Assembly: GCF_030063455.1 (NCBI RefSeq)
Contig: NZ_JASITB010000003.1
Location: forward strand, 186,001 to 250,000
Reading direction: 5' to 3'
Origin: Cryobacterium sp. PH31-O1
GTDB lineage: Bacteria > Actinomycetota > Actinomycetes > Actinomycetales > Microbacteriaceae
DNA: 64,000 nucleotides
Both the position numbers and the translations under genes were made by a program. Below are positions 1 to 64,000 of this stretch, in pieces; within the stretch, counting starts at the first letter, position 1; the number at the start of each line of letters is the position of its first letter. Under the pieces are notes generated by a model that did no database searches, was not told the DNA's origin, and saw only the letters and a program-made list of their open reading frames with translations.

Positions 1-342
1 GAACTGGTGGTCGAGGTCGGCGGGGCCGAGCTGGTCGTGCTGCCGTACCGCGAAATGCACAATTCGGGTGTGCTGCTCGTGACGCTCTCGCTTGATCGAC
101 CGGCACTGGTCCCCTCGACACCGTCGAACCAGGCCCTGGCCGCCGAGGTCGGGCCCGACTGGATCTACCTCTACGACGGCGAGCTCACCCCCGAGATTCT
201 GCAGGACACCCTCGAACGGATGCGCGCGGCAGGTTCCCGCCCGCGCCCGCGGCTCGACGATCGAGACTGGAAGACCCTCGGCCAGCAGAGTTATCGCACC
301 TACCTGAGGGCCCTGGAACTGGCCCGGCGGAGCATCCATTGA
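1..342 (+). CDS. Glycosyltransferase (GT4-like), C-terminal part only
   Basis: The frame is open from the first base of the window, so the gene begins upstream and only the last 113 codons are present. The visible part contains LPYREMHNSGVLLVTLSL and a run ending WIYLYDGELT. This resembles the C-terminal Rossmann lobe of GT4-type glycosyltransferases, where a nucleotide-sugar site is followed by a conserved glutamate-containing helix. It probably adds a sugar to a lipid-linked exopolysaccharide intermediate on the cytoplasmic side of the membrane. Its stop codon overlaps the TTG start of the flippase fusion by four bases, so the two are likely translationally coupled. Donor and linkage cannot be told from the fragment. 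Confidence 0.75.
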   Translation, partial: ELVVEVGGAELVVLPYREMHNSGVLLVTLSLDRPALVPSTPSNQALAAEVGPDWIYLYDGELTPEILQDTLERMRAAGSRPRPRLDDRDWKTLGQQSYRTYLRALELARRSIH

Positions 343-3251
343 CCGCGACCCTGCCACCCGAAACACCGGAAACACCGGAAACGCCCGCGAAACCCGCCTC
401 AACGGCCGGCCTCGGTCGCACCGCCGGGCGCGGCGCGTCGACCACCCTGGTTGGCCAGCTTATTCGCATCGGCGTTCAGCTCGGCGGCATCGTCGTGCTC
501 GGCCGCCTGCTCGACCCGAGCGACTATGGGCTGGTCGCGTCGGTCGCCGCGATTATCGGCGTCGGCGAGGTGCTGCGCAACTTCGGGTTGTCGTCGGCCG
601 CCATTCAGGTGCGCGACCTGAGCCGGCACCAGAAAGACAACCTGTTCTGGATCAACAGCCTGATCGGGCTGGCACTCATGCTGCTCGCGGTGCTGTGCAG
701 CCCGCTGATTGCTACCCTGTACGGCGACGACCGGCTCGTGCTGCTCACCCAGGTGCTCGCCGGAACGTTTCTGCTCAACGGCCTCGCCACCCAGTTTCGT
801 GCGGATCTGAACCGCAACTTTCATTTCAAGGCCCTCGCCGGGTCGGAGATCGGCGCGCAGGTCGGCGGGCTCGGCATCGGCATCGTGATGGCACTGAACG
901 GTTTCGGCTATTGGGCCCTCGCCGGGCAGCAGATCAGTCAGGGCATTCTGACCATCATCATTCTGGTTCCAATCACCCGCTGGTTTCCCGGCTGGTATCA
1001 CCGCGCGGCGCCCATGCGTCACCTGATCGTGTTCGGGTCGAACCTCGCTGGCACGCAGCTGCTCGGCTACGCCAGCCGCAACACCGACACGATCGTGATC
1101 GGTGCGACGCTCGGCGCCGGCCCACTCGGACTCTACAACCGGGCATTCCAGCTGCTGCTGCTGCCGCTGAACCAGATCAACGGACCGTCCACCCGGGTGG
1201 CCCTGCCGGTTCTGGCCCGGCTGCAAGACGACCCGCCCAAGTACGACCGGTTCATTCTGCTCGGGCAGACCATCATGCTGCACGCCGTCACCATCGTGCT
1301 CGCCTTCTCCTGCGCCCAGGCGCTGCCCATCATCAGCATCGCGCTCGGCAGCAACTGGCTGGGCTCCGCCCCGATTTTTCAGATTCTCGCCATTGCCGGG
1401 TTCTTCGAAGCGGCCGCCTACGCGACCTACTGGGTGTTCCTGTCGAAGGGTGCCACCAAGCAGAACCTGTACTTCGCCCTGTGCACCCGCCCTCTGCTCG
1501 TCGGGTTCGTGCTGCTCGGCTCCCTCTGGGGCGTCTACGGCGTTGCCGCCGGATACTCGCTCGGCGTCGCCCTGATCTGGCCGATCGGCCTGTGGTGGAT
1601 CAGCCGGGTCACAAACGCCCCGGCGCGCGCCATGTTCCTCGCCGGAGTACGTGCCATTCTCGGCTACGGTTTCGCGACCGGAGTGAGCTGGGGTGCGGTG
1701 CAGTGGATTCCCCTCGAGCTGCCGTTCGCGCGCGTCGCCCTCGGCGGGGTCGCCCTGCTCGCGGCGATCGGCCTGGTCATGTTGGTCTGGCCGATCTTTC
1801 GCCGCGATGTGCGCTCGATCACCCAGGCGCGCAGTTTTCTGCGCTCCGCTAAATCGCCAAAGACCGGCAGCCCGACCGCCGACCAATTGGCGCCAGCCCG
1901 CCCGTCCACCGCAAACCGCAAAGCCGGCCGCATCTGGCTGCGCATCATCCGGCGGCTGGACCGGGTGCTGCAGGGGTACGCAGCGGCATCCGCTCTGCCG
2001 TACCTGCGCGATCGCACGGCGCTGAACCGAGCCATCGGCCGACTGCGCCCCTTCGATGCGCAGATTGAGCGGTGGCACGTACTGGTCGCCCCACCGGGTG
2101 AGGGCAATATCGGCGATCAGGCCATGGTCGAGGCTTTTCTGGAGAACGTGTCGGGCCCGGTTCAGGTTCTGGTGCGTCGGCCGGCCGACGTGCTGATTCC
2201 GCCGCATCATGCCTGGCGGGCTGAGCTCCTGCCCATTCCGCACCTGATCTACGGTACTGCACGGGTGCACCGGCAGGCCATGGCGGCGCTGGCCCCCGTG
2301 CTCAATGGCGCCCTGTCTCTGACCGTGGTCGGTGCCGACATCATGGACGGCGCCTACAGCGTACGCGCCTCCGCGCGGCGAGCGGATGTTGCCAGCCTCG
2401 CGCGCAGCGTCGGTGTCGACGCTCGCATCCTCGGTTTCAGCTGGAACGGCCGCGCCAATGTGGGGGTGCGCCGCTCGCTCGCCCGGGCCGGCCGGCTGGG
2501 CACCCGGCTGCAACTGCGCGACCCGATTTCGAGCGCCCGCGCCCGCACCGATCACTTCGCCAACGTGGTCGATGTCGCCGATTGCGTGTTCGCGGCCCGG
2601 ACCAGCTCCGCGCGCGCCGCCACGGAATATCTCGGGGCCACGCCGGCGCCCTACGCCGTCGTAAATGCCAGCGCGCTGGTCGGGCGCAGTTTCGACCAGA
2701 CCACGGAGTACGCCCGAATCGTGACCGCGCTGCTGCAGGCGGGGCTCCGGGTGGTGCTGCTGCCACACGTCGTACGCACCAGCGGCGACGACGCGGTCGC
2801 CTGCCGGGCCGTGTTCGACCGCCTGAACGGAGCTGATGGAGTCGTTCTGGTGAACCGGCTACTCGCCCCGGCCGAGGTGCGCGGGCTGTGCGCCGGCGCC
2901 GAGATAGTACTGACCGGTCGCATGCACCTCGCGGTGCAGGCCATTTTTAGCGCGGTACCGGCGGTTGCGCTGTCGACCCAGGGTAAGGTCGCCGGCCTGA
3001 TGCGGCTCTTCGACACCCAGGAACTCTGCGTTGAGCCGGGCGTCGGCCTGGCCGAGCGCATGATTCCGGTCGCCCTCGGGGTGCTGGCTGATCGGCAGCG
3101 CTATTGCGACCGTCTGGCCCAGCGCCTTCCCGAGGTGCAGGGCCTGGCCGCCCGCAACTTCGCTGCCCTGCCGAGCCTCGCGCCGTCCCGTCCCGAAGCT
3201 TCGCACCTGAGCGCCAAGCACCCGACTTCCCACAGACAAGGTTCAGCATGA
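339..3251 (+). CDS. Wzx-like polysaccharide flippase fused to polysaccharide pyruvyl transferase
   Basis: This 970-residue protein has two unrelated halves. Residues about 30-490 are a multi-pass membrane protein of the polysaccharide flippase family (WzxC-like; LLDPSDYGLVA near the N terminus), expected to move lipid-linked repeat units across the membrane. A Pro/Ala/Thr-rich linker spans about 490-570. Residues about 570-960 form a soluble pyruvyl-transferase (CsaB-like) domain with GEGNIGDQAM at its start and TGRMHLAVQA near its end, which would put ketal pyruvate on sugars. Either half alone has about the usual family length. The TTG start overlaps the upstream stop, and the stop overlaps the next ATG. 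The fusion is read directly from one uninterrupted frame; its combined role is inferred. Confidence 0.85.
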   Translation: MTATLPPETPETPETPAKPASTAGLGRTAGRGASTTLVGQLIRIGVQLGGIVVLGRLLDPSDYGLVASVAAIIGVGEVLRNFGLSSAAIQVRDLSRHQKDNLFWINSLIGLALMLLAVLCSPLIATLYGDDRLVLLTQVLAGTFLLNGLATQFRADLNRNFHFKALAGSEIGAQVGGLGIGIVMALNGFGYWALAGQQISQGILTIIILVPITRWFPGWYHRAAPMRHLIVFGSNLAGTQLLGYASRNTDTIVIGATLGAGPLGLYNRAFQLLLLPLNQINGPSTRVALPVLARLQDDPPKYDRFILLGQTIMLHAVTIVLAFSCAQALPIISIALGSNWLGSAPIFQILAIAGFFEAAAYATYWVFLSKGATKQNLYFALCTRPLLVGFVLLGSLWGVYGVAAGYSLGVALIWPIGLWWISRVTNAPARAMFLAGVRAILGYGFATGVSWGAVQWIPLELPFARVALGGVALLAAIGLVMLVWPIFRRDVRSITQARSFLRSAKSPKTGSPTADQLAPARPSTANRKAGRIWLRIIRRLDRVLQGYAAASALPYLRDRTALNRAIGRLRPFDAQIERWHVLVAPPGEGNIGDQAMVEAFLENVSGPVQVLVRRPADVLIPPHHAWRAELLPIPHLIYGTARVHRQAMAALAPVLNGALSLTVVGADIMDGAYSVRASARRADVASLARSVGVDARILGFSWNGRANVGVRRSLARAGRLGTRLQLRDPISSARARTDHFANVVDVADCVFAARTSSARAATEYLGATPAPYAVVNASALVGRSFDQTTEYARIVTALLQAGLRVVLLPHVVRTSGDDAVACRAVFDRLNGADGVVLVNRLLAPAEVRGLCAGAEIVLTGRMHLAVQAIFSAVPAVALSTQGKVAGLMRLFDTQELCVEPGVGLAERMIPVALGVLADRQRYCDRLAQRLPEVQGLAARNFAALPSLAPSRPEASHLSAKHPTSHRQGSA

Positions 3252-4480
3252 CAACCTCTTCGCAGACCCCTCCCGACTACGCGCGCGGGCATCCCGCGCT
3301 TCGGCGCATCCTCTTCGTGATTCCCTCCCTGCACGGTGGCGGGGCGGAATTCGTCGCCCGCACCTGGATGGGCTGGCTCGCCGACCAGGACTACCAGGTG
3401 AGCGTCGTGCTCACCGCCGCAGAGGTGAAGCCGGGGTACCTGCCCGACGGGGTTGAAGCATTCTCCCTCTCTGGCCAGCACGGGCACGTGCAGAAGGCCG
3501 CCGCCCTACGCCGCCGCCTGCTCGACTGGCAGCCCGACGTGGCGATCTCCCTGCAGGCGCACCCCAACCTGGTGCTGCTGACCGCGGCTCGACTGATGCC
3601 GGCGCGCCTGCGCCCCCGTGTGCTCGTGAGCGAACGCAACCTGGTGTCGCTCGGACTGCCCGGATCAGATCTTGCCCACCGGGTGAAGATCTGGTTCGCC
3701 AAGCGCCTGTATCGGTGGGCGGACCACGTGATCGCCATCTCGCATCCGGTCGCCGCCGAAATGATCGCCGCCTTTGGGGTGCGCGGCGACCGCATCACGG
3801 TCGTTGCCAACCCGGCAACGGCGAAACTGCGCGGAACCCCGCGCGGGCAGGGCACGACCACCGCGCACGCGCAGGTCGGTGGTGATGAGGCGGGCAGTGT
3901 CGAGGCGGGGGGCGTCGACACGATCGTGACGCGATCAAAACGCCGCCCCGGATCGGCTAACGGCATTCAGATCGTGTTGGCCTGCCGCTTAGTATCGCAG
4001 AAGCGTCCGCTGCTCGCGATCGCGGCCGCCGCCGAGCTGGCCCGCCGCGGCGTGCCCGTTGAGGTCGTCTCGTTCGGCGGCGGTCCGCTGCTGGAAGACG
4101 TGCAGGCAGCAGCCAGGCAGGGGAACGTGGTCTTCCAGCACCGCGGCTGGGTCGAGAACTGGTTCGACCACTTCGGCGACAACGCCGTGGCCCTGCTGAC
4201 GTCGAGTCGCGAGGGTTTCGGCAACGTGCTGGTCGAGGCGGCTGCGGCCGGGTATCCCTCGGTCGCCGTCTCGGGGGCGCTCGGCGTAGCGGATGCGATT
4301 GTGCCCGGCATCACCGGCGAGCTCGCGCTGTCCGCGCATCCGGTGGACCTCGCCGATGCCATACTGCGGGCGGCCGAGCTGCCGCTGGACAACATCGAAC
4401 CGTGGCTGGCCCGCTTCTCGGAGGAGGCGAGCGGTTCCGACCTGGAACGGGTACTGCTGCGGGTGGTGGAGCGCGCATGA
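3248..4480 (+). CDS. GT4 family glycosyltransferase
   Basis: A 410-residue cytoplasmic glycosyltransferase with the GT-B fold. The N-terminal lobe opens with ILFVIPSLHGGGAE, the acceptor-side glycine-rich loop. The C-terminal lobe has LACRLVSQKRP and SSREGFGNVLVEAAAAG, the EX7E-type donor-binding region of GT4 enzymes. An upstream extension of the frame to 3104 exists, but the ATG at 3248 overlaps the previous stop as ATGA and gives the normal family length, so it is preferred. It lies in a coupled operon with a flippase fusion, a pyruvyl transferase and a GT2, and so most likely builds the exported glycan repeat unit. A Gly/Ala/Val-rich insert around residues 195-230 separates the two lobes. 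Substrate unknown. Confidence 0.9.
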   Translation: MTTSSQTPPDYARGHPALRRILFVIPSLHGGGAEFVARTWMGWLADQDYQVSVVLTAAEVKPGYLPDGVEAFSLSGQHGHVQKAAALRRRLLDWQPDVAISLQAHPNLVLLTAARLMPARLRPRVLVSERNLVSLGLPGSDLAHRVKIWFAKRLYRWADHVIAISHPVAAEMIAAFGVRGDRITVVANPATAKLRGTPRGQGTTTAHAQVGGDEAGSVEAGGVDTIVTRSKRRPGSANGIQIVLACRLVSQKRPLLAIAAAAELARRGVPVEVVSFGGGPLLEDVQAAARQGNVVFQHRGWVENWFDHFGDNAVALLTSSREGFGNVLVEAAAAGYPSVAVSGALGVADAIVPGITGELALSAHPVDLADAILRAAELPLDNIEPWLARFSEEASGSDLERVLLRVVERA

Positions 4481-5526
4481 GAATCTTTGCCTCGGCGATG
4501 GGCCAGATCGACAATGTCGGCGACACGGTATTGCGGCGGGCCTTTCTGGATGCGCTGCGGGGCGCCGGCGAACTGCAGGTGTTCGTCGGCGCCCGGTCGG
4601 ATGCCTATCTGAGCGGGCTCGGCCTGCACAACCAGGATCGGGTGTACCGCACGAGCGCCGAGTGGCGACGCGAGATTTCGCGGTCGACGCTGCGGGAGGC
4701 ATCCGTTTATGCCTTTAACGCCGGGGAAATGGAGCTGCAACGCGCCTACGCGTTGCGTTACCTGCGCCTGGCTCCGCACCTCGCGCTCAACCGGTTGCGC
4801 GGCGGGCATGCCGTGCACGCCGGGTTCGGGGTGCGGCAGAAGACCGGCTGGCGCATACCGGTGGCGGCGACGCTGCGCCTGTGTGATCTGGTGGCCTGGC
4901 GCGACGCGTACAGCCTGGGTGCGATGGGGCTCGGCCGCATCGCACCCGACTGGGCCTTCGCCACGGGGGCGACGGATGCGCACCTGCTCGCATCGACGCC
5001 TGACCGCCCGCTTCTCGCCGTCTCGGTGCGCTACAACGGGCGGCGCCCCGACGAGGCCTGGCTACGCGCCCTTCGGAATCTGGCCGACACCCTCGGCCTC
5101 GAGATCGTGGCGGTATCGCAGATCGAACGAGACGGCCCTCTCGCCGAAGAACTCGCCGCGTCGCTCGGCGGTACCGCGTTGGTCTGGGACGGTCCAGACC
5201 ATGCCGAGCAGGAAGTGAAGCTGCGCGCGGTGTACCAGCGGTCGTTGCTCGTGGTGACCGACCGGCTGCACGCCGCCGTGATCGGGCTGACCGAGGGCGC
5301 GCTGCCGCTCGTGATCGCCGACGCCGGCCCGTCGAAGGCGGCCCGCACCCTCGACGCGGTCGGCATCAAGGGCGCCACGATCGGCTGGTCGCTGCCCGAC
5401 TCGACCGCAATGGAACGTCGCGCTCGCGACGTGATCAGCCGCCGGGAGCCTATTCTGCGCCACGTTGTGGAAGCGCGCGCCTCCCTGCGCGAGCTGAGCA
5501 GTTCGATTCGAAAGCTCACGGCGTGA
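4477..5526 (+). CDS. Polysaccharide pyruvyl transferase family protein
   Basis: A 349-residue protein of the PS_pyruv_trans family (GT-B-like, phosphoenolpyruvate-dependent ketal pyruvylation of sugars). It starts MRIFASAMGQIDNVGDTVLR, matching the family's N-terminal GNxGD-type loop (here DNVGD), and has TDRLHAAVIGL near the C terminus, the family's R-x-H motif. The ATG at 4477 overlaps the upstream GT4 stop, and the protein runs into the GTG of the following GT2. A longer in-frame start at 4402 is rejected because it lies inside the GT4 gene. It is similar along its length to the protein encoded at 12111-13247 on the other strand, so the locus carries related paralogues. The acceptor sugar is not deducible. 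Confidence 0.85.
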   Translation: MRIFASAMGQIDNVGDTVLRRAFLDALRGAGELQVFVGARSDAYLSGLGLHNQDRVYRTSAEWRREISRSTLREASVYAFNAGEMELQRAYALRYLRLAPHLALNRLRGGHAVHAGFGVRQKTGWRIPVAATLRLCDLVAWRDAYSLGAMGLGRIAPDWAFATGATDAHLLASTPDRPLLAVSVRYNGRRPDEAWLRALRNLADTLGLEIVAVSQIERDGPLAEELAASLGGTALVWDGPDHAEQEVKLRAVYQRSLLVVTDRLHAAVIGLTEGALPLVIADAGPSKAARTLDAVGIKGATIGWSLPDSTAMERRARDVISRREPILRHVVEARASLRELSSSIRKLTA

Positions 5527-6512
5527 CCATGTCTCCGGTCGTGAGCGTCATCGTTCCGGCGTACAACGCCGCCGAATTTCTCGGCGGCGCGATCGACCGG
5601 CTGCTCGGCCAGACTCTGGCCGAGATCGAGGTCATCGTGGTCGACGACGGGTCAACGGATGCGACGGCCGTGATCGGTGCGCGGGCGGCCGCCGCACACG
5701 CATCCGTTCACTACTTTCGGCTGGAACAGAACGGCGGGGTCGCCCGTGCCAGGGCCCGCGCGGTGGCGGAGAGTCGGGGCGAGTTCCTCTGGTTCGTCGA
5801 TTGTGACGACGACTGGGCTCTGTCGGCGCTCGAGAAGCTCGTGGCGGCGGCTCGGTCGACCGGTGCCGACGTGGTCGTCTGCGGTGCAGAGTATGTCTAC
5901 CCAGGCCAGCGGCGCCGACTAACCGCGCCATTTCTGGCCGATCCAATCACCGGGGCAGCCGCGTTCAGCCTGCTGCTCGACGGCGAACTCACCGGGCACC
6001 TGTGGAACAAACTGTTCCGACGCTCCCTCGCCGGTGAGATCGAGTTCACCCCGGCCCGGGTTCACTCCGACCTGGCCATGGTTGCCCAGCTGATCGCCGC
6101 GGCCGATCGAGTGGCCTTCATCGACGATGTGCTCTATTTCTATGTCGTGCGCGGTGGGTCGATCATCCGCTCTGGGTCACGCCGAGCCGAATCGTTGCTG
6201 CTGGTGGAACAGGCCGTCACCAACGCGGCGATCACCCTCGATACGCGCATCATCGGCTCGAACTCCTACGGATACTTTCGGCTGCGTTACGTGCTCCTGT
6301 CCGGGCTGAAAGACGCTCTGACCGGCCCTTACGATGCCGAGGAACGCGACGAGATCGTCGCTGAGCTGCGCTCCCGCCTGACCTGGCGTCTCGTGCTGCT
6401 CACCGCGCGTCGCGGGGATTGGAAGCGCCTGGCGCTGGCCGGTACGGCCAAGCTGAGCGTGCCCCTACACCGTCGCCTGCTGCGCCTGGCTGCCGAGCAG
6501 GGTGCTGCCTAG
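5523..6512 (+). CDS. GT2 family glycosyltransferase
   Basis: A 329-residue GT-A-fold glycosyltransferase. The start of the protein has SVIVPAYNAAEFL and VIVVDDGSTD, the classic nucleotide-sugar-binding N terminus, followed by FVDCDDDW (DxD-type metal site) near residue 90. The GTG at 5523 overlaps the upstream stop as GTGA; an ATG six bases later is an alternative start. It is the last gene of the coupled plus-strand unit (GT4, flippase-pyruvyl transferase, GT4, pyruvyl transferase, GT2) and probably contributes one linkage to the exopolysaccharide repeat unit. No membrane segments are evident, so it should act at the inner face of the membrane. No clear terminator was seen directly after it. 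Confidence 0.9.
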   Translation: MTMSPVVSVIVPAYNAAEFLGGAIDRLLGQTLAEIEVIVVDDGSTDATAVIGARAAAAHASVHYFRLEQNGGVARARARAVAESRGEFLWFVDCDDDWALSALEKLVAAARSTGADVVVCGAEYVYPGQRRRLTAPFLADPITGAAAFSLLLDGELTGHLWNKLFRRSLAGEIEFTPARVHSDLAMVAQLIAAADRVAFIDDVLYFYVVRGGSIIRSGSRRAESLLLVEQAVTNAAITLDTRIIGSNSYGYFRLRYVLLSGLKDALTGPYDAEERDEIVAELRSRLTWRLVLLTARRGDWKRLALAGTAKLSVPLHRRLLRLAAEQGAA

Positions 6513-6945
6513 ATTGGGTCGTGAGCGTAGGCATCCGTTGTGGCCAGGAATTTTGTCACGCCGGATTGGTCATTATGGGCACTTTCACAGCTAAGTGAAA
6601 CGGATTCGACTTTGCCGCTCGGTAGGCTCGGATGCATAGTTCAATCCGAATAGTCCCTACGCTGTCGGGCTTCGAACGCTGAATACGCACCATGCACCGA
6701 CCGGGCCCGCATCCGCCCCAAGCACCTGTCAGAACGACACACTGCTGCAGAACACGCGGGATCACGACACCTGTCCGGCTCGATGAGGTCGACGAACCGA
6801 CCTCGGGCGACACCCACGCCTGCACGCGTGCGACAGCTGCATCCGCTTATTCGAACCGACCCCAATGGTTTGAGCAGGCACAGCATCCGCGCAGCACCGC
6901 GCACCCGCTGTGCATTCGCGACCCGACTCTCCGGAGGACTCCACC
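6513..6945. other. 433-base leader/intergenic region before first beta-helix gene
   Basis: No convincing gene is seen. A 13-base word, GGCACTTTCACAG, lies at 6578-6590 and recurs at 8602-8614 before the second beta-helix gene, at nearly the same distance from the start (368 and 389 bases). Three GCATCCG words also fall here. A GGAGGA ribosome-binding site at 6933-6938 ends the region. A promoter and a long 5' untranslated leader are likely, but no confident -10/-35 pair was identified. Confidence 0.4.
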
Positions 6946-8466
6946 GTGCCATTTTTCCGCAAACCCTGTGTATCACTTATCAGCACACCCCCTACCCACC
7001 GAACTCCTGCACGCCCGGCCGCTATCGCCGCAGCCGCATTCCTCGCCATCACGATGGCGGTTCTCGCCCCCCTGACCATTCCCGGTCCCGGCGGCGCGGC
7101 GTCTGCGGCCGCGTCCCGTACCGTGATCGACAGCTCTTCGTCAAAAATCAACTACACCGGCACCTGGCGCAGTACGCGCAGTGCCGCCGACCGCGGCGGA
7201 TCCGTACGGTTTCAGTTCAGCGCCGGCAGCGCTTCGATGACCTTCACCGGATCCAGCGTCGCCTTCATCACGCGCACAACGAAGAGCTCAGGAAAGAGCA
7301 CGGTCTCGATCGACGGCACAGCCGTAGCCACGGTGAATGGCTATTCCGCAACCACCGTGCACAAAAAGACCGCCTTCAGCACGACCAGTTTGTCCAGTGG
7401 CACCCACACCATCAAGATCAGTCGTACCGGCAAGAAAGACGCGCGTTCGAGCGGCACCAACAGCATCGTCGACGCCTTCGTCGTGAACGCCGCGACCGGC
7501 ACCGCACCGGCTCCGGCCCCCGCGCCGGCACCCGCCTCGTCGCCCTCCGTGCACCGCTACGCGGACTGCCCCGCTGCGACGACCACGGTGGGCACGGCCG
7601 ACGAACTCATGGCCGCCGTCGACCGCGCCGGCCCGGGCACCGTCATCAGGATGACCCCCGGCACTTACCGCGGCCAGATCGACATGCACGCCAACGGAAC
7701 CGCCGCCAACCCGATCTGGGTCTGCGGCCCGCGCGACGCCGTGATCGACGTCGGCAGCGTTCAGGACAATCACGGCATCCAGATCAAGAACTCCTCCAAC
7801 CTGGTGATCGCCGGTATGACCGTAACCAACAGCCTCAAGGGCATCAGCGTGATCAGCGGTACGAACGTGACAATCGCCGACACCCGCGTCGACCATATCG
7901 GCTACGAGGGCATCCATCTGCGCGCCTTCACCACCGACAGCACGGTGGTGGGCAACACCATCACGAACACCGGCAAACGCGACGCGTCCTATGGCGAGGG
8001 TATCTACATCGGCTCCTCGGAGAACAATTGGTGCGAGCAGACCAAGTGCGGTCCTGACACTACGGATGGCACCCGCGTGCTCGGTAACCGGATCAGCCTC
8101 ACCGGGGCCCAGCCGATCGAGGTCAAGGAGGGCACCTCGGACGGCATCATTCGCGATAATGTCATCGACGGCGCCAACGCCATGAGCAATGCTGAGGAGT
8201 GGGTCAAGGTCAAGGGCAACGACTGGACGATCGACGGCAATCAGGGCGCCAACAGCCCGCTGCACGGCTTCGCGGTCAACGGAAGTGTCGCCGGCTGGGG
8301 CCTGCGCAACACCTTCACCGACAACTCGGGTGCCGTGAACGCCGGAGGGTACGCCTTCTTCATCCACGAAAAGGGCAGCAAGGGTTCCAGCCACACCGAC
8401 CTGTCGTGCGCGAACTCGGTCACCCGCGCCACCGAGGGATTCTCCAACCTCGCCTGCACCCGGTAG
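6946..8466 (+). CDS. Secreted right-handed beta-helix protein with N-terminal beta-sandwich module
   Basis: A 506-residue exported protein. A long signal region (Arg-containing start, hydrophobic core around AIAAAAFLAITMAVLAPL) is followed by one beta-sandwich-like module at about residues 48-180, rich in Ser/Thr/Gly. An Ala/Pro linker comes next, then a right-handed parallel beta-helix (pectate-lyase/chondroitinase-B-like) domain from about 195 to the end. Cys pairs occur in DCPAAT, WVCGPRD and WCEQTKC. GTG at 6946 is chosen because GGAGGA lies seven bases upstream; an in-frame GTG at 6910 lacks a site. Its place in an exopolysaccharide locus suggests it binds, cleaves or trims the exported glycan. 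No catalytic residues were verified. It is a paralogue of the next gene. Confidence 0.8.
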   Translation: MPFFRKPCVSLISTPPTHRTPARPAAIAAAAFLAITMAVLAPLTIPGPGGAASAAASRTVIDSSSSKINYTGTWRSTRSAADRGGSVRFQFSAGSASMTFTGSSVAFITRTTKSSGKSTVSIDGTAVATVNGYSATTVHKKTAFSTTSLSSGTHTIKISRTGKKDARSSGTNSIVDAFVVNAATGTAPAPAPAPAPASSPSVHRYADCPAATTTVGTADELMAAVDRAGPGTVIRMTPGTYRGQIDMHANGTAANPIWVCGPRDAVIDVGSVQDNHGIQIKNSSNLVIAGMTVTNSLKGISVISGTNVTIADTRVDHIGYEGIHLRAFTTDSTVVGNTITNTGKRDASYGEGIYIGSSENNWCEQTKCGPDTTDGTRVLGNRISLTGAQPIEVKEGTSDGIIRDNVIDGANAMSNAEEWVKVKGNDWTIDGNQGANSPLHGFAVNGSVAGWGLRNTFTDNSGAVNAGGYAFFIHEKGSKGSSHTDLSCANSVTRATEGFSNLACTR

Positions 8467-8990
8467 CCGCACCACGTGGAAGGCCCCCAGCACGCTGTCT
8501 CAGCGGGCTGGGGGCCATGGCATTTAACGAGCGCCGAGTGCAGCTGCGAAGGTCCCATTTTTCGGGATCGACAAAAACTCAACGGTTTCAAGTTCACTCT
8601 AGGCACTTTCACAGGAACGACGGATGCCGAGCCATGCCGACCGCGCGCGCCCACCCTAAAGACGCCGCACAGCTATCGAGGGCATAGCCCACAATGGGCA
8701 ATAGCACTGGTCAGGGCGAATTCGTCGAGAACATCTCAGTTTTGCGGTCTCAGTGACTTATCAATGCCGCGGGCGCGGGCCCGCGTACTCGGGCGCGAAG
8801 AGCCACTGAGACTTAACCGATTTGTGCCCACAAACCCATTTGCACACGGGTAATGCGCAGCACTTCAGACGCTAATTGACGAAGTGAGACCGGCAGCACG
8901 ACCGCCGGGCATCACGACGATCATGTGCGTCGGGACCCGTCGGGTTCACGGACGTAGCCAACTGTCCATGAACATCCGGAAGGTCCTACC
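8467..8990. other. 524-base intergenic region between the two beta-helix genes
   Basis: No gene is seen. It holds a terminator hairpin just after the first beta-helix gene, then the 13-base word GGCACTTTCACAG at 8602-8614, shared with the leader of the first gene. A structured segment lies at 8747-8812: nine-base inverted arms GTCTCAGTG/CACTGAGAC enclosing a GC-rich core that itself contains the palindrome CGCGGGCCCGCG at 8774-8785. A GGAAGG ribosome-binding site lies at 8978-8983. A separate promoter with a long leader for the second beta-helix gene is likely. Confidence 0.45.
8482..8516 (+). terminator. Hairpin terminator after first beta-helix gene
   Basis: Perfect ten-base arms GGCCCCCAGC (8482-8491) and GCTGGGGGCC (8507-8516) begin 16 bases after the stop codon. 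A second inner stem, CGCTG/CAGCG, lies inside the loop. There is no T-run, as is common for actinobacterial hairpin terminators. Confidence 0.65.
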
Positions 8991-10910
8991 ATGTTGTTCC
9001 CCCGCTTCAACCGGCACGCCAGCCTTGCGGCCGTAGCCATCGCCGCGCTGGTTCCCCTCACCGCCATCATTCCCGTGGCGGCAGCCTCCGCCGCAACGGC
9101 GCCCGCGGGCACCTCGGTAATCGACAGCACCTCCGGCCAGATCAAATACTCGGGCACCTGGCGCACCACCGGCTCGCCCTCCGACAACGGCGCTTCCGTG
9201 AAGTTCGCCTCGGCCACGTCGAGTGCCTCGCTTACCTTCACCGGGTCGACCGTGGCCTACATCACCCGCCTGACGAGCAGTTCGGGCACGAGCACCGTCG
9301 CGATCGACGGCAAGAACGTCGCTACCGTCAACGGCTATTCGGCAACGACCAAATACCAGCAAAGCCTGTTCAGCACCTCGAACCTCTCGAGCGGAACGCA
9401 CACCATCACGGTCAGCCGCACCGGCCAGAAGGACGCCCGCTCCAGCGGAACCAGCAGCATCATCGACGCCTTCGTCACCCTGACTCCGGTCAGCGCGACC
9501 ACACCGACCCCCGCACCGACACCGGCGCCCGTCGCTGCGGCCCCCGTCGCCACGACGGCCCCGGTTGAGGCTCCGACCGGCTCGACCACGTTCGACGGCG
9601 CCTCAGCGGCGGTCAAGTACGCCGGCTCCTGGCGCACCTCGGGTTCGTCGAGCGACTCGGGCGGAGGAGTGCAGTTCACCACGTCGGCCGGAAACGCCTC
9701 CTTCACCTTTCAGGGCACCAGCGTGGCCTTCATTACGCGACTGACCAGCAGCTCCGGCACGAGCAACATCGCCATCGACGGCCAGACCGTCGCCACGGTC
9801 AACGGCTACTCGGCCACCACCGCCTACAAGCAGAACGCGTACAGCACGACGAGCCTGTCGGCCGGCACGCACACCATCACCGTGACTCGCACCGGCCAGA
9901 AGGATGCCCGCTCCACAGGCACGAGCGCCATCGTCGACGCGTTCATCGTATCGGCCGTGCCGAGCACCGCGCCGAGCACCGCACCGATCAGCACCCACCG
10001 TTACACCGACTGCCCCGCCGCCACCGTCAACGTGGCTAACGCCAGGGAGCTCATGGCCTCTGTCGCGCAGGCGCAGCCCGGAACGGTCATCAAGATGGCA
10101 CCCGGCACCTACAACGAGCAGATCAACATGACCGTGAACGGCACCGCCTCCAACCCGATCTGGGTCTGCGGACCTCGAAACGCCGTCATCAACGTCGGCA
10201 GCATTCAGGACAACCACGGCATTCAGATCACCAACTCGTCTAACCTCGTGATCGCCGGTATGACCGTCACCAACAGCCTCAAGGGCATCAGCGTCATCCG
10301 CAGCAGCAACATCACAATCGCTGACACGCTGGTGGACAACATCGGCTATGAGGGCATCCACCTGCGCGCCTTCACCACCGACAGCACGGTCGTCGGCAAC
10401 ACCATCAAGAACACCGGCAAGCGCGACCCGTTCTACGGTGAGGGCATCTACATCGGCACCTCCGACGCCAACTGGTGCGCCCAGACCAGCTGCCAGCCCG
10501 ACCGCACCGACCGCACCCTGCTCATGGCCAATAACATCAGCCTCACCGGCGCCCAGCCAATCGAGGTCAAGGAAGGCACCTCAAACGGCATCATTCGCGA
10601 CAACGTGATCGACGGCGCCAGCGCCATGCCGCGCGCCGAGGAATGGGTCAAGGTCAAGGGCAACGACTGGAGCATCTACAACAACACGGGCAAGAACAGC
10701 ACCGTGCACGGCTTCGCGGTGAACGGGAGTGTCGCCGGCTGGGGCCTGCGTAACAGCTTCTACGGCAACACTGCACCCGTCGGCGCCGCCGGCTACGGCT
10801 TCTTCATTCACGAGCAGGGCAGCAAGGGTGCCAGCGGTACCAAGGTCTACTGCTCGAACACCGTCACGGCTGCAGGCTCGGGCTTCTCGAACCAGGCCTG
10901 TATTTCATAG
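8991..10910 (+). CDS. Secreted right-handed beta-helix protein with two N-terminal beta-sandwich modules
   Basis: A 639-residue exported paralogue of the preceding gene. After a signal peptide (hydrophobic core LAAVAIAALVPLTAIIPVAA) come two copies of the same about-125-residue Ser/Thr-rich module, at roughly residues 40-165 and 195-320. Each ends in a similar TGQKDARS stretch, and a Thr/Pro/Ala linker separates them. The C-terminal half, from about 335, is a beta-helix nearly identical in plan to the first protein, with shared words such as GYEGIHLRAFTTDS and GAQPIEVKEGTS. ATG at 8991 has GGAAGG seven bases upstream. The duplicated module may be a carbohydrate-binding unit. Function in glycan binding or processing is inferred from context and fold only. 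Its end overlaps the convergent GT4 gene by 47 bases. Confidence 0.8.
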   Translation: MLFPRFNRHASLAAVAIAALVPLTAIIPVAAASAATAPAGTSVIDSTSGQIKYSGTWRTTGSPSDNGASVKFASATSSASLTFTGSTVAYITRLTSSSGTSTVAIDGKNVATVNGYSATTKYQQSLFSTSNLSSGTHTITVSRTGQKDARSSGTSSIIDAFVTLTPVSATTPTPAPTPAPVAAAPVATTAPVEAPTGSTTFDGASAAVKYAGSWRTSGSSSDSGGGVQFTTSAGNASFTFQGTSVAFITRLTSSSGTSNIAIDGQTVATVNGYSATTAYKQNAYSTTSLSAGTHTITVTRTGQKDARSTGTSAIVDAFIVSAVPSTAPSTAPISTHRYTDCPAATVNVANARELMASVAQAQPGTVIKMAPGTYNEQINMTVNGTASNPIWVCGPRNAVINVGSIQDNHGIQITNSSNLVIAGMTVTNSLKGISVIRSSNITIADTLVDNIGYEGIHLRAFTTDSTVVGNTIKNTGKRDPFYGEGIYIGTSDANWCAQTSCQPDRTDRTLLMANNISLTGAQPIEVKEGTSNGIIRDNVIDGASAMPRAEEWVKVKGNDWSIYNNTGKNSTVHGFAVNGSVAGWGLRNSFYGNTAPVGAAGYGFFIHEQGSKGASGTKVYCSNTVTAAGSGFSNQACIS

Positions 10911-12114
10911 CAACTCCGTCTGATCGACGGTCGAGCGCAGCCCTCCAGCTGCGCTCGACCAGCGGAAAGACAGCGGCCGCCGAATAGGTGCTCTCAAAGG
11001 CGGATCTGGCCAGATCCGCCTTTTTGGCGCGCCAGGCATCATCCGCTATCGCCTGCCGCAGCGCCGTCTCGAGCGAGTCGGCGTCGCCGGGGTCGACGAT
11101 GACTCCCACACCGTTCGCGAGCACCGCCGGCACACCGCCGACCCGGGTCGCAACGACACAGTTGTTGCGGGCCATGGCTTCGAGAATGAACATGGGCATC
11201 GCCTCATCGCGAGAGGGCAACACCGCGATCGACGAGCGCTCCAGCAATTTCATCAGTGCCTCATGGCTGAGCGCCCCCACGAATTCGCCACGGGTGAGCG
11301 GCACCGCCGGCTGGTCTCTGATCGGGCCGGCAATAACAAGTCGCCACAGCGGATGCTCCGGCGCAAGCCGCTGCCACGCCGCCGCGAGCACATCGACGCC
11401 CTTGCGTTTACTGACCGCCCCGCCGAACACGACGAGCGGTTCGATCTCGCGGTGCACACCGTCGGCAACAGCGTTCGGCACCAGAACAACCCGCTCCCCC
11501 GGCACGAATTCCGCGGCCGCAGTGCGAGACTCGGACGAGAGGGTGAGCACAACGTCGGCCGCGCGCAGGACGCGCCCGACCAGGCCGGGGCGTTTTGCGG
11601 CGAAATCGGCGAACGAACTACCGTGCAGCTGGGCCACCGTGGCGAACCCACGCGCGTGGGCGAGGGCGACCAACGCGCCTTCGCGGGCGAAGGACCCACC
11701 CTGCGACAGGTGCGCGACAACCACGGTGCGTTCCGGGTCAGCCAGCCGCAGCACCTTCCAGAAAGCGGATGCCGCCAGCAGTGCCGCCCGCACCCCGCCA
11801 CTGCCGTCGCGCGAAGAAATCATGCGCAGGTCGAAGTCGGCGAATGAATGCGCCAGGTAGCCGTTGATGACCTGACTCATGCCGCCGGCGACCTCGCCGC
11901 TGCGCCCGATGTGCACGGCGAGCAGCCGTACGGTCGGTGCGGATGGGGCGGGTGAGACGGGTGAGACGGCAACCGGAGTCGAATCCGGGATGGCCACTGG
12001 TGCGCGAGCAACGGAGGGCGTCGTGATGGGCGGCGGCACGATGGTGATCGGTTCGGTCTCAACCAGCTCGGTCTCGTTCGGCTGCCTGTCGTCGTTCGCT
12101 TCGGCGCGGCTCAC
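10864..12114 (-). CDS. GT4 family glycosyltransferase
   Basis: A 416-residue protein. The first about 60 residues are a Pro/Thr/Val-rich extension. The GT-B body follows, with RLLAVHIGRSGEVAGGMSQV at the start of the N-terminal lobe and VVFGGAVSKRKGVDVL and SRDEAMPMFILEAMA in the C-terminal lobe; the last is the donor-binding EX7E-like segment. GTG at 12114 overlaps the stop of the upstream pyruvyl transferase by four bases, placing it last in a minus-strand operon (GT28-like, pyruvyl transferase, GT4). The final codons run 47 bases into the 3' end of the convergent beta-helix gene. They also contain two perfect hairpins that look like terminators of that gene, so the C-terminal sequence is constrained by both strands. 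Confidence 0.85.
   Translation of the reverse strand: MSRAEANDDRQPNETELVETEPITIVPPPITTPSVARAPVAIPDSTPVAVSPVSPAPSAPTVRLLAVHIGRSGEVAGGMSQVINGYLAHSFADFDLRMISSRDGSGGVRAALLAASAFWKVLRLADPERTVVVAHLSQGGSFAREGALVALAHARGFATVAQLHGSSFADFAAKRPGLVGRVLRAADVVLTLSSESRTAAAEFVPGERVVLVPNAVADGVHREIEPLVVFGGAVSKRKGVDVLAAAWQRLAPEHPLWRLVIAGPIRDQPAVPLTRGEFVGALSHEALMKLLERSSIAVLPSRDEAMPMFILEAMARNNCVVATRVGGVPAVLANGVGVIVDPGDADSLETALRQAIADDAWRAKKADLARSAFESTYSAAAVFPLVERSWRAALDRRSDGVAMKYRPGSRSPSLQP
10929..10960 (+). terminator. First hairpin downstream of second beta-helix gene
   Basis: Perfect 13-base arms at 10929-10941 and 10948-10960 with loop CCTCCA, 18 bases after the plus-strand stop. It lies wholly inside the C-terminal coding sequence of the opposing GT4 gene, where it is read as VERSWRAALD. 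Confidence 0.6.
10996..11025 (+). terminator. Perfect 28-base palindrome with T-run (second terminator)
   Basis: Bases 10996-11023 equal their own reverse complement and are followed by T to 11025. The T-run faces the plus strand, so it would stop transcripts of the second beta-helix gene. It too lies within the opposing GT4 coding sequence. Confidence 0.7.
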
Positions 12115-13247
12115 CGCACGCTCTCGGTCGTCAGCACCTGGTCGAGCAGGCGGCGCACGGTCTGCAACTCTTGTTGCGCCTCGGCCAGTCCGGCCAGGAT
12201 GGCCGTTCGGCGGCCGAGCAGGTTCTGCAGCCGTCCCGCAATCTCATCGGCCGACAATCCGGCGCTGGCGATACTCACGTCGTGCAGTCCGGCGGCAGCG
12301 AAGTGACGAGCGATCTTGTCTGAATATGCCGCGCCTGAATTAGCCGCGTCTGAATTGGCGCTGACCAGCAGCGCAGCCGGAACCGCCCCCTCGGTGAGGG
12401 CGCCGACGAGCACGTGCAAACGATCGCTCACGGCGAGTGCCGCGCGTCGATACAGGGCGCGCAGTCGCTGTTCCTGCTCGTCGTGCCCGGTGCCGTTCCA
12501 GCGCAGCGCCTGGCCACCCAGGTCGGTTGCCAGCTGGCCGCACTTGTCGTCATCGCGCAGCACCTGGGTGACGCACCAAATCTCGAGGCCATTGTCGGCC
12601 GCGACGGCGCGCACCCCGGCGAGCCACGCAAGGCTCGGGTAGTCGAGATCGGAGCGCATCGACACGACGAGCACGTCGCGCCCCTGCTCCTCCGGCGCGT
12701 CACGCGTTTGGTTCGACCCAACGCTGGCAAAGGCCAGATCGGGCATGATGCTGCCCTGCCGCAGATACCCGGCCGTGGCCGCATCCCGCCACAACGACAC
12801 GTTCGAGAGCGCGATCGAGGGCCCCATCAGGGCACGGGGAAGCGGCGCGAAGTTGCGGCTGCCGACCCCGACCCGGGCGACGCGGCCGTGCCGGGCGCGA
12901 ACGAGAGCGAGCACCGGCAGCATAGCGAGGTGTTCCTTCATACCGATCAGGGTGAGTTGGATCTCGCCCGGCTTGAACACGTAAGAAGCCCGTCCGTGCG
13001 CCGCACTCGCGAGCGCCGCCAGGTACCAGCGGCGAAACGAACGGTACTGCACGTCGTCCGGCCCGAGGCCGAGGCCGTCAGCGTACCCGTCGGGGGCTTC
13101 GCCGACATAGACGTGCAGCGGGCCGCTCGCGCGGAGCCAGTCGAGCAACTGACGACGCAGCAGAATATCGCCGATATTGTCGTATTGCCCGCGGGCCGGC
13201 ACGAAGATGTTGCGCAGCATCCGCTGCTTCGCCGCTGGTTGCCTCAT
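12111..13247 (-). CDS. Polysaccharide pyruvyl transferase family protein
   Basis: A 378-residue PS_pyruv_trans family protein. Near the N terminus is RNIFVPARGQYDNIGDILLR, the DNIGD loop, and near the C terminus SDRLHVLVGALTEG, the family's R-x-H region. It resembles the 4477-5526 product in length and motif order. It has a small Asn/Ser/Ala-rich insertion (ANSDAANSGAAYSD) encoded by a short imperfect repeat. The start at 13247 overlaps the upstream GT stop by four bases, and its own stop overlaps the GT4 GTG, so the three genes form one coupled unit. It would transfer pyruvate from phosphoenolpyruvate to a sugar of the exported polymer; the acceptor is unknown. Confidence 0.85.
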   Translation of the reverse strand: MRQPAAKQRMLRNIFVPARGQYDNIGDILLRRQLLDWLRASGPLHVYVGEAPDGYADGLGLGPDDVQYRSFRRWYLAALASAAHGRASYVFKPGEIQLTLIGMKEHLAMLPVLALVRARHGRVARVGVGSRNFAPLPRALMGPSIALSNVSLWRDAATAGYLRQGSIMPDLAFASVGSNQTRDAPEEQGRDVLVVSMRSDLDYPSLAWLAGVRAVAADNGLEIWCVTQVLRDDDKCGQLATDLGGQALRWNGTGHDEQEQRLRALYRRAALAVSDRLHVLVGALTEGAVPAALLVSANSDAANSGAAYSDKIARHFAAAGLHDVSIASAGLSADEIAGRLQNLLGRRTAILAGLAEAQQELQTVRRLLDQVLTTESVR

Positions 13248-14230
13248 CGGTCGCTGGGCAGGGGAATACGCACCCCGGTGTCGATAGCGCGGCCGGCAGC
13301 AAAGCGGATGACGTCGGCCGTTAGCTCCGGCGCGTCAACGGCCCTGGCGACCCCGAGGTATTCGGCGAGCTCGGCGATCTGCATCTGATGGTCGTCGACG
13401 TGTTCACCGCGGTGCTTGCGGCGGGTCACGAGCACCGGATAAATGCCCATCTCAAGCAGGCCCATGAAGGTGCCGACTCCGGCGTGGGTGATAACGACGT
13501 CAGACGTCAGAGCAGCGTCGATGAACTGCGCGGTCGGCATCATCTGGTAGACCCGACCCGGAAGATCGGTGCGGTCGGTGGTGAAACCAAGCTGCCAAAC
13601 GGTGCGCTCATCGGCCAGGCCAGTCGCGAGCACGGCGTCGACGAGGGAGTCAAAACGGTAGCCCTCGATCGTGCCGAGGGTGACGAACAGGGTGGGGCGT
13701 TCCGGCGCGGGACGAACCAACGAATGGTAGGTGGAGAGCACGCTCGGGTGGGTTTGCCAGCGGTTGGATGCCCACGCTGGGTGCTGGGTGCGCACGCTGA
13801 CCAGGTGGCTGGCGGCGAGCATCCGCCCGCTGAGCGATGGGCCCTCCACGCGGGACACACTCTCGATGTACAGGCTCGGCACGCCGCTGATCGCGGCCTG
13901 CGGAAGCGCGGCGACGGCGAGGCCGGCACCTGTGCTCACGGCGCCCTCAAAGGCTTCGTGCTTGAGCACGCGGCGTACGATGCCGGCCGCCCGCATCATG
14001 CCGAGGTAGTCCCTTGGGCGCACGTACGGCACGTGGATACGGCGTTGGCCGGCCAGCAAGGAGCGACTCTGTACGGAATCAAAGGTGACCCAGAGCGAAC
14101 TGGGTGAGGCGCCGAGGCCAGGAGCCAGCCGCACCAGCTGGGCCAGATGCCCGCCGGTGGAGGCGACGAGCAGAAGCTTCCGTTGCGTGGGGGGCAACGG
14201 ATCTATCGGGTAAGACGAGTGCACAGACAC
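13244..14230 (-). CDS. Alg14/Alg13-like single-chain glycosyltransferase (GT28-type)
   Basis: A 328-residue protein whose first half has LLLVASTGGHLAQLVRL and SGVPSLYIESVSRV, typical of the Alg14/PssD/EpsE membrane-anchoring acceptor subunit. Its second half has PTLFVTLGTIEGYRFD and VVITHAGVGTFMG, the Alg13/GT28 donor-binding lobe. In many bacteria these are two separate proteins; here they are one chain. GTG at 14230 is preferred because GGGAG lies five bases upstream. An earlier in-frame start at 14281 has no clear site. It is first in the coupled minus-strand unit with the pyruvyl transferase and GT4, and likely adds an early sugar to a lipid carrier at the membrane. Sugar specificity cannot be read. 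Confidence 0.85.
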   Translation of the reverse strand: MSVHSSYPIDPLPPTQRKLLLVASTGGHLAQLVRLAPGLGASPSSLWVTFDSVQSRSLLAGQRRIHVPYVRPRDYLGMMRAAGIVRRVLKHEAFEGAVSTGAGLAVAALPQAAISGVPSLYIESVSRVEGPSLSGRMLAASHLVSVRTQHPAWASNRWQTHPSVLSTYHSLVRPAPERPTLFVTLGTIEGYRFDSLVDAVLATGLADERTVWQLGFTTDRTDLPGRVYQMMPTAQFIDAALTSDVVITHAGVGTFMGLLEMGIYPVLVTRRKHRGEHVDDHQMQIAELAEYLGVARAVDAPELTADVIRFAAGRAIDTGVRIPLPSDR

Positions 14231-14299
14231 TGAGGCTCCCTTCGGGTAAAGCCTTGTAGAACTGATTCGAACGTGCGCCAAACGGATGGAACGGGGCAG

Positions 14300-15775
14300 C
14301 TACCAGGTGACGCGCTGTTGGGTATCGCTCGGAGCCGACTCGCGTTCTGGCGGGGTGGAACGGCTCGCGTCGCTCGGCCCAGCGTTAACGGATCGGGGGG
14401 TACGGGGCGCCGGTCGGGTCGCAGCCGCGAACCCGCCGTCACGCACGAGCGCGTCGGGGCCGCGAGTGGGAACCATGGCGAGAACGACGCCGAGGGGGGT
14501 CGTTCCGACCGCCTCGAGAGCGTCGAAGGCGGCGAGCAGTTCGGGTTCGCGCACCCTATTCGCGCCGACGACCAGGATGGTTCCGCCGGTCCACCGGCTG
14601 AGCACAGCGGCGTCGGTCACCGCGAGCACCGACGGGGCGTCGATGAGCACGTAGTCGTAGCTGCTGCTGAGCACGTCGAGCACGGTGCCCATGGCGGTCG
14701 ATCCGAGCAGTTCGCTCGGGTTAGTGGGGATCTTGCCCGACGACAGCACGGTGAGAGGATGCTGCGTTCCCCACGATTGCAGGGATTCCTTGAGCTGCAC
14801 GTCGCCGAGGAGCACCTCGGTCAGGCCGCGATCGGCGTCGAGGCCGAGATAGTCGGCGAGCCGGGGCGTGCGCAGGTCGGCATCGATCACGGCGACCGTC
14901 GCACCGCTCTCGGCCAGCACGATAGCGAGATTCACGAGGGTGGTGGTCTTGCCCTCCCCCGACACCGAGGAGGTCACCACGAGGCTGCGGCGGCTGGTAT
15001 CGGCGTCGGCGAACTCCAGGTTGGTGCGCAGCACCCGGAACGCCTCTGCGCGGGCGGTGCTCTCTCCGTCGGGCGCGATGATCGGCGTCGCGCGGGCTTC
15101 GAGCGGAATGCCGCCGAGCACCGGCACGAGGATGAGTCGCTCGATGTCGTCGCGGTTGTAGATGCGACGGTCGAGCAGGCCGAGGATGAGCGCGGTCACT
15201 ACGCCGACCAGCAAGCCAACGAGCAGACCGACGGCGAGGTTGAGGTAGAGCTGGGGCAGTGCCGGGTTGTCGGGGGCGACGGCTGGATCGAGCACCCCGA
15301 CCGTGACCGGGCTCGCACCACCGTCGGCCGGCGTTTCCAGCTGGTTGATAACGACGTCGGTGAAGCTCTCCGACACGGCCTGCGCGAGTTGCTGGGCGGC
15401 ATCCGCTGTGGAGGCCAGGGCAGCGATCTCGATGACGGCCGAGCCGGGCTCGGTCGTGGCCGTGACGCGCTGGGCCAGGTCGACCGCGCTCTCGTCAAGG
15501 TTCAGGCCCGAAATCACCGGGTCGAGCACGCGAGGGCTCGTGGCGACGTCGAGGTAGTAGGGCAGCTTCTGCACAACGAAGTTGTTGCCCTGCACGAGGT
15601 CACCTGGTGTGGACCCGTTCTGAATCTGCGCGGCCACGAATACCCGGGTAGAGGATTCATACTGCACCGGGGTCAGCAGTGCGGCTGCCGCTCCACCGAC
15701 CAGCCCGAGCATGACGAATGCAACGATGAGAATCCATCGCTTTCGCAGAATTCGAACCAGTCGTTTCAATTCCAT
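14300..15775 (-). CDS. Polysaccharide chain-length regulator with tyrosine-kinase-like ATPase domain (Wzz/BY-kinase type)
   Basis: A 491-residue protein with a Wzz-like N-terminal domain between membrane segments at about residues 14-34 and 178-201. A cytoplasmic BY-kinase-type P-loop domain follows: Walker A SSVSGEGKTT (269-278), Walker A' VAVIDADLR (294-302), Walker B YVLIDAP (375-381). It would control length or export of the exopolysaccharide. ATG at 15775 has GGGGAGAA six bases upstream, so the longer frame to 15820 is not used. Oddly, the C-terminal tail (441-491) has no tyrosine at all, whereas classical BY-kinases end in a tyrosine cluster that is autophosphorylated. It may therefore act only as an ATPase or use other residues. 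Confidence 0.9.
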   Translation of the reverse strand: MELKRLVRILRKRWILIVAFVMLGLVGGAAAALLTPVQYESSTRVFVAAQIQNGSTPGDLVQGNNFVVQKLPYYLDVATSPRVLDPVISGLNLDESAVDLAQRVTATTEPGSAVIEIAALASTADAAQQLAQAVSESFTDVVINQLETPADGGASPVTVGVLDPAVAPDNPALPQLYLNLAVGLLVGLLVGVVTALILGLLDRRIYNRDDIERLILVPVLGGIPLEARATPIIAPDGESTARAEAFRVLRTNLEFADADTSRRSLVVTSSVSGEGKTTTLVNLAIVLAESGATVAVIDADLRTPRLADYLGLDADRGLTEVLLGDVQLKESLQSWGTQHPLTVLSSGKIPTNPSELLGSTAMGTVLDVLSSSYDYVLIDAPSVLAVTDAAVLSRWTGGTILVVGANRVREPELLAAFDALEAVGTTPLGVVLAMVPTRGPDALVRDGGFAAATRPAPRTPRSVNAGPSDASRSTPPERESAPSDTQQRVTW

Positions 15776-15801
15776 ACGTGCTTCTCCCCGCATGATCGAC
15801 G

Positions 15802-15824
15802 CGTCGTGCTTCGGGTGCACGACG
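15802..15824. repeat. Inverted repeat in leader of the chain-length regulator gene
   Basis: Arms CGTCGTGC (15802-15809) and GCACGACG (15817-15824) flank a seven-base loop, 27 bases upstream of the start at 15775. It could be a regulator site or a leader hairpin; the sequence does not decide. Confidence 0.35.
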
Positions 15825-15846
15825 ACAGAAACCTATGTTGGCATAA

Positions 15847-15882
15847 AAATCCTCACTTTTGGACCGTCAGTATTGAGGATTT
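15847..15882 (-). terminator. Intrinsic terminator after the lipoprotein esterase gene
   Basis: Arms AAATCCTCA (15847-15855) and TGAGGATTT (15874-15882). Read on the minus strand, the hairpin starts at the esterase stop codon and is followed by a T-run (GATTTTTATG). Confidence 0.6.
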
Positions 15883-16798
15883 AATCAGTTCGGGTTGAGG
15901 AGTTGACCAGATTGTCAATCAAAAACTGACGAATGCTCGCCCGCGTAGCCTCGTCGAGAAGCTCCAAAGCGTGTCGTTCACCGGGTTTCACGTCGAGGGT
16001 GACGGGTACACCGACCGCCTTGAGAGCGAGCGCCATGGCCTGCCCTTGTTGAACGGGAACGAGTTCTTTTTTCGATATGGCGATGTAAAACGGCGGGTCG
16101 GTCGGGTCGACGGAGTACAACGGCGATGCGTCACGAGCATTCGGGCACGCTCGAAAATCGTCGCAGCCGAGATATTGCAGAATTGAGGCGATCGCCATTT
16201 TCGACGGATCGCCCAGCAGCAGTCCCGTCTCGGTAAGGTCGACCGCCGGCGACATCGCCACGACGGCGGCGACCCTGTCACCGCCGGTGAGGCTGCCGCT
16301 GCCATTGGTTCCGATCGAGGAAGCGATGATTGCGCCGGCCGAGCTGCCGAACACCCCGATGCGTTCGGGGTCGATACCGAACTCAGCGACCTGGGCCGGG
16401 TCGCGCAACCATTCGAGCGCATCGGTGACGTCATTCACCTGCGCCGGATAGGCGAATTTTGGCGCCAGGCGATAGTCCACCGAGAAGGCGGCAATGCCGC
16501 CATCGGCCAGCTCGGAGCAGAGCGCGGTCATGCCGCCGAAGTCCTTGCTGCCGCTGTCGAAGCCGCCGCCGTGAATGAGGATCATCGCCGCGGTGGGTTT
16601 GTTCCTACCCTTGGGCAGGCAAGCATTCAGCAGCAGCTTCTGACCACGAGCGGTGCCGTATTGCAGGTCAGTCTGCAGCGCGACGGAGTCGCTGTGCGTA
16701 TTCGCGACGGACGCGGTGGGCGTGGCTGCGCATGCGCTCAACAGCAAACCGATGGCAAGCAGCCCACCAAATGCCGTGATCAGGGTTGTTTTTTTCAC
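15881..16798 (-). CDS. Alpha/beta-hydrolase lipoprotein (carbohydrate esterase-like)
   Basis: A 305-residue predicted lipoprotein. The signal ends in LLLSACAAT, a lipobox with Cys near residue 23, so it should be anchored outside the membrane. The hydrolase body has the oxyanion motif HGGGF and the nucleophile elbow GSSAG, as in the hormone-sensitive lipase/acetyl-esterase group, and a late ERHALEL that would carry the catalytic His. At the usual Asp position (G-x-x-D-x-LVP in relatives) it reads SKKELVP, so the acid residue is not where expected. GTG at 16798 overlaps the acyltransferase stop and has GGAG seven bases upstream. A longer upstream frame is not used. Coupling to an acyltransferase suggests it removes acyl groups from the surface polymer. 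Confidence 0.8.
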   Translation of the reverse strand: MKKTTLITAFGGLLAIGLLLSACAATPTASVANTHSDSVALQTDLQYGTARGQKLLLNACLPKGRNKPTAAMILIHGGGFDSGSKDFGGMTALCSELADGGIAAFSVDYRLAPKFAYPAQVNDVTDALEWLRDPAQVAEFGIDPERIGVFGSSAGAIIASSIGTNGSGSLTGGDRVAAVVAMSPAVDLTETGLLLGDPSKMAIASILQYLGCDDFRACPNARDASPLYSVDPTDPPFYIAISKKELVPVQQGQAMALALKAVGVPVTLDVKPGERHALELLDEATRASIRQFLIDNLVNSSTRTD

Positions 16799-17865
16799 AG
16801 GAGATCTCCGTTCAAATGAGCCCGACTCGAGACCACTTTGGTCTGGCGTTTGCGGAACGGGCTGACCCAGAGGAACGAGAACCGGCGCAGGAGCTTGGCG
16901 AGATAGAGCGAGGCGACGAGCACGATGGTGGCGAGGAGAAAGGGTAGGACGTTGCCGGCCCGGGCGAGCCAGGGTGATTCGGCGAACGGAGCGAGCAGCG
17001 CGAGGCCGCTGGCCACGAGAAACAGGTGCAACAGGTAGATCTGAAAGCTGTATTGGCCCAGTGTGTTGAAGAAGTTCAGCCACTTCACCCGCACCAACAG
17101 GGTAGCCAGGGCCACGCCCATCGCGACGGCAACGGCGCTTTCGAGCAGAATCAACCCGGGAACGCGCGAGAGGTGCAGGAGCACGAGCAGCGCGGCGAGG
17201 CCAACGTAAGCCACGACGAGCACAGCGGCGTGCCAGACGCGCACCCGGGCGGCCAGTCGGTAGGTGGCATGGGGAAAATAGACGGCGATGATGAAGAAGA
17301 TGAAGTTGGCGACGACGCGGTCCCAGCCAACGTTGTCAAGATCGAGTACACCCGGCGTCGTCGACAGGATCGCCATAACGCCGGCGAGACCAATCTGCAC
17401 TGTAATCGGGAGTTTACGTAGCAGCCAGGCGAGCAGGGTGAACATGGCCAGAGCCCAGATGAACCAGTAGCTGCTGGTGGGCCAGACCGGGAGGAGAACG
17501 ATATTGAGCAGGTCGGTCGGCGAACGCTCGGTGCCGCGCAGGTGCGGAACGATGAGATAGAACACGACCCGAATGACCGACCAGAGCAGGTAGAGGTAGA
17601 CGAGCGTGAGCAGGCGGCGGCGCCAGAGATCCGTCAACGTCCAGGTGAGCATACGCCGCGCGGTGAGCCCGGCGATGAAGAAGAACACCGGCATGGGAAA
17701 GTAGCTGAGGACGAGGCGCAGCCGCGGGGTGCTTCCGGCTAAGCCGAGGTCGTTGAGGAACAACGACGAGTGGTAGAGCACGACCAGAATGATCGCCGCG
17801 CCCTTGGCGAAGTTGATCCACTCGCGGTTCTCGGCCCGTATCTCTTTCACAAGCGAAATGTACAC
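16795..17865 (-). CDS. Acyltransferase 3 family membrane protein
   Basis: A 356-residue integral membrane protein of the acyltransferase-3 (OafA/WecH-like) family. It shows about ten hydrophobic segments and the N-terminal motif INFAKGAAIILVVLYHSSLF, whose His is the conserved catalytic residue. It would add acetyl or similar groups to a glycan during export. The GTG start at 17865 lacks a clear ribosome-binding site; a GTG at 17850 is an alternative. Its stop overlaps the start of the lipoprotein esterase, so acyl addition and a putative acyl-removing enzyme are made together. It sits between the chain-length regulator and the LCP ligase on the same strand. Confidence 0.85.
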   Translation of the reverse strand: MYISLVKEIRAENREWINFAKGAAIILVVLYHSSLFLNDLGLAGSTPRLRLVLSYFPMPVFFFIAGLTARRMLTWTLTDLWRRRLLTLVYLYLLWSVIRVVFYLIVPHLRGTERSPTDLLNIVLLPVWPTSSYWFIWALAMFTLLAWLLRKLPITVQIGLAGVMAILSTTPGVLDLDNVGWDRVVANFIFFIIAVYFPHATYRLAARVRVWHAAVLVVAYVGLAALLVLLHLSRVPGLILLESAVAVAMGVALATLLVRVKWLNFFNTLGQYSFQIYLLHLFLVASGLALLAPFAESPWLARAGNVLPFLLATIVLVASLYLAKLLRRFSFLWVSPFRKRQTKVVSSRAHLNGDLL

Positions 17866-17900
17866 GAGAAAAACTCAAGATGGTATCTCGGGCCGGCTTT

Positions 17901-18902
17901 CTAGGGGGCGTAGTCCGCGAGCGTGTCGGTCTGGAAAGCCTGCTGCAAAGGGGCGAGCTCGCCGGTGGCGACCTTCACGATGGACTGCCCGTTGGCGGAC
18001 GTTCCGGTGCCGTTCGTTGGCAGGGTGAAGAAAGTGAGGTCGCTCCCGTGCAGGTCACGCAGTTGCAGTTCGAGGCCGGTGAGGTAGGCAAAGTCGAGTC
18101 CCTCATCCACGGCGAGCCACGGGGTGACCTGCTCGATCAGCCTGGTCAGGGTGGCCGGATTGGTCACCGTGCGGGAACTCATGACGGTGCTCAGCATCGC
18201 CTTGAAGAAGCGCTGCTGGTTGCGCACCCTGGTGAAGTCGCCGTCGGCGAAGGCGTAACGCTCCCGCGCGTAGGCGAGCGCCTCGGCTCCGGTTACGACC
18301 TGCTTGCCGGCGGTGAAGGTATGCCCCGTGAGCTTGGACGATGCGAAGGCGACCGGGTTGTCAATTTCGACGCCACCGAGGGCATCCGTTATGGCTTGAA
18401 AGCCCTCGAAGTCGACCACGGCGACATGGTCGATGCGGGTCTTGATCAGGCTTTCCACGGTTTGCACGGCGAGCGGCACCCCACCCCACGAGAGGGCGGC
18501 GTTAATCTTGGCCTGACCGTGGCCTGGAATCTCCAGCCAGCTGTCGCGCAGGATCGACATGACCCAGACGCCCTCACGGTTTGCCGGAATGTGCACGACC
18601 ATGATCACGTCGGAGCGCTGGCCGGTCAGGTCATTGATCGACGTGTTGTGCGCCCCGCGGCTGTCGGAGCCGAGCACGAGAATATTCTGGGCCTCGGCAC
18701 CCTCGCCGACGCTGGCTGGCGGGCGCACATCGGCCGCCGGGAATACCGTGCTGATGGTCGCGATCTGGTCGTCGAAGGAACGGCTCAGCTTGTAGGTGCC
18801 GACCCCGCCGGCTCCGGCACCGAGAAGGACGAGGGACAACATGATGGCAATGACGTTGCGCCAGCCCCTGGAACGGCGCTGGTGTCGAATAGCGTACGGC
18901 AC
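17901..18902 (-). CDS. LytR-CpsA-Psr (LCP) family cell-wall glycopolymer ligase
   Basis: A 333-residue protein with one N-terminal membrane anchor (about residues 16-38) and an extracellular LCP domain. Family features are ILVLGSDSRG near the start of the domain, SILRDSWLEIPG, KINAALSWGG and a DFTRVRNQQRF segment with the conserved Arg residues. LCP enzymes move lipid-linked polymers onto peptidoglycan. In this locus it may attach the exopolysaccharide or teichoic-acid-like polymer to the wall. GTG at 18902 has a strong AGGAGG seven bases upstream. It lies 35 bases before the acyltransferase gene on the same strand and could be co-transcribed with it. Confidence 0.92.
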   Translation of the reverse strand: MPYAIRHQRRSRGWRNVIAIMLSLVLLGAGAGGVGTYKLSRSFDDQIATISTVFPAADVRPPASVGEGAEAQNILVLGSDSRGAHNTSINDLTGQRSDVIMVVHIPANREGVWVMSILRDSWLEIPGHGQAKINAALSWGGVPLAVQTVESLIKTRIDHVAVVDFEGFQAITDALGGVEIDNPVAFASSKLTGHTFTAGKQVVTGAEALAYARERYAFADGDFTRVRNQQRFFKAMLSTVMSSRTVTNPATLTRLIEQVTPWLAVDEGLDFAYLTGLELQLRDLHGSDLTFFTLPTNGTGTSANGQSIVKVATGELAPLQQAFQTDTLADYAP

Positions 18903-19127
18903 GGTGCTGCCTCCTGCTACCGCCTTCGGGAGCGGTGTGCATACCGTAGGCCCGTCTCCCGTTCAGCGGAATGGGGTAGCTCGCATCGGCCCCGGACTGG
19001 GGGTAAAAGCACTACTGGGCGGTTTGCCGCCCACCTCCGCAGACGCCCTCGCGCTTGACGGCTGCGATAGCTCGCCGGTTCAAGAACCTAGCCGGATTTA
19101 TGGGGATTCAACTTCTTCCGTGGCGAA

Positions 19128-19139
19128 TTTGCAGGAGTT
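19128..19139. repeat. Solo copy of the TTGCAGGAGTT element
   Basis: TTTGCAGGAGTT in the 269-base gap between the HAD and LCP genes shares eleven bases (TTGCAGGAGTT) with the arms of the inverted repeat at 52863-52954. No opposite arm was found here, although ACTTCTTC/GAAGAAGT arms at 19111-19118 and 19147-19154 surround it. Confidence 0.4.
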
Positions 19140-19171
19140 GTGGGCAGAAGAAGTGGGCAGCGGCAGGGCGG

Positions 19172-19939
19172 TCAGACGGTGACGTAGCGGGGGATCAGGT
19201 CTTCTAGCAAAAGTGCCGTTTCGGGCCAGCCCGCGACGGCGATGCACTCGACGCCGAGCACCTTGACCGGGTAGTCGTTGCCGTTCTCGTCGAGGCGATC
19301 GCCGACGAACAGCATGTCTTCGAGGTCGACACCGGTCAGGGCAGCCAGGCGCTTCATGCCGTAGGCCTTGTCAATGCCCTGCCGGGTGATGTCAACGGAT
19401 GTCGACCCGCCGGAACGCACCTCGAGATCGGGCAGCAGGGCCTGCACGGCCTCGCGCAGAGAATTCTTCTTTTCGCCCGTGGGATCCCAGGTGATCTTGG
19501 CGGAGACCGGGGCGGCCTGGCCGAGCGCGGAGAAGGTGATCTGTGAGCCGCGGTCTTCGAGGATCGGACCCCAGGTGTCATTTTCCCAGTAGCCGAGGCT
19601 GCGAGCGGTCTGCTCCACGGCAGCGAGGGCCCGTGCCTTCTGGTCGTCGCTGAGGTTTTCGGCGTAGACCTGGCTCCAGCCCTGGGCCTCGGCGCGGTAA
19701 TACTGGGTGCCGCAGGTGGGCATGAGATGCAGGCGGCCGAGGTTTTCCGGGCTGATTTCCGGCAGGTTGTCGATGATCTGCGTCTGGAACTGACCGAACT
19801 GGCCACCGGAAATGATGCATACCTCCGTGACGCCGAGCAACTGCACGATCAGATCGATCATGGTCGGGTCGAGTGCGGATTTGGACGGCGCGAGCGTATC
19901 GTCCAGGTCGAAGGCCACCAGGTGGGGAAGAGTAGGCAT
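19172..19939 (-). CDS. HAD-IIB family phosphatase (phosphomannomutase/sugar-phosphatase-like)
   Basis: A 255-residue cytosolic HAD hydrolase. Motif I is AFDLDDTLAPSK (nucleophile Asp near residue 10), motif II is CIISGG, and motif IV is VGDRLDENGNDYPV near residue 220. The cap is of the C2B type and the overall plan resembles eukaryotic-type phosphomannomutases and sucrose/mannosyl phosphate phosphatases. It could act on a hexose phosphate feeding glycan synthesis, but the substrate is not fixed by the sequence. It is divergently placed, 42 bases from the flavin reductase gene, so a shared short promoter region is likely. Confidence 0.85.
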   Translation of the reverse strand: MPTLPHLVAFDLDDTLAPSKSALDPTMIDLIVQLLGVTEVCIISGGQFGQFQTQIIDNLPEISPENLGRLHLMPTCGTQYYRAEAQGWSQVYAENLSDDQKARALAAVEQTARSLGYWENDTWGPILEDRGSQITFSALGQAAPVSAKITWDPTGEKKNSLREAVQALLPDLEVRSGGSTSVDITRQGIDKAYGMKRLAALTGVDLEDMLFVGDRLDENGNDYPVKVLGVECIAVAGWPETALLLEDLIPRYVTV

Positions 19940-19981
19940 CCGCCCACTCTATCGGCGCTGGTGAGTTGTTAGCCTGAGCGG

Positions 19982-20620
19982 GTGCGTACTGACTTTGATC
20001 CCCGAGAGCTTCCCCGCCGCGATTTCTACCGGCTGCTGAATTCGCTCGTCGTGCCGCGGCCGATTGCGTGGGTGTCGAGCCGGTCGGCGGCGGGTGTCGA
20101 CAACCTGGCGCCGCATTCGTTCTTCACCGTGGCATCCGTTTCGCCGGCCATCGTGCAGTTCACGTCGGTGGGCGTAAAAGACACCGTGCGCAATATCCTG
20201 GCGACCGGGGATTTCGTGGTGAACTTCACATCGGAAGCGCTGTTCGAGGAGGTCAACGCCACCGGAACCGACTTCGAGCCCGACGAGAGTGAGTTCGACC
20301 GCGCGGGACTCACCAGGGAACCGAGCCTGACCGTGGCCGCGATGCGGGTCGCCGAGTCCCCCGCGGCGATCGAGTGCCGCCTGCACTCGACCCTGTCGAT
20401 GGGTGACTGCACGCTGGTCTTTGGCGAGGTGACGCACGTGGCGGTGTCGTCTGCCGTACTGGACGGGGCGCATCCGCTCATTAATAAGCTGCGCCCGCTG
20501 TCACGGTTGGGCCTCGACCAGTGGGGAACCGTCGGCGAGGTCAAGGAAATCCAGCGCATTCGGGCGAGCGACTGGCCGCGCGAGTTTCGGCCGCGCGAGT
20601 TTCGGCCGCGCGAGCACTAA
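19982..20620 (+). CDS. Flavin reductase family protein (DIM6/NTAB-like)
   Basis: A 212-residue protein of the flavin reductase-like FMN-binding split-barrel family. Visible features are VVPRPIAWVSSRS near the N terminus, LAPHSFFTVASVSPAIVQF, and GDFVVNF, all typical of NAD(P)H:flavin oxidoreductases of this group. It would supply reduced flavin to an unknown oxygenase or act as a stand-alone oxidoreductase. The C terminus ends in a short direct repeat, REFRPREFRPREH, coded by two identical 15-base units. The GTG at 19982 is the only reasonable start. It faces away from the HAD gene and is convergent with the large acyltransferase. Confidence 0.85.
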   Translation: MRTDFDPRELPRRDFYRLLNSLVVPRPIAWVSSRSAAGVDNLAPHSFFTVASVSPAIVQFTSVGVKDTVRNILATGDFVVNFTSEALFEEVNATGTDFEPDESEFDRAGLTREPSLTVAAMRVAESPAAIECRLHSTLSMGDCTLVFGEVTHVAVSSAVLDGAHPLINKLRPLSRLGLDQWGTVGEVKEIQRIRASDWPREFRPREFRPREH

Positions 20621-20626
20621 AGCGCG

Positions 20627-20640
20627 CTGCCCGCGGGCAG
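20627..20640. terminator. Possible short terminator palindrome
   Basis: CTGCCCGCGGGCAG is a perfect 14-base palindrome seven bases after the flavin reductase stop, between convergent genes. No T-run follows, so a terminator role is only possible. Confidence 0.3.
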
Positions 20641-20693
20641 TGAATAAACCGAGCCGCGCGCTGCGGATCAGTACAGCGGATGCGGCGACGCGC

Positions 20694-22928
20694 CTAGGCG
20701 GCCGGCGGGAACAGAGCCTCGGCGAGGAGCGGGCCGAGCTGGGTGCTCGCCTCACGCACGAAGTGCTGGCCGTCGAAGAACACCGGGGTGTTGTCGATGA
20801 CGGCAGGGCAGCTGCTGTCTACGCAGAGCCACGGCACGACGTTCACATAGTGGGCGAAGGCGCCGGCCGACGTAAGCGCGGCCTGCTCCGCCGCGACGAC
20901 CTTCTGGTAGAGGCTCGACGGGCTGTAGGTGCAGTCTGCCGGGGAGCTCGTGAGTGTTTTGCACTCCGCGAACGGCGTGCTGGCCGGCGGCGGTGAGAGC
21001 ACCGCCACGTGGTCGGTCGACGCCTGCAGCGCGGCGACCGTGTCGGCGGTCGCACTCTGCCACTCGGTGAGGGCTGCGGCTCCTTCGTTGCCGCTGGCGA
21101 GGCGCACGATGGATCCGGCCAGGCTCGACATGATCACGAGGTCGGGCGAGATCCTGGCGACCTCCGCGTATACCCAGGCGTGGTGCTCGTCGCAGGTGGC
21201 GGCCGAGGCGTCGGAGGCGTTCTTGGGGGCGACCGAAATGTTAATGGCCGGGCAGGAGAACATGGTGAGCGATGCCACGTTGTAGCCGAGCGGTTCGAGG
21301 GCCGCGCGAATGGCGGGCATGTAGCTGATCGCCATGGAGTCGCCGAGCAGTACCGCGGTCTTAGTTGCCGCCGGGTCTCCGTAGCGGCAGTCGGCCGCGT
21401 TCTTCGTACTGACCGAAAGGCAATTATCGTCGACCCATTCCGGGGCACCGGAGTTGTCGCCGAGCGCGTCGAATGCCGGGGTGGTCTCTGGCCACGCCGT
21501 CGCGGCCAGGGCGGCGGAGATGGCGGCCTGGCGGGTGGCCAGCAGCGTGGCGGGTTCGGCGGGCGTTTCGATCCCCGGATTGGCGCCCGCACCGAGAGGG
21601 GCCGCGTCGACAGCGACCGCGTCCGCGGACGGTCCCGACGACGCGCCGCCCTTCAGCGCCACGAAGGAGATCGACACGATGACGAGGGTCACGACGACGA
21701 GGGCGCCGATCCAGCCCTTTGCCGCGGTGAGGCCAAAGCGGTGCTGGGCGGCGGGGCGGCGCATCCGTTCTCGCTGGCGGGTCTGCGAATTTTCGAGCCA
21801 GAGTGAGTGGCGAATGGGGTCCTCGACGAAGTGGAAGGAGAACACCGAGAGGGCAAGCATGAGCACGACAGCGAGCGGCAGGTAGAACGGCGAGTCGGTG
21901 GCGAAGACGGTGGCGAGCAGAATGACCACCGGAAAGTGCCAGAGATAGAGGGAGTAGGAGATCTTGCCGATGTAGCGGCTCACCGGATTGGTCAGGGGAA
22001 AGAGCATTCGCTGCTCGGGCTGGCCGATGCCGGCGGCAATGACGAGGGCGCTTCCGGCGACGGGGAGCAGGCCCCAGGGCGCGGGGAACGGCGAGTCACG
22101 GCTGATCAGCACGAGACTGGCGACGATGAGGGCGAGGCCGAGCCAGGCGAGTACGGGGCGCAGGCGCGCCGGCAGCTTGGCGATGCCGGGTGCTGCGGCG
22201 GCGAGGAGCGCGCCGATACCGAGTTCCCAGGCACGGGCGCCGGTTGAGAAGTAGGCGATGGCGGGGGTCGTCGAGGTCTCGAAGAAGCTCCAGGCCAGGA
22301 ACGCGACGGTGATGACGCCGGTCGTGACGGCGACCGTCGTCACCAGGGCGCGGGCGCTCAGCGTGCGGCGGCCGGCGAGGGCGAAGATGACGATGAGCAG
22401 GAACGGCCAGACGAAGTAGAACTGTTCCTCGACCGCGAGCGACCAGTAGTGCTGCAGGGGGGAAACGGCGTTGGTGGCCGCCAGGTAGTCGGTTCCAACG
22501 AAGGCGAAGTGCCAGTTGGCCACGAACAGGGCCGAGTAGACCCCGTCCCAGAGGGTGCTGAGGGCCCGGGCGCCCGGTAGCAGCAGGTAGCCGATCGCGA
22601 CGGTGACGACGAGCACGAGCAAGGACACCGGCAGGATGCGCCGGATGCGCCGGCGGTAGAAGTCCACGAGGGAGATGCGACCGGTGCGGGCGTGTTCCTT
22701 AAGCAGGAGGCTCGTGATGAGAAAGCCGGAGATGACGAAGAAGATGTCGACGCCGATGAATCCGCCCGACGGCCAGCCGAGCAGGTGATCGAGAATGACG
22801 ACGATCACGGCGAGCGCGCGCAGACCTTCGATGTCACCTCTGAAGGTGCGGGTGGCTGACTTGCCCCTGGTGGGGTCGGTGCGGTCGGGGGCGCGCTCGC
22901 GGCGTTCCAAAATGGACTGAACGGACAT
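20694..22928 (-). CDS. OafA/YrhL-type acyltransferase with C-terminal SGNH domain
   Basis: A 744-residue protein. Residues about 30-400 are an acyltransferase-3 membrane domain (IEGLRALAVIVVILDHL with the conserved His; GVDIFFVISGFLI). After a membrane segment near 420-440 comes an exported SGNH-hydrolase-like domain from about 500. It has LLGDSMAISYM (block I GDS) and a late DGQHFVRE (Asp and His of the catalytic set). Such two-domain proteins acetylate cell-wall or capsular sugars, with the SGNH part taking the acyl group outside. ATG at 22928 gives the normal N-terminal extension. It is a third acyl-modifying protein near this surface-polysaccharide locus. Confidence 0.9.
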   Translation of the reverse strand: MSVQSILERRERAPDRTDPTRGKSATRTFRGDIEGLRALAVIVVILDHLLGWPSGGFIGVDIFFVISGFLITSLLLKEHARTGRISLVDFYRRRIRRILPVSLLVLVVTVAIGYLLLPGARALSTLWDGVYSALFVANWHFAFVGTDYLAATNAVSPLQHYWSLAVEEQFYFVWPFLLIVIFALAGRRTLSARALVTTVAVTTGVITVAFLAWSFFETSTTPAIAYFSTGARAWELGIGALLAAAAPGIAKLPARLRPVLAWLGLALIVASLVLISRDSPFPAPWGLLPVAGSALVIAAGIGQPEQRMLFPLTNPVSRYIGKISYSLYLWHFPVVILLATVFATDSPFYLPLAVVLMLALSVFSFHFVEDPIRHSLWLENSQTRQRERMRRPAAQHRFGLTAAKGWIGALVVVTLVIVSISFVALKGGASSGPSADAVAVDAAPLGAGANPGIETPAEPATLLATRQAAISAALAATAWPETTPAFDALGDNSGAPEWVDDNCLSVSTKNAADCRYGDPAATKTAVLLGDSMAISYMPAIRAALEPLGYNVASLTMFSCPAINISVAPKNASDASAATCDEHHAWVYAEVARISPDLVIMSSLAGSIVRLASGNEGAAALTEWQSATADTVAALQASTDHVAVLSPPPASTPFAECKTLTSSPADCTYSPSSLYQKVVAAEQAALTSAGAFAHYVNVVPWLCVDSSCPAVIDNTPVFFDGQHFVREASTQLGPLLAEALFPPAA

Positions 22929-23039
22929 GTATAGCCTCCGACTCGGGTTTCGGAACTGGTACCTGTTCGGCCCGACGTTCGGGCACGTCCTGCGATTATG
23001 ACCTAATCTCAGCTATCGTGGCAAACCCGGCGGACTTGG

Positions 23040-23379
23040 TTACCTGACCGTCACAACCCCACCCGTGCGGGCCGACTCCTGGGCAGCGAGCACAGGAGGA
23101 CTGTCCGCCCACGTACTGGGCGAACGGATCAATGTCAGCGATGCCGCCTGTGCCAACGACCTGCAGGGTCAGCCCACCCCAGGTCGGTGCATTGTCGGGT
23201 TGACTCCAGGAGCAATCAATTGTGGCCACGAAGCCACCGAGGTAGCTGATGGTCACCAGCGCCCCAGGGAACCAAGCCCGATCACCGACTGGGATCTGCC
23301 CATTATTGGTACCGGTCGCCGCGAGCAGCTCGCCCAGGCCACCGGCCAATTCCTTTCTCGCGTCGCGGTGATTATTCAT
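23040..23379 (-). pseudogene. Gfo/Idh/MocA family oxidoreductase remnant
   Basis: Only parts of the C-terminal half remain. One frame gives ALVTISYLGGFVATIDCSW and PTWGGLTLQVVGTGGIADID, typical of the beta-sheet domain of these sugar dehydrogenases. After FAQYVGG homology stops, and about 80 bases later a different frame gives VLAAQESARTGGVVTV and a stop at 23040, the normal C-terminal end of the family. Some 50 residues between are missing and the Rossmann N terminus is absent. The reading 22996-23379 is open, but it joins these parts out of frame. The remnant is next to an amino-sugar locus, so it may once have belonged to the same sugar pathway. Confidence 0.7.
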
Positions 23380-23494
23380 GTACGTCGTTTACATAAATAC
23401 GATTAGCTCTACCCCAAGCGCGCTGATGCGCCGTTGTCAACAATCCTGCCCAACCTCCCATCGTCCGACAGAGGCGTCCGATGCGCGAGTAAGG

Positions 23495-23532
23495 TGATTG
23501 ATTAGACCAGCTTCCAATCATTACCAATCATT
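23495..23532. promoter_or_regulatory. Probable operator of the nag locus (left copy)
   Basis: TGATTGATT at 23495-23503 is followed by CCAATCATT at 23514-23522 and again at 23524-23532, so CAATCATT recurs at a ten-base step. The same word at the same step lies before nagB (26822 and 26832). DeoR-family regulators often bind such repeats. The nearby DeoR gene is the natural candidate; this is inference. Confidence 0.55.
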
Positions 23533-23578
23533 TTTGGACCCACATGCCCGTCGCGTCACCGCTGGGACCGGGAGCCCC

Positions 23579-23832
23579 GTGCTCGCTTTCGACATCGGCG
23601 GCGCTGACATTAAAGCCGCGCTTGTCGATGGCGCCGGTCGCCTGCTCGGGCTTCGCCGAGTGGCGATCCTCGTCTCCGGCGACACCGGGGCGGATGCCGT
23701 GCTCGGCCAGGTGCAGCAGCTCGCCGCTGGCCTCACCGGCATCCGCTACTGTTGCCGGCACTTCTCGGTGAGAACGCCGGGCTGCTCGGCGCCGCCCTGC
23801 AGGCGCGCACACTCGTCAAGGAGACCGCATGA
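23579..23832 (+). pseudogene. ROK family kinase remnant with internal deletion
   Basis: The N-terminal 50-55 codons read VLAFDIGGADIKAALVDGAG, the ATP-binding start of ROK sugar kinases. After about 23740 the frame no longer matches, and a second frame reads GENAGLLGAALQARTLVKETA and stops at 23830-23832, which is a normal ROK C terminus. Roughly 200 residues between, including the zinc motif and catalytic Asp, are gone. The gene start is probably GTG at 23579 with GGGAG just upstream. The old stop still overlaps the DeoR ATG as ATGA, so the operon structure survives although the kinase is dead. It may have been the N-acetylglucosamine or N-acetylmannosamine kinase of this locus. Confidence 0.8.
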
Positions 23833-24614
23833 ACCGCGCCACCAGGCTCACCGCCGTGCTCGACCTGCTCGCGAACTCCGGTCAGGTGGAGGTTGATGAC
23901 ATCGTCACCACGCTCGGCGTCTCGGCTGCTACCGCGCGCCGCGACCTCGACACCCTCGCCGAACAGCAGCTGCTCACCCGCACCCGTGGCGGCGCGATTG
24001 GGCAATCCGTGGCGTATGACCTGCCGGCGCGCTACAAACATGACCGGTATGCTTCGCAAAAACTGCAGATTGCCCAGGCGGCGAGCGCCCTCGTTACTCG
24101 CGGTGACGTCGTGGGACTCTGTGGCGGCACGACCAGTACGGCGATTGCCGGCGTGCTCAGTTCGCGGGCAGATATCGCCGAAGCCAGTCCGCACGCCAAC
24201 CTCACGATCGTCACCAATGCCATAAATATTGCCGCGCAACTCGCCATGCGACCGCAGATCAAGACCGTCGTCACCGGTGGTGTTGTGCATGCCCGCTCGT
24301 ACGAACTCGTCGGGGCCTACGCCGAATCGGTACTGACGCAGGTGCGCCTTGATCTGGCGTTCATTGGGGTGAACGGGATCGATGCAGCGGTCGGAGCCAC
24401 GGTGAACGACGAGCGCGAGGCCGCGGTCAATAGCCTCATGGCCGGGCGCGCTGCCCGGGCGGTACTCGTGGCCGATTCGAGCAAAATCGCAGTCGTCGCT
24501 TTTGCTGCGCTCGGCTCACTCGACCGGTTCAGCGCACTCATCACCGACGCCGGCATTTCCGCCGAGCAATTGGCGGCCTTTACCGATGCGGGCCTCGAAG
24601 TGATTGTCGCATGA
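23829..24614 (+). CDS. DeoR family transcriptional regulator of the nag locus
   Basis: A 261-residue regulator. The N-terminal helix-turn-helix lies at about residues 6-55 (VEVDDIVTTLGVSAATARRD, then LLTRTRGGA), and the C-terminal DeoR sensor domain of the sugar-isomerase fold carries GLCGGTTSTAI, NLTIVTNA and LAFIGVNGID. Such regulators respond to phosphorylated sugars. Its ATG overlaps the stop of the ROK remnant, and its stop overlaps the nagA ATG. It is likely to control nagA and the nagB unit on the opposite strand through the CAATCATT repeats at 23495-23532 and 26801-26839. The effector is probably an amino-sugar phosphate, by position only. Confidence 0.9.
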   Translation: MNRATRLTAVLDLLANSGQVEVDDIVTTLGVSAATARRDLDTLAEQQLLTRTRGGAIGQSVAYDLPARYKHDRYASQKLQIAQAASALVTRGDVVGLCGGTTSTAIAGVLSSRADIAEASPHANLTIVTNAINIAAQLAMRPQIKTVVTGGVVHARSYELVGAYAESVLTQVRLDLAFIGVNGIDAAVGATVNDEREAAVNSLMAGRAARAVLVADSSKIAVVAFAALGSLDRFSALITDAGISAEQLAAFTDAGLEVIVA

Positions 24615-25819
24615 GTGACGCCGCAGCACAGCGCGGGCCCGTCGTCATCCACTCGGCTCGGCTCGCGTCGGAAGCAACCGTAACGCCCGATGCCTGGGTG
24701 GCGTTTACCGGGGACACGGTGTCAGCGGTCGGCATCGGCACGAGCTGGCGTTCGTGCAACGCGACCTCGGTCGTAGATGCCCGGGGTCGCTGGCTCACGC
24801 CGGGGTTCATTGACATTCACTGCCACGGAGCAGGCGGGGCCGCCTTCGATGACGGTACAGCGGCCATTGCGACCGCCCTGGCCGTGCACCGGGCGCACGG
24901 CACGACCCGGTCGGTGCTCTCGCTCGTGACGGCGAGCCTGGCCGATCTTGAATCCCGGCTCGATGTCATCGCCGCGGCGGCTGCGCGTGACCCGCTTATT
25001 CTCGGCGCACATCTGGAGGGCCCCTTTCTCGACCAGGGTTTTCGTGGAGCTCATGATCCGGCCCTGTTGCGGGCAGCGGATGCCGCCGCCATCGATCGCC
25101 TGCTGCTCGCTTCTCGCGGTTACCTGCGCCAGGTCACCCTGGCACCGGAGCTACCGGGAGCAATGGCGGCCATTGCCCGCTTTGTCGACGCCGGCGTGGT
25201 CGTGGCGGTCGGGCACAGTGCCGCCGACTACGCCAGTGCTTCGGCCGCCTTCGATGCGGGGGCGTCGGTGCTCACGCACGCCTTCAACGCTATGCCGGGC
25301 ATCCATCACCGAGCGCCGGGGCCGGTTATGGCGGCCGTGCGCGCGAACCACGTCACGCTGGAGATCATCAATGACGGGGTACACGTGCACCCCGAGATTG
25401 TGCGCCTGGCCTTCACCGAAGCGCCAGAGCGCGTCGCGCTCGTTACCGATGCCATGGCCGCGACCGGGTTGGGCGACGGGGAGTACCGGCTCGGAACGCT
25501 TCGGGTCACGGTGACCGATGGGGTTGCGCGACTGACGGCGGGCGCCCGTGACGGCGCGGGTGCGGGCGGCGGCGCGGCATCCGCTCTCGGCGCGATCGCC
25601 GGGTCAACACTCACGCTCGACGCGGCCCTGTTTCGAGCCGTGATCGAGGTGGGGCTCCCCGTGGCCGTTGCCGTTACGGCCCTCACCGAGACCCCGGCCC
25701 GCGCCATCGGCCGGGTCAATGACCTGGGGCGCCTCGCCCCCGGATTCGCGGCCGACGCGGTGCTTTTGAGCGACGATTTCACCGTCGAGGCGGTGTTCGC
25801 GGCCGGGAAGCGGCTCTGA
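24611..25819 (+). CDS. nagA: N-acetylglucosamine-6-phosphate deacetylase
   Basis: A 402-residue amidohydrolase that removes acetate from N-acetylglucosamine 6-phosphate to give glucosamine 6-phosphate. The metal and catalytic residues are visible: HCH at 70-72 in GFIDIHCHGAGG, Glu136 in HLEGPF, His202 in VGHSAADY, His223 in THAFNAMPG and Asp280 in VTDAMAATG. A Gly/Ala-rich insertion (ARDGAGAGGGAASA) lies near residues 310-330. Length is normal. The start overlaps the DeoR stop (ATGA). With nagB on the opposite strand it completes the route from GlcNAc-6-P to fructose-6-P. The kinase that would make GlcNAc-6-P from free sugar is decayed here, so a PTS or another kinase must supply it. Confidence 0.93.
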   Translation: MSDAAAQRGPVVIHSARLASEATVTPDAWVAFTGDTVSAVGIGTSWRSCNATSVVDARGRWLTPGFIDIHCHGAGGAAFDDGTAAIATALAVHRAHGTTRSVLSLVTASLADLESRLDVIAAAAARDPLILGAHLEGPFLDQGFRGAHDPALLRAADAAAIDRLLLASRGYLRQVTLAPELPGAMAAIARFVDAGVVVAVGHSAADYASASAAFDAGASVLTHAFNAMPGIHHRAPGPVMAAVRANHVTLEIINDGVHVHPEIVRLAFTEAPERVALVTDAMAATGLGDGEYRLGTLRVTVTDGVARLTAGARDGAGAGGGAASALGAIAGSTLTLDAALFRAVIEVGLPVAVAVTALTETPARAIGRVNDLGRLAPGFAADAVLLSDDFTVEAVFAAGKRL

Positions 25820-25990
25820 GGCCGCCGCCCGCTACGCGCTCGCATAGCTAAACTCGGAGGTATTCGCGACGCGCCGCCGTAACGCGCTGGTCCACGCGGC
25901 GTGGCGCAATTTTCTCCGAGTCTACGTACCCGAGTCGGGCCAACTGGCAACTAAGCAGCGCATCGAACGCGGAAGACCGAGCTCATTCGC

Positions 25991-26776
25991 CTAGATCCCC
26001 TGCCAGGCCGGCTTATTGGCCCAGCTATAGCGGTAAAAGTCCAGATTGGCCAGTTCGGCGGCGGCCTCCTCGTCGAGTACGACCGTGACGTGCTCGTGCA
26101 GCTGGATCGCCGACCCGGGCTGGCTCGCCGTTACCGGGCCCTCCACGGCCGCAGCGATTGCGCTGGCTTTTTCGGCGCCAAAAGCGAGTAGCACGAGGTG
26201 ACGAGCCCGCCGGATCGTGCCGAGCCCCTGGGTGATGCAGTGCCGTGGCACCTCCTCGGGCGTGGCAAAAAAGCGCGCGTTATCGGCGCGCGACGCGGGT
26301 GCCAGGGTTTTCACCCGGGTGAGTGAGGCGAAGCTTGAACCGGGCTCATTGAAACCAAGATGTCCGGTGCGCCCAATACCAAGAAGCTGAAGGTCGACGC
26401 CGCCTGCGGCCTCAATGGAGCGCTCATAGTCGGCGCCAGCGCCCTGCAGCGTCTCTGCAGCCCCATTTGGCACGTGAATCCGGTTCGGCGTCAGTCCGAG
26501 CGGTTGAATAACTTCGCGGCTGATGACTTCTCGGTAACTCTCAAAGTGTCCCCGCGCCAGTCCCACGTACTCGTCGAGGGCGAATCCACGCACCCCGGAC
26601 ACGTCCAGCGGGTTCCGGCGAAAAGACTCGGCCAGGGCCGCATAGACCGGTAGCGGCGTTGAGCCCGTGGCCAGTCCCAAAACCGTGTCGGCTTTTGCTT
26701 CGATCAACCGACGAACGGATGCTGCCACCAGTTCCCCCGCAGACCGCTTGCTGTCGACAATAACGATTTCAGCCAT
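25991..26776 (-). CDS. nagB: Glucosamine-6-phosphate deaminase
   Basis: A 261-residue enzyme converting glucosamine 6-phosphate to fructose 6-phosphate and ammonia. Family motifs are LGLATGSTPLP (phosphate loop), FALDEYVG (general base Asp68) and GIGRTGHLGFNEPG (His139, Glu144). In the last motif the residue corresponding to Asp141 of the E. coli enzyme is Thr137, where relatives usually have Asp or Asn. ATG at 26776 has GAGGAG seven bases upstream and gives the normal N terminus, so the longer frame to 26824 is not used. It has its own promoter region with a DeoR-type repeat set and stands convergent to nagA. Confidence 0.93.
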   Translation of the reverse strand: MAEIVIVDSKRSAGELVAASVRRLIEAKADTVLGLATGSTPLPVYAALAESFRRNPLDVSGVRGFALDEYVGLARGHFESYREVISREVIQPLGLTPNRIHVPNGAAETLQGAGADYERSIEAAGGVDLQLLGIGRTGHLGFNEPGSSFASLTRVKTLAPASRADNARFFATPEEVPRHCITQGLGTIRRARHLVLLAFGAEKASAIAAAVEGPVTASQPGSAIQLHEHVTVVLDEEAAAELANLDFYRYSWANKPAWQGI

Positions 26777-26800
26777 GTGCGCGCTCCTCATTTGACTCTT

Positions 26801-26840
26801 AATGATTGATTTTAGCAGAATCAATCATTTTCAATCATTT
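26801..26840. promoter_or_regulatory. Probable operator of nagB (right copy)
   Basis: AATGATTGATT (26801-26811) and AATCAATCATT (26819-26829) form a perfect eleven-base inverted repeat with a seven-base spacer. CAATCATT is repeated at 26832-26839, ten bases after the copy at 26822. The layout matches the site before the DeoR-nagA unit. Confidence 0.65.
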
Positions 26841-27886
26841 ATTGCCGAGTTGCGCACTACGCTGCTTTCTCGACTCAAGCCCTCTGAGCCGCTCAGGGCC
26901 ACGGCACCCAGTGCGAGCGACGCGATCAGAACCCAGGACAGCAGGCCGACTGCGAGCGGTCGGCCGCCCGTGCGCATCAGCGTGCCAAGATTGACGGCTG
27001 TGCCGAGAGCGAAGAGGGCCATCGCGAGCAGCGCCGTTTGAACCAGATCCGCTAACTCCAGTACCCCGGGCGGCAGTGCAACCAGGCTGCGCACGAGTAC
27101 GGCAACGATGAAACCGGCCACGAAGACGGGGATCACCGGCGGCCGGGGCGAGACGGGCGCTGCGGCATCCGTTCTCTCGAGGCCAGCGAGTCGGCGTCGC
27201 TCAACAACCGACGCGACGGCCACGATCGGTGCGAGCATGAGTACGCGGGTGAGTTTGACGACGAGGGCCACGGCGAGCGCGGCCGACCCGGCGATTTGCG
27301 CGGTCGCGACGACCTGGCCGACGTCATGCACGCCGGCGCCGACCCAATGCCCGAATTGCACCGCGCTCAGGCCGAGCGGATGCCACAGCGCGGGCAACAC
27401 GGCGATCGCGAGGGTTCCGCACAGGGTCACCAGGGCGATCGGCGTTGCGGTCTCTTCATCCCTCGCCTTGACGACGCCGCTCATGGCGCCGATCGCCGAG
27501 GCACCGCAGATACTGAATCCGGTGGCTATGAGCAGGGGCTGATGCCCGGGCAGGCCGAACCAGCGGCCGAGGCCGAGGGTGCCGGCAAAGGTGAGCAGCA
27601 CGATCGCGACTGTGGTCGCGATGGTCACCCAGCCGAGCGCCGCAATGTCGACGAGGCTGAGTTTGAGACCGAGCAGCACGATTCCGAGCTGCATGAACGA
27701 TTTGGCGGCAACGGACAGGCCGGGCGCGAGTATACCGGCGAGCATTGGGCCGGCGGCCGGGATCTGGCCGACGACGATTCCGAGCACGACGGCCACCGTG
27801 AGCAGGGGGATGGCCGGTACAGCGAGGTGCACGCCCCAGGCCGCGGTGGCGGCGAGGGCCGCGACCAGCATTCCCCGAAGCAACAT
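26831..27886 (-). CDS. YeiH/YadS-type putative sulfate exporter family membrane protein
   Basis: A 351-residue integral membrane protein of the UPF0324/YeiH family (often annotated putative sulfate exporter). It has about ten hydrophobic segments and conserved family words GIVVGQIP, GIVLLGLKLSL, GFSICGASAIGAMSGVV and VGAGVHDVGQVVATA. The transported substrate is not established for most members. A cytoplasmic loop rich in Arg/Pro lies near residues 230-250. The gene is upstream of nagB on the same strand, and its stop codon sits inside the nag operator region, so the two are probably separately regulated. No obvious functional link to amino-sugar use. Confidence 0.85.
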   Translation of the reverse strand: MLLRGMLVAALAATAAWGVHLAVPAIPLLTVAVVLGIVVGQIPAAGPMLAGILAPGLSVAAKSFMQLGIVLLGLKLSLVDIAALGWVTIATTVAIVLLTFAGTLGLGRWFGLPGHQPLLIATGFSICGASAIGAMSGVVKARDEETATPIALVTLCGTLAIAVLPALWHPLGLSAVQFGHWVGAGVHDVGQVVATAQIAGSAALAVALVVKLTRVLMLAPIVAVASVVERRRLAGLERTDAAAPVSPRPPVIPVFVAGFIVAVLVRSLVALPPGVLELADLVQTALLAMALFALGTAVNLGTLMRTGGRPLAVGLLSWVLIASLALGAVALSGSEGLSRESSVVRNSAIND

Positions 27887-27954
27887 TGGTATGAGTCTAG
27901 ATGGGCGCCGCTCCTCCGTGCCCGCACGCCAGACCGCCCGGGCCCATGGTGTGG

Positions 27955-28008
27955 CCCCGGGCCCAGTTTCTAAACTGGGCCCGGGGACGGGGCCCGGGCC
28001 CCGTCCCC
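27955..28008. terminator. Two overlapping GC-rich palindromes after ugd
   Basis: Arms at 27955-27969 and 27972-27986 are perfect 15-base inverted repeats with a two-base loop. Bases 27983-28008 form a second perfect 26-base palindrome sharing four bases with the first. They lie just downstream of the ugd stop on the minus strand, so a terminator role is likely. The core of the second one (22 bases, 27985-28006) recurs at 32318-32339. Confidence 0.55.
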
Positions 28009-28030
28009 AGTGCGGGAGCGGGAGGACAGG

Positions 28031-29341
28031 CTAGGGGCGGCCGAGACCGTGATAGGTCCAGCCGGCGGCACGCCAGAGCGCGGGGTCGAGGGCGTTACGG
28101 CCGTCGATCACGGTTTTGGTTTTCACCAGCGAGCCGGCCCACACCGGGTCGAGGTGCCGAAACTCGGGCCACTCGGTGACGAGCACGACGGCATCCGCTC
28201 CCCGCAGGGTGTCTTCGAGCGACGAAGAATACTTCAGCTGCGGATGCCGCGCCCGCGAGTTCTCGATGGCCTGCGGGTCGGTCGCCACCACTTCGGCACC
28301 GAGCCCGCGCAACTGCACGGCCACGTCGAGCGCCGGCGAGTCGCGCACATCGTCGGAGTGCGGCTTGAAGCTGAGGCCCAGCACCGCAACCTTCGCGTTG
28401 TAGACGAATTTGCCGAGCGCCCCGACCGTGAGGTCGACCACGCGCTGGCGGCGACGCAGGTTGATCTTGTCGATCTCCTTGAGAAAGGCCACGGATTCGC
28501 CGCGTCCCAACTCTTCGGCCCGGGCGGTGAAGGCGCGGATGTCTTTCGGCAGGCACCCACCGCCGAAACCGACGCCGGCGCCGAGGAAGCGGCGGCCGAT
28601 GCGGCCGTCGTAGCCGATGGCATCCGCCAGCTGGGTGACGTCGGCGCCGGTGACCTCGGCGATCTCAGCCATGGCGTTAATGAAGCTGATTTTGGTGGCG
28701 AGAAACGCGTTCGCAGCGACCTTGACGAGCTCCGCGGTGGCGTAGTCGGTGATGACCAGGGGGGTATCGGCGGCGAGCGCCGTGGCATAGATCTCGTTGA
28801 GCAGCTCGGTGGCGTGCTCGCCGGAAGAACCCGGTGCGACCCCGTAGACGAGGCGGTCGGGGCTGATGGTGTCTTGCACGGCGAATCCCTCGCGCAGAAA
28901 CTCCGGGTTCCAGGCCAGGGAGGCCCCGCTGCCAGCTTCGATGAGGCCGGCGAGTCGCGCGGCGGTTCCCACCGGCACCGTGCTCTTGCCGACGACGAGG
29001 TCACCGTCGGCGAGATGCGGGATGAGCGATTCGATCGACGCGTCGACGTAGCGCAGGTCGGCACTGTAACTGCCGGGCTTCTGCGGCGTGCCGACGGCGA
29101 TGAAGTGCACTTGCGAGCCGGCGGCATCCGCTATGTCGGTGCTGAAACGCAGGCGACCACTGCTCATAGCCGAGGTCAGAACCTCGGGAAGTCCGGGTTC
29201 AAAGAAGGGGGGCTTGCCGAGGGCAAGTTGGGCGATCTTGCCGGCGTCGACGTCGATCCCGACGACGTCGTGCCCCAGTTCGGCCATGGCCGATGCGTGC
29301 ACGGCACCCAGGTAGCCGCATCCAATGACAGAAATTCTCAT
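28031..29341 (-). CDS. ugd: UDP-glucose/GDP-mannose 6-dehydrogenase family protein
   Basis: A 436-residue NAD-dependent nucleotide-sugar dehydrogenase, most likely oxidising UDP-glucose to UDP-glucuronate. The Rossmann start is ISVIGCGYLGAVHA; the catalytic region shows Lys207 and Asn211 in ELVKVAANAFLATK and Cys263 in GVGFGGGCLPKD. The C-terminal domain carries VLGLSFKPHSDDVRDSPA. Length is normal. It stands apart from the main polysaccharide genes, but its product would be a likely precursor of an acidic exopolysaccharide. Followed on its strand by strong palindromes that probably end the transcript. UDP-glucose as substrate is inferred; GDP-mannose is possible within the family. Confidence 0.9.
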   Translation of the reverse strand: MRISVIGCGYLGAVHASAMAELGHDVVGIDVDAGKIAQLALGKPPFFEPGLPEVLTSAMSSGRLRFSTDIADAAGSQVHFIAVGTPQKPGSYSADLRYVDASIESLIPHLADGDLVVGKSTVPVGTAARLAGLIEAGSGASLAWNPEFLREGFAVQDTISPDRLVYGVAPGSSGEHATELLNEIYATALAADTPLVITDYATAELVKVAANAFLATKISFINAMAEIAEVTGADVTQLADAIGYDGRIGRRFLGAGVGFGGGCLPKDIRAFTARAEELGRGESVAFLKEIDKINLRRRQRVVDLTVGALGKFVYNAKVAVLGLSFKPHSDDVRDSPALDVAVQLRGLGAEVVATDPQAIENSRARHPQLKYSSSLEDTLRGADAVVLVTEWPEFRHLDPVWAGSLVKTKTVIDGRNALDPALWRAAGWTYHGLGRP

Positions 29342-29433
29342 TTATTCCTCTCGGTCAACCCAGAGCATACTGGGCGCGGCAGTTGGGCCCAATTCGAGCA
29401 GGTTACCCAGCGGATGCGGCCACCCGCCCGCGC

Positions 29434-30321
29434 CTACGCGGTGCGGGCCAGCAAGTACGCATTCAGGGCATCGGTCAGCGACTGATCGGTCGGAAACGGA
29501 TGGCCGTCGAGGGCGACCACGGACACGGCCAGGCGCACGCTGGAGACGAGCCAGGCCGCATCCGCTTGGCAAAGTTCGTCGACGGTGACGTCGCGGTAGT
29601 CGACCCCTTCGCCCTGAGCGCGCAGGTAGTCGAACATGCTCTGCTGCGTGGTGCCGTGCAAAATCGCGCCGCTCGGTGCGGGGGTCACGTACTCCCCCGC
29701 AATGCGCAGCACGACGCTCGAGGTTGGTCCCTCCATGACGAAGCCGTCGGTCGTGAGAAAGATGGTGTCATCGGCATCCCGGCGGTGGGCCTCGCGAATG
29801 GCCGCCATGTTCACGGCGTAACTCAGCGTTTTGGCGCCCATCAGCAGCCAGGGCGCCTTCTCGGCGACGCCCCGCGGGTAGCCGCGGTCGAGGGTGATCA
29901 CGCGCACGCCGTTCGCGCGCACCGCGGTGAAGTCCGCCGCCGCTGCCGCGTGCAGCCAGGCGGTGGGCGCCGGGCCGTGCTCGACGCCACGACTGAGCAC
30001 GAATTTCAGGGCGATCTCCCCCCGCTGCGGAATGCGCGACACGGCATAGGCAATCGCGGCCCGCCACTGCTCGGCGTTCGGCACCGGTAATTCGCAGATG
30101 CGCGCGGAGTTGCGCAGCCGGCTGATGTGCGGCTCAACCTCCTGGGGGTGGCCGTTGACGACGGCGAGGGTTTCAAAGATTCCGTCACCGCGCTGGGTAC
30201 TCAGCTCACCGACGCGCAGGGCGGGCGCCGAGGAATCCATCTCGTGGAACGTTTCGGCGAAGTCGTGCTGCAGCGATTCGGCGGACACGGGATCGATCAG
30301 CAGCGTGAAGGGCACTCTCAT
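29434..30321 (-). CDS. Class IV aminotransferase (4-amino-4-deoxychorismate lyase-like)
   Basis: A 295-residue PLP-dependent fold-type IV protein. GDGIFETLAVVNG near residue 45 and GAKTLSYAVNMAA (PLP lysine) are characteristic, as is TDGFVMEGPTSSVV in the C-terminal half. Branched-chain and D-amino-acid aminotransferases share this fold, but the motif spacing and length fit the lyase (PabC) group that makes 4-aminobenzoate for folate. No pab or folate gene is adjacent, so the assignment rests on sequence alone. ATG at 30321 is used. It is transcribed separately from ugd. Confidence 0.75.
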   Translation of the reverse strand: MRVPFTLLIDPVSAESLQHDFAETFHEMDSSAPALRVGELSTQRGDGIFETLAVVNGHPQEVEPHISRLRNSARICELPVPNAEQWRAAIAYAVSRIPQRGEIALKFVLSRGVEHGPAPTAWLHAAAAADFTAVRANGVRVITLDRGYPRGVAEKAPWLLMGAKTLSYAVNMAAIREAHRRDADDTIFLTTDGFVMEGPTSSVVLRIAGEYVTPAPSGAILHGTTQQSMFDYLRAQGEGVDYRDVTVDELCQADAAWLVSSVRLAVSVVALDGHPFPTDQSLTDALNAYLLARTA

Positions 30322-30414
30322 GCCCCGAGCCTACTTCGAGCGTGCGCTCTCTGCGGCAAACGTTGCTGCGGCCGCACCGGATCATCGCCCCCGTCGGCGG
30401 CGACACCGTTGCGG

Positions 30415-31362
30415 CTAGCTCTGGAAGGCGACGATCGGGTTGGACGTGGGCTGCTCGGATCCGCCGTTGGGCTCCACGGTGATGCCGACCTGGTCGCCGG
30501 CGTGCATCGTGCCGTCCAGCACGCGCCAGGCTGTGCCGTCGCCGCTCGAGTCGAAGGTTCCGGCGGGAACCGCACCCTCGCCGTTGATGTACCAGGCCTG
30601 GTAGTCCTGGTCACCGCCCAGAACCGGCAGGCTGTCCACCAGCACCGCGGAGATTCCAAGCTTATTGGACCATACCAGGGTGGCTTCCTGGCCGTCGGCG
30701 GTAGTCGTCGCGGCACGCTGGGAGTCATCGGCAGCATTGATCTGCGCGAGCCCGGAGGCCTGTTGTGACGAGAACTGGTTGGTGTTGAGTACCTGGCCGA
30801 AGACGGATCCGCCAACGAACAGGGCCACGGCAGCCGCCGCCGCCAGCATAAGCCGCGCCGGACGCTTGAACCAGCGCGCCTGCGCCCGCTCGGTAGCCGA
30901 TGAACGGCCGGTGCCAGAAGACTCAGCAGAGCGGATGCCGGCTACCGGTCGGGTCGCACCAGTCGGCGCTGTGCCAGTCGGCGCTGTGCCAGTCGGCGTG
31001 CCATCCCCCGACGCCGGGGAGGGGGCTGACGGCCCAGTGGGCGCGACCGGGGGAACGACGGGGGACGACGTCAAAGCGGAGGCGGGGGCATCCGTTGTCG
31101 CAGCGGGCCGCGGCAGGGGCGGAAGCTGCGGGGTCGACGCGAGCAGCGACATGAGGTTGGCCTTGAGCGCACCGGAGGGCTGCACGGGTGCCACGGCGAG
31201 ACCGAGGGCCACCGCGGTGTCGTTTAGCTCGGCAGCTTCAATACGCGCCCGCTCGGATGCGGCGAGGTACGCCTCGAAGGCCGCCGTGTCCTCGGCGTCG
31301 AGGGCGTGCAGGGCGTAGGCTCCGGCAAGGTCGGCCGGATGGGTTTCGTTGTGCTCGGTCAT
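30415..31362 (-). CDS. Anti-sigma-K factor RskA family protein
   Basis: A 315-residue membrane anti-sigma factor. The N-terminal sigma-binding region (residues 1-70) has HPADLAGAYALHALD, typical of the group. A long Pro/Thr/Ser-rich linker with tandem GTAPT units follows (about 75-160). One membrane segment lies at 170-189 (LMLAAAAAVALFVGGSVFG), then an exported RskA domain with DYQAWYINGEG and TFDSSGDGTAW. The ATG overlaps the sigma factor stop by four bases, so the pair is coupled. In relatives, loss of the anti-sigma factor by regulated proteolysis frees SigK. The linker is longer than in the mycobacterial protein. Confidence 0.9.
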   Translation of the reverse strand: MTEHNETHPADLAGAYALHALDAEDTAAFEAYLAASERARIEAAELNDTAVALGLAVAPVQPSGALKANLMSLLASTPQLPPLPRPAATTDAPASALTSSPVVPPVAPTGPSAPSPASGDGTPTGTAPTGTAPTGATRPVAGIRSAESSGTGRSSATERAQARWFKRPARLMLAAAAAVALFVGGSVFGQVLNTNQFSSQQASGLAQINAADDSQRAATTTADGQEATLVWSNKLGISAVLVDSLPVLGGDQDYQAWYINGEGAVPAGTFDSSGDGTAWRVLDGTMHAGDQVGITVEPNGGSEQPTSNPIVAFQS

Positions 31363-31955
31363 GATGCCACGCCCAGTTCGTCGCGCAGGCGGATGAGTCC
31401 GTCGCGGAGCCGCGTTTTCACGGTGCCCAAAGGAATGTGGAGTTGCTCGGCGACCTCGCTGTGACTGAACCCGCCGTAATACGCGAGGCTCACAGCCTGA
31501 CGCTGCAGCTGTGTCAATCGAGTCATCGCCTTCTCCACCCTTTCATGTTCGATTCGTACTTCAACGGTTTCGGCCACCTGATCGTAGGCAACGGCCAGGT
31601 CACGGATTCCGATTTTGGTATCGCGGTCACGACCGGCCTGCGACGACCGAATTCGGTCAACCGCTCGCCGGTGTGCCATGGTGAGGATCCAGGTGCTCGC
31701 ACCACCACGGGTCGGTTCGTAACGCGACGCCGACTGCCAGATCTCCAGAAAAATCTCCTGGGTCACTTCCTCCGACTGTGCGTGGTCGACGAGCAGACGC
31801 TTGACCAAGCCCAGCACTCGCGGGGCAATCTGGTCATACAGTTCTCCGAAGGCCGCTTGGTCGCCGTGGGCTACTCGACCGAGCAGCTCCTCCTTGGTGG
31901 CAGGGGCTGCCGGCGAGAGGTCTCCGGCGGATTCAACAGTCATGAGATCTAGCAT
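31359..31955 (-). CDS. sigK: ECF RNA polymerase sigma factor (SigK-like)
   Basis: A 198-residue group IV sigma factor. Region 2 includes LYDQIAPRVLGLVKRLLVD and SEEVTQEIFLEIWQSA; region 4 includes QAVSLAYYGGFSHSEVAEQL and IPLGTVKTRLRDGL, the helix-turn-helix for the -35 element. The coupled downstream RskA-like gene makes it a SigK-type system, usually controlling envelope or redox-related genes. The start is ATG at 31955 or a second ATG at 31943. The upstream 559-base gap contains the palindrome CCGTTCGAACGG at 32030-32041. No certain self-regulated promoter was identified. Confidence 0.9.
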   Translation of the reverse strand: MLDLMTVESAGDLSPAAPATKEELLGRVAHGDQAAFGELYDQIAPRVLGLVKRLLVDHAQSEEVTQEIFLEIWQSASRYEPTRGGASTWILTMAHRRAVDRIRSSQAGRDRDTKIGIRDLAVAYDQVAETVEVRIEHERVEKAMTRLTQLQRQAVSLAYYGGFSHSEVAEQLHIPLGTVKTRLRDGLIRLRDELGVAS

Positions 31956-32315
31956 GTCAGGTCTCGTCCCGTTCCATGACTAGGGTTCGGCGCGAAGTCG
32001 GTAACGGATTGGTCGCTTTACCAGATTTTCCGTTCGAACGGATGCCTGCGGCCGGGTCTGAGCGTGCTCGCGTCAACAAATGCTAAAGGCCGGGCCGCAG
32101 AGCACCTCTCGGCGCGAGGCCGCTCGAAGCGGCGAATAATGGAACCCGGGATTACTGCGGCCCGACCAGACACCAGTGTATTCGAGCGAGGCGGTCGGCG
32201 TCGACTGTTCGCCGTCGGCGCACTTCCGCCAGCGGTCGCGCTGGCGTTGCGCCAGTCGCGCGCAAGTCGCCCTGATCATCGAGAGATACCCTGGTGGTGG
32301 TCGCAGGACCATACT

Positions 32316-32341
32316 GTGGACGGGGCCCGGGCCCCGTCCAC
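32316..32341. repeat. 26-base perfect palindrome (second copy of element)
   Basis: Reads identically on both strands. The central 22 bases (32318-32339) match 27985-28006 exactly. Here it lies in a divergent promoter region, not after a gene. Confidence 0.8.
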
Positions 32342-32352
32342 GGGCCCGCCCT

Positions 32353-32403
32353 GTGAACAGGCCGACCCGGTGAGCAGGCCGACCCGGTGAGCAGGCCGAC
32401 CCG
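32353..32403. repeat. Three tandem 17-base repeats
   Basis: Units GTGAGCAGGCCGACCCG at 32353-32369 (one mismatch, GTGAACAGG), 32370-32386 and 32387-32403, directly beside the 26-base palindrome. Too few and too short for a CRISPR array. Confidence 0.8.
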
Positions 32404-32514
32404 GCCCCACACAGACCACCGAACCAGCCGTGAATCCGCCGGGCGCCTCCGTGGCCGCGTGACTTCCCCCTCCCGAACGGGTTGGATGGAGCACCACGAC
32501 AACCAGGGATACCC

Positions 32515-33468
32515 ATGAACACGCGCGCCAAACCCCTCCCCGACATCACCGTTCCCGATCTGCACGGCAGGCTCGCCGTCGTCACGGGCGCCAACAGCGG
32601 CCTCGGCTTCGGGCTCACCGGCCGCCTCGCCCGGGCTGGCGCCGAAGTCATCCTCGCCGTGCGCAACGAGGAGAAGGGCGCGGCGGCGATCAGACTCCTT
32701 CGCGACCAGACTCCGGAAGCCAAGCTCAGCATCCGTCATCTCGATCTGGCCTCGCTCTCGAGCATCGCCGGATTCGGTGAGGAACTCACGACAGAAGGGC
32801 GCCCGATCGACATTCTGCTCAACAACGCCGGCCTGATGATGCCGCCGGTGCGCGATGAGACCGAAGACGGCTTTGAGCTGCAGTTCGGTACCAACCACCT
32901 CGGCCACTTCGCGCTCACCGCCCACCTGCTGCCGTTGCTTCGCGCCGCGGGACCGAGCCGGGTCGTGAGCCTCTCCAGCCTGATCGCCCGCACCGGTCGC
33001 CTCGATTTCGACGACCTGCAAGGTCTGCGCTACAGCCGAACCCGCGCCTATGCACTCTCCAAACTGGCCACGCTCATGTTCGCGCGTGACCTCAACCGGC
33101 GCAGCGTCGTTGGCGGCTGGGGCGTGCGCAGCGTCGCCGCGCATCCGGGCGCGACCGTCACGAACCTGCAGATCACCGGCCCCACCCACAAGGGAGCGTC
33201 GGCGCGGGTCTTCCTGGCTGTGAACGAAGCCTCCCACCGTATCGACTGGATGTGGCAGCAGATCGACCAGGGCATCCTGCCCGCGCTCTACGCGGCGACC
33301 AGCCCGGCGGCGGCCGGCGGCGGCTACTACGGTCCCGGCGGGTTCGGTGAACTCACCGGCGCCCCCGCGCCGGCTCGGTTGCCCCCGCGCTCACTCAACG
33401 ATGCGGATGCGCGCCGCCTCTGGTCGGTGTCCGAAGAGCTCACCGGAGTGACCTACCCCACGTCGTAG
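32515..33468 (+). CDS. Short-chain dehydrogenase/reductase (retinol-dehydrogenase-like)
   Basis: A 317-residue NAD(P)-dependent SDR. Cofactor motif [14 protein letters not shown] near residue 25, [11 protein letters not shown], and the active-site YALSK with preceding SLSSLIAR are all present. A C-terminal extension with [15 protein letters not shown] is typical of the WW-oxidoreductase/retinol-dehydrogenase-like SDRs of actinobacteria. ATG at 32515 is chosen because AGGGA lies five bases upstream; an earlier in-frame start at 32482 is not needed. The substrate is unknown. It stands alone, with a convergent hydrolase downstream. Confidence 0.9.
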
Positions 33469-33624
33469 CCAGCCTGCACGCTCCCCCGTGGCCGCCAGTC
33501 GCTCAGCCCGACGAGTCGGATGCCGCTGCACCGGATCCTCGCCGAGATCCTACTGCCCGTCGGCGGCAGCATCGGCACCGCGCCGGAACCGGCCGAGGCC
33601 GTATCGCAGCGAGCGCCGCGCGTG

Positions 33625-34464
33625 TCAGCTGTCGATGACCTTCACGAGCACTCGCGCCAACCGCCGACGAATGATGTGGTCGTTGGCCTCGACGCGGTGC
33701 ATCGTGACGTGACGCATCCGCTCGATGATGGTCAGGCTGCCCTGCGCGATGAACGCGTCGAGCGCGCCGTAGATCACGTCGACCGGAACGGTGAGGCTCG
33801 CAATGTCGCTCACCACGGTCTGCGATTCGATGCAGTGTTCCATCGATTTAATGAACGGCGTCCAGGTCTTGTCGGTCAGCTCGAAAATGCCCTTGGGTAG
33901 CAACCGTGACATGAAGGCGGCGTTGGCGAGCGTGAAATCCTTATTGGCGCGCAGAAAATCATAGGCGCGCAGGTAGGCGCTCACCCGCGCCTTAACCCGG
34001 GGGTCGCCGATATCGCTCGGCGAGACGTAGACCGGCGGCCCCACGAGCACCATGCGCGACACCGTGCCGCGACCGGTCAGCCGGCGCCAGGCGGCCGAGA
34101 ACCGACCGTGACGTTCCATCGCCGCATATCGGGTGCTGATCAGGCTGCCAAGCGAATGCCCGACCAGCACGAACGGCTCCCGCAGCTTCAACGAGCGGAT
34201 GGTCGCGGCGAGCGCCCCGACGTGATCCTCCAGCCGGTATTCACACCCGTCCGGCGCCGGCGACTGCCCGAACCCGAGGATATCGACGGCGATCACCCGG
34301 TGGTGGGGGGTCAGCAGCGGGATCACCTCGTAAAAGGTGACCGAGGACGACGCGATGCCGTGTACGAGGATCACGACCGGGCCAGTGCCGGCATCCGTTG
34401 CCACGTGCAAGAGTGGTGGGCGAGGCCGACGCATCCTGCGCATCCGCTTCGCCCACCAGGTCAT
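33625..34464 (-). CDS. Alpha/beta-fold hydrolase
   Basis: A 279-residue cytosolic hydrolase. The oxyanion region is VILVHGIASSS, the nucleophile elbow LVGHSLGSL (Ser near residue 104), the acid Asp in YGALDAFI, and the His in EANDHIIRR, giving a complete triad. It is of general type (esterase, lipase, haloperoxidase-like or C-C hydrolase); the substrate cannot be named. The N terminus is basic (WWAKRMRRMRRPRPP). It begins three bases after a small coiled-coil gene on the same strand, so the two are probably co-transcribed. Confidence 0.85.
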   Translation of the reverse strand: MTWWAKRMRRMRRPRPPLLHVATDAGTGPVVILVHGIASSSVTFYEVIPLLTPHHRVIAVDILGFGQSPAPDGCEYRLEDHVGALAATIRSLKLREPFVLVGHSLGSLISTRYAAMERHGRFSAAWRRLTGRGTVSRMVLVGPPVYVSPSDIGDPRVKARVSAYLRAYDFLRANKDFTLANAAFMSRLLPKGIFELTDKTWTPFIKSMEHCIESQTVVSDIASLTVPVDVIYGALDAFIAQGSLTIIERMRHVTMHRVEANDHIIRRRLARVLVKVIDS

Positions 34465-34467
34465 ACC

Positions 34468-34689
34468 CTAATTATCGTCGCGCAGGGTGGCTTTGAAGTC
34501 ATTCTTGGCCTCGGTGGCATTGCGCTCGGCTTCGGCGTGCTTGACCTCACCCTCGGCCTTCTTCACCTTGGCGTCGGCCTTGGCCTCGTCGACCCGGTCT
34601 TCGATGCGGTCCTTGGCGTCGTCCACCGTCCGGCCGATCTTCTTGCCGGTCGCATCGAGCGCATCCTTGGCATCGTCTACGAATCCCAT
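34468..34689 (-). CDS. Small highly charged helical protein
   Basis: A 73-residue protein of almost only Lys, Asp, Glu and Ala in a heptad-like pattern (DDAKDALDATGKK, EAKADAKVKKAEGEVKHAEAE). It is predicted to be a long amphipathic helix. Similar small proteins are annotated as CsbD-like, LEA-like or MT0933-type stress or antitoxin proteins. None of those assignments is secure here. The ATG has a strong AGGAGG site five bases upstream, so it is certainly expressed. It precedes the alpha/beta hydrolase with a three-base gap. Confidence 0.7.
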   Translation of the reverse strand: MGFVDDAKDALDATGKKIGRTVDDAKDRIEDRVDEAKADAKVKKAEGEVKHAEAERNATEAKNDFKATLRDDN

Positions 34690-34832
34690 GTTGTCCTCCT
34701 GATCGTGATCTGCAGTCGGGCTGAACCGCCGACTCCCCGACCTTACTTCGGGGGCAGACGCCGAGTCCTAATTGTGATCCGACTCCCAGACTGCCTCCAG
34801 CGTGTGCCGTCGGCACGCCCATACAGTGAGGC

Positions 34833-35687
34833 ATGAGACGAACTTGGGGTGTGATCGCGGTGCTTCTGACGACCGTGCTGTTGGCGGGGTGCACGGCGAA
34901 TGGCGCTTCCGTGGGCACCGACTCGTCCGGAGGAAGCGTGTCGGACGGTGTCGTTCCGGCCGAGGGCGCCCCCGACAGCCCGGTCACCGGCACCACCGGC
35001 GACGTCAACACTGCCAACCGCGATGTCATCACCACCGGATCCGTGTCGATCACAGCCACCGACCCGGTCGAAGCGAGCGAAGCGGCCCGCACCATCACCG
35101 AACAGGCCGGCGGCCGGGTCGACAGCCGCAGCGAAAACCCGGCCACCGATATTCAGCCGGCGAGCGCGACCCTCACCCTGCGCATTCCGTCCGATGAACT
35201 CGACCGTACCCTCGTCGAACTCAAGAAACTCGGCCGGGTCAACTTCGTCTCACTCACCGCCCAGGATGTCACGCAGCAGAGCCAGGACCTCGACGCTCGT
35301 ATCACCGCCCTGACCACCTCGGTCGACCGGTTGCTCGCCCTGATGGCATCGGCCACCACGACGGCCGACCTGATCAGCATTGAAAGTGCCCTGTCGAGCC
35401 GGCAGGGCGAGCTGGAAAGCCTGCAGTCCCAGCGCGACTTTCTTGCCGACCAGATCGACTACTCCACCGTGCAGCTCGAACTGGTCTCGGAGGGCACCGT
35501 CGCCTCCGGCGGCCCCGACAATTTCTGGACCGGTATTATCGCCGGCTGGACGGCGCTGGTGACCGCCCTCGGCGGCCTGCTGATCGGCCTCGGAGTGGCC
35601 CTGCCCTGGCTGGTTGTCCTGGCGATTTTCGGGGCAATTGTGCTTCTCCTCGTGCGGCTGTTCGCGCGGCGTCGTAAGGCTGCATAG
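34833..35687 (+). CDS. DUF4349 domain lipoprotein
   Basis: A 284-residue predicted lipoprotein. The lipobox is VLLAGC near residue 20. A Ser/Gly-rich spacer follows, then a DUF4349 region (about 65-225). It starts NRDVITTGSVSITATDP and contains ITEQAGGRVDSRSEN and a coiled-coil-like stretch with LESLQSQRDFLADQIDYSTV. The C terminus has a hydrophobic segment (LPWLVVLAIFGAIVLLLVRLFA) and ends in RRRKAA, so it is anchored at both ends. Function of the family is unknown. It may be co-transcribed with the acyl-CoA dehydrogenase beginning ten bases later. Confidence 0.85.
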   Translation: MRRTWGVIAVLLTTVLLAGCTANGASVGTDSSGGSVSDGVVPAEGAPDSPVTGTTGDVNTANRDVITTGSVSITATDPVEASEAARTITEQAGGRVDSRSENPATDIQPASATLTLRIPSDELDRTLVELKKLGRVNFVSLTAQDVTQQSQDLDARITALTTSVDRLLALMASATTTADLISIESALSSRQGELESLQSQRDFLADQIDYSTVQLELVSEGTVASGGPDNFWTGIIAGWTALVTALGGLLIGLGVALPWLVVLAIFGAIVLLLVRLFARRRKAA

Positions 35688-35697
35688 GCTTATCAGT

Positions 35698-36939
35698 GTG
35701 ACCGAGTTTCTCCCTGCTATAGCCCTGCCCGAAGCACGTCCGGCAGCGCCCGTTTTCGTACCCGACACCGACCAAAACGAGCCGCTGCTTTCTGCGCAGC
35801 TGCTGGACGGCATCCGCTCCCGAGCCGCGGGATATGACCGGGCCAACGCGTTCTTCGCCGACGACCTGGCCGAGCTCGTCGCCGCCGGCTACCTGCGAGC
35901 CCTGGTGCCGGCTCGGTTCGGTGGACTCGGCCGCACCCTGGCGCAGACCGTGCGTGAACAGACTCGGCTCGCCGCGCACGCTCCGGCCACCGCCCTCGCG
36001 GTGAACATGCACCTGATCTGGACCGCCGTCGCCGCAAGCCTCGCCGCTCAAAATGATCACTCGCTCGATTTTCTGCTCGAGGAGGCCGGCCGCGGCGAAA
36101 TCTTTGCTTTCGGCGTGAGCGAACCCGGCAACGACCTGGTGTTGTTCGGCTCGCAAACGGATGCCAGCCCCGCGCCCGGCGGCGGCTATCGGTTCACCGG
36201 CACCAAGGTTTTTACCTCGCTCTCCCCTGCCTGGACCCGCCTGGGAACCCTCGGCCTCGACTCCTCCGACCCGGACGATCCCGCGATCGTCTGGGCTTTC
36301 CTCGAGAGGACGGATGCCGGCATCCGTGTGATGGAGGACTGGAACACCCTCGGCATGCGCGCCAGCCAGAGCCAGAGCACCCTGCTCAATGGCGCGCTGG
36401 CCCGCCCCGACCGGATCGTGCGGCGGCTGCCGGTCGGCCCGAACGGCGACCCGCTCGTGGCCGGAATCTTCGCCAACTTTGAGATTTTGCTCAGCGCCGT
36501 CTACACCGGTATCGGCCAGCGGGCGCTCGAACTCGCTGTCGAGGGCGCGAACCGGCGCACCTCCCTGAAGAACGGCGGTCGCACACACGCCCAGGATCCG
36601 GTGGCGCGCTGGCGGGTGGGCAACCTCGTCATCGCGATGGACGGCATCTACCCGCAGATCGACGCCCTCGCGCGCGCGGTCGACGAACGTTCATTCACGG
36701 TTGGACCGGCCTGGTTCGCCCAGCTGTCCGGGCTCAAATACCGGGCAACACAGAACGCCAAGTTCGTCGTCGACACGGCCGTGCAGGTGGCCGGCGGTTC
36801 CGCCTACAGCGCGACGTCCGAACTGGCACGGCTCTACCGCGACGTGCTCGCGGGTTTCTTCCACCCCTCCGACGCGGATTCCGCACACGCGACCGCCGCG
36901 GCATCCGTTTTGGGCCCCCTGGACGTGCACAGCTCATGA
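35698..36939 (+). CDS. Acyl-CoA dehydrogenase family flavoprotein
   Basis: A 413-residue flavoenzyme. The family plan is clear: helical N-terminal domain (FFADDLAELVAAGYLRALVP), FAD-binding strand region (FAFGVSEPGNDLVLFG; GTKVFTSLSP) and C-terminal helical domain ending in QVAGGSAYSATSELARLYRDV. It resembles the DszC/acyl-CoA dehydrogenase-like branch, so a monooxygenase role is possible. GTG at 35698 is used; the frame extends back into the lipoprotein gene but without a site. Its stop overlaps the ThrE gene as ATGA. No pathway is evident from the neighbours. Confidence 0.8.
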   Translation: MTEFLPAIALPEARPAAPVFVPDTDQNEPLLSAQLLDGIRSRAAGYDRANAFFADDLAELVAAGYLRALVPARFGGLGRTLAQTVREQTRLAAHAPATALAVNMHLIWTAVAASLAAQNDHSLDFLLEEAGRGEIFAFGVSEPGNDLVLFGSQTDASPAPGGGYRFTGTKVFTSLSPAWTRLGTLGLDSSDPDDPAIVWAFLERTDAGIRVMEDWNTLGMRASQSQSTLLNGALARPDRIVRRLPVGPNGDPLVAGIFANFEILLSAVYTGIGQRALELAVEGANRRTSLKNGGRTHAQDPVARWRVGNLVIAMDGIYPQIDALARAVDERSFTVGPAWFAQLSGLKYRATQNAKFVVDTAVQVAGGSAYSATSELARLYRDVLAGFFHPSDADSAHATAAASVLGPLDVHSS

Positions 36940-38282
36940 GTTTCAGCAAGACCACCGCCATCACCCTCGACCATTCCGGCTACACCCGGTCTGTTCTTGA
37001 CCTCACGATGCGCCTCGCCGAGGTCATCTTCACCGCCGGCGCCGGCGCGGAAGACGCGACCGCCGCCATGATTGCGCTCACCCGCGCCTACGGACTCAAG
37101 GGCACCGACGCCAACATCACCCACACGACGATCACGCTCACGCAGGAAGACGCGGTGACGCACGAGTCGATCATTCGCAGCCGCAACGTGAAGTACCGCA
37201 CGCTCGACTACTCCAAGCTCACGGCCACCTCGGAGCTGATTGCGGACATTATCGAGAAGCCGATTGAGGTGAACGACGCGCGCAAGATTCTGGCGACCAT
37301 CGTCAGTTCCAAGCCGCAGGTCCCCCGGCAGTGGCGGCGCATCGGCTGGAGCCTGGTCGGAATGGGCGCCGCCGTGCTGATCGGGGCCGGACCGACGGTG
37401 ATCATCGCCGCATTCATCGCGACCTGGATCATCGACTGGATCACCTCAGTGCTCGATCACCGTCAGGTTCCGTTGTTCTATCAGACCGTCGTCGGCGGCG
37501 CGATCGGCCCGATCGTCGCCGCGATCGTCGGGATGATCGATCCCACCGCGAACCCATCGCTGGTGATCGTGGCGACCATCATCATGCTCCTCGCCGGTGT
37601 CACCACCTTCGGCGCCGTGCATGACACGTTGTCGGGGTTCTACCTCACCGGCACCGCCCGGCTGGTGGAAGCACTGCTGATCACGGCGGGCCTGGTCAGC
37701 GGAGTGTCCGGCTCCGCGCTGTTTTTGGCGCGATTCGGCCTCATACTCGAGATCGATGCGAACCCGATCGTGACGCTCGCCGTGCTGCCGGTGCTGCTCG
37801 CGGCGGCCGTGGTGATCGTGATCGGTTTCGCACTCGCCGTGCAGGTGCCGTGGCGCGCCGTTTGGGTGGTCTGTATACTCGGCGCTCTCGCCGAGTTTCT
37901 GTTCGTCGCCGCGATGGCCGGAGGGTTCGGCCTGGTCTGGGCGTCGGCCGCGAGCGCCCTCGGCGTCGGCCTGCTCGCGGCGGTCGCCGCACGCATGGTG
38001 CGCACTCCCCCGCTCGTGATCATGGTGACGGCCCTGGTGCCGCTCGTTCCTGGGCTCACCCTGTTTCGCGGGCTGCTCAAACTCACGGAGGGCGACATCA
38101 ACGGGCTGCTCTCGCTGCTCACCGCGGCAGGCATCGCGATGGCCCTCGCGGCTGGCGCCCTGCTGTCGCAGTACGTCGTGCAGATCGTCTGGGGACCGGC
38201 CCGCCGCCTCCAGCGCCGCTTCATCGGACCGCTCATGGCGTTGCCGGTGCGGTTGGGCCGCGACGCCACCAAACGTATCTAG
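36936..38282 (+). CDS. ThrE family threonine/serine exporter-like membrane protein
   Basis: A 448-residue protein. The soluble N-terminal region (residues 1-125) contains RLAEVIFTAGAGAEDATAAM and is followed by about ten membrane segments. It joins the DUF1212 (ThrE N-terminal) and DUF3815 parts in one chain, as in corynebacterial ThrE. The last segment includes PPLVIMVTALVPLVPGLTLF, a family hallmark. It would export threonine or serine using the proton gradient. The ATG overlaps the dehydrogenase stop. A hairpin at 38304-38333 probably ends the transcript. Confidence 0.9.
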   Translation: MSFSKTTAITLDHSGYTRSVLDLTMRLAEVIFTAGAGAEDATAAMIALTRAYGLKGTDANITHTTITLTQEDAVTHESIIRSRNVKYRTLDYSKLTATSELIADIIEKPIEVNDARKILATIVSSKPQVPRQWRRIGWSLVGMGAAVLIGAGPTVIIAAFIATWIIDWITSVLDHRQVPLFYQTVVGGAIGPIVAAIVGMIDPTANPSLVIVATIIMLLAGVTTFGAVHDTLSGFYLTGTARLVEALLITAGLVSGVSGSALFLARFGLILEIDANPIVTLAVLPVLLAAAVVIVIGFALAVQVPWRAVWVVCILGALAEFLFVAAMAGGFGLVWASAASALGVGLLAAVAARMVRTPPLVIMVTALVPLVPGLTLFRGLLKLTEGDINGLLSLLTAAGIAMALAAGALLSQYVVQIVWGPARRLQRRFIGPLMALPVRLGRDATKRI

Positions 38283-38303
38283 TCCCCGGCGAATCTGCGA
38301 GGT

Positions 38304-38333
38304 GGCGGCATCCGCTGAAAAACAGATGCCGCC
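38304..38333. terminator. Bidirectional hairpin between convergent genes
   Basis: Arms GGCGGCATC (38304-38312) and GATGCCGCC (38325-38333) around a 12-base A-rich loop, between the ThrE gene and a minus-strand small gene. Confidence 0.65.
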
Positions 38334-38340
38334 CCGCGCG

Positions 38341-38586
38341 TCAGTTGGGAACGTCGGCCTCGCCCTCGTCCTCGGCCACGTCCTCCTCGACGAACCGGTA
38401 GGGGATGGGCTCTTCGGTCTCGCTACCGCGCTTGTAGGTGCGGCTGATCGTCTCGGTGTCTTCGACGGCCTCGAGCACGATCACGTCCTGGTATTCGCCG
38501 TCGACGTATTCCAGCTCCACCTCGGTTCCGGCGGCGATCGGGTTCGGTCCAAAGAGTACTGCCCGGTAGGTGGCGCTATGGCTCAT
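38341..38586 (-). CDS. Hypothetical small acidic protein
   Basis: An 81-residue soluble protein I do not recognise. It begins MSHSATYRAVLFGPNPIAAG, has a beta-rich middle (TEVELEYVDGEYQDVIVLEAV) and an acidic tail (EEDVAEDEGEADVPN). No signal peptide or membrane segment. AAAGG lies upstream of the ATG at 38586 at a workable distance. It is flanked by a terminator hairpin at its 3' side and stands alone. Codon use matches the neighbours, so it is likely real. Confidence 0.6.
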   Translation of the reverse strand: MSHSATYRAVLFGPNPIAAGTEVELEYVDGEYQDVIVLEAVEDTETISRTYKRGSETEEPIPYRFVEEDVAEDEGEADVPN

Positions 38587-38775
38587 GACGGTGACCTTTC
38601 AACGGGTGAGGGGTTCATTGCAGCGACAGCATACGGCACACCGGCAGCCGTGCACAGGGCTCCCACCGGGTTGGCGGGTCGGTCAGCCCGGTCGGTCGCG
38701 CAAGATGACGTTTGCGACAAACCCGCGTATTCTCAAGGTGACGGGGCCCCACGGCTCGGCGCGAAGGAGTACACA

Positions 38776-38898
38776 ATGGCTGACAAATCACCGAAAAAGG
38801 ATGCGACCAAGAAGGTTGCCGACAAGTCCCTCAAGGAAAAGAGGGCCGACAAGAAGGCGAAGTCTGAAGAGACCGCTTCACGGGCCCGCAAGAGCTAG
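38776..38898 (+). CDS. Lysine-rich 40-residue protein
   Basis: A 40-residue protein starting MADKSPKKDATKKVADKS and ending SEETASRARKS, with about a third of residues Lys or Arg. The start is supported by AAGGAG at 38764-38769, six bases before the ATG. The end is supported by a textbook terminator 17 bases after the stop, so this is a complete short transcription unit. It is probably unstructured or nucleic-acid-binding; no family is recognised. A long open frame from 38302 includes it but is not the gene. Confidence 0.7.
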   Translation: MADKSPKKDATKKVADKSLKEKRADKKAKSEETASRARKS

Positions 38899-38915
38899 GT
38901 TCCAACCAGCGCACG

Positions 38916-38949
38916 GGGTGCCGCCACGATCGTGGCGGCACCCTTTTTT
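38916..38949 (+). terminator. Strong intrinsic terminator
   Basis: A perfect 28-base palindrome at 38916-38943 followed by six T at 38944-38949. It ends the lysine-rich small gene. Confidence 0.9.
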
Positions 38950-39060
38950 CATACGTCGAGCCCCACGGCCTGGCCGGTGCACCTTCTCAACGAGGTCCGG
39001 CGCATCGCCTGGCCGTCAGCATCCGTTTTGCCGCCGCCGGCAGCATCGAAAGGACCAGCC

Positions 39061-39930
39061 ATGACCCTGCCCACCGAAGACACCCGTGTGCTCTACCCGA
39101 GCGGCGCCGTCGATACGCAGGCGAGGGTGCTGCACTCCGAGCCGCTGAGTGACGGGCGCTCGGCCGTGCTGCTCGACGCGACCTGCGTGCATCCGGTCGA
39201 TGCGGGCTGGCCCGACCAGGGACCCGACCTGGCGCTGCTGCACCACGGCGCCGCCTTCTGGCCGGTCGAGGACTGCATCGTGGGAGCCACCGACGGCTTG
39301 GCGTTGTACATCGGAGGCGACATTCCGGTGGCCAAGGGAACGCCAGGCTGGGCCTTCGTCGTGGTGCACGTGGTCGATGCGGCCGGGCTGTCCGCCGGCG
39401 ATACCGTGACCGTCGAGGTCGACGAGGGCCTGCGCGATTCCACAAGCGCCGGACACACCAGCTGCCACCTCGCCTCCCTCGCGCTCAACGCCGCCCTCGC
39501 CGTCCGCTGGAAGAAAGAGGTGCGCCCCGACGGCCTCGGCCACCCCGACTTCGACGGCCTCGCCATCGACGAGTCACTGATCGGGCCAAACGCCTCCGTC
39601 GACACCTACCGACTCGGCAAGTCGCTGCGCAAGAAGGGCTTCACGGTCGAGGGCCTGGCCGAGGCGCTCGCCGCGATCGAAACGACCGTCAACGCGACCC
39701 TCGCTACCTGGACCGAAACGGATGCCGCGGTGCGCGTCGACCGCGGCGGCGACCGGTTGACCGACCGCCGCTACTGGGTTTGCGAGCTGCCCGGAACGAG
39801 CGTGCGCATCCCCTGCGGCGGCACCCATGTGAGTTCACTCGGCACGCTCGGTGTCGTGACCGTGACCCTGGGCCTGCACGACCTGGACGGCACCGACGTG
39901 TTGACCATGAACACCTCCGCCTCGCGCTGA
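39061..39930 (+). CDS. AlaX-type alanyl-tRNA editing protein / metal-dependent hydrolase
   Basis: A 289-residue protein with the second-additional-domain (editing) signature: HTSCH at about residues 130-136 (HxxxH) and CGGTH near residue 260, the four zinc ligands of the AlaRS/ThrRS editing domain. Free-standing AlaX proteins hydrolyse mischarged Ser- or Gly-tRNA(Ala). The N-terminal part matches the AlaRS beta-barrel region. ATG at 39061 has AAAGGA upstream. An upstream in-frame extension to 38932 crosses the terminator and is rejected. Substrate choice is not certain. Confidence 0.85.
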   Translation: MTLPTEDTRVLYPSGAVDTQARVLHSEPLSDGRSAVLLDATCVHPVDAGWPDQGPDLALLHHGAAFWPVEDCIVGATDGLALYIGGDIPVAKGTPGWAFVVVHVVDAAGLSAGDTVTVEVDEGLRDSTSAGHTSCHLASLALNAALAVRWKKEVRPDGLGHPDFDGLAIDESLIGPNASVDTYRLGKSLRKKGFTVEGLAEALAAIETTVNATLATWTETDAAVRVDRGGDRLTDRRYWVCELPGTSVRIPCGGTHVSSLGTLGVVTVTLGLHDLDGTDVLTMNTSASR

Positions 39931-39955
39931 CCGTTCGCCCGCAACCCCACAACCG

Positions 39956-40732
39956 CTACGAGGCGTCGGGGCTCACGCGCAGCCGATCGACCGCCTCGAC
40001 GCCGCGAATCTGCACGAGCACTTCCAGGATGCGATCAACGACGCCGACCGACAGCGCCGGGCAGACGATGCTGTACGGACCGAGCTCGTCGAGTCCGCCG
40101 GCGCGCACCCGAATGACCTCCCAGCCGACCTCGTTCAACGCCGCATCCTTCTCCCGATCACTAGCCTCCTTCAGCCCGCGGTGGGAGAGCCCGTCCCGCC
40201 CCGGATCGTCGTATTCAATGGCCACCATCAGGCCGGGAATGATGATGTCGGGCCAGACTTCGGGCTTGCCGAAGAATGTGCGGCTGATTTTGATCGCGTT
40301 CACCCGATGCGGCAAGCGGATGCGTTCGCCCAGCAGCACCCGCAGCCGCTGTTCGGTCTGCGAGGTGCCCAGCCGAAGGGCTGGTTTCATGAACGGCACT
40401 CCGCCCTCGAACCGAGCAGCCGGCGCCTGCGCGTTTTTGAAGCACTTCGGACAGCCGACGCCGGTCAGCACCTCGCGCACGCTCGCGGTGAAGCGCGAGT
40501 GCCCGCGCACGCAGATCCATTCAAACTCAGCACCGATCCGGGTCTCCTGGGCGAGCGCCGCCCGCTCGGCCGGCGCGACCTTCGCCAACAGCTGGCGGCG
40601 GTCGCGCTTGGTTTCGACCAGCAGCATGCAGAGCGGGCAGGGTCGCTGCAGGGTGATGCGCGCCGTGTCGAGCGACGCGCCGTGCCCGCAGCGAAACCGG
40701 ATGCTCGTGCCCGTCGCACTACCGTCAGCCAC
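39956..40732 (-). CDS. Zinc-ribbon protein with C-terminal PD-(D/E)XK-like (DUF559-type) domain
   Basis: A 258-residue protein. The first about 120 residues hold two Cys-rich units, each a Cys/His then a CxxC: RCGH with CPLC, and CVRGH with CPKC. These are zinc-ribbon or treble-clef repeats as in DUF4379-like proteins. From about residue 130 comes a restriction-endonuclease-like fold: VWPDIIIPGLMVAIEYDD (Asp, then Glu-x-Asp) and a following DREKDAALNEVGWEVIRVR, as in Vsr/DUF559 nucleases. GTG at 40732 is chosen because GGGGAGG lies five bases upstream. No methyltransferase or partner is adjacent. It may be a DNA-repair or defence nuclease; this is inference. Confidence 0.7.
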   Translation of the reverse strand: MADGSATGTSIRFRCGHGASLDTARITLQRPCPLCMLLVETKRDRRQLLAKVAPAERAALAQETRIGAEFEWICVRGHSRFTASVREVLTGVGCPKCFKNAQAPAARFEGGVPFMKPALRLGTSQTEQRLRVLLGERIRLPHRVNAIKISRTFFGKPEVWPDIIIPGLMVAIEYDDPGRDGLSHRGLKEASDREKDAALNEVGWEVIRVRAGGLDELGPYSIVCPALSVGVVDRILEVLVQIRGVEAVDRLRVSPDAS

Positions 40733-40959
40733 TGATACCTCCCCTGTTTTCTTCCACGCTAGACACCACCACCGACAGGCGCATCCGCTCAATCCTCCCG
40801 CCTACTATTTGAGGGCTGCCCCCGTCGCGCAGAGAGGGCGATCTGGCGGGCTCCACGCCCAGAGTCCTGCGCATTATGTACGGTCTCAAGGCGAGAGATT
40901 GCGCAATTCCACTCATTGACGCAGAATTTAGGGGTACCCGGTCAGAGAGGACCATCGTC

Positions 40960-42171
40960 ATGAGCATCGTCGTTGACAACACCCCCGTCGTGAGCACCGA
41001 AGCGGATGAGTTCTACACCGGCCCCACCGCCGATTTTTTCTCCTACCACGACCTGCTCACCCCCGAGGAGCAGCAGCTCGTGGCCGAAGCCCGCGCGGTG
41101 TTCGAGCGCGAGGTGCGCCCCGTCGTGGCCGAGCATTGGAACAACGAGACTTTTCCATTTGAGATCATCCCGGTGCTCACCGCCCTCAACCTCGTCGAGC
41201 TATGCGCTCGCGGCAACAATTTCCTGCTGCACGGATTCATGACCCTCGAACTCTCCCGAGTGGATGCCTCGATCTCGACCTTCGTCGGCGTGCACAGCGG
41301 CCTGTTCGCTGCGGCCATCGCCCAGCTCGGCACCGACGACCAGCGCGAACGCTACCTGGCCGACGCCATCTCCCTGCGCAAGATCGGTGCGTTCGCGCTC
41401 ACCGAACCCGAGCACGGCTCCGACGTCTCCCGCAACATGGAGACGACCGCCACCCGCACCGGCGACTCCTGGACCCTGAACGGCGTCAAGCGCTGGATCG
41501 GCAGCGGAACCTTCGCCGCCAACGTGCTGATCTGGGCGCGCGACACCGCAGACGACCAAATCAAGGGATTCATCGTCAGCTCAGCCCTGGCCGGGTTCAC
41601 GGCCGAAAAGATTGAGAACAAGATCGCCCTGCGCATCGTGCAGAACGCCACGATCACCCTCGAGAACGTCGTGGTCGCCGAACGCGACCGGCTGCCCGGA
41701 GCCACGAGCTTTCGCGACACCAACCGGCTGCTCACCAACTCCAGGGTCTGGGTGGGCTGGCAGACCGTCGGACTGCAATTCGCCGCCTACGATTGTGCCC
41801 TGCGCTACGCCCTCGAACGCCAACAATTCAACAAACCGATCGCGTCGTTTCAGCTGGTGCAGGAGAAACTCGTGCGCATGCTCGAGAACGCGACGACCTC
41901 GCTCGGCACGATGGTGCGCATCGCCCAGCTGCAGCAGGCGGGAACGCTGCGGCCCGAGCACGCGGCGATGGCCAAGGCCTCGTCAAGCGCCCGCATGCGG
42001 GAATCCGTGGCGCTGGGCCGTTCGGTGCTCGGCGGCAACGGTATCTCCACCGACTTTGGCATGGCCCGCATCTTCGCCGACGCCGAAGCGCTCTACACCT
42101 ACGAGGGCAGCTACGAGATCAACACCCTGGTGGTCGGCCGCGCGATCACCGGCATCTCCGCGTTCCAATAG
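40960..42171 (+). CDS. Acyl-CoA dehydrogenase (glutaryl-CoA dehydrogenase-like)
   Basis: A 403-residue flavoenzyme. It has ISTFVGVHSGLFAAAIAQLG, FALTEPEHGSDVSRNMETTA and LNGVKRWIGSGTFA (FAD region). The late ADAEALYTYEGSYEINTLVVG, with YEG, matches the glutaryl-CoA dehydrogenase-type catalytic Glu segment. It would oxidise glutaryl-CoA or another short-chain acyl-CoA and pass electrons to ETF. The ATG at 40960 has AGAGAGG nine bases upstream. The gene ends at a perfect 20-base-pair hairpin. No ETF or CoA-transferase partner is adjacent on this strand. Confidence 0.88.
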   Translation: MSIVVDNTPVVSTEADEFYTGPTADFFSYHDLLTPEEQQLVAEARAVFEREVRPVVAEHWNNETFPFEIIPVLTALNLVELCARGNNFLLHGFMTLELSRVDASISTFVGVHSGLFAAAIAQLGTDDQRERYLADAISLRKIGAFALTEPEHGSDVSRNMETTATRTGDSWTLNGVKRWIGSGTFAANVLIWARDTADDQIKGFIVSSALAGFTAEKIENKIALRIVQNATITLENVVVAERDRLPGATSFRDTNRLLTNSRVWVGWQTVGLQFAAYDCALRYALERQQFNKPIASFQLVQEKLVRMLENATTSLGTMVRIAQLQQAGTLRPEHAAMAKASSSARMRESVALGRSVLGGNGISTDFGMARIFADAEALYTYEGSYEINTLVVGRAITGISAFQ

Positions 42172-42200
42172 TGGCTCGGTGCCAGGCAGGGGCGTGAGAC

Positions 42201-42246
42201 AGCGGATGCTGCGGGTCGCCTCACGCGGCGACCCGCAGCATCCGCT
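42201..42246. terminator. Perfect 20-base-pair hairpin terminator
   Basis: Arms at 42201-42220 and 42227-42246 are fully complementary with loop TCACGC. They lie between the acyl-CoA dehydrogenase and a minus-strand pseudogene. Both arms contain the over-represented word AGCGGATGC/GCATCCGCT. Confidence 0.85.
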
Positions 42247-42257
42247 TGGGTAGTGCG

Positions 42258-42790
42258 TTAGTACTGGATGGCGACGCGGCCGTCGATAATGGTCAGGCCC
42301 TTGAGCACCATGTCGAAAATCGGCGCGGGGACGTCGCCGGCCGGGAGGCCGTTGAAGACGATGGTGCCGCCGCGGCAGGTCATGCCGATGGCCTGGCCGG
42401 GTGCACGGCGGTGTGGCCGAGTCCGCCGTCGCCGGACACGACAACCCACTGGCCGGCGTTGGCCTCGGTCATCTTCAAGCCCTTGTAGACGGTGACGCCG
42501 GCGCAGAGGTTGGGCGCGATGTCGACCGGGTCGGCGTCCTTGGGCAGCGGCACGGCGAACTTGGTGTCGACGATCATGTACTCGCCGAAGGACCCGTCGA
42601 CGCTGTAGCCGCCATTGATCTGCGCTTCGCAGAGAGTTTCCCAGCCGGTGCGGCAATACTGGCAGGTGCCGCAGGCGCTCCACAGCGAGGCGTTGCCCAC
42701 GCGGTCGCCCACCTTGATCTCGGTGACGCCTTCGCCGATGCCTTCGTGCCCGGGGATGAACGGCGGGGTCGGCGACGTCCACGGGGTATT
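42258..42790 (-). pseudogene. Zinc-dependent alcohol dehydrogenase remnant
   Basis: Pieces of an AdhP-type enzyme survive in two frames. One gives PTPPFIPGHEGIGEGV (zinc-binding GHE), then SACGTCQYCRTGWETLCE (structural zinc cysteines) and VVVSGDGGLGH, where the NAD-binding domain begins. Immediately afterwards the frame changes and reads GQAIGMTCRGGTIVFNGLPA and ends VAIQY. Most of the Rossmann domain, the true N terminus and the C terminus are missing. The truncated 5' side abuts the repeat element at 42831-42900. The gene is dead as it stands. Confidence 0.8.
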
Positions 42791-42830
42791 TGGGCTACAT
42801 CAATTTGGATGTGGGGTCAGTCTGAAGCTT

Positions 42831-42900
42831 CGTTCGCCGAGGTGTGAGACCTACCCCGAATTTGGCCGACAACGGTTGCAAACTCACACCTCGGGAACGA
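42831..42900. repeat. GAGGTGTGAG hairpin element, left copy
   Basis: Begins CGTTCGCCGAGGTGTGAG (42831-42848). A 34-base loop leads to CTCACACCTCGGGAACG (42883-42899), which pairs with it except for one bulge. The same opening 18 bases and the same 34-base loop length recur at 43790-43851 on the other side of the DUF559-type gene. Confidence 0.75.
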
Positions 42901-42926
42901 ATGAGGGCTGCCTGTGGATAACAAAT

Positions 42927-43784
42927 ATGCGCGATCCCGATTCGCTGCATGATCCCGGCATGTCCACATCTCAGGATCGTGCCACCTTGTCCTATCGCCG
43001 CCTGCGCGCTGACGAAACGCGGGCGGCATCCGTTATTGAGCTGGCGAAGGCCTATTCTGAGCGGATGCCCGCGGCTCACGCTTTCAGCCACACGACCGCG
43101 GGCGTCGTTCAGGGTATGTGGTTGCCTCATCGGCTCGAAACAGACCGGCACCTGCACGTCAGCGTGCCGGCCGGTACCCGGGCTCCGCAGATGCTGGGCA
43201 TCGTCGGGCATAAGCGCGACGTGCTCGACATCCGCCGGGTCGGGGACCTTCGCGTGACGTCGCCGCATCACACCTGGATCGATGTCGCCCCGATGCTCAG
43301 ACGAGTCGAACTCGTCGCGGCTGCGGATTTTCTCTGCGGGGGTCGAGATCCGATGCACACGCCTGACGAGTTGTGTGCGGTCACGGCGGAACTCACCGGA
43401 CGACGCGGATGCCGCGCCCTGCGGGAAGCCGCGATTCTCGCACGCGCCGCGGTCGATTCGCCGCAGGAGACCAGGACACGCCTGTTTATCCTGGATGACG
43501 GCATTCCAGAACCCGTCGCCAATTTTGTTATTCGGGACTCCGACGGCCATTTCGTGGCCCGCGTCGACCTGGCCTGGCCGCGCTTTCGGGTCTGCGTCGA
43601 GTATGAGGGCGACGGCCACCGCACAGACCGAAAGCAATTCCGTAAAGACATCACCCGACGCGAGCGGGTCGAAGACCAGAACTGGCGCATGGTGCGCATT
43701 ACCGACGACGACCTCACATACGGCGGGCAGGAGCTCCTACGCCGAGTGCGCGCTGCGTTGGCTGCCCGCGGCGCACGCTCGTAG
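42927..43784 (+). CDS. AbiEi-like/DUF559 domain protein (solitary PD-(D/E)XK-type)
   Basis: A protein of 285 residues from ATG 42927, or 274 from ATG 42960; neither has a clear ribosome-binding site. The N-terminal two thirds resemble the AbiEi-type antitoxin-like domains found in actinobacterial proteins of this kind (VVQGMWLPHRLETDRHLHVS). The C-terminal DUF559 domain has VDLAWPRFRVCVEYEGDGH, an acidic-x-Asp then Glu-x-Glu-type active site, followed by FRKDITRRERVEDQNWRMVR. This is the Vsr-like nuclease fold. The gene stands alone between two hairpin repeats in the same orientation, and next to a broken dehydrogenase. No cognate toxin or methylase is adjacent. Confidence 0.75.
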   Translation: MRDPDSLHDPGMSTSQDRATLSYRRLRADETRAASVIELAKAYSERMPAAHAFSHTTAGVVQGMWLPHRLETDRHLHVSVPAGTRAPQMLGIVGHKRDVLDIRRVGDLRVTSPHHTWIDVAPMLRRVELVAAADFLCGGRDPMHTPDELCAVTAELTGRRGCRALREAAILARAAVDSPQETRTRLFILDDGIPEPVANFVIRDSDGHFVARVDLAWPRFRVCVEYEGDGHRTDRKQFRKDITRRERVEDQNWRMVRITDDDLTYGGQELLRRVRAALAARGARS

Positions 43785-43789
43785 CCATC

Positions 43790-43851
43790 CGTTCGCCGAG
43801 GTGTGAGTCTGGCGCCATTTCGAGCAAATTTCGGGCTCAAACTCACACCTC
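43790..43851. repeat. GAGGTGTGAG hairpin element, right copy
   Basis: Starts with the identical CGTTCGCCGAGGTGTGAG (43790-43807), has a 34-base loop, and closes with CTCACACCTC at 43842-43851. The outer pairing is weaker than in the left copy. It starts five bases after the DUF559-type stop codon and could also serve as its terminator. Confidence 0.75.
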
Positions 43852-43867
43852 AACCGAGCGGATCCTG

Positions 43868-45085
43868 CTAGGCGCGCTCGAAGATGGCCGCCAGACCCTG
43901 GCCACCTCCGATGCACATGGTTTCGAGGAGGTAGCGGCCCTCGGTGCGCTGCAGGTGGCGGCTGGCGGTCGCGAGGATGCGGGCACCGGTGGCGCCGACC
44001 GGGTGGCCGAGGCTGATGCCGGAGCCGTTGACGTTGGTGCGGGCCCAGTCTTCGGGGGTGAAGTTCCACTCCCGGCTGACGGCGAGCACCTGCGCGGCGA
44101 ACGCCTCGTTGAGTTCAATGAGATCGATGTCGGCGAGGGTGAGCCCGGCACGCGCAAGCGCGAGCTTCGTAGCCGGCACCGGACCGAGGCCCATCCGTGA
44201 GGGCTCGACTCCCGCGCGGGCCCAGGATTTGAGGCGCACGATCGGGGTCAGACCGAGCTCGGCGGCACGTTCCGGGGTGGTGACGATGCAGGCGGCGGCC
44301 GCGTCGTTCTGACCGCTCGCGTTGCCCGCGGTGACGGTCGCGGCGGCATCCGCTTTGCCCATAATGGGCTTAAGGCTGGCGAGGGCTTCGAGGGAGGTCT
44401 CGCGGGGAGTCTCATCGACGGAAACCACGACGGCGCCCTTGCGACCGGGCACGGTGACCGGCACGATCTCGTCGAGAAAGCGGTCGTCGGCGACGGCGGC
44501 GAGGGCGCGGCGCTGGGACTCCACGGCGAGTTCGTCTTGTTCGACACGATCGATCCCGTAGTCGCGGCGCAGGTTCTCGGCGGTTTCGAGCATGCCTCCT
44601 GGCACCGGGTAGTGGCGTCCGCCGGCCGTTTCACGCCCGCGGCCGAGGGCGTCGCGCAGCAGCACACCGGTGGTTCCGGCGAGGCCCCAGCGGGAATCGA
44701 CCGTGTACAGCGGGGCCTGGCTCATCACGTCGACACCGCCGGCAATGAGCAGGTCGCTCACCCCGGTCTGAACCTGCATCGCCGCGTCGAGGATGGCCTG
44801 CAAGCCACTACCGCAGCGGCGATCGACCTGCACACCGCCGACCGTGACGGGCAACCCGGCGTTTAGTGCCGCGACCCGGGCGACCGGCGCGGCCTCCGCC
44901 GACGGGTAGGCCTGGCCGAAGATGACGTCGTCGACCAGTGCACCATCAAGACCAGTGCGTTCGATCAAAGCACGGATGACCGCGGCCGCGAGGTCGGCCG
45001 GCGCTACGGTCTTGAAGGCGCCACCGAACCGACCGATCGGGGTGCGCAGCGGTTCGCAAATGACGACCTCACGCAGCTCACTCAT
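43868..45085 (-). CDS. pcaF: Beta-ketoadipyl-CoA thiolase
   Basis: A 405-residue thiolase that splits 3-oxoadipyl-CoA into acetyl-CoA and succinyl-CoA, the last step of the beta-ketoadipate pathway. The acyl-binding Cys91 lies in [33 protein letters not shown] (His) and [10 protein letters not shown] (second Cys) are all in place. It is the final gene of the pca operon; its start overlaps the pcaJ stop by four bases. By sequence alone an acetyl-CoA acetyltransferase is possible, but context favours PcaF. The GAGGTGTGAG element lies just beyond its 3' end. Confidence 0.9.
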
Positions 45086-45756
45086 TCGCTGGCCCCGATC
45101 AGCGTCGTGATCGTGGTCGGCGCCGATGGTACGAGCAGGGTCGCCTCGGTGCCGGCCTGAACCTCGTCGACGGTGACGCCGGGCGCGACCTCGCGCAGCA
45201 CGAGGCCGTCGGGGGTGACGTCGATCACGGCGAGGTCGGTGATGATGCGAGTGACAACGGCCTTGCCCGTCAGCGGCAAGTCACAAACCTTCTTGATCTT
45301 GAAGTCACCGGTCTTGGTGACGTGTTCCATCACGACGATGACGGTGTCGGCGCCGTGCACCAGATCCATGGCGCCGCCCATGCCCTTGATCATCTTGCCG
45401 GGCACAGCCCAGTTGGCGATGTCGCCGACCACGCTGACCTGCATGGCGCCGAGCACGGCCACGTCGATCAGGCCGCCGCGAATCATGCCGAAACTCTGCG
45501 CCGAGTCGAAGTAGGCGGCGCCCGGGTTGACGGTGACGGTCTCCTTGCCGGCGTTGATCAGCTTGGGGTCGGCTTCGCCCTCCCACGGGTAGGGGCCGAC
45601 GCCGAGCACACCGTTTTCGGAGTGCAGCACCACGTGCACCCCTTCGGGCAGAAAATTCGGAATGAGCGTTGGCAGACCTATTCCCAGATTGACATAGGAA
45701 TCGGGGGCGAGTTCCTGGGCGGCACGTGCCGCCATCTCGTTGCGGGAGAGGGCCAT
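45082..45756 (-). CDS. pcaJ: 3-oxoadipate CoA-transferase subunit B
   Basis: A 224-residue beta subunit of a class I CoA-transferase. It has [15 protein letters not shown] and the catalytic Glu47 in [14 protein letters not shown]. Together with the alpha subunit it moves CoA from succinyl-CoA to 3-oxoadipate. The start overlaps the pcaI stop by one base (TGATG) and its stop overlaps pcaF, consistent with stoichiometric synthesis. Acetoacetate:succinyl-CoA transferase (ScoB) is the sequence-level alternative; the operon decides for PcaJ. Confidence 0.9.
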
Positions 45757-46550
45757 CAGTTCGTTCCTTCCGACGTTGCCGGCCGCGGCCGCGTCGTGGT
45801 CTTCTCGATCGGCAGGTCGGCGGCGTCGACCGCGCCGAGCTGCACGATGCGGTTCACATAGATGCCGGCGAGGTGAACCTCGTCTGGGTCAATCTGCCCG
45901 GGCTCGACCAGTTCGTCGACCTCAGCGATCGTGATGCGGCCGGCCATGCCAGCCACCGGATTGAAGTTGCGGGCCGATTTCTCGAACACCAGGTTGCCGT
46001 GTCGGTCGCCCTTGGCGGCGCGCACCAGGGCATAGTCGGTGACGATGGCCTCTTCGAGCACGTACTCCTTCTCGCTTCCGAGTGACGAAAACAGCCGGGT
46101 CTCCTTCGGTGGCGACGACACGGTCACCTCACCATCGGGGCCGTAACGCCACGGCAGTCCACCGTCGGCGACCATGGTGCCCACACCGCTCGCGGTGAAG
46201 AACGCCGGAATTCCGGTACCGCCCGCCCGCAACCGCTCAGCCAGCGTGCCCTGCGGGGTCAGCTCAACCTCGAGCTCACCACCGAGATAACGGCGTGCGA
46301 AGTCCTTGTTCTCACCGATGTACGACGCAATCACCCGACTGATGCGGCCCTCACGCAGCAACTCACCCAGCCCCCACCCGTCAACGCCACAATTATTCGA
46401 CGCCACGCGCAGGTTCGTACTTCCCAGAGCAAGCAAGGCACGAATGAGCACGATCGGCACCCCGACCAGGCCGAACCCGCCGACAGCGAGTGAGGCCCCG
46501 TCGGGGATGTCGGCCACGGCCGCCGTGGCGGAAGGGTAGGTCTTATCCAT
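45756..46550 (-). CDS. pcaI: 3-oxoadipate CoA-transferase subunit A
   Basis: A 264-residue alpha subunit of the class I CoA-transferase. Family words are [19 protein letters not shown] (glycine-rich CoA loop), [25 protein letters not shown] and [17 protein letters not shown]. It forms the 3-oxoadipate:succinyl-CoA transferase with the next gene. It follows the pcaL gene by 12 bases. The size is slightly longer than ScoA-type subunits, with a C-terminal extension ([17 protein letters not shown]). Confidence 0.9.
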
Positions 46551-46562
46551 AGTGCAGGTCCT

Positions 46563-47822
46563 TTAGCTGGGCCGAATGGTGGTGTCGTCTGGAATATTCG
46601 AGGCCGCATCGAGCGCGGCGAAAGTTTCGCGAGCCACGGCGAACGCTGCGTTGGCGGCCGGCACGCCCGCGTAGATCGCGGTGTGCAGAATGGCCTCGCT
46701 GATCTCGGCACGGCTCAACCCGTTGGTCAGGGCGGCACGCACGTGCATCGCGAGCTCACCCTCGTGCCCGCCGGTGACGAGGGCCGCGATGGTCAGAAAA
46801 CTGCGCGTGCGGCGGTCGAGGCCCGGCCGGGTCCAGATCTCGCCCCAGGCGTAGCGGGTGATGAAATCTTGAAACACCGCGGTTTCGGGCGTGATCGCGG
46901 CGGTGGCCGCATCGACGTGTTTGTCACCAAGGACCGCGCGGCGCACGGCCATGCCGTCGGCATAAGCGGATGCCGCCGTGCGACTCCCCGGGAGCGGCTC
47001 GGCCACGTCGGCCGGGTGCCATTCGGTCACACCGCGCGTTGCAGCCCCGGCCACCCATTCGTCGAGCAGTACCCCGACGTCGAGCGGCTGCTCGAGGGAC
47101 GGCAGGTGCGCGACCCCGGCCAGCTCTACGGCCCGGGCCCCCGGGATGCGCGAGGCGACCTCCTGGAGTTGACGGCTCGGCGTCACGGAGTCGAATTCGC
47201 CCGAAACGCACAGGACGGGCGTGCGGATGCCGCCGAGGGCATCCGTTTGGTCGAAGACGGCGAGCGCTTCGCAGGCGAGCGCATACGATTCATCGTCGAT
47301 ATCGAGCAGCTGGTTGAGCGCATGGGCGCCGGCCCTGGGGTCGCGGCTAAGAAAGTCGGGAGCGAACCAGCGCGCGGCGCTGCCCGCTATAAGCGACGGG
47401 GTGCCGCTCGCCCGCACCCCGGCCGCCCGCTCGGTCCAGGCGTCGAACGTGCCGATTTTCGAGCCGGAACAGAGCACGGCGAGGCTCGCGAGACGCGCGG
47501 GGTGATTCACGGCCAGGGCCAGGCCGATGGCGCCACCGAGGGAGATGCCCGCATAGTGAAAAGTGTCGACAGCGAGTGAATCGGCCAAGCCGGCGACGGC
47601 GTCGGCGACCTCTTCAATCGTGAACGCGGCAGACGCTTTCGGACCGAACCCGTGCCCGGGCAGATCGAAGCGCAGTACCCGATGGGTGGCGGTGAGCGCG
47701 GGCACAACGCTCGCCCACAGATCGGTCGTGGTGCCAAGCGATGGTCCCAAAATGATCAGTGGCGCGTTCACGTCACCGTTTTGCGCCGGCTCGACGGTGC
47801 AGAGGATGACGGGCTGACTCAT
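46563..47822 (-). CDS. pcaL: Fused 3-oxoadipate enol-lactonase / 4-carboxymuconolactone decarboxylase
   Basis: A 419-residue two-domain enzyme. Residues 1-265 are an alpha/beta hydrolase (PcaD) with Ser94 in YAGISLGGAIG, an Asp in VSGEFDSVTP and His in GVAHLPSLEQ. Residues about 290-405 are the decarboxylase (PcaC) with YAWGEIWTRPGLDRRTRSFL and GGHEGELAMHVRAAL. The fusion PcaL is well known in actinobacteria. It performs two consecutive steps, from 4-carboxymuconolactone to 3-oxoadipate. Its start overlaps the pcaB stop by four bases. Confidence 0.93.
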   Translation of the reverse strand: MSQPVILCTVEPAQNGDVNAPLIILGPSLGTTTDLWASVVPALTATHRVLRFDLPGHGFGPKASAAFTIEEVADAVAGLADSLAVDTFHYAGISLGGAIGLALAVNHPARLASLAVLCSGSKIGTFDAWTERAAGVRASGTPSLIAGSAARWFAPDFLSRDPRAGAHALNQLLDIDDESYALACEALAVFDQTDALGGIRTPVLCVSGEFDSVTPSRQLQEVASRIPGARAVELAGVAHLPSLEQPLDVGVLLDEWVAGAATRGVTEWHPADVAEPLPGSRTAASAYADGMAVRRAVLGDKHVDAATAAITPETAVFQDFITRYAWGEIWTRPGLDRRTRSFLTIAALVTGGHEGELAMHVRAALTNGLSRAEISEAILHTAIYAGVPAANAAFAVARETFAALDAASNIPDDTTIRPS

Positions 47823-49291
47823 GAAATCCTCACGTCGTTGTTGGATTGGGTTCTTTCTTCGACGATAGCGCCTCGGTCTGACACCGCCGCTCGCCGCCGA
47901 AAGCTCTGCACGACGCGGTCGATGCCGGCGGCGGACTGTCCGGATTCGCCCTCATAGTTGAACGCCGCCCAGACCTCGGCGCGCAGCGCATCACTGCAGC
48001 CCTCGGCAATGAGCATGCTGGCGAGCACGACCTGCAGTGGCCGGTTGGTGACGAAGGCCTCCTGCGCGGCGCGTTCGACCAGCGCGAAGGCGGTGGTCTT
48101 GCCCACGGTTTCGGCCAAAATGGTGGTGACGCGCTCACTGAAAACGAGCCCGTCGGTGAGATCGAGATTGGCGCGCATGCGATCAGGGTCGACATCGAGG
48201 CGGGCGGCGAGCGACGCCGCGCCGGTCACGGCCGAAATTGTGAGCCGTTCGAGCACCCGCAACGACTGCCATTCCGCGTGCCAGGCACCGCTCGGGCGCT
48301 GGTCTTCGGCCAGCATGCTGCCGTAGAGAGTGGAGGCCAGCCCCGGCGTCTGCAACGCCGCCGCCGTGATCAGCACGGCTGAGACCGGGTTGCGTTTGTG
48401 CGGCATGGCGCTGGATCCTCCCTGGCCGGGGGCGAGGCGCTCGCTGACCTCGGCGATTTCGGTGCGGGAGAGCACCGATACGTCGAGGGCGAAGGTGCCG
48501 GCGACACCGGTTGCGGCGGCGAGCACCGAGGCGAGTTCGGAGATGACGACCCGATTGGTGTGCCAGCTCAGGCGCGGCACGGCCAGGCCAACGTGGTGGG
48601 CGAACCGCTCCAAAATGGTGTCGAGAACGTCGGCGGCGGGGGCGTCGCTGCGCCTCGCCCGCGCGATCTCGGTGAGCACGGCGAGGTTGCCGACCGCTCC
48701 GCCGAGCTGCACCGGCAGGGTCTCGGCGATGCCGTCGAGTCGGGTGAGAATCAGCAGCACGGCGTCGAGCCAGCCGGCCGCGACGAAGCCGAAACTGGTC
48801 GGCGAGGCCTGCTGGCCGAGAGTACGACCGCTCATCACCGTGCCGCGGTGCTGCTCGGCGAGGTCGGCGAGGATACCGCCGAGGGCATCGAGCTGGTCAA
48901 TGAGTTCGCGAGTCACCCGCCGGGCCACGATCATCGCGGCCGTGTCAAGGATGTCCTGGCTGGTCGCGCCGACGTGAATGTGGTCTGACGCCCCGGCCCG
49001 CACGCTCTCGGCCGCCCGGCCGAGGTGTTTCACGAAGGGAATCACCGGGTTGCCGCCGCCGCGGGCTTCGAGCGCGATCGCGCCGAGGTCGAACTGGCTG
49101 GCGTCGGCGAGCTGGTCGCAGACGGTGAGCATCCACTCCGGGGCCAGACCCGCGTCGACGAGCGCGCGGCTGAGGGCGAGCTCGGCGTCGACCATCGCCT
49201 GCAGCCAGGCCTGGTCGCTGGTCAGTTCGGATTCCCGGGTGCCGTGACTGAGCGGGTTGAGCAGCCCGGCATCAAAACTGTGATTAGGCAT
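47819..49291 (-). CDS. pcaB: 3-carboxy-cis,cis-muconate cycloisomerase
   Basis: A 490-residue fumarase/aspartase superfamily enzyme that lactonises 3-carboxymuconate. The superfamily signature GQGGSSAMPHKRNPV is intact near residue 280, as are ASDHIHVGATSQDI and MSGRTLGQQASPTSFG. ATG at 49291 is preferred: it overlaps the end of pcaG by eight bases, and residues after it start the family's SFDAGLLNPL. The longer reading frame up to 49450 lies in pcaG. The C-terminal domain (from about 370) is longer than in many relatives. Confidence 0.92.
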   Translation of the reverse strand: MPNHSFDAGLLNPLSHGTRESELTSDQAWLQAMVDAELALSRALVDAGLAPEWMLTVCDQLADASQFDLGAIALEARGGGNPVIPFVKHLGRAAESVRAGASDHIHVGATSQDILDTAAMIVARRVTRELIDQLDALGGILADLAEQHRGTVMSGRTLGQQASPTSFGFVAAGWLDAVLLILTRLDGIAETLPVQLGGAVGNLAVLTEIARARRSDAPAADVLDTILERFAHHVGLAVPRLSWHTNRVVISELASVLAAATGVAGTFALDVSVLSRTEIAEVSERLAPGQGGSSAMPHKRNPVSAVLITAAALQTPGLASTLYGSMLAEDQRPSGAWHAEWQSLRVLERLTISAVTGAASLAARLDVDPDRMRANLDLTDGLVFSERVTTILAETVGKTTAFALVERAAQEAFVTNRPLQVVLASMLIAEGCSDALRAEVWAAFNYEGESGQSAAGIDRVVQSFRRRAAVSDRGAIVEERTQSNNDVRIS

Positions 49292-49859
49292 CGAAATCCA
49301 AAAAGACGGTCTCGTTCTCGCCCTGCACGCGAATGTCGAAACGGTAGGAATCGGATCCCCCGACGACGCCCTCCGAGACGCAGATGAGGGTGTCCCGGCG
49401 GTCGGCCGGCAGGCTGCGCAGCACCGCGTCGCTCGCGTGCAGGGCAGCATCCTCGGCGAAGTAGGCGCGGGTGAACAGGTGGTGGGTCACTCCGCGGGCG
49501 AACACGGTCACCAGGATGTAGGGAGCCGCGGCGCCGGCCGCCCCAGGTTTGAGGGTCGTGAAGGTGTAGTGGCCGGCGATCGTGGTCGCACAGCGACCGA
49601 ACCCGGTGAAGGTGAAGCCGTCACGGTCGAGGCTGCCGAGTTCGCGCATCAGCGCGCCGTTCTCGTCGGCCTGCCAGATCTCCAGCAGGGCGTCGAGGAT
49701 GGGCTCGCCAGCGCCGTCGGTGACGGTGCCGTGAAAGCGGATGGCGCGGGGATGATGCCCGGGAACCAGCTCCGGCCCGCCGGCATAGGGCAGGGCGTAG
49801 CCGTAGAACGGGCCAACCGTCTGCGACGGGGTCTGCAGGGCGGGGGTGGGCTCACTCAT
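49284..49859 (-). CDS. pcaG: Protocatechuate 3,4-dioxygenase alpha subunit
   Basis: A 191-residue subunit of the intradiol ring-cleaving dioxygenase. It has TPSQTVGPFYGYALPYAGG at the N terminus and the intradiol core with DGAGEPILDALLEIWQADENG and GHYTFTTLKPG. The alpha subunit does not carry the iron ligands. ATG at 49859 (GAAGG six bases upstream) is preferred to a GTG at 49871. It overlaps the pcaH stop by eight bases. With PcaH it opens protocatechuate between the two hydroxyl groups. Confidence 0.93.
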   Translation of the reverse strand: MSEPTPALQTPSQTVGPFYGYALPYAGGPELVPGHHPRAIRFHGTVTDGAGEPILDALLEIWQADENGALMRELGSLDRDGFTFTGFGRCATTIAGHYTFTTLKPGAAGAAAPYILVTVFARGVTHHLFTRAYFAEDAALHASDAVLRSLPADRRDTLICVSEGVVGGSDSYRFDIRVQGENETVFLDFDA

Positions 49860-50643
49860 CGGCGCCTTCACTTTCCATCCAGGTTGATTTGGGTCCGGTG
49901 AGTACGATGTCCCAACGGTACCCGAGCGAGAACTCGGGCACGCTCAGGCTGTGGTCGTACTGCCCGATCAGGCGGGCGCGAGCGTCGGCGTCAGCGATCG
50001 ACTGGTAGATCGGGTCGAGCGCGAACAGCGGGTCGCCGGGAAAGTACATCTGCGTGATCAGGCGCTGCGTGAACGCGGTGCCGAACAGCGAAAAGTGGAT
50101 GTGCGCGGGTCGCCACGCGTTCATGTGGTTCTTCCACGGGTAGGGTCCTGGTTTGATCGTGGTGAACGAGTACTCGCCCTTGTCTCCGGTGATGGCGCGG
50201 CCGACTCCGGTGAAGTTGGGGTCGAGCGGGGCCGGATGCTGGTCGCGTTTGTGCACGTAGCGTCCGCCGGCGTTGGCCTGCCACAGTTCGATCAGCTGGT
50301 GCCGCACCGGGCGGCCCTCGCCGTCGAGCACCCGGCCGCTCACCGTCATCCGTTCGCCGATCGGTTCGCCGGCGTGCTGGATGGTGAGGTCGCTCTCGAG
50401 CACGTTGACGTCGGTGTGGCCGAAGGCGGGTGAGACCCGTTCGACCTCTTCCGGGTCGACCCGCACGAGCTCGTGGGTAGGGTGGCGCAGCAGGGAGCTG
50501 CGGTACGGGGCGTAGTCGCGGCGCGGCTGCAGTTCGGGCGAGCCGCCGGCGGCGACGCGGGCGGCGACGCGGGCGGCGGCATCCGCTTCGATCGCTTCGA
50601 TCTCGGCGGTGATCTCGTTCTGGCTGGCTGGTGCGTTGGTCAT
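49852..50643 (-). CDS. pcaH: Protocatechuate 3,4-dioxygenase beta subunit
   Basis: A 263-residue iron-bearing subunit. The catalytic region reads YPWKNHMNAWRPAHIHFSLF, containing a Tyr ligand and the HIH pair that binds non-haem Fe(III); LIELWQANAGGRYVHKRDQH is also present. ATG at 50643 gives the usual N terminus. The frame extends to 50835 only because it runs antisense-free through pobA. The N-terminal helix has a repeated AARVAARVAAGG. It lies 17 bases downstream of pobA in the same operon. Confidence 0.93.
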   Translation of the reverse strand: MTNAPASQNEITAEIEAIEADAAARVAARVAAGGSPELQPRRDYAPYRSSLLRHPTHELVRVDPEEVERVSPAFGHTDVNVLESDLTIQHAGEPIGERMTVSGRVLDGEGRPVRHQLIELWQANAGGRYVHKRDQHPAPLDPNFTGVGRAITGDKGEYSFTTIKPGPYPWKNHMNAWRPAHIHFSLFGTAFTQRLITQMYFPGDPLFALDPIYQSIADADARARLIGQYDHSLSVPEFSLGYRWDIVLTGPKSTWMESEGADE

Positions 50644-50660
50644 GATGTCCTCGATTTCTA

Positions 50661-51842
50661 CTAGAGCAGGAGGCCGGTGTACTGCTCGGCGAGCATGCGC
50701 GCAGCGAGCGGCGAGTGGGTGACGTAGTCGAGCTGGCCGAGCTGGCTGCGGTAGTCGAAGGCTCCGGTCTGCAGGTCGCCGGGGCTGGTGTGCAGCATCT
50801 CGGTCATCCAGCGGGAGAACTGCTGCACCCGCCACTGCCGGGCCAGCGCGGTGTCACTGTAACCGGCGAGCAGGGTCTCGTCGTTCGCGTAGAAGGCGGT
50901 GAGTGCCGCGGCGAGCTGGGTGACGTCGGAGATGGCGGAGTTGAGGCCCTTTGCGCCGGTCGGCGGCACGATGTGCCCGGCGTCGCCGACCAGGAACAGG
51001 TTGCCGTAGGCGAGGCGAGAGGCGACGAAGCTGCGCATCGGGGTGATCGATTTGTCGGTGATCTGGCCTTCGGCCAGGCTCCAGCCGGGGGTGCCGAGGC
51101 GGGTGTGCAGCGCCTCCCAGATGCGCTCGTCTGACCAGTTCTTGATATCGTCGGCCGGGTCCACCTGCAGGTACAGTCGGGAGACGACCGGCGAACGCAT
51201 CGAGAGCATCGCGAATCCGTCTTCGTGCAGGGCGTAGACGAGCTCGTCGGAGGACGGTGCCACGTCGGCGAGGATGCCGAGCCAGGCGTAGGGGTAGCTG
51301 CGGTCGAACAGGGTGATCTCATGGCTCGGAATCGAGGCGCGGCAGATGCCGTGAAACCCGTCGGCGCCCACCACGAAGTCGGCGTTGATGGTGTGCTGTT
51401 GGCCGTCATGCACGAAGGTGACGCTCGGGCTCTTGGTCAACAGGCCGTCGACGGCCACATCGGACGCCTCGTAGTAGATCGTCGACCCGGCGGCTTCGTG
51501 GGCGGTGACGAGATCTTTCACGACCTGCTGCTGGCCGTACACGGTGACGGTGCGGCCGATCAGCTCGTTGAAGTTCACGTTGTGGCGCTCGCCGGCGTAC
51601 TGCAGAAATATTCCATCGTGCTGCAAGCCCTCGGCTGCGAGGCGGTCACCCAGCCCGAGACGGGTCAGGGTTTCGACCGAGCCCTGTTCGAGAACGCCGG
51701 CGCGGATGCGGCCGAGCACGTACTCCTGCGAGCGGTTTTCGACGACGATCGAGTCGATGCCGGCGTCGCGCAGGGCCCAGCTCAGGAGAAGGCCGGCGGG
51801 ACCGGCGCCGATGATGGCGACGCGGGTGGTTTCGTGGGGCAC
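50661..51842 (-). CDS. pobA: 4-hydroxybenzoate 3-monooxygenase
   Basis: A 393-residue FAD-dependent aromatic hydroxylase that makes protocatechuate from 4-hydroxybenzoate using NAD(P)H and oxygen. Motifs: VAIIGAGPAGLLLSWAL (ADP-binding), FVVGADGFHGICR (DG motif), and FLVGDAGHIVPPTGAKGLN (GD motif, with the Pro used for substrate control). The GTG at 51842 has AGGAG six bases upstream. It is the first enzyme of the operon, and its promoter region holds an IclR-type operator at 51915-51930. Confidence 0.93.
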   Translation of the reverse strand: MPHETTRVAIIGAGPAGLLLSWALRDAGIDSIVVENRSQEYVLGRIRAGVLEQGSVETLTRLGLGDRLAAEGLQHDGIFLQYAGERHNVNFNELIGRTVTVYGQQQVVKDLVTAHEAAGSTIYYEASDVAVDGLLTKSPSVTFVHDGQQHTINADFVVGADGFHGICRASIPSHEITLFDRSYPYAWLGILADVAPSSDELVYALHEDGFAMLSMRSPVVSRLYLQVDPADDIKNWSDERIWEALHTRLGTPGWSLAEGQITDKSITPMRSFVASRLAYGNLFLVGDAGHIVPPTGAKGLNSAISDVTQLAAALTAFYANDETLLAGYSDTALARQWRVQQFSRWMTEMLHTSPGDLQTGAFDYRSQLGQLDYVTHSPLAARMLAEQYTGLLL

Positions 51843-51914
51843 AGGTTCTCCTAGCGACGGTGACAGGGGGCGTTGTGATCAGTGTGGACGGCGGCGGGCG
51901 GCTGCGCGGGAGAA

Positions 51915-51930
51915 TTTCCACTCAGTGAAA
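51915..51930. promoter_or_regulatory. Probable IclR-family operator before pobA
   Basis: TTTCCACTCAGTGAAA is a near-perfect inverted repeat, 73 bases upstream of the pobA start. It matches the site before the iclR gene at 52781-52797 in 12 of 15 positions. Confidence 0.6.
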
Positions 51931-51946
51931 GTTAGTTTGTGTGGTG

Positions 51947-52759
51947 TCACTGCTGAGCCCGACGGTAGCCGAGGGCACGGCTGACGCCCTGCGCGGCCAG
52001 CCGCACCGCATACTCCCGCTCCGGGTCGACGATCAGGGTGGTGCGGGTCACGATCGACACGGCGGCGACGACCCGTCCGGTGCGGTCGCGAATCGGGGCC
52101 GCGATCGAGCTCGACCCCCGGGTCATCTCCTCGGACAGGCGGGCCACTCCGGTCAGGCGAATCTCGGCGAGTCGTTTGCGCACGGCGTCCGGCTCGGTGA
52201 CGGTGCGCGGCAGAAAGCGCTCGAGCCCGGTGGCGAGGTACGCCTGCAGAACGTCGGCCGGAGCGTGGGCTAACAACACGAGCCCGACCCCGGTGGAGTG
52301 CAGCGGCAGTCGCGCACCGACCCGGCTGGTCAGGCGCACGGCGTGATGCCCGGAGAGCTTCTCCAGATAGAGGGCATCACGCCCGTCGAGAATCGCGAGG
52401 TGCACATGCTCGCGCGTCGTCTCGTAGAGGTCTTCGAGGTAGGGCAACGCGATGGTGCGGAGGTTCTGGGCGGTCGGGGTCTGCACTCCCAGCTCCCACA
52501 GCTTCATGCCGAGCGAGTACTGGCCATTGTGTTGTTTGGTCAGGGCGCCCCAGCCGACCAGCTCGCCGACCAGCCGGTGGGTGGTCGAGAGCGGAAGCCC
52601 CGCACGTTCGGCGAGCGCCGTGAGGGTCAGGGTGAGCGAGGTGGCCCCGGCCGGCGCCGCGAAAGCGTCGAGAAGGGCAAACAGTCGGGCCGCGACGGAG
52701 CGGTCGTCGACGACCGTTAGGGGGCCGTTCGCGCGCTTCAATGCCGGTTTTCCGCTCAT
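51947..52759 (-). CDS. IclR family regulator of the pob/pca operon
   Basis: A 270-residue regulator. The winged helix-turn-helix lies at about residues 20-85 (LTALAERAGLPLSTTHRLVGEL), and the IclR effector domain follows with GLVLLAHAPADV, REHVHLAILDGRDALYLEKL and SSSIAAPIRDRTGRVVAAV. It is directly upstream of pobA on the same strand. By context it is the PcaR/PobR-type regulator responding to 4-hydroxybenzoate or protocatechuate/ketoadipate. Two matching inverted repeats, one before its own gene and one before pobA, suggest control of both. Confidence 0.88.
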   Translation of the reverse strand: MSGKPALKRANGPLTVVDDRSVAARLFALLDAFAAPAGATSLTLTLTALAERAGLPLSTTHRLVGELVGWGALTKQHNGQYSLGMKLWELGVQTPTAQNLRTIALPYLEDLYETTREHVHLAILDGRDALYLEKLSGHHAVRLTSRVGARLPLHSTGVGLVLLAHAPADVLQAYLATGLERFLPRTVTEPDAVRKRLAEIRLTGVARLSEEMTRGSSSIAAPIRDRTGRVVAAVSIVTRTTLIVDPEREYAVRLAAQGVSRALGYRRAQQ

Positions 52760-52780
52760 ATCCGGCCACGCTACCGGCTA

Positions 52781-52797
52781 CTTCCACTGAATGGAAG
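52781..52797. promoter_or_regulatory. Probable IclR-family operator before iclR
   Basis: CTTCCACTGAATGGAAG is an inverted repeat (CTTCCA/TGGAAG, five-base spacer), 22 bases upstream of the iclR start. It resembles the site before pobA, so autoregulation is likely. Confidence 0.6.
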
Positions 52798-52862
52798 ACA
52801 CTGTCCATTCCCCCGCCGGGCCGCGCGGCCCGCTCGGCTGCCCCATCCGCCCCACCCAATCG

Positions 52863-52954
52863 GCATAACTCCTGCAATTTGTGCGATCGTCAGAATTGTT
52901 CCGCGCAATCACGAGGAAGTAACCGATGGGCTCCAGAAATTGCAGGAGTTATGC
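52863..52954. repeat. Long inverted repeat element with TTGCAGGAGTT arms
   Basis: Perfect 18-base arms GCATAACTCCTGCAATTT (52863-52880) and AAATTGCAGGAGTTATGC (52937-52954) enclose 56 bases. No coding frame fits it. Eleven bases of the arm recur at 19129-19139. Confidence 0.8.
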
Positions 52955-53060
52955 ACCGGGGTGACAGGCATTCCTGCCCGATGCGCTCGTTCCGTAGCGA
53001 TTCAACCCGCGACGAGCCATGATGAATCGGTTGAGAACCCCAGATCACGAGGAGACAGAG

Positions 53061-53477
53061 ATGACCAGCACGAGCATCGGAACCGGCACCAGGGACGACC
53101 CGTGGGTGCTGCGCACTCCGCCGGGGTCGTCGGAGTACCTCATGTATCGCGACGAGGCGGCCACTCCCCCCGCCCTCATCTGCAAGGTCGGGTCGACCAC
53201 GCTGTCCTACCGGCTGAGCTGCGTGGAGGACCTGCATACCATGCTCAAGGAGAACGGCGACTGGGTCGAGCTCGGTGCCGCCGATGAGAAGAAGGAGGCC
53301 AGGCCTGACACCGTCGAGGCCTGGGGTCGCGCAGAGAATAACCCGGTTGGAGGCTGGTATGGCCTCAAGAACGGTTTTCGCGGACGCTTCGGCATGTATG
53401 TGCCGCCACTGCTCGAAGCCCTCGGCCTCGCCGAAGTGGAACACAACCCCCGCAACAACCGGATGCGCGCGCTCTAG
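53061..53477 (+). CDS. Conserved hypothetical protein
   Basis: A 138-residue soluble protein starting MTSTSIGTGTRDDPWVLRTP. I recognise it as a small actinobacterial family of unknown function but cannot name a role. It has a compact mixed fold with many aromatic and Gly residues (WGRAENNPVGGWYGLKNGFRGRFGMYVPPLLEALGL in pieces) and a conserved-looking C terminus, HNPRNNRMRAL. ATG at 53061 has GAGGAG upstream; an earlier ATG at 53019 is less likely. It is not in an operon: an intergenic repeat lies before it and the pxp cluster begins after it. Confidence 0.65.
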   Translation: MTSTSIGTGTRDDPWVLRTPPGSSEYLMYRDEAATPPALICKVGSTTLSYRLSCVEDLHTMLKENGDWVELGAADEKKEARPDTVEAWGRAENNPVGGWYGLKNGFRGRFGMYVPPLLEALGLAEVEHNPRNNRMRAL

Positions 53478-53537
53478 CCGCCGCCAGCGTTTCGGGCAGA
53501 TTACAAGATGTACCAATTTGTCCCAAAGAGTTGCGGG

Positions 53538-53552
53538 GATTGTTGAACAATC
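53538..53552. promoter_or_regulatory. Probable GntR-family operator (left end of pxp cluster)
   Basis: GATTGTTGAACAATC is a perfect inverted repeat around a central G, 65 bases upstream of the NRAMP ATG. The same 14 bases occur on the other strand at 60515-60528 before pxpA. Confidence 0.7.
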
Positions 53553-53616
53553 ATAGGCTTTCTCACATTCAGTGACCGCCGGTGCTGACTCGTATCCCAA
53601 AGAAGTGAGCAGCCCC

Positions 53617-54849
53617 ATGGCCACGACCGTCAAGCCCGTCATGGGCAAACCGAAGAAGAAGCTCAGGAACAAGCATCGCGGCGCGCTGCTCGGAGCCATG
53701 TTTCTCATGGCCACGAGCGCGGTCGGTCCCGGCTTCATCGTGCAAACCACCACGTTCACGGTGCAGCTCGGCGCCGCCTTCGCGTTTGCCATTCTGGTGT
53801 CGATCCTGGTGGACATCGCCGTTCAGCTCAACGTGTGGCGGGTGATCGGGGTGAGCGGTAAGCGCGCCCAGGAACTCGCCAACACCGTGCTGCCCGGCGC
53901 CGGCTGGTTTCTCGCCGCGCTCATCTGCATCGGCGGACTCGTCTTCAACGTGGGCAACATCGCCGGTACCGGCCTCGGCACGAACGTGCTGTTCGGCATC
54001 GACCCGAAGATCGGCGGCCTCATCTCGGCCGCGATCGCCATCGCCATCTTTCTGAGCAAGCGCGCCGGCGTCGCCCTCGACAAGATCGTCGTCGTGCTCG
54101 GCGCGGTCATGATCCTGCTCATCGGCTATGTGGCGATCGTGTCGCAGCCGCCGCTCGGCGAAGCGCTCAAGAACGCCGTCATTCCCGACAACGTTGACTT
54201 TCTCATCATCACGACCCTCATCGGCGGCACCATCGGCGGCTACATCACCTACGCCGGCGCGCACCGCATGATCGACGCCGGCGTCTTCGGGCCCGAAAAC
54301 GTGGGCGAGATCACCAAAAGCTCGATTCTGGGCATCATCATCACCGGCGTGATCCGGGTGCTGTTGTTCCTGGCCATTCTCGGCGTCGTCGCCGGCGGCG
54401 TAGCCCTCACCAGCGACAACCTCGCCGCCGAAGCGTTCCAGTCCGCGGCCGGCGACATCGGCCTCAAACTGTTCGGCGTGATCCTCTGGGCCGCCTCGAT
54501 CACCTCGGTGATCGGTGCCGCGTACACCTCGATCTCATTCGTCACCACCACCAAGACCTCGCCGCGGGTGCGCAGCATCGCCACCTGCGTGTTCATCGCG
54601 GTGTCGGCCACCGTCTTCACCCTGGTCGGCCAGGCCCCGGCCACCCTGCTGATCATGGCTGGCGCAGTGAATGGGCTGATCCTGCCGGTCGGCTTTGCCG
54701 TCATCCTCTGGGTGGCGTGGCGCCGCCGCGACCTGCTCGGCGGCTACGTCTATCCCAAGTGGCTGCTCGTCATTGGCGTCGCCGCCTGGCTGCTGACCCT
54801 GTATCTCGGGTACCGCTCACTCGGCGGCCTGGTGCAGCTGTGGGCGTGA
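53617..54849 (+). CDS. NRAMP family divalent-metal-transporter-like permease (YcsG-like)
   Basis: A 410-residue membrane protein with about eleven hydrophobic segments. The first reads [20 protein letters not shown], the NRAMP TM1 region where metal transporters have DPGN; here it is VGPGF, so the metal site is not conserved. The fourth to sixth segments include [16 protein letters not shown]. YcsG-like proteins accompany 5-oxoprolinase genes and may import 5-oxoproline or a related compound rather than metal; this is inference from context. ATG at 53617 is used; a GTG at 53572 is an alternative. The stop overlaps the next gene. Confidence 0.8.
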
Positions 54850-55637
54850 GCGTCATCAACCGGGCAAAGCTCACGCCAGCCCAAGCCCGCGCCCTGTTCC
54901 GCGACGGGCTGGCCACGCCGACAGCGGGCTGGTCGAGCGGCTTCACCCAGGCCAACCTCATCATCGTGCCAAAAGAGCAGGCCTTCGACGTGCTGCTCTT
55001 CGCCGAACGCAACCCGAAACCGTGCCCAATTCTCGGGGTGCTTGAGGCCGGCCAGACGAGTGGCCCGCTGCTGGTCGGCGGCGATATTCGCACCGACGTC
55101 GGCCGCTACACGATTTACCAGAATGGCGTGCTCGTCGACGAGCCCACCGATCTGACCGACTGGTGGCGCGACGACCTGGTGACCTTCATCGTCGGTTGCA
55201 GTTTCACCTTCGAGTCGGCGCTGCAGCAGGCGGGCATCCCCATCGCCCACATCGAGCAGGGCCGCAACGTGCCGATGTATCGCACCAATCGGCGCTGCGC
55301 CCCCGCTGGCAGCATGGCCGGGCCGCTGGTCGTGTCGATGCGCCCCATCGCCGCCGAACGGGTAGCGGATGCCGCGCGCATCACCGCACGTTACCCCGCC
55401 GTGCATGGCGCCCCCGTGCACATCGGGGATCCGGCGGAGCTCGGCATCCGCGATCTCGCGCGGCCCGATTTCGGGGACCCGGTGGCCGTAGCCGACGGCT
55501 TCGTGCCCGTGTTCTGGGCCTGCGGAGTCACCCCTCAGGCGGCTGTGATGGAGTCAGCCCCGCCGCTCGCGATCGGCCACGCCCCCGGCCACATGCTCAT
55601 CACGGATGCCCGCGACTCCGACTACCTGGTGCCCTAG
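54846..55637 (+). CDS. Putative hydro-lyase, DUF1445 family (YcsI-like)
   Basis: A 263-residue protein of the DUF1445/UPF0317 family. Recognisable stretches are [50 protein letters not shown] and [12 protein letters not shown]. It is annotated as a hydro-lyase by relation to a D-glutamate cyclase domain. In this cluster it may act on 5-oxoproline or D-glutamate, which would fit the neighbouring 5-oxoprolinase. The GTG at 54846 overlaps the permease stop (GTGA). Convergent with the GntR gene 70 bases further on. Confidence 0.85.
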
Positions 55638-55706
55638 ACCGGCGGGTGCAGTCCGCCAGTTGATACCGCGGCGCGGGCGAACGCCCAGCCGGGCGGCGGC
55701 GCGGCC

Positions 55707-56393
55707 CTACCCGCGGGCGTGCGCCGCGAGCAGCTGCGTCTCAGCGCGGCGCAGGTAGTCGACCATGAGCGTGGCCGCCTCCGCCCGCTCCCCCGACTCG
55801 AACGTCGACAGGATGTCGGCGTTGTCGTCGATGTAGGGGGCGTGAAAGAGCGGGTCGGCGACCATGGAGTAGAAGACCAGCCGCATTTCGGCGAGCACCT
55901 GCGTCATCTGCGCGCCCAGCCGGTCGCTTTTGGTCAGGGCGACGACCCCGGCGTGGAAGTCCTGATTGGCGCTCGCCATGCCGGGCACGGAACCGGCGGT
56001 GCGCGCGGCGCGGGCGCGCGCGATGGCGGCGTGGAGGGTATCCGTTTTCGCGTCGGTCGACCAGGTCAGCGCTGCCGGTTCGAGAAAACGCCGCACGCGG
56101 TAGATCTCGCGGATGTCGTCGGCGGTCGGACGGGTTACGAAGACGCCGCGGTTCGGGATGCGGGTGACGATGTGTTCCTGGGCCAGGGTCGCGAAGGCCT
56201 CTCGCAGGGTGTTGCGGGAGACGCCGAGCACCTCGCAGAGTGGTTCCTCCGACAGCTTGGCGCCGGGTGCGAGCTGGCCGGCCGAGATGTGTTCGCGCAG
56301 CATCGACGCGGCCCACAGGCCGGTTTCGGCGTGGCGCACGTCGACGCTCTGGCGACGCAGGTCGGGGAGGATCTCGTCGAGGGTCATACCCAC
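55707..56393 (-). CDS. GntR family regulator (FCD domain) of the pxp cluster
   Basis: A 228-residue regulator. The N-terminal GntR helix-turn-helix (about 30-85) has LSEEPLCEVLGVSRNTLREAFATLAQE; the C-terminal FCD domain has REIYRVRRFLEPAALTW and a His-containing helix (FHAGVVALTKSDRL) that often binds metal and an organic acid. It follows the carboxylase gene on the minus strand. It is the likely binder of the GATTGTTGAACAATC sites at 53538 and 60514. The start is GTG 56393 or the ATG six bases inside. Confidence 0.88.
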   Translation of the reverse strand: MGMTLDEILPDLRRQSVDVRHAETGLWAASMLREHISAGQLAPGAKLSEEPLCEVLGVSRNTLREAFATLAQEHIVTRIPNRGVFVTRPTADDIREIYRVRRFLEPAALTWSTDAKTDTLHAAIARARAARTAGSVPGMASANQDFHAGVVALTKSDRLGAQMTQVLAEMRLVFYSMVADPLFHAPYIDDNADILSTFESGERAEAATLMVDYLRRAETQLLAAHARG

Positions 56394-56412
56394 ACAGTAT
56401 CGACTCTCGCGC

Positions 56413-58140
56413 TCAGGCCTCGATGCTGGCCACGACGTCGGATAACGTCACCGCGTCGCCGGCGGCCACGAGCAGGTGCCCGAGCGTGCCGGCGCGGTGC
56501 GCGACGACGGTTGACTCCATCTTCATGGCTTCGAGCACGAGCAGCACATCGCCCTCGGCTACCGTGGCGCCGGGTTCGACGAGCCATTTCACGACGGTGC
56601 CGCTCATGGTGGAGTGCAACTCGGCCGGGTCGGCCTGTTCGATCGGCGCCACCGGGGCAGCGCCACCCTGCGCGAAGCCAGCGAGCAGGTTCTCGGGCAG
56701 GCCGAGCTCCATCCTCCGCCCGTCGAGTTCGATTGTGATGGTGCGGCGGCCCACCGGCACGGCGGCCGGAGCGAGCTGGGGGTCGTTGGCGAGCTGCTCG
56801 GCGAACTCTGTTTCGATCCAGCTGGTGTACACGCCGAGCCGGTCCGGTGCGGTGAACGCGGGCAGGTCGACGACCGCCCGGTGGAACGGAAGCACGGTCG
56901 GCACGCCCGCGATCTCGAACTCGGCGAGCGCCCGGCGGGCCCGGCGCAGCGCCTGCGGCCGGTCGGCACCGGTGACGATGAGCTTGGCGAGCAGCGAATC
57001 GAATTGCGGGGCCACCGCGTCGCCCGAGCGGATGCCCGCATCCACCCGGATTCCCGGCCCGGTCGGCACCGTGAAGGTCGTCACGGTGCCGGGCGAGGGC
57101 AGAAAGCCGCGGCCCGGGTCTTCGGCATTGATGCGAAATTCGAAGGAGTGGCCGTGTGCCACCGGGTCCTCAGCCACCGGCAGCGGCCCGCCGGCGGCGA
57201 TGGTGAGCTGGGCGAGCACGAGGTCGACGCCGGAGGTCTCTTCGGTGATCGGGTGTTCCACCTGCAGGCGGGTGTTCACCTCGAGAAAGGAGATGCTGCC
57301 GTCGTCGGCGAGCAGGTATTCCACGGTGCCGGCGCCGACATACCCGGCCTCCCGGCAGATGGCTTTGGCGGAGGTGCAGATGAGGCCCTGCTGCTGCTCG
57401 GTGAGGAACGGCGCCGGCGCCTCTTCGACCAGTTTCTGGTTGCGGCGCTGCAACGAGCAGTCGCGGGTGCCGACGACGATCACGTTGCCGTTCCCGTCGG
57501 CCAGAATTTGCGCTTCAACGTGGCGGGGCTGGTGCAGAAAACGTTCGACATAGCATTCCCCTCGACCGAACGCGGCCAGGCTCTCCCGCACCGCCGAGTC
57601 GAAGGATTCCTCGATGGCGTCGAGTTCCCAGACCACCTTCATGCCGCGGCCGCCGCCGCCGAACGCTGCCTTGATGGCCACCGGCAGGCCGTGTTCCTCG
57701 GCGAAGGCGCGCACCTCGACGGCGGTTTCGAGGGTACCGTTCGAGCCGGGAACGAGCGGAGCGCCCACGCGCACCGCGATCTCGCGCGCCGAGACCTTAT
57801 TGCCGAGCACCCGGATACTCTCCGGGCTCGGCCCGATCCAGATCAGCCCGGCGTCCTGCACGGCCTGGGCGAAGTCGGCGTTCTCAGAGAGAAATCCGTA
57901 GCCCGGGTGCACGGCGTCGGCGCCGGCCCGGTGGGCGATGGCGAGCAGCTTCGGCACGTTGAGGTAGGTGTCTGCGGGGTTGTTGCCGCCGAGCGCGTAG
58001 GCCTCGGTAGCCATGCCGACGTGCAGCGCGTCGGCGTCGACGTCGGCGTAGACGGCTACCGAGTCGAGCCCGGCGTCGGAACAGCCACGAATGATGCGCA
58101 CGGCGATTTCGCCGCGGTTGGCAATGAGTACTTTCTGCAC
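56413..58140 (-). CDS. Biotin carboxylase with biotin carboxyl carrier domain (acyl-CoA carboxylase alpha-type)
   Basis: A 575-residue protein. Residues 1-450 are an ATP-grasp biotin carboxylase ([31 protein letters not shown] loop; [17 protein letters not shown]). Residues about 500-575 are a biotinyl domain with the biotin lysine in VLEAMKMES. Carboxyl-transferase subunits are absent from the cluster. AccC/AccB-like genes are commonly linked to LamB/YcsF-KipI-KipA genes, but what is carboxylated is not settled. The GTG start follows the fused PxpBC stop by three bases, so the genes are one operon. Confidence 0.88.
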
Positions 58141-58143
58141 GGT

Positions 58144-59709
58144 TCAGCTCTCGTTCGGGGTTTCAGGGGTAATGGCGGCAAAGCGGATGCGCGCGCCCGG
58201 GCCGAGCTGCGCCGCCCGGTCCAGGTCGGCGTGCAGCACAACGCCGAGCACCGGGTAGCCGCCGGTGACCGGGTGGTCGGCGAGGAACAACACCGGAACA
58301 CCGGAGGCCGGCAGCTGGATGGCGCCGGACACGGTGCCCTCACTGGGCAGTTCTCCAGGGCGCGCGCGGTGCAGCGCCGGCCCGTCGAGGCGCAGGCCGA
58401 TACGGTTCGACTGAATGGTGACGGCCCAATCGGTGCGGTCGAAGTCGGCGAGCGTTTCGGCGCTGAACCAGTCGGCGCGGGGGCCGCGCACGTACCGCAA
58501 CACGGTCAGGTCGGCGGGCGGGCTCGGCGCGGGTTCAGCCGCCCCGACCACACTCGTGGCCGGTGCCGGCAGCACCGTCAATTCGGCGCCGACGACGAGC
58601 GGCGCCGGCCCAATACCAGACATCGAGTCGGTGGAGCGGCTGCCGAGCGCGAGCGGCAGGTTTAAGCCGCCACGCACGGCCACATAACTGCGCACGCCCC
58701 ACAGCGGGGCGCCCAGGCTGAGCCGTTCACCGATGTGCAACGCGAACGGGGCGTCGGTGGGCACGACGCGGGGGGCGGCATCCGTTCTGCTGATCGTGAG
58801 GAGAACGGATGCCCCCGCCACCGCGAGCACCTGCTCGGTGCGGGCCTCGAGCACGAGGCCGCCGAGGGCGTTCTCGAGTACGGCGGCCGAGGCCGGGTTG
58901 CCAACCAGCCGGTTGGCACGGCGCAGGGCACCGCGGTCGAGGGCACCGGCGCCGGCCACGCCGAGGTGGGCGAGGCCGGGGCGGCCAAGATCCTGCACGG
59001 TGGTCTGCAGCCCCGGCTGTACGACGAGAAGATCGGCGGGCAGGTCGGCGACGTCGGTCACGACGGTCGTCGGCGCGGCGCGCACGAACTCGCGCACCGC
59101 ACGGAACTGCACCCGGTTGCCCGGCTGCACGAGTGCGGGCTGGTCGCGGTCGAGGTTCCACAGGGTGGCGTCGGTGCGGCCAATCAGCTGCCAGCCGCCG
59201 GGAGTGACGCGTGGGTAGACGGCCGAATAGTTGTCTGCGAGCGCCACCGAACCGGCCGGAACGGCCTTTCGTGGGCTGTCCCGCCGGGACACCCGCAGGC
59301 GGTCGTCGCCGACGAGGTAGGCGAAGCCGGGCGCGAAGCCGCCGAACGCGGCGGTCCACTGCTGCCCGGTGTGCGCCCCGATCACGCCGTCCCGGCCGAG
59401 CCCGGTGAGGTCGCCGACCTCGTCGAGGTCGTCACCGTCGTAGATCACGTCGATGGTCACGAGCTCGTTCTGGCCCGTGGCGGCCGCGCCCGGCGTGATC
59501 GAGCGCAACCGGGCCGCGAAGCCGCGAGCGGCTTTCGCCGAGTCGGCCGTGACGAGCACCGTTTCGGCGGCGGCGATCAGGTCTACCTGCCCGGGGAGCG
59601 GATGCTCACGCAACGCCTCATACAGCCCGAGCACCTCGCTGAGGCTGCCGAGTTGCACGAGCACGGCCCGGTCGCCGACGGGACGGATGGATCGAATGGT
59701 GGTCGTCAT
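58144..59709 (-). CDS. pxpBC: Fused 5-oxoprolinase subunits B and C (PxpB-PxpC)
   Basis: A 521-residue fusion. The first about 210 residues are the KipI/allophanate-hydrolase-subunit-1-like PxpB, with GDRAVLVQLG, FAPGFAYLVGDD and TPGGWQLIGRTD. The rest, from about 225, is the KipA-like PxpC, with QPGLQTTVQDLGRPGLAHLG, LVGNPASAAVLE and SNRIGLRLDGPAL. With PxpA it cleaves 5-oxo-L-proline to glutamate using ATP. In Bacillus and E. coli these are separate proteins, while fused versions occur in actinobacteria. It lies between pxpA and the carboxylase with three-base gaps on both sides. Confidence 0.9.
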   Translation of the reverse strand: MTTTIRSIRPVGDRAVLVQLGSLSEVLGLYEALREHPLPGQVDLIAAAETVLVTADSAKAARGFAARLRSITPGAAATGQNELVTIDVIYDGDDLDEVGDLTGLGRDGVIGAHTGQQWTAAFGGFAPGFAYLVGDDRLRVSRRDSPRKAVPAGSVALADNYSAVYPRVTPGGWQLIGRTDATLWNLDRDQPALVQPGNRVQFRAVREFVRAAPTTVVTDVADLPADLLVVQPGLQTTVQDLGRPGLAHLGVAGAGALDRGALRRANRLVGNPASAAVLENALGGLVLEARTEQVLAVAGASVLLTISRTDAAPRVVPTDAPFALHIGERLSLGAPLWGVRSYVAVRGGLNLPLALGSRSTDSMSGIGPAPLVVGAELTVLPAPATSVVGAAEPAPSPPADLTVLRYVRGPRADWFSAETLADFDRTDWAVTIQSNRIGLRLDGPALHRARPGELPSEGTVSGAIQLPASGVPVLFLADHPVTGGYPVLGVVLHADLDRAAQLGPGARIRFAAITPETPNES

Positions 59710-59712
59710 CCG

Positions 59713-60471
59713 CTAGACGAAACTCGCAACGGAAACACCGGCGGCTAGCAGGGCCGAACGCACCGCCGCGGCGAGCCGCACCGCGTCGGGGGTGTCGCCG
59801 TGCAGGCAGATGCTCGCTGCCGGCATCGCGATGACCGAACCGTCGACGGCGATGACGGTTCCCTCGACCGCGAGGCGCACGACCTGCGCCGTGACCGCTT
59901 CGACCGAGTGCAGAACAGCACCGGGCAGCGTGCGTGACACGAGGCTGCCGTCGGGGTTGTAGGCGCGGTCGGCGAACGCTTCAGCCACGGTTCGCAAGCC
60001 CCCAGCCTGGGCGCGGCGTTCGATCTCGCTGTTCGGCAGCACCATCAGCGCCAGGGTCGGGTCGACGGCGCGCACGGCGTCGATCACGGCCTGCGCCTGA
60101 ACCGGGTGGTGGGCGATCGCGTTGTACAGGGCGCCGTGCGGTTTCACATAGCGCACGGTTGTGCCGGCTGCGCGGGCGAGGGCCTGCACGGCGCCGATCT
60201 GGTAGATCACATCGTTGCTGAGTTCGGCCGCATCCATGTCGATGAACCGGCGGCCGAAGCCGGCCAGGTCGCGGTAACCGGGGTGCGCCCCCACGGTGAC
60301 GCCCGCGGCGGCCGCGGCGGCGCAGGTCGCGCGAATGGTCGTTGGATCGCCGGCGTGAAAGCCGCCGGCCACGTTGACGCTCGTGACCGAGGCGATGATG
60401 GCGGCGTCGTCGCCGACGGTCCAGTTGCCGAAGGACTCTCCGACGTCGCTGTTCAGATCGATGGTTGGCAT
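59713..60471 (-). CDS. pxpA: 5-oxoprolinase subunit A (LamB/YcsF family)
   Basis: A 252-residue protein of the LamB/YcsF family, now known as PxpA. Signature stretches are [19 protein letters not shown] (N-terminal acidic metal/phosphate site), [29 protein letters not shown] and VKPHGALYN. It forms the ATP-dependent 5-oxoprolinase with PxpBC. It is first in the minus-strand operon, with a GntR-type palindrome 43 bases upstream. Confidence 0.93.
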
Positions 60472-60513
60472 GGTACCCGTCTTTCGTTCACCCTAGACTG
60501 CCGTAGTTCTAGC

Positions 60514-60528
60514 AATTGTTCAACAATC
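60514..60528. promoter_or_regulatory. Probable GntR-family operator (right end of pxp cluster)
   Basis: AATTGTTCAACAATC; its reverse complement shares 14 bases (GATTGTTGAACAAT) with the site at 53538-53552. It sits just upstream of pxpA. Confidence 0.7.
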
Positions 60529-60635
60529 TGACTGAACTTCGTGCCGATTCTGCTGCACCGAAAACGGATGCGGCCGCCTCAGTGTGTCGGCCGGTCGCCC
60601 TGGCTTCGACTCCCGTACGACAAATCTAAGAGAAT

Positions 60636-60657
60636 TCTCACGCAGCTCGTACTCTGG
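60636..60657. promoter_or_regulatory. Candidate response-regulator site before first acidic-tail gene
   Basis: TCTCACGCA at 60636-60644, 74 bases before the start. A similar TCTCATGCA lies before the second acidic gene at 61094. A possible direct-repeat partner follows about 11 bases later in each case, the spacing used by OmpR-type regulators. Tentative. Confidence 0.35.
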
Positions 60658-60709
60658 GCTCACCCGCGAGATCCACACTGAGAGCACAGATTGTCAATCG
60701 GGAGGCACC

Positions 60710-61078
60710 ATGAACGTGCGCAGCAGCTGGGCTCGACCGCTGGTCTGGATCGTCGGCACGGTCGTCGGTGGGGTCGTCGGTGCGTTCGTGCTCGTTGTTA
60801 TCGCTTCGACGCTCGCCGGATCGCTCGCCATCGCTGAGCAGCCGGGGCGACCCATCGAGGTTCCGGCGGTGTCGGTGCAGCAGCCGAACGGGGCATCCAC
60901 TGCGGCGGCGACACCAACGCCGGGCGCCGAGCCGACCAGTCCCAGCACCAGCCCCGAGGCTGTTCCCGCCCAGGATCCCGTCGCCGTGGACGATCACGGC
61001 GGCGACGCCCCCGGTCACGACGACGATTCCGGCTCTGATGATTCGGGCGGCAGCGGGTCGGGCAGCAGCGGCGGCTGA
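60710..61078 (+). CDS. Small exported membrane-anchored protein with acidic low-complexity tail
   Basis: A 122-residue protein I do not recognise. It has one N-terminal hydrophobic segment (WIVGTVVGGVVGAFVLVVIA, about residues 13-32), a Pro/Thr/Ser region with PTPGAEPTSPSTSPEA, and an extremely acidic Gly/Ser tail (DDHGGDAPGHDDDSGSDDSG). The segment could be an uncleaved anchor with the tail outside. ATG has GGGAGG five bases upstream. It precedes a second acidic exported protein and a two-component system, so it may belong to the same response. No function is assigned. Confidence 0.65.
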   Translation: MNVRSSWARPLVWIVGTVVGGVVGAFVLVVIASTLAGSLAIAEQPGRPIEVPAVSVQQPNGASTAAATPTPGAEPTSPSTSPEAVPAQDPVAVDDHGGDAPGHDDDSGSDDSGGSGSGSSGG

Positions 61079-61083
61079 TCCCC

Positions 61084-61111
61084 ATGAGAGTGCTCTCATG
61101 CACTTCTCCTG
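61084..61111. promoter_or_regulatory. Palindrome and candidate response-regulator site
   Basis: ATGAGAGTGCTCTCAT at 61084-61099 is a seven-base inverted repeat with a two-base centre. It overlaps TCTCATGCA (61094-61102), with a loosely similar TCTCCTGCC 11 bases later. It resembles the site at 60636 before the previous gene. Confidence 0.4.
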
Positions 61112-61204
61112 CCGGTCTTATCGGCGTGCGGTTGATTGATCTCGTGGCGATAATCACCACGCAATCCATCCGCCGCTTGCTCGGCGCAGACGAAAGGTCA
61201 CCCC

Positions 61205-61768
61205 ATGTTTCAGATGACGAAGAAGCGCACCCTCACCCTCGCAACCCTCGGCCTCGCCGGATTGATGTCGGTCGGCGTGATTGCCGCCCAGGCGAACACC
61301 GCCCCGACCCTCCTCGCCCCGACGAGCACCTCCAGCAGCAGCCCGGTCGCAACCGACCTGCCCGATGCTCCCGACGACAGCGACGGCCGCGTCGGCTCCG
61401 GCAACGGCATCGACGACGTAGCGGATGCCCCGGATGACAGCGATGGTCGCGTCGGCTCGGGCAACGGCATCGACGACCAGGCCGATGACTCCATCAGCAA
61501 CGATGTGAATGATGCGCCGGACGACAGCGACGGCCGTGTCGGCTCCGGCCACGGCACCGACGACGTGAACGACGCCCCCGACGACAGCGACGGCCGTGTC
61601 GACAGCAACTCCGGCCCCGGTAACGCGGCCACGGTCGACGACTCCGGCAACTCAGGCCGCGGAAGCAACTCCGGCCACGACGCCGACGCCAGCAACTCGG
61701 GCGAAGACGACGCCGACGAGAGCAACTCCGGCAGCGATGACTCGGGCCACGACAGCGATCACGAGTAG
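61205..61768 (+). CDS. Secreted acidic repeat protein
   Basis: A 187-residue exported protein. After a signal peptide (LTLATLGLAGLMSVGVIAAQA) come four near-identical 20-residue units of the form DAPDDSDGRVGSGNGIDDVA. They lie at about residues 54-73, 74-93, 103-122 and, shortened, 123-134. The 60-base DNA repeats begin at 61364, 61424, 61511 and 61571. The tail is an Asp/Ser/Gly/Asn-rich low-complexity stretch. The DxSDG pattern recalls calcium-binding acidic repeats, but no defined EF-hand or thrombospondin-3 motif is met. It is convergent with the response regulator gene. AAAGG lies upstream of the ATG. Confidence 0.7.
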   Translation: MFQMTKKRTLTLATLGLAGLMSVGVIAAQANTAPTLLAPTSTSSSSPVATDLPDAPDDSDGRVGSGNGIDDVADAPDDSDGRVGSGNGIDDQADDSISNDVNDAPDDSDGRVGSGHGTDDVNDAPDDSDGRVDSNSGPGNAATVDDSGNSGRGSNSGHDADASNSGEDDADESNSGSDDSGHDSDHE

Positions 61769-61798
61769 CCAGCCCGCGGAGACGAATGGGCTGTCGAC

Positions 61799-62455
61799 TC
61801 AGGTGAGTCGGTAGCCCATGCCTCGTACCGTTTCAATGCGGTCCGCACCGAACTTGGCGCGCAGGTACCCCACGTAGACGTCCACGATGTTCGACCCGGG
61901 ATCCCAGGAATAACCCCAGACCCGGCTGAGTAGTTGTTCCCTGCTCAGAACCTGGTCGGGGTGCCGCAGAAATTCTTCGGCGAGCGCGAACTCCCGTGCC
62001 GAGAGGTCGACCTGCCGGCTCCCCAACGTCGCTCGGCGGGTGCGCAGGTCAAGTTGCAGCCCGTCGACGCTGAGCACGCTACTCGTCGCCCGCGGGGCCT
62101 CGGCCATGCGCAGGCGCACGCGGGCCAGCAGTTCGTCGAATCGAAAGGGCTTCGACATATAGTCGTTGGCTCCGCCTTCGAGGCTCGCGAGCGTGTCTTC
62201 GGCCGAGTCCCTGGCCGTCAGCACGATCACCGGCAGCGCCGACCCGTCGGCTCGCAGCTGTCGTAGTACCTCGTAGCCGTCGAGCCCTGGCAGCCCGATG
62301 TCGAGAATCAGCAGGTCGAACCCGCCGGTGATGGCGTAGTCGAGGGCATCCGTTCCGGTGCGCACCACCACGGTGGTGAAACCGGCGGCGACGAGCCCCT
62401 TTTCGACGAAACTGGCGATGCGGTCTTCGTCTTCGGCGATCAGAATGCGGCTCAC
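61799..62455 (-). CDS. OmpR-family response regulator
   Basis: A 218-residue two-component regulator. The receiver has the acidic pair at residues 9-11 (AEDED), phosphorylation Asp52 in LLILDIGLPGLDGY, Thr80 and Lys102 (YMSKPF). The C-terminal winged helix (from about 125) has VDGLQLDLRTRRATL and RVWGYSWDPGSNIVDVYVGYLR, typical of OmpR/PhoB. Its ATG overlaps the kinase stop by four bases. It probably controls the two neighbouring acidic exported proteins, judging by position only. Confidence 0.93.
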   Translation of the reverse strand: MSRILIAEDEDRIASFVEKGLVAAGFTTVVVRTGTDALDYAITGGFDLLILDIGLPGLDGYEVLRQLRADGSALPVIVLTARDSAEDTLASLEGGANDYMSKPFRFDELLARVRLRMAEAPRATSSVLSVDGLQLDLRTRRATLGSRQVDLSAREFALAEEFLRHPDQVLSREQLLSRVWGYSWDPGSNIVDVYVGYLRAKFGADRIETVRGMGYRLT

Positions 62456-63915
62456 GAGCGGATGCCCTTCGGGTCGGGTGACGCAGGTGCCTGGTCGGTG
62501 GGGAGGTCGATGGTGAACGTGGCGCCTCCGCCGGGGGTCGTGGAGACCAGGGATGTACCGTCGTGGGCCTCGGCAATGGCCGCCACGATCGCCAGGCCGA
62601 GGCCGGAGCCGGCCGGGCCGCGGCCGCGAGTTCCGCGCTGGAACCGGTCAAAAACGCGCGGCAGCAGTTCTTCGCTGATGCCCGGCCCGTGATCGCTCAC
62701 CCAGAGTTGCAGGCGGGGCCGGCCCGCGGCATCCGCTGTGAGGGTACTCCCCAGCTCGATCACTCCGGTCGGTGCGCCGTGACTGACCGCGTTGGCCGCG
62801 AGTTGCAGCAGCGCCTGGGTCAGTTTGTCGGCGTCCACGGCCACGACCACATCGGCCGTCGCCGACACGACCCAACTGTGCGCCGACAGCGCCGCCGCTT
62901 TGAGCCGCACGCGCTCCACGAGCGCGGAAATGTCGGTGGGGCGGCGGTTCGCGAGGGCTGACCGTTCGACCTGGGCGAGCGCCGAGATATCCCGCACGAG
63001 CCCACCCATCCGGTCGAGTTCATCGATCGCGAGGTCACGGGTAGCCACCACATCGCCCACGCTGGCGGGGTTCATCAGCTCGAGATGCCCGCGCACAATG
63101 GTGATCGGCGTCTTCAACTCGTGTCCGACGTCGTCGAGCAGCTGGCGCTGCCCGGTGAGCGCGCCCTGCAAGCGGTCGAGCATATCGTTCACGGTCAAGG
63201 TCAACGCCGACACATCGTCATGACCCACAACCGGGATGCGTTCGCTCACATCCGACGCGGTGATGCGCGCTGCGGCCTCGCGCAGTGCCCTAATGGGGCG
63301 CAGCAGGCGACCGGCCACGACCCAGCCAACCAGCCCGACGACGATCAGGGTCACCAGCCCCACGAGCAGGTAGGTGCGGGAGGCGTCGGAAACGGGCTTC
63401 AGTTCGGCGTCGAGGTCGAAGGCGGCGATGAACGTGCCCTGCGCCGGGTCGCCGTCGACGGAGACCGGGACGAAAACATAGCGCAGCAGGCGGCCCGACG
63501 CCGTGACGGTACCGAGCACGACCTCGTTTGAAGCCGTTTCGGCCTCGCTGCGCTGCACGAGCGCGTCGTCGACCAGCCGAAAGTCGACGGCACGGGGTTC
63601 GAACGCCGCCACACCGTCGATGACGGCAAGGGTGCTCTCATTTGTTGCCGGGCGCACCCCTGCGATAACGGCGCGCAACGCGCTGCGCAGGTCGAGCGCG
63701 GCGGAGTCGGCGGCGACGATGCGCACGTCGTCGACGGTGTCGGTGAGCACCGAATCGATGTCGCTCAGCGTGCGTTCGCGCTGCACCACATAGGCGGTGG
63801 TTCCCGCGATCGCCAGCCCGGCCGCGGTCACGAGCAGGATCGCCGCCAGAATGCGCACGCGCACCGACAGCGCCGGGCTTCGCCGCCACGCGGGCACATC
63901 GATCGGGTCCGACAT
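62452..63915 (-). CDS. Two-component sensor histidine kinase
   Basis: A 487-residue membrane kinase. Membrane segments at about 18-42 and 181-203 enclose an extracytoplasmic sensor of about 135 residues. HAMP (about 204-255) and dimerisation/phosphoacceptor regions follow, with His265 in DDVGHELKTPITIVRGH. The ATPase has LLQLAANAVSHG (N box), VSDHGPGISEE (G1) and GSGLGLAIVAAIAEAH (G2). ATG at 63915 is chosen over an upstream start at 63954. It is coupled to the response regulator. The signal is unknown; the nearby acidic proteins may be targets or part of the sensing. Confidence 0.92.
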   Translation of the reverse strand: MSDPIDVPAWRRSPALSVRVRILAAILLVTAAGLAIAGTTAYVVQRERTLSDIDSVLTDTVDDVRIVAADSAALDLRSALRAVIAGVRPATNESTLAVIDGVAAFEPRAVDFRLVDDALVQRSEAETASNEVVLGTVTASGRLLRYVFVPVSVDGDPAQGTFIAAFDLDAELKPVSDASRTYLLVGLVTLIVVGLVGWVVAGRLLRPIRALREAAARITASDVSERIPVVGHDDVSALTLTVNDMLDRLQGALTGQRQLLDDVGHELKTPITIVRGHLELMNPASVGDVVATRDLAIDELDRMGGLVRDISALAQVERSALANRRPTDISALVERVRLKAAALSAHSWVVSATADVVVAVDADKLTQALLQLAANAVSHGAPTGVIELGSTLTADAAGRPRLQLWVSDHGPGISEELLPRVFDRFQRGTRGRGPAGSGLGLAIVAAIAEAHDGTSLVSTTPGGGATFTIDLPTDQAPASPDPKGIRS

Positions 63916-64000
63916 GCACCCAGTATGGCCGCTGCCACCGACAGGCCCGTACACTCCCCACGCGGACGCCGCCCCCAGCGCCCGACCGGCCGCGCTCCGG

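Follow-up and report, generated by a model that had tools for sequence, protein, structure and literature searches.

The locus analyzed here raises the question of whether a solitary gene for a nuclease-fold protein is functionally linked to the two palindromic elements between which it lies. It resides in a 64,000-nt stretch of the genome of Cryobacterium sp. PH31-O1 (hereafter, the window), and the original prediction was that the gene and the hairpins form a small mobile or defense unit in which the protein may act on the repeats as RAYT proteins do on REPs. The gene (42927..43784, plus strand; ATG at 42927, stop codon at 43782-43784, alternative ATG at 42960) encodes a 285-aa protein. The left (upstream) element occupies positions 42836..42895, with arms at 42839-42848 and 42883-42892 separated by a 34-nt interior, and ends 34 nt ahead of the start codon. 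The right (downstream) element, at 43797..43852 with arms at 43798-43807 and 43842-43851, starts 13 nt past the stop codon, between the nuclease gene and the convergent thiolase gene; neither element is assigned to a strand. Both copies, at 42839-42892 and 43798-43851, are 54-nt imperfect palindromes of the form GAGGTGTGAG-N34-CTCACACCTC. Together with the CGTTCGCC that stands ahead of either copy, they indeed share the same 18 bases from 42831 and from 43790, as had been predicted. The interiors, in which a common 34-base loop had been perceived, are equal in length but differ in sequence. They match each other at 15 of the 34 positions in the direct versus 18 in the inverted arrangement, and the near-symmetric arms fit either direction, so that the common orientation originally perceived is no better supported than the opposite one. 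The right copy contains 16 pairs, which is below the 18-pair threshold of the counts given below, and the two copies were recognized as a pair by eye.

These repeats are not a product of chance because the exact pattern GAGGTGTGAG/CTCACACCTC with a gap of 25-45 is found at four places in the 3.64-Mb genome, compared with none for the reversed-pattern control. When folded as the plus strand, both window copies are much more stable than shuffled sequence (z of -4.0 and -4.4). An Rfam search of positions 42000-45000 yielded two microRNA-family matches only, both far under the gathering scores, which rules out a known RNA element from this collection.

To the left of the gene lies a remnant of an alcohol dehydrogenase gene without its 5' part (approximate limits 42258..42782, minus strand), a neighbor outside the system that had been described as a truncated dehydrogenase abutting the left copy. 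The truncation is real (the Pfam ADH_N match lacks the first 56 profile positions), but the remnant ends at 42782 by ORF, or at 42740 by blastn against a relative, and the left copy lies about 60-100 nt beyond. The next gene on this side encodes an acyl-CoA dehydrogenase (40876..42171, plus strand) and, upstream of it, there is a gene whose product matches nuclease families very weakly. On the other side, the neighbor is the thiolase gene (43868..45085, minus strand). The acyl-CoA dehydrogenase gene adjoins the nuclease gene in all seven genomes, the window genome included, that encode a homolog with at least 69% identity, and thiolase is found on the far side in five of the seven; of the exceptions, L020 reaches the contig end first, and for L021 (also L050), thiolase is not matched in the adjoining 2 kb. 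We define the subfamily of the window protein by a listed match of at least 54% identity, with G032, where the match is in two pieces, counted as present and G035 (60% over residues 6-86) as absent. In the other 14 of the 21 genomes with this subfamily, the window neighbors were not seen beside the gene, indicating that the gene changed its place over longer times.

The sole candidate for an empty site with one copy is the corresponding locus of G013, which contains a single element and no gene. The alignment of this locus to the window (86% over 1331 nt) starts at 43747 and therefore takes in the last dozen codons of the gene, so that this site is a deletion derivative rather than a pre-insertion site; no true empty site for the gene was found among the loci compared. 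On plasmids and in phages, the protein is hardly ever encountered (4 of 72,556 and 1 of 50,697 records, respectively). Given that the nearest relatives keep the locus, that the G013 site is a deletion and that mobile replicons are nearly devoid of the protein, the gene has the appearance of a resident, a description also given of RAYTs (PMC8049555).

Neither for MTES_1575 (PF18741; 24.5 bits, cut-off 38.2) nor for DUF559 (14.5 bits, cut-off 20.6) does the window protein reach the cut-off of Pfam. At an E-value of 0.01 or better, 32 of the 34 aligned members match MTES_1575 and 25 match DUF559. The namesake of MTES_1575 is described as a giant HEPN-containing protein (PMC3710099). An AlphaFold2 model constructed from the 34 aligned homologs has a mean pLDDT of 86.8 and a pTM of 0.82. 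In this model, residues 178-283 resemble the catalytic domain of I-Bth0305I, an EDxHD homing endonuclease (3r3p, Z 12.3, 96 residues), and residues 176-282 resemble Vsr (1cw0, Z 10.1, 100 residues); Foldseek alone produced no match at an E-value of 0.001, with I-Bth0305I ranked first at 6e-3. Residues 25-173 of the model resemble the AbiEi antitoxin (Z 9.9). When the N-terminal part is modeled alone, its residues 34-173 superimpose on residues 56-195 of AbiEi (6y8q, Z 10.3), followed by nucleotidyltransferases with Z of 7.6 and lower. We take residues 56-195 of AbiEi to be mainly its C-terminal domain, and the structural match leaves the DNA-binding helices of AbiEi outside. No match indicative of a winged helix in the N-terminal domain was present among the matches listed; such a domain may still exist. 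Four residues, E181, D214, H231 and D241, do not vary among the 34 aligned proteins and constitute a putative EDxHD catalytic site, assigned from the alignment rather than by superposition. According to the model, then, the protein is a combination of an AbiEi-like domain with a nuclease domain of the Vsr/I-Bth0305I (EDxHD) fold, so that the AbiEi-like/Vsr-like protein originally proposed is borne out by the predicted fold, with Pfam scores that stay under the cut-offs.

Homologs of this protein are widespread. A search with the window protein yielded a match at an E-value of 0.001 or better in 54 of the 57 Cryobacterium genomes (the GTDB genus, with Glaciibacter superstes among them). The profile of the 34 homologs matches 114 of 149 genomes of the family, in 63 of 78 genera, with 1-16 homologs per matching genome, and 158 of 196 genomes of the class, in 72 of 82 genera. 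The gene is a member of a large chromosomal family of AbiEi-like proteins with an EDxHD/Vsr fold in Actinomycetia.

Inspection of the flanks of 30 loci with homologs from the genus revealed palindromes of the same plan with different arms (GAGCCGTGAG, GAACTGTGAG, GAGTTGCGGA and others). Because the arms vary with the protein while the plan stays, we employed a palindrome search that assumes no sequence: the span was set to 46-67 nt, with arms of 12 nt (one mismatch allowed), a minimum of 18 pairs and a distance of up to 450 nt from the gene. Under this rule, a palindrome is present at 25 of 29 Cryobacterium loci. At the family level, palindromes are located upstream at 18, downstream at 21 and on either side at 25 of 29 loci; L100, where the downstream flank is cut by the contig end, was entered as a miss, and three of these loci (L084, L085 and L091) are the already examined L076, L078 and L077, respectively. 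At the class level, the corresponding numbers are 20, 22 and 27 of 29; nine of these loci come from the family of the window, and a palindrome flanks 18 of the other 20. Hence copies of such elements flank the same protein family in relatives, which is what the original prediction had proposed to check. The control, 400 kb from 20 family-level genomes, 19 of which also supply the 29 family-level loci, contained 39 palindromes, and 4.3% of random 510-bp windows were positive. The two-sided expectation is 8.4%, with binomial probabilities of 2e-23 for the family and, against this control drawn from family-level genomes, 4e-27 for the class; flanking palindromes are about tenfold more frequent than in the control. 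At least one of the control hits, that of L128, belongs to a locally dispersed family, as it resembles the element of L088 in the same genome.

For a closer comparison of the elements, we used 83 genes, obtained from 88 loci by removal of L036 (split gene), L100 (contig end), L101 (internal stop) and the short loci L186 and L198. At the 18-pair threshold, 74 of these genes have a palindrome on at least one side, 40 on both sides and 9 on neither. The upstream copy is present for 56 genes and, in 46 cases, ends 150-250 nt ahead of the matched start; the downstream copy is present for 58 genes and, in 54 cases, begins at most 90 nt from where the match to the gene ends. The 114 flanking elements have a median arm extent of 24 nt and a median loop of 13 nt (with the span capped at 67) and are mostly 55-67 bp long. 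The second homolog in the window genome (L258) has no clear palindromes beside the gene. The left and right copies of the same gene share a mean identity of 0.85, compared with 0.53 between genes, and in 39 of the 40 pairs, the left-right identity exceeds the 95th percentile of the between-gene values. The best matches between left and right copies are in part direct and in part inverted over the 40 pairs, with many near ties, which rules out a uniformly direct or uniformly inverted arrangement.

The protein and the palindrome appear to diverge together. The identity of the elements climbs with that of the proteins above about 45% protein identity and stays at the background level below it, and for 74 genes, the similarities of proteins and elements are correlated with a Mantel r of 0.30 (0 of 5000 permutations). 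The correlation is also positive within Cryobacterium (r of 0.56) and in the class set (r of 0.40; 0 of 2000 permutations each), whereas the family-level set shows none (r of 0.08, 215 of 2000). Given that shared ancestry by itself would be enough to make the elements of close homologs in one locus alike, we attach greater weight to the match between the left and right copies and to the genome-specific dispersal of the elements.

This dispersal was traced with the pattern CGARNNGTGAG-N33-37-CTCACNNYTCG, which is found in 38 of the 57 genomes of the genus, in up to 66 copies (this maximum comes from the strict pattern), and is absent from the reversed control. All 21 genomes with the subfamily contain at least three copies, with a median of 10, compared with a median of zero in the 36 genomes without the subfamily (Mann-Whitney p of 1.3e-7 and Fisher p of 1.9e-5, both uncorrected for relatedness). 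Repeats without such genes, which in the original prediction would have spoken against a link, do occur to some extent: 17 of these 36 genomes hold copies, among them G073, which has 47 copies in the absence of a close homolog. We read such copies as orphans. Conversely, some genomes contain few copies despite the presence of the gene, including the window genome (5), G062 (3) and, by a separate strict pattern, G371 (1). Other homologs appear to have their own dispersed families. In another genus, the arm CGTCAGTAGATGCCCTT (at most two mismatches) is represented by 44 half-sites in G098 compared with 0-2 per genome in 30 others, and the G098 half-sites make up 19 full elements, of which 17 are distant from the gene; elements with TTGATCATGG number 1-52 per genome in 12 of 16 f36 family genomes, with none in 8 other genomes. 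The arm CGAGTGTGCACTTGTGG occurs 11 times in G148 compared with 0-3 times elsewhere, the latter being the reversed-control level. The Y1 transposase domain of RAYTs (PF01797) was detected in none of the 57 Cryobacterium genomes, compared with 5 of 14 control genomes, which rules out a RAYT as a hidden partner of the elements in this genus.

The dispersed copies are preferentially located between convergent genes. We collected 37 copies away from the genes: 13 with the exact GAGGTGTGAG (L003-L015, with L012 being the G013 site), 13 from chosen stretches of G098 and 11 from compared stretches of G007, G022 and G070. In the latter stretches, we disregarded 12 further copies situated at the genes or up to about 1.4 kb from them, the two copies bounding a two-gene segment in G070 and four palindromes that we did not regard as elements. 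The 37 copies are distributed among 21 convergent, 8 tandem and 3 divergent gaps, with 5 inside crudely called ORFs. Convergent gaps account for 26% of the gaps and 30% of the intergenic bases in comparable DNA, so that, with the 5 in-ORF copies set aside, 21 of 32 intergenic copies are an excess (p of 3e-5 by bases), on the crude gene calls that underlie this test.

Individual positions suggest how the palindromes come to occupy gene ends. The slot 3' of prsA, seen in 30 of the 57 genomes, mostly contains an ordinary GC-rich hairpin, and in four genomes, as judged by eye, it holds palindromes of three families: GAGGTGTGAG in G017 and G068, its own GAACTGTGAG type in G006 and a third family in G003. 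The prediction that a palindrome in such a slot recurs beside a homolog in the same genome held for G003, where the slot palindrome matches, with 1-2 mismatches, both flanks of one of the four homologs examined (L253, which itself matches the query over residues 38-145 only), and failed for G007, where the other palindrome found at the slot is beside none of the four homologs. Another slot contains an element in G070 and G022 and a different palindrome in G007. We read these cases as exchanges in which a gene-end hairpin gives way to a palindrome of the cognate family that the given genome maintains. In G070, a segment consisting of an element, two genes and another element occupies a position where G007 has none. 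At the few sites compared by eye, no target-site duplication of the kind left by MITEs of DDE transposons was evident, and no clean insertion with a duplication was found.

Taken together, most of the family members examined have a palindrome family of their own, typically with one copy upstream, one just past the stop codon and, in the tested genomes, others at gene ends. The association of a lone nuclease-fold protein with hairpins, as in RAYT and REP, is strongly supported by the class-wide flanking, the gene-specific sequences, the left-right match and the dispersed cognate copies, and we are highly confident that the protein and the palindrome are partners; in what manner the protein would act on the repeats is addressed by the following model. 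We consider it probable that the AbiEi-like protein with the EDxHD nuclease maintains its own palindrome family in trans, in a REP-like manner. The protein, probably as a dimer, would recognize the cognate palindrome as a symmetric pair across both arms. This mode of binding is proposed because the lengths known for two related proteins, I-Bth0305I and Rv2827c, fit the palindromes: I-Bth0305I is reported to bind as a dimer to a target of almost 60 bp (PMC3943268), and AbiEi-family antitoxins to recognize inverted repeats of 23 bp within the promoters of their own genes, with a spacing of 3 bp for AbiEi and 13 bp for Rv2827c, the latter spanning 59 bp overall (PMC7319586). Nuclease action followed by repair or replication might then occasionally copy the palindrome into other gene ends, where it could be tolerated as a two-way terminator-like hairpin, and the palindromes would outlast the loss of the gene as orphans. 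We propose the copying of the palindrome by the nuclease with moderate confidence.

The main and serious rival to maintenance in trans, although in our judgment an unlikely one, is that the protein is an autoregulator, with the palindromes as its operators and the scattered copies acting on transcription or chromosome organization, without any copying. The median arm of 24 nt and loop of 13 nt are close to the promoter inverted repeats that AbiEi-family antitoxins bind (PMC7319586), and 56 of the 83 genes have an upstream copy. A purely regulatory role does not, however, account for the downstream copy at 58 of the 83 genes or for the location of the distant copies, which mostly follow stop codons, with 21 of 37 between convergent genes. 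Furthermore, the part of AbiEi that is matched (56-195, taken as mainly the C-terminal domain) does not include the DNA-binding helices, and putative nuclease residues invariant in 34 proteins would be needless for a pure repressor.

Vsr-type nucleases and AbiEi both occur in defense contexts. The protein could accordingly be a nuclease that attacks DNA during invasion or replication stress, with the palindromes marking, titrating or protecting self, and the weak PADLOC matches to ZorE (E-value of 0.001) and AbiEi (E-value of 0.002), as well as the gene upstream of the acyl-CoA dehydrogenase gene, whose product has very weak matches to nuclease families, could be cited for such a role. We regard it as very unlikely, given that the immediate neighbors in the window are genes of acyl-CoA metabolism and that the protein is nearly missing from plasmids and phages; none of the observations demonstrates a defense role such as originally suggested. 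Equally unlikely, in our estimate, is the composite mobile cassette, in which the palindromes would be the ends of an element-gene-element unit that transposes as a whole. The layout itself, the 14 more distant subfamily genomes without the window neighbors beside the gene and the two-gene segment of G070 that is missing at the G007 site all resemble what such a cassette would produce. Against it stand the common neighbor in all seven nearest genomes, the one-copy site of G013, which retains the end of the gene, the mixed orientation of the pairs and the presence of up to 66 palindromes compared with one listed subfamily gene per genome in 21 genomes; the first two observations also leave the small mobile unit of the original prediction unsupported. 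The least likely explanation, that the hairpins are ordinary terminators that flank the gene by accident and are unrelated to the protein, would fit their location at gene 3' ends, their stable folds and the ordinary GC-rich hairpin in the prsA slot of most relatives, but not the tenfold excess over the control, the upstream copies at 56 of 83 genes, the genome- or group-specific sequences of the tested families and the resemblance of the left and right copies of a gene to each other rather than to those of other genes, with 39 of 40 pairs exceeding the between-gene 95th percentile.

The preferred reading, maintenance of the palindromes in trans by the AbiEi-like nuclease, combines features of several known systems. 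The protein shares with the EDxHD homing endonuclease I-Bth0305I the predicted catalytic fold (Z 12.3) and, if it binds its palindrome as proposed, a target length close to the 60 bp reported for the I-Bth0305I dimer (PMC3943268), and differs from it in being encoded by free-standing chromosomal genes with palindromes of their own and in having an AbiEi-like N-terminal domain. With the AbiE type IV toxin-antitoxin system, it shares the N-terminal fold (AbiEi 56-195), and the geometry of the palindromes resembles the paired 23-bp repeats described for Rv2827c (PMC7319586). Unlike AbiE, the window gene has no adjacent gene for an AbiEii nucleotidyltransferase toxin, its neighbors being the acyl-CoA dehydrogenase gene, the dehydrogenase remnant and the thiolase gene; a nuclease-fold domain is fused to the AbiEi-like domain, and the palindromes are also located downstream and scattered over the genome. 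Among the literature matches listed (preprints and most subscription journals being outside the scope of the search), DUF559, MTES_1575 or AbiEi-nuclease proteins are never linked with palindromic repeats.

The closest parallel is REP/RAYT (TnpA-REP; REP/REPIN). According to PMC2817692 and PMC8049555, RAYT transposases account for REP sequences; the RAYT is described as a tyrosine transposase bracketed in every case by two REPs in inverted orientation, with coevolution and a gene-repeat correlation (PMC2817692), and REPs are reported to occur chiefly in the gaps of convergent and unidirectional gene pairs (PMC3733652). Here, too, a chromosomal enzyme gene is located beside palindromes whose cognates are dispersed, the protein and the palindrome seem to diverge together, copies are found mostly in convergent or tandem gaps, and the copy number is higher where the genome keeps the gene (median of 10 vs. 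0). Flanking on both sides applies to 40 and flanking on at least one side to 74 of the 83 genes, and inversion of the left copy relative to the right is not consistent. The palindromes are about 60 bp long, compared with 20-40 for REPs (PMC3733652). REP/RAYT systems usually have more than 100 copies per genome, in contrast to at most 66 by the strict pattern here, and many genomes encode several homologs (1-16 per matching genome of the family). The enzyme, with its AbiEi-like domain and EDxHD/Vsr fold, is not a Y1 HuH transposase.

The system thus works like REP/RAYT with respect to coevolution, gene-repeat correlation and genomic position, yet is not one, as the enzyme and the inverted orientation do not agree. 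We count it as a new kind of system on the grounds that its enzyme has no relationship to the transposase by which REP/RAYT is defined, and it would be so to a lesser degree if the palindromes were operators. On balance, belief and doubt weigh about equally on the broader proposal that this is a second, independently evolved REP-like system across Actinomycetia, in which an EDxHD nuclease with an AbiEi-like domain would propagate its own ~60-bp palindromes in trans, with several parallel systems in many genomes, each with its own recognition sequence. If this is true, extragenic palindromes associated with an enzyme would have had more than one origin, and a role would be assigned to a protein family so far recognized chiefly by its DUF559/MTES_1575 label. 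The pairing, which may account for many actinobacterial gene-end hairpins, also provides a large natural set of protein-DNA pairs, one protein with one ~60-bp palindrome family, for studying how nuclease recognition changes, in an organization that parallels REP/RAYT with a different enzyme.

The minus-strand gene located upstream of the acyl-CoA dehydrogenase gene (window positions 39956-40792) encodes a second candidate nuclease-family protein, with very weak matches to DUF4379, DUF559 and MTES_1575 (E values of 0.003 to 0.11, none reaching 0.001). A 27-aa leftover of this protein is detectable in the compared genome G013 (locus L081, 6803-6883), and a GAGGTGTGAG element lies close by, at position 6904. 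An inverted repeat directly 3' of the acyl-CoA dehydrogenase gene (42201-42246), whose perfectly matching 20-bp arms enclose a loop of 6 nt, is likely to be an ordinary terminator.

In G070 (contig C45, locus L169, 9151-10267), two elements enclose a pair of ORFs; read by eye, the 158-aa product resembles a MarR regulator and the 146-aa one a DoxX membrane protein. The matching site of the related genome G007 contains only a different palindrome; this is possibly a cargo segment bounded by elements. Furthermore, a convergent slot that is occupied by the element in G070 and G022 harbors, in G007 (C1, about 3087960-3088160), a GGTCGAGCTTGTCGAGACC-type palindrome unlike the element, which may represent a separate family of repeats that might or might not be paired with a protein.

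The Cryobacterium genome G073 lacks a close homolog of the window's subfamily but carries 47 element copies; either the gene was lost, or a different protein recognises the same sequence. A homolog flanked on each side by similar palindromes comes from a MAG labelled Acidobacteria (L074), pointing to either misbinning or transfer out of actinobacteria.

Near the starts of contigs C6 and C7 of G002 (first 800 bases), the element is repeated at 213-215 nt spacing, which suggests a tandem array with the palindrome inside. At another locus (L250, G003 contig C59), a single homolog is accompanied by the TGAGGTGCGGA palindrome, three times in succession upstream and once downstream (459-764 and 1775-1837), a group similar to a BIME-like cluster.
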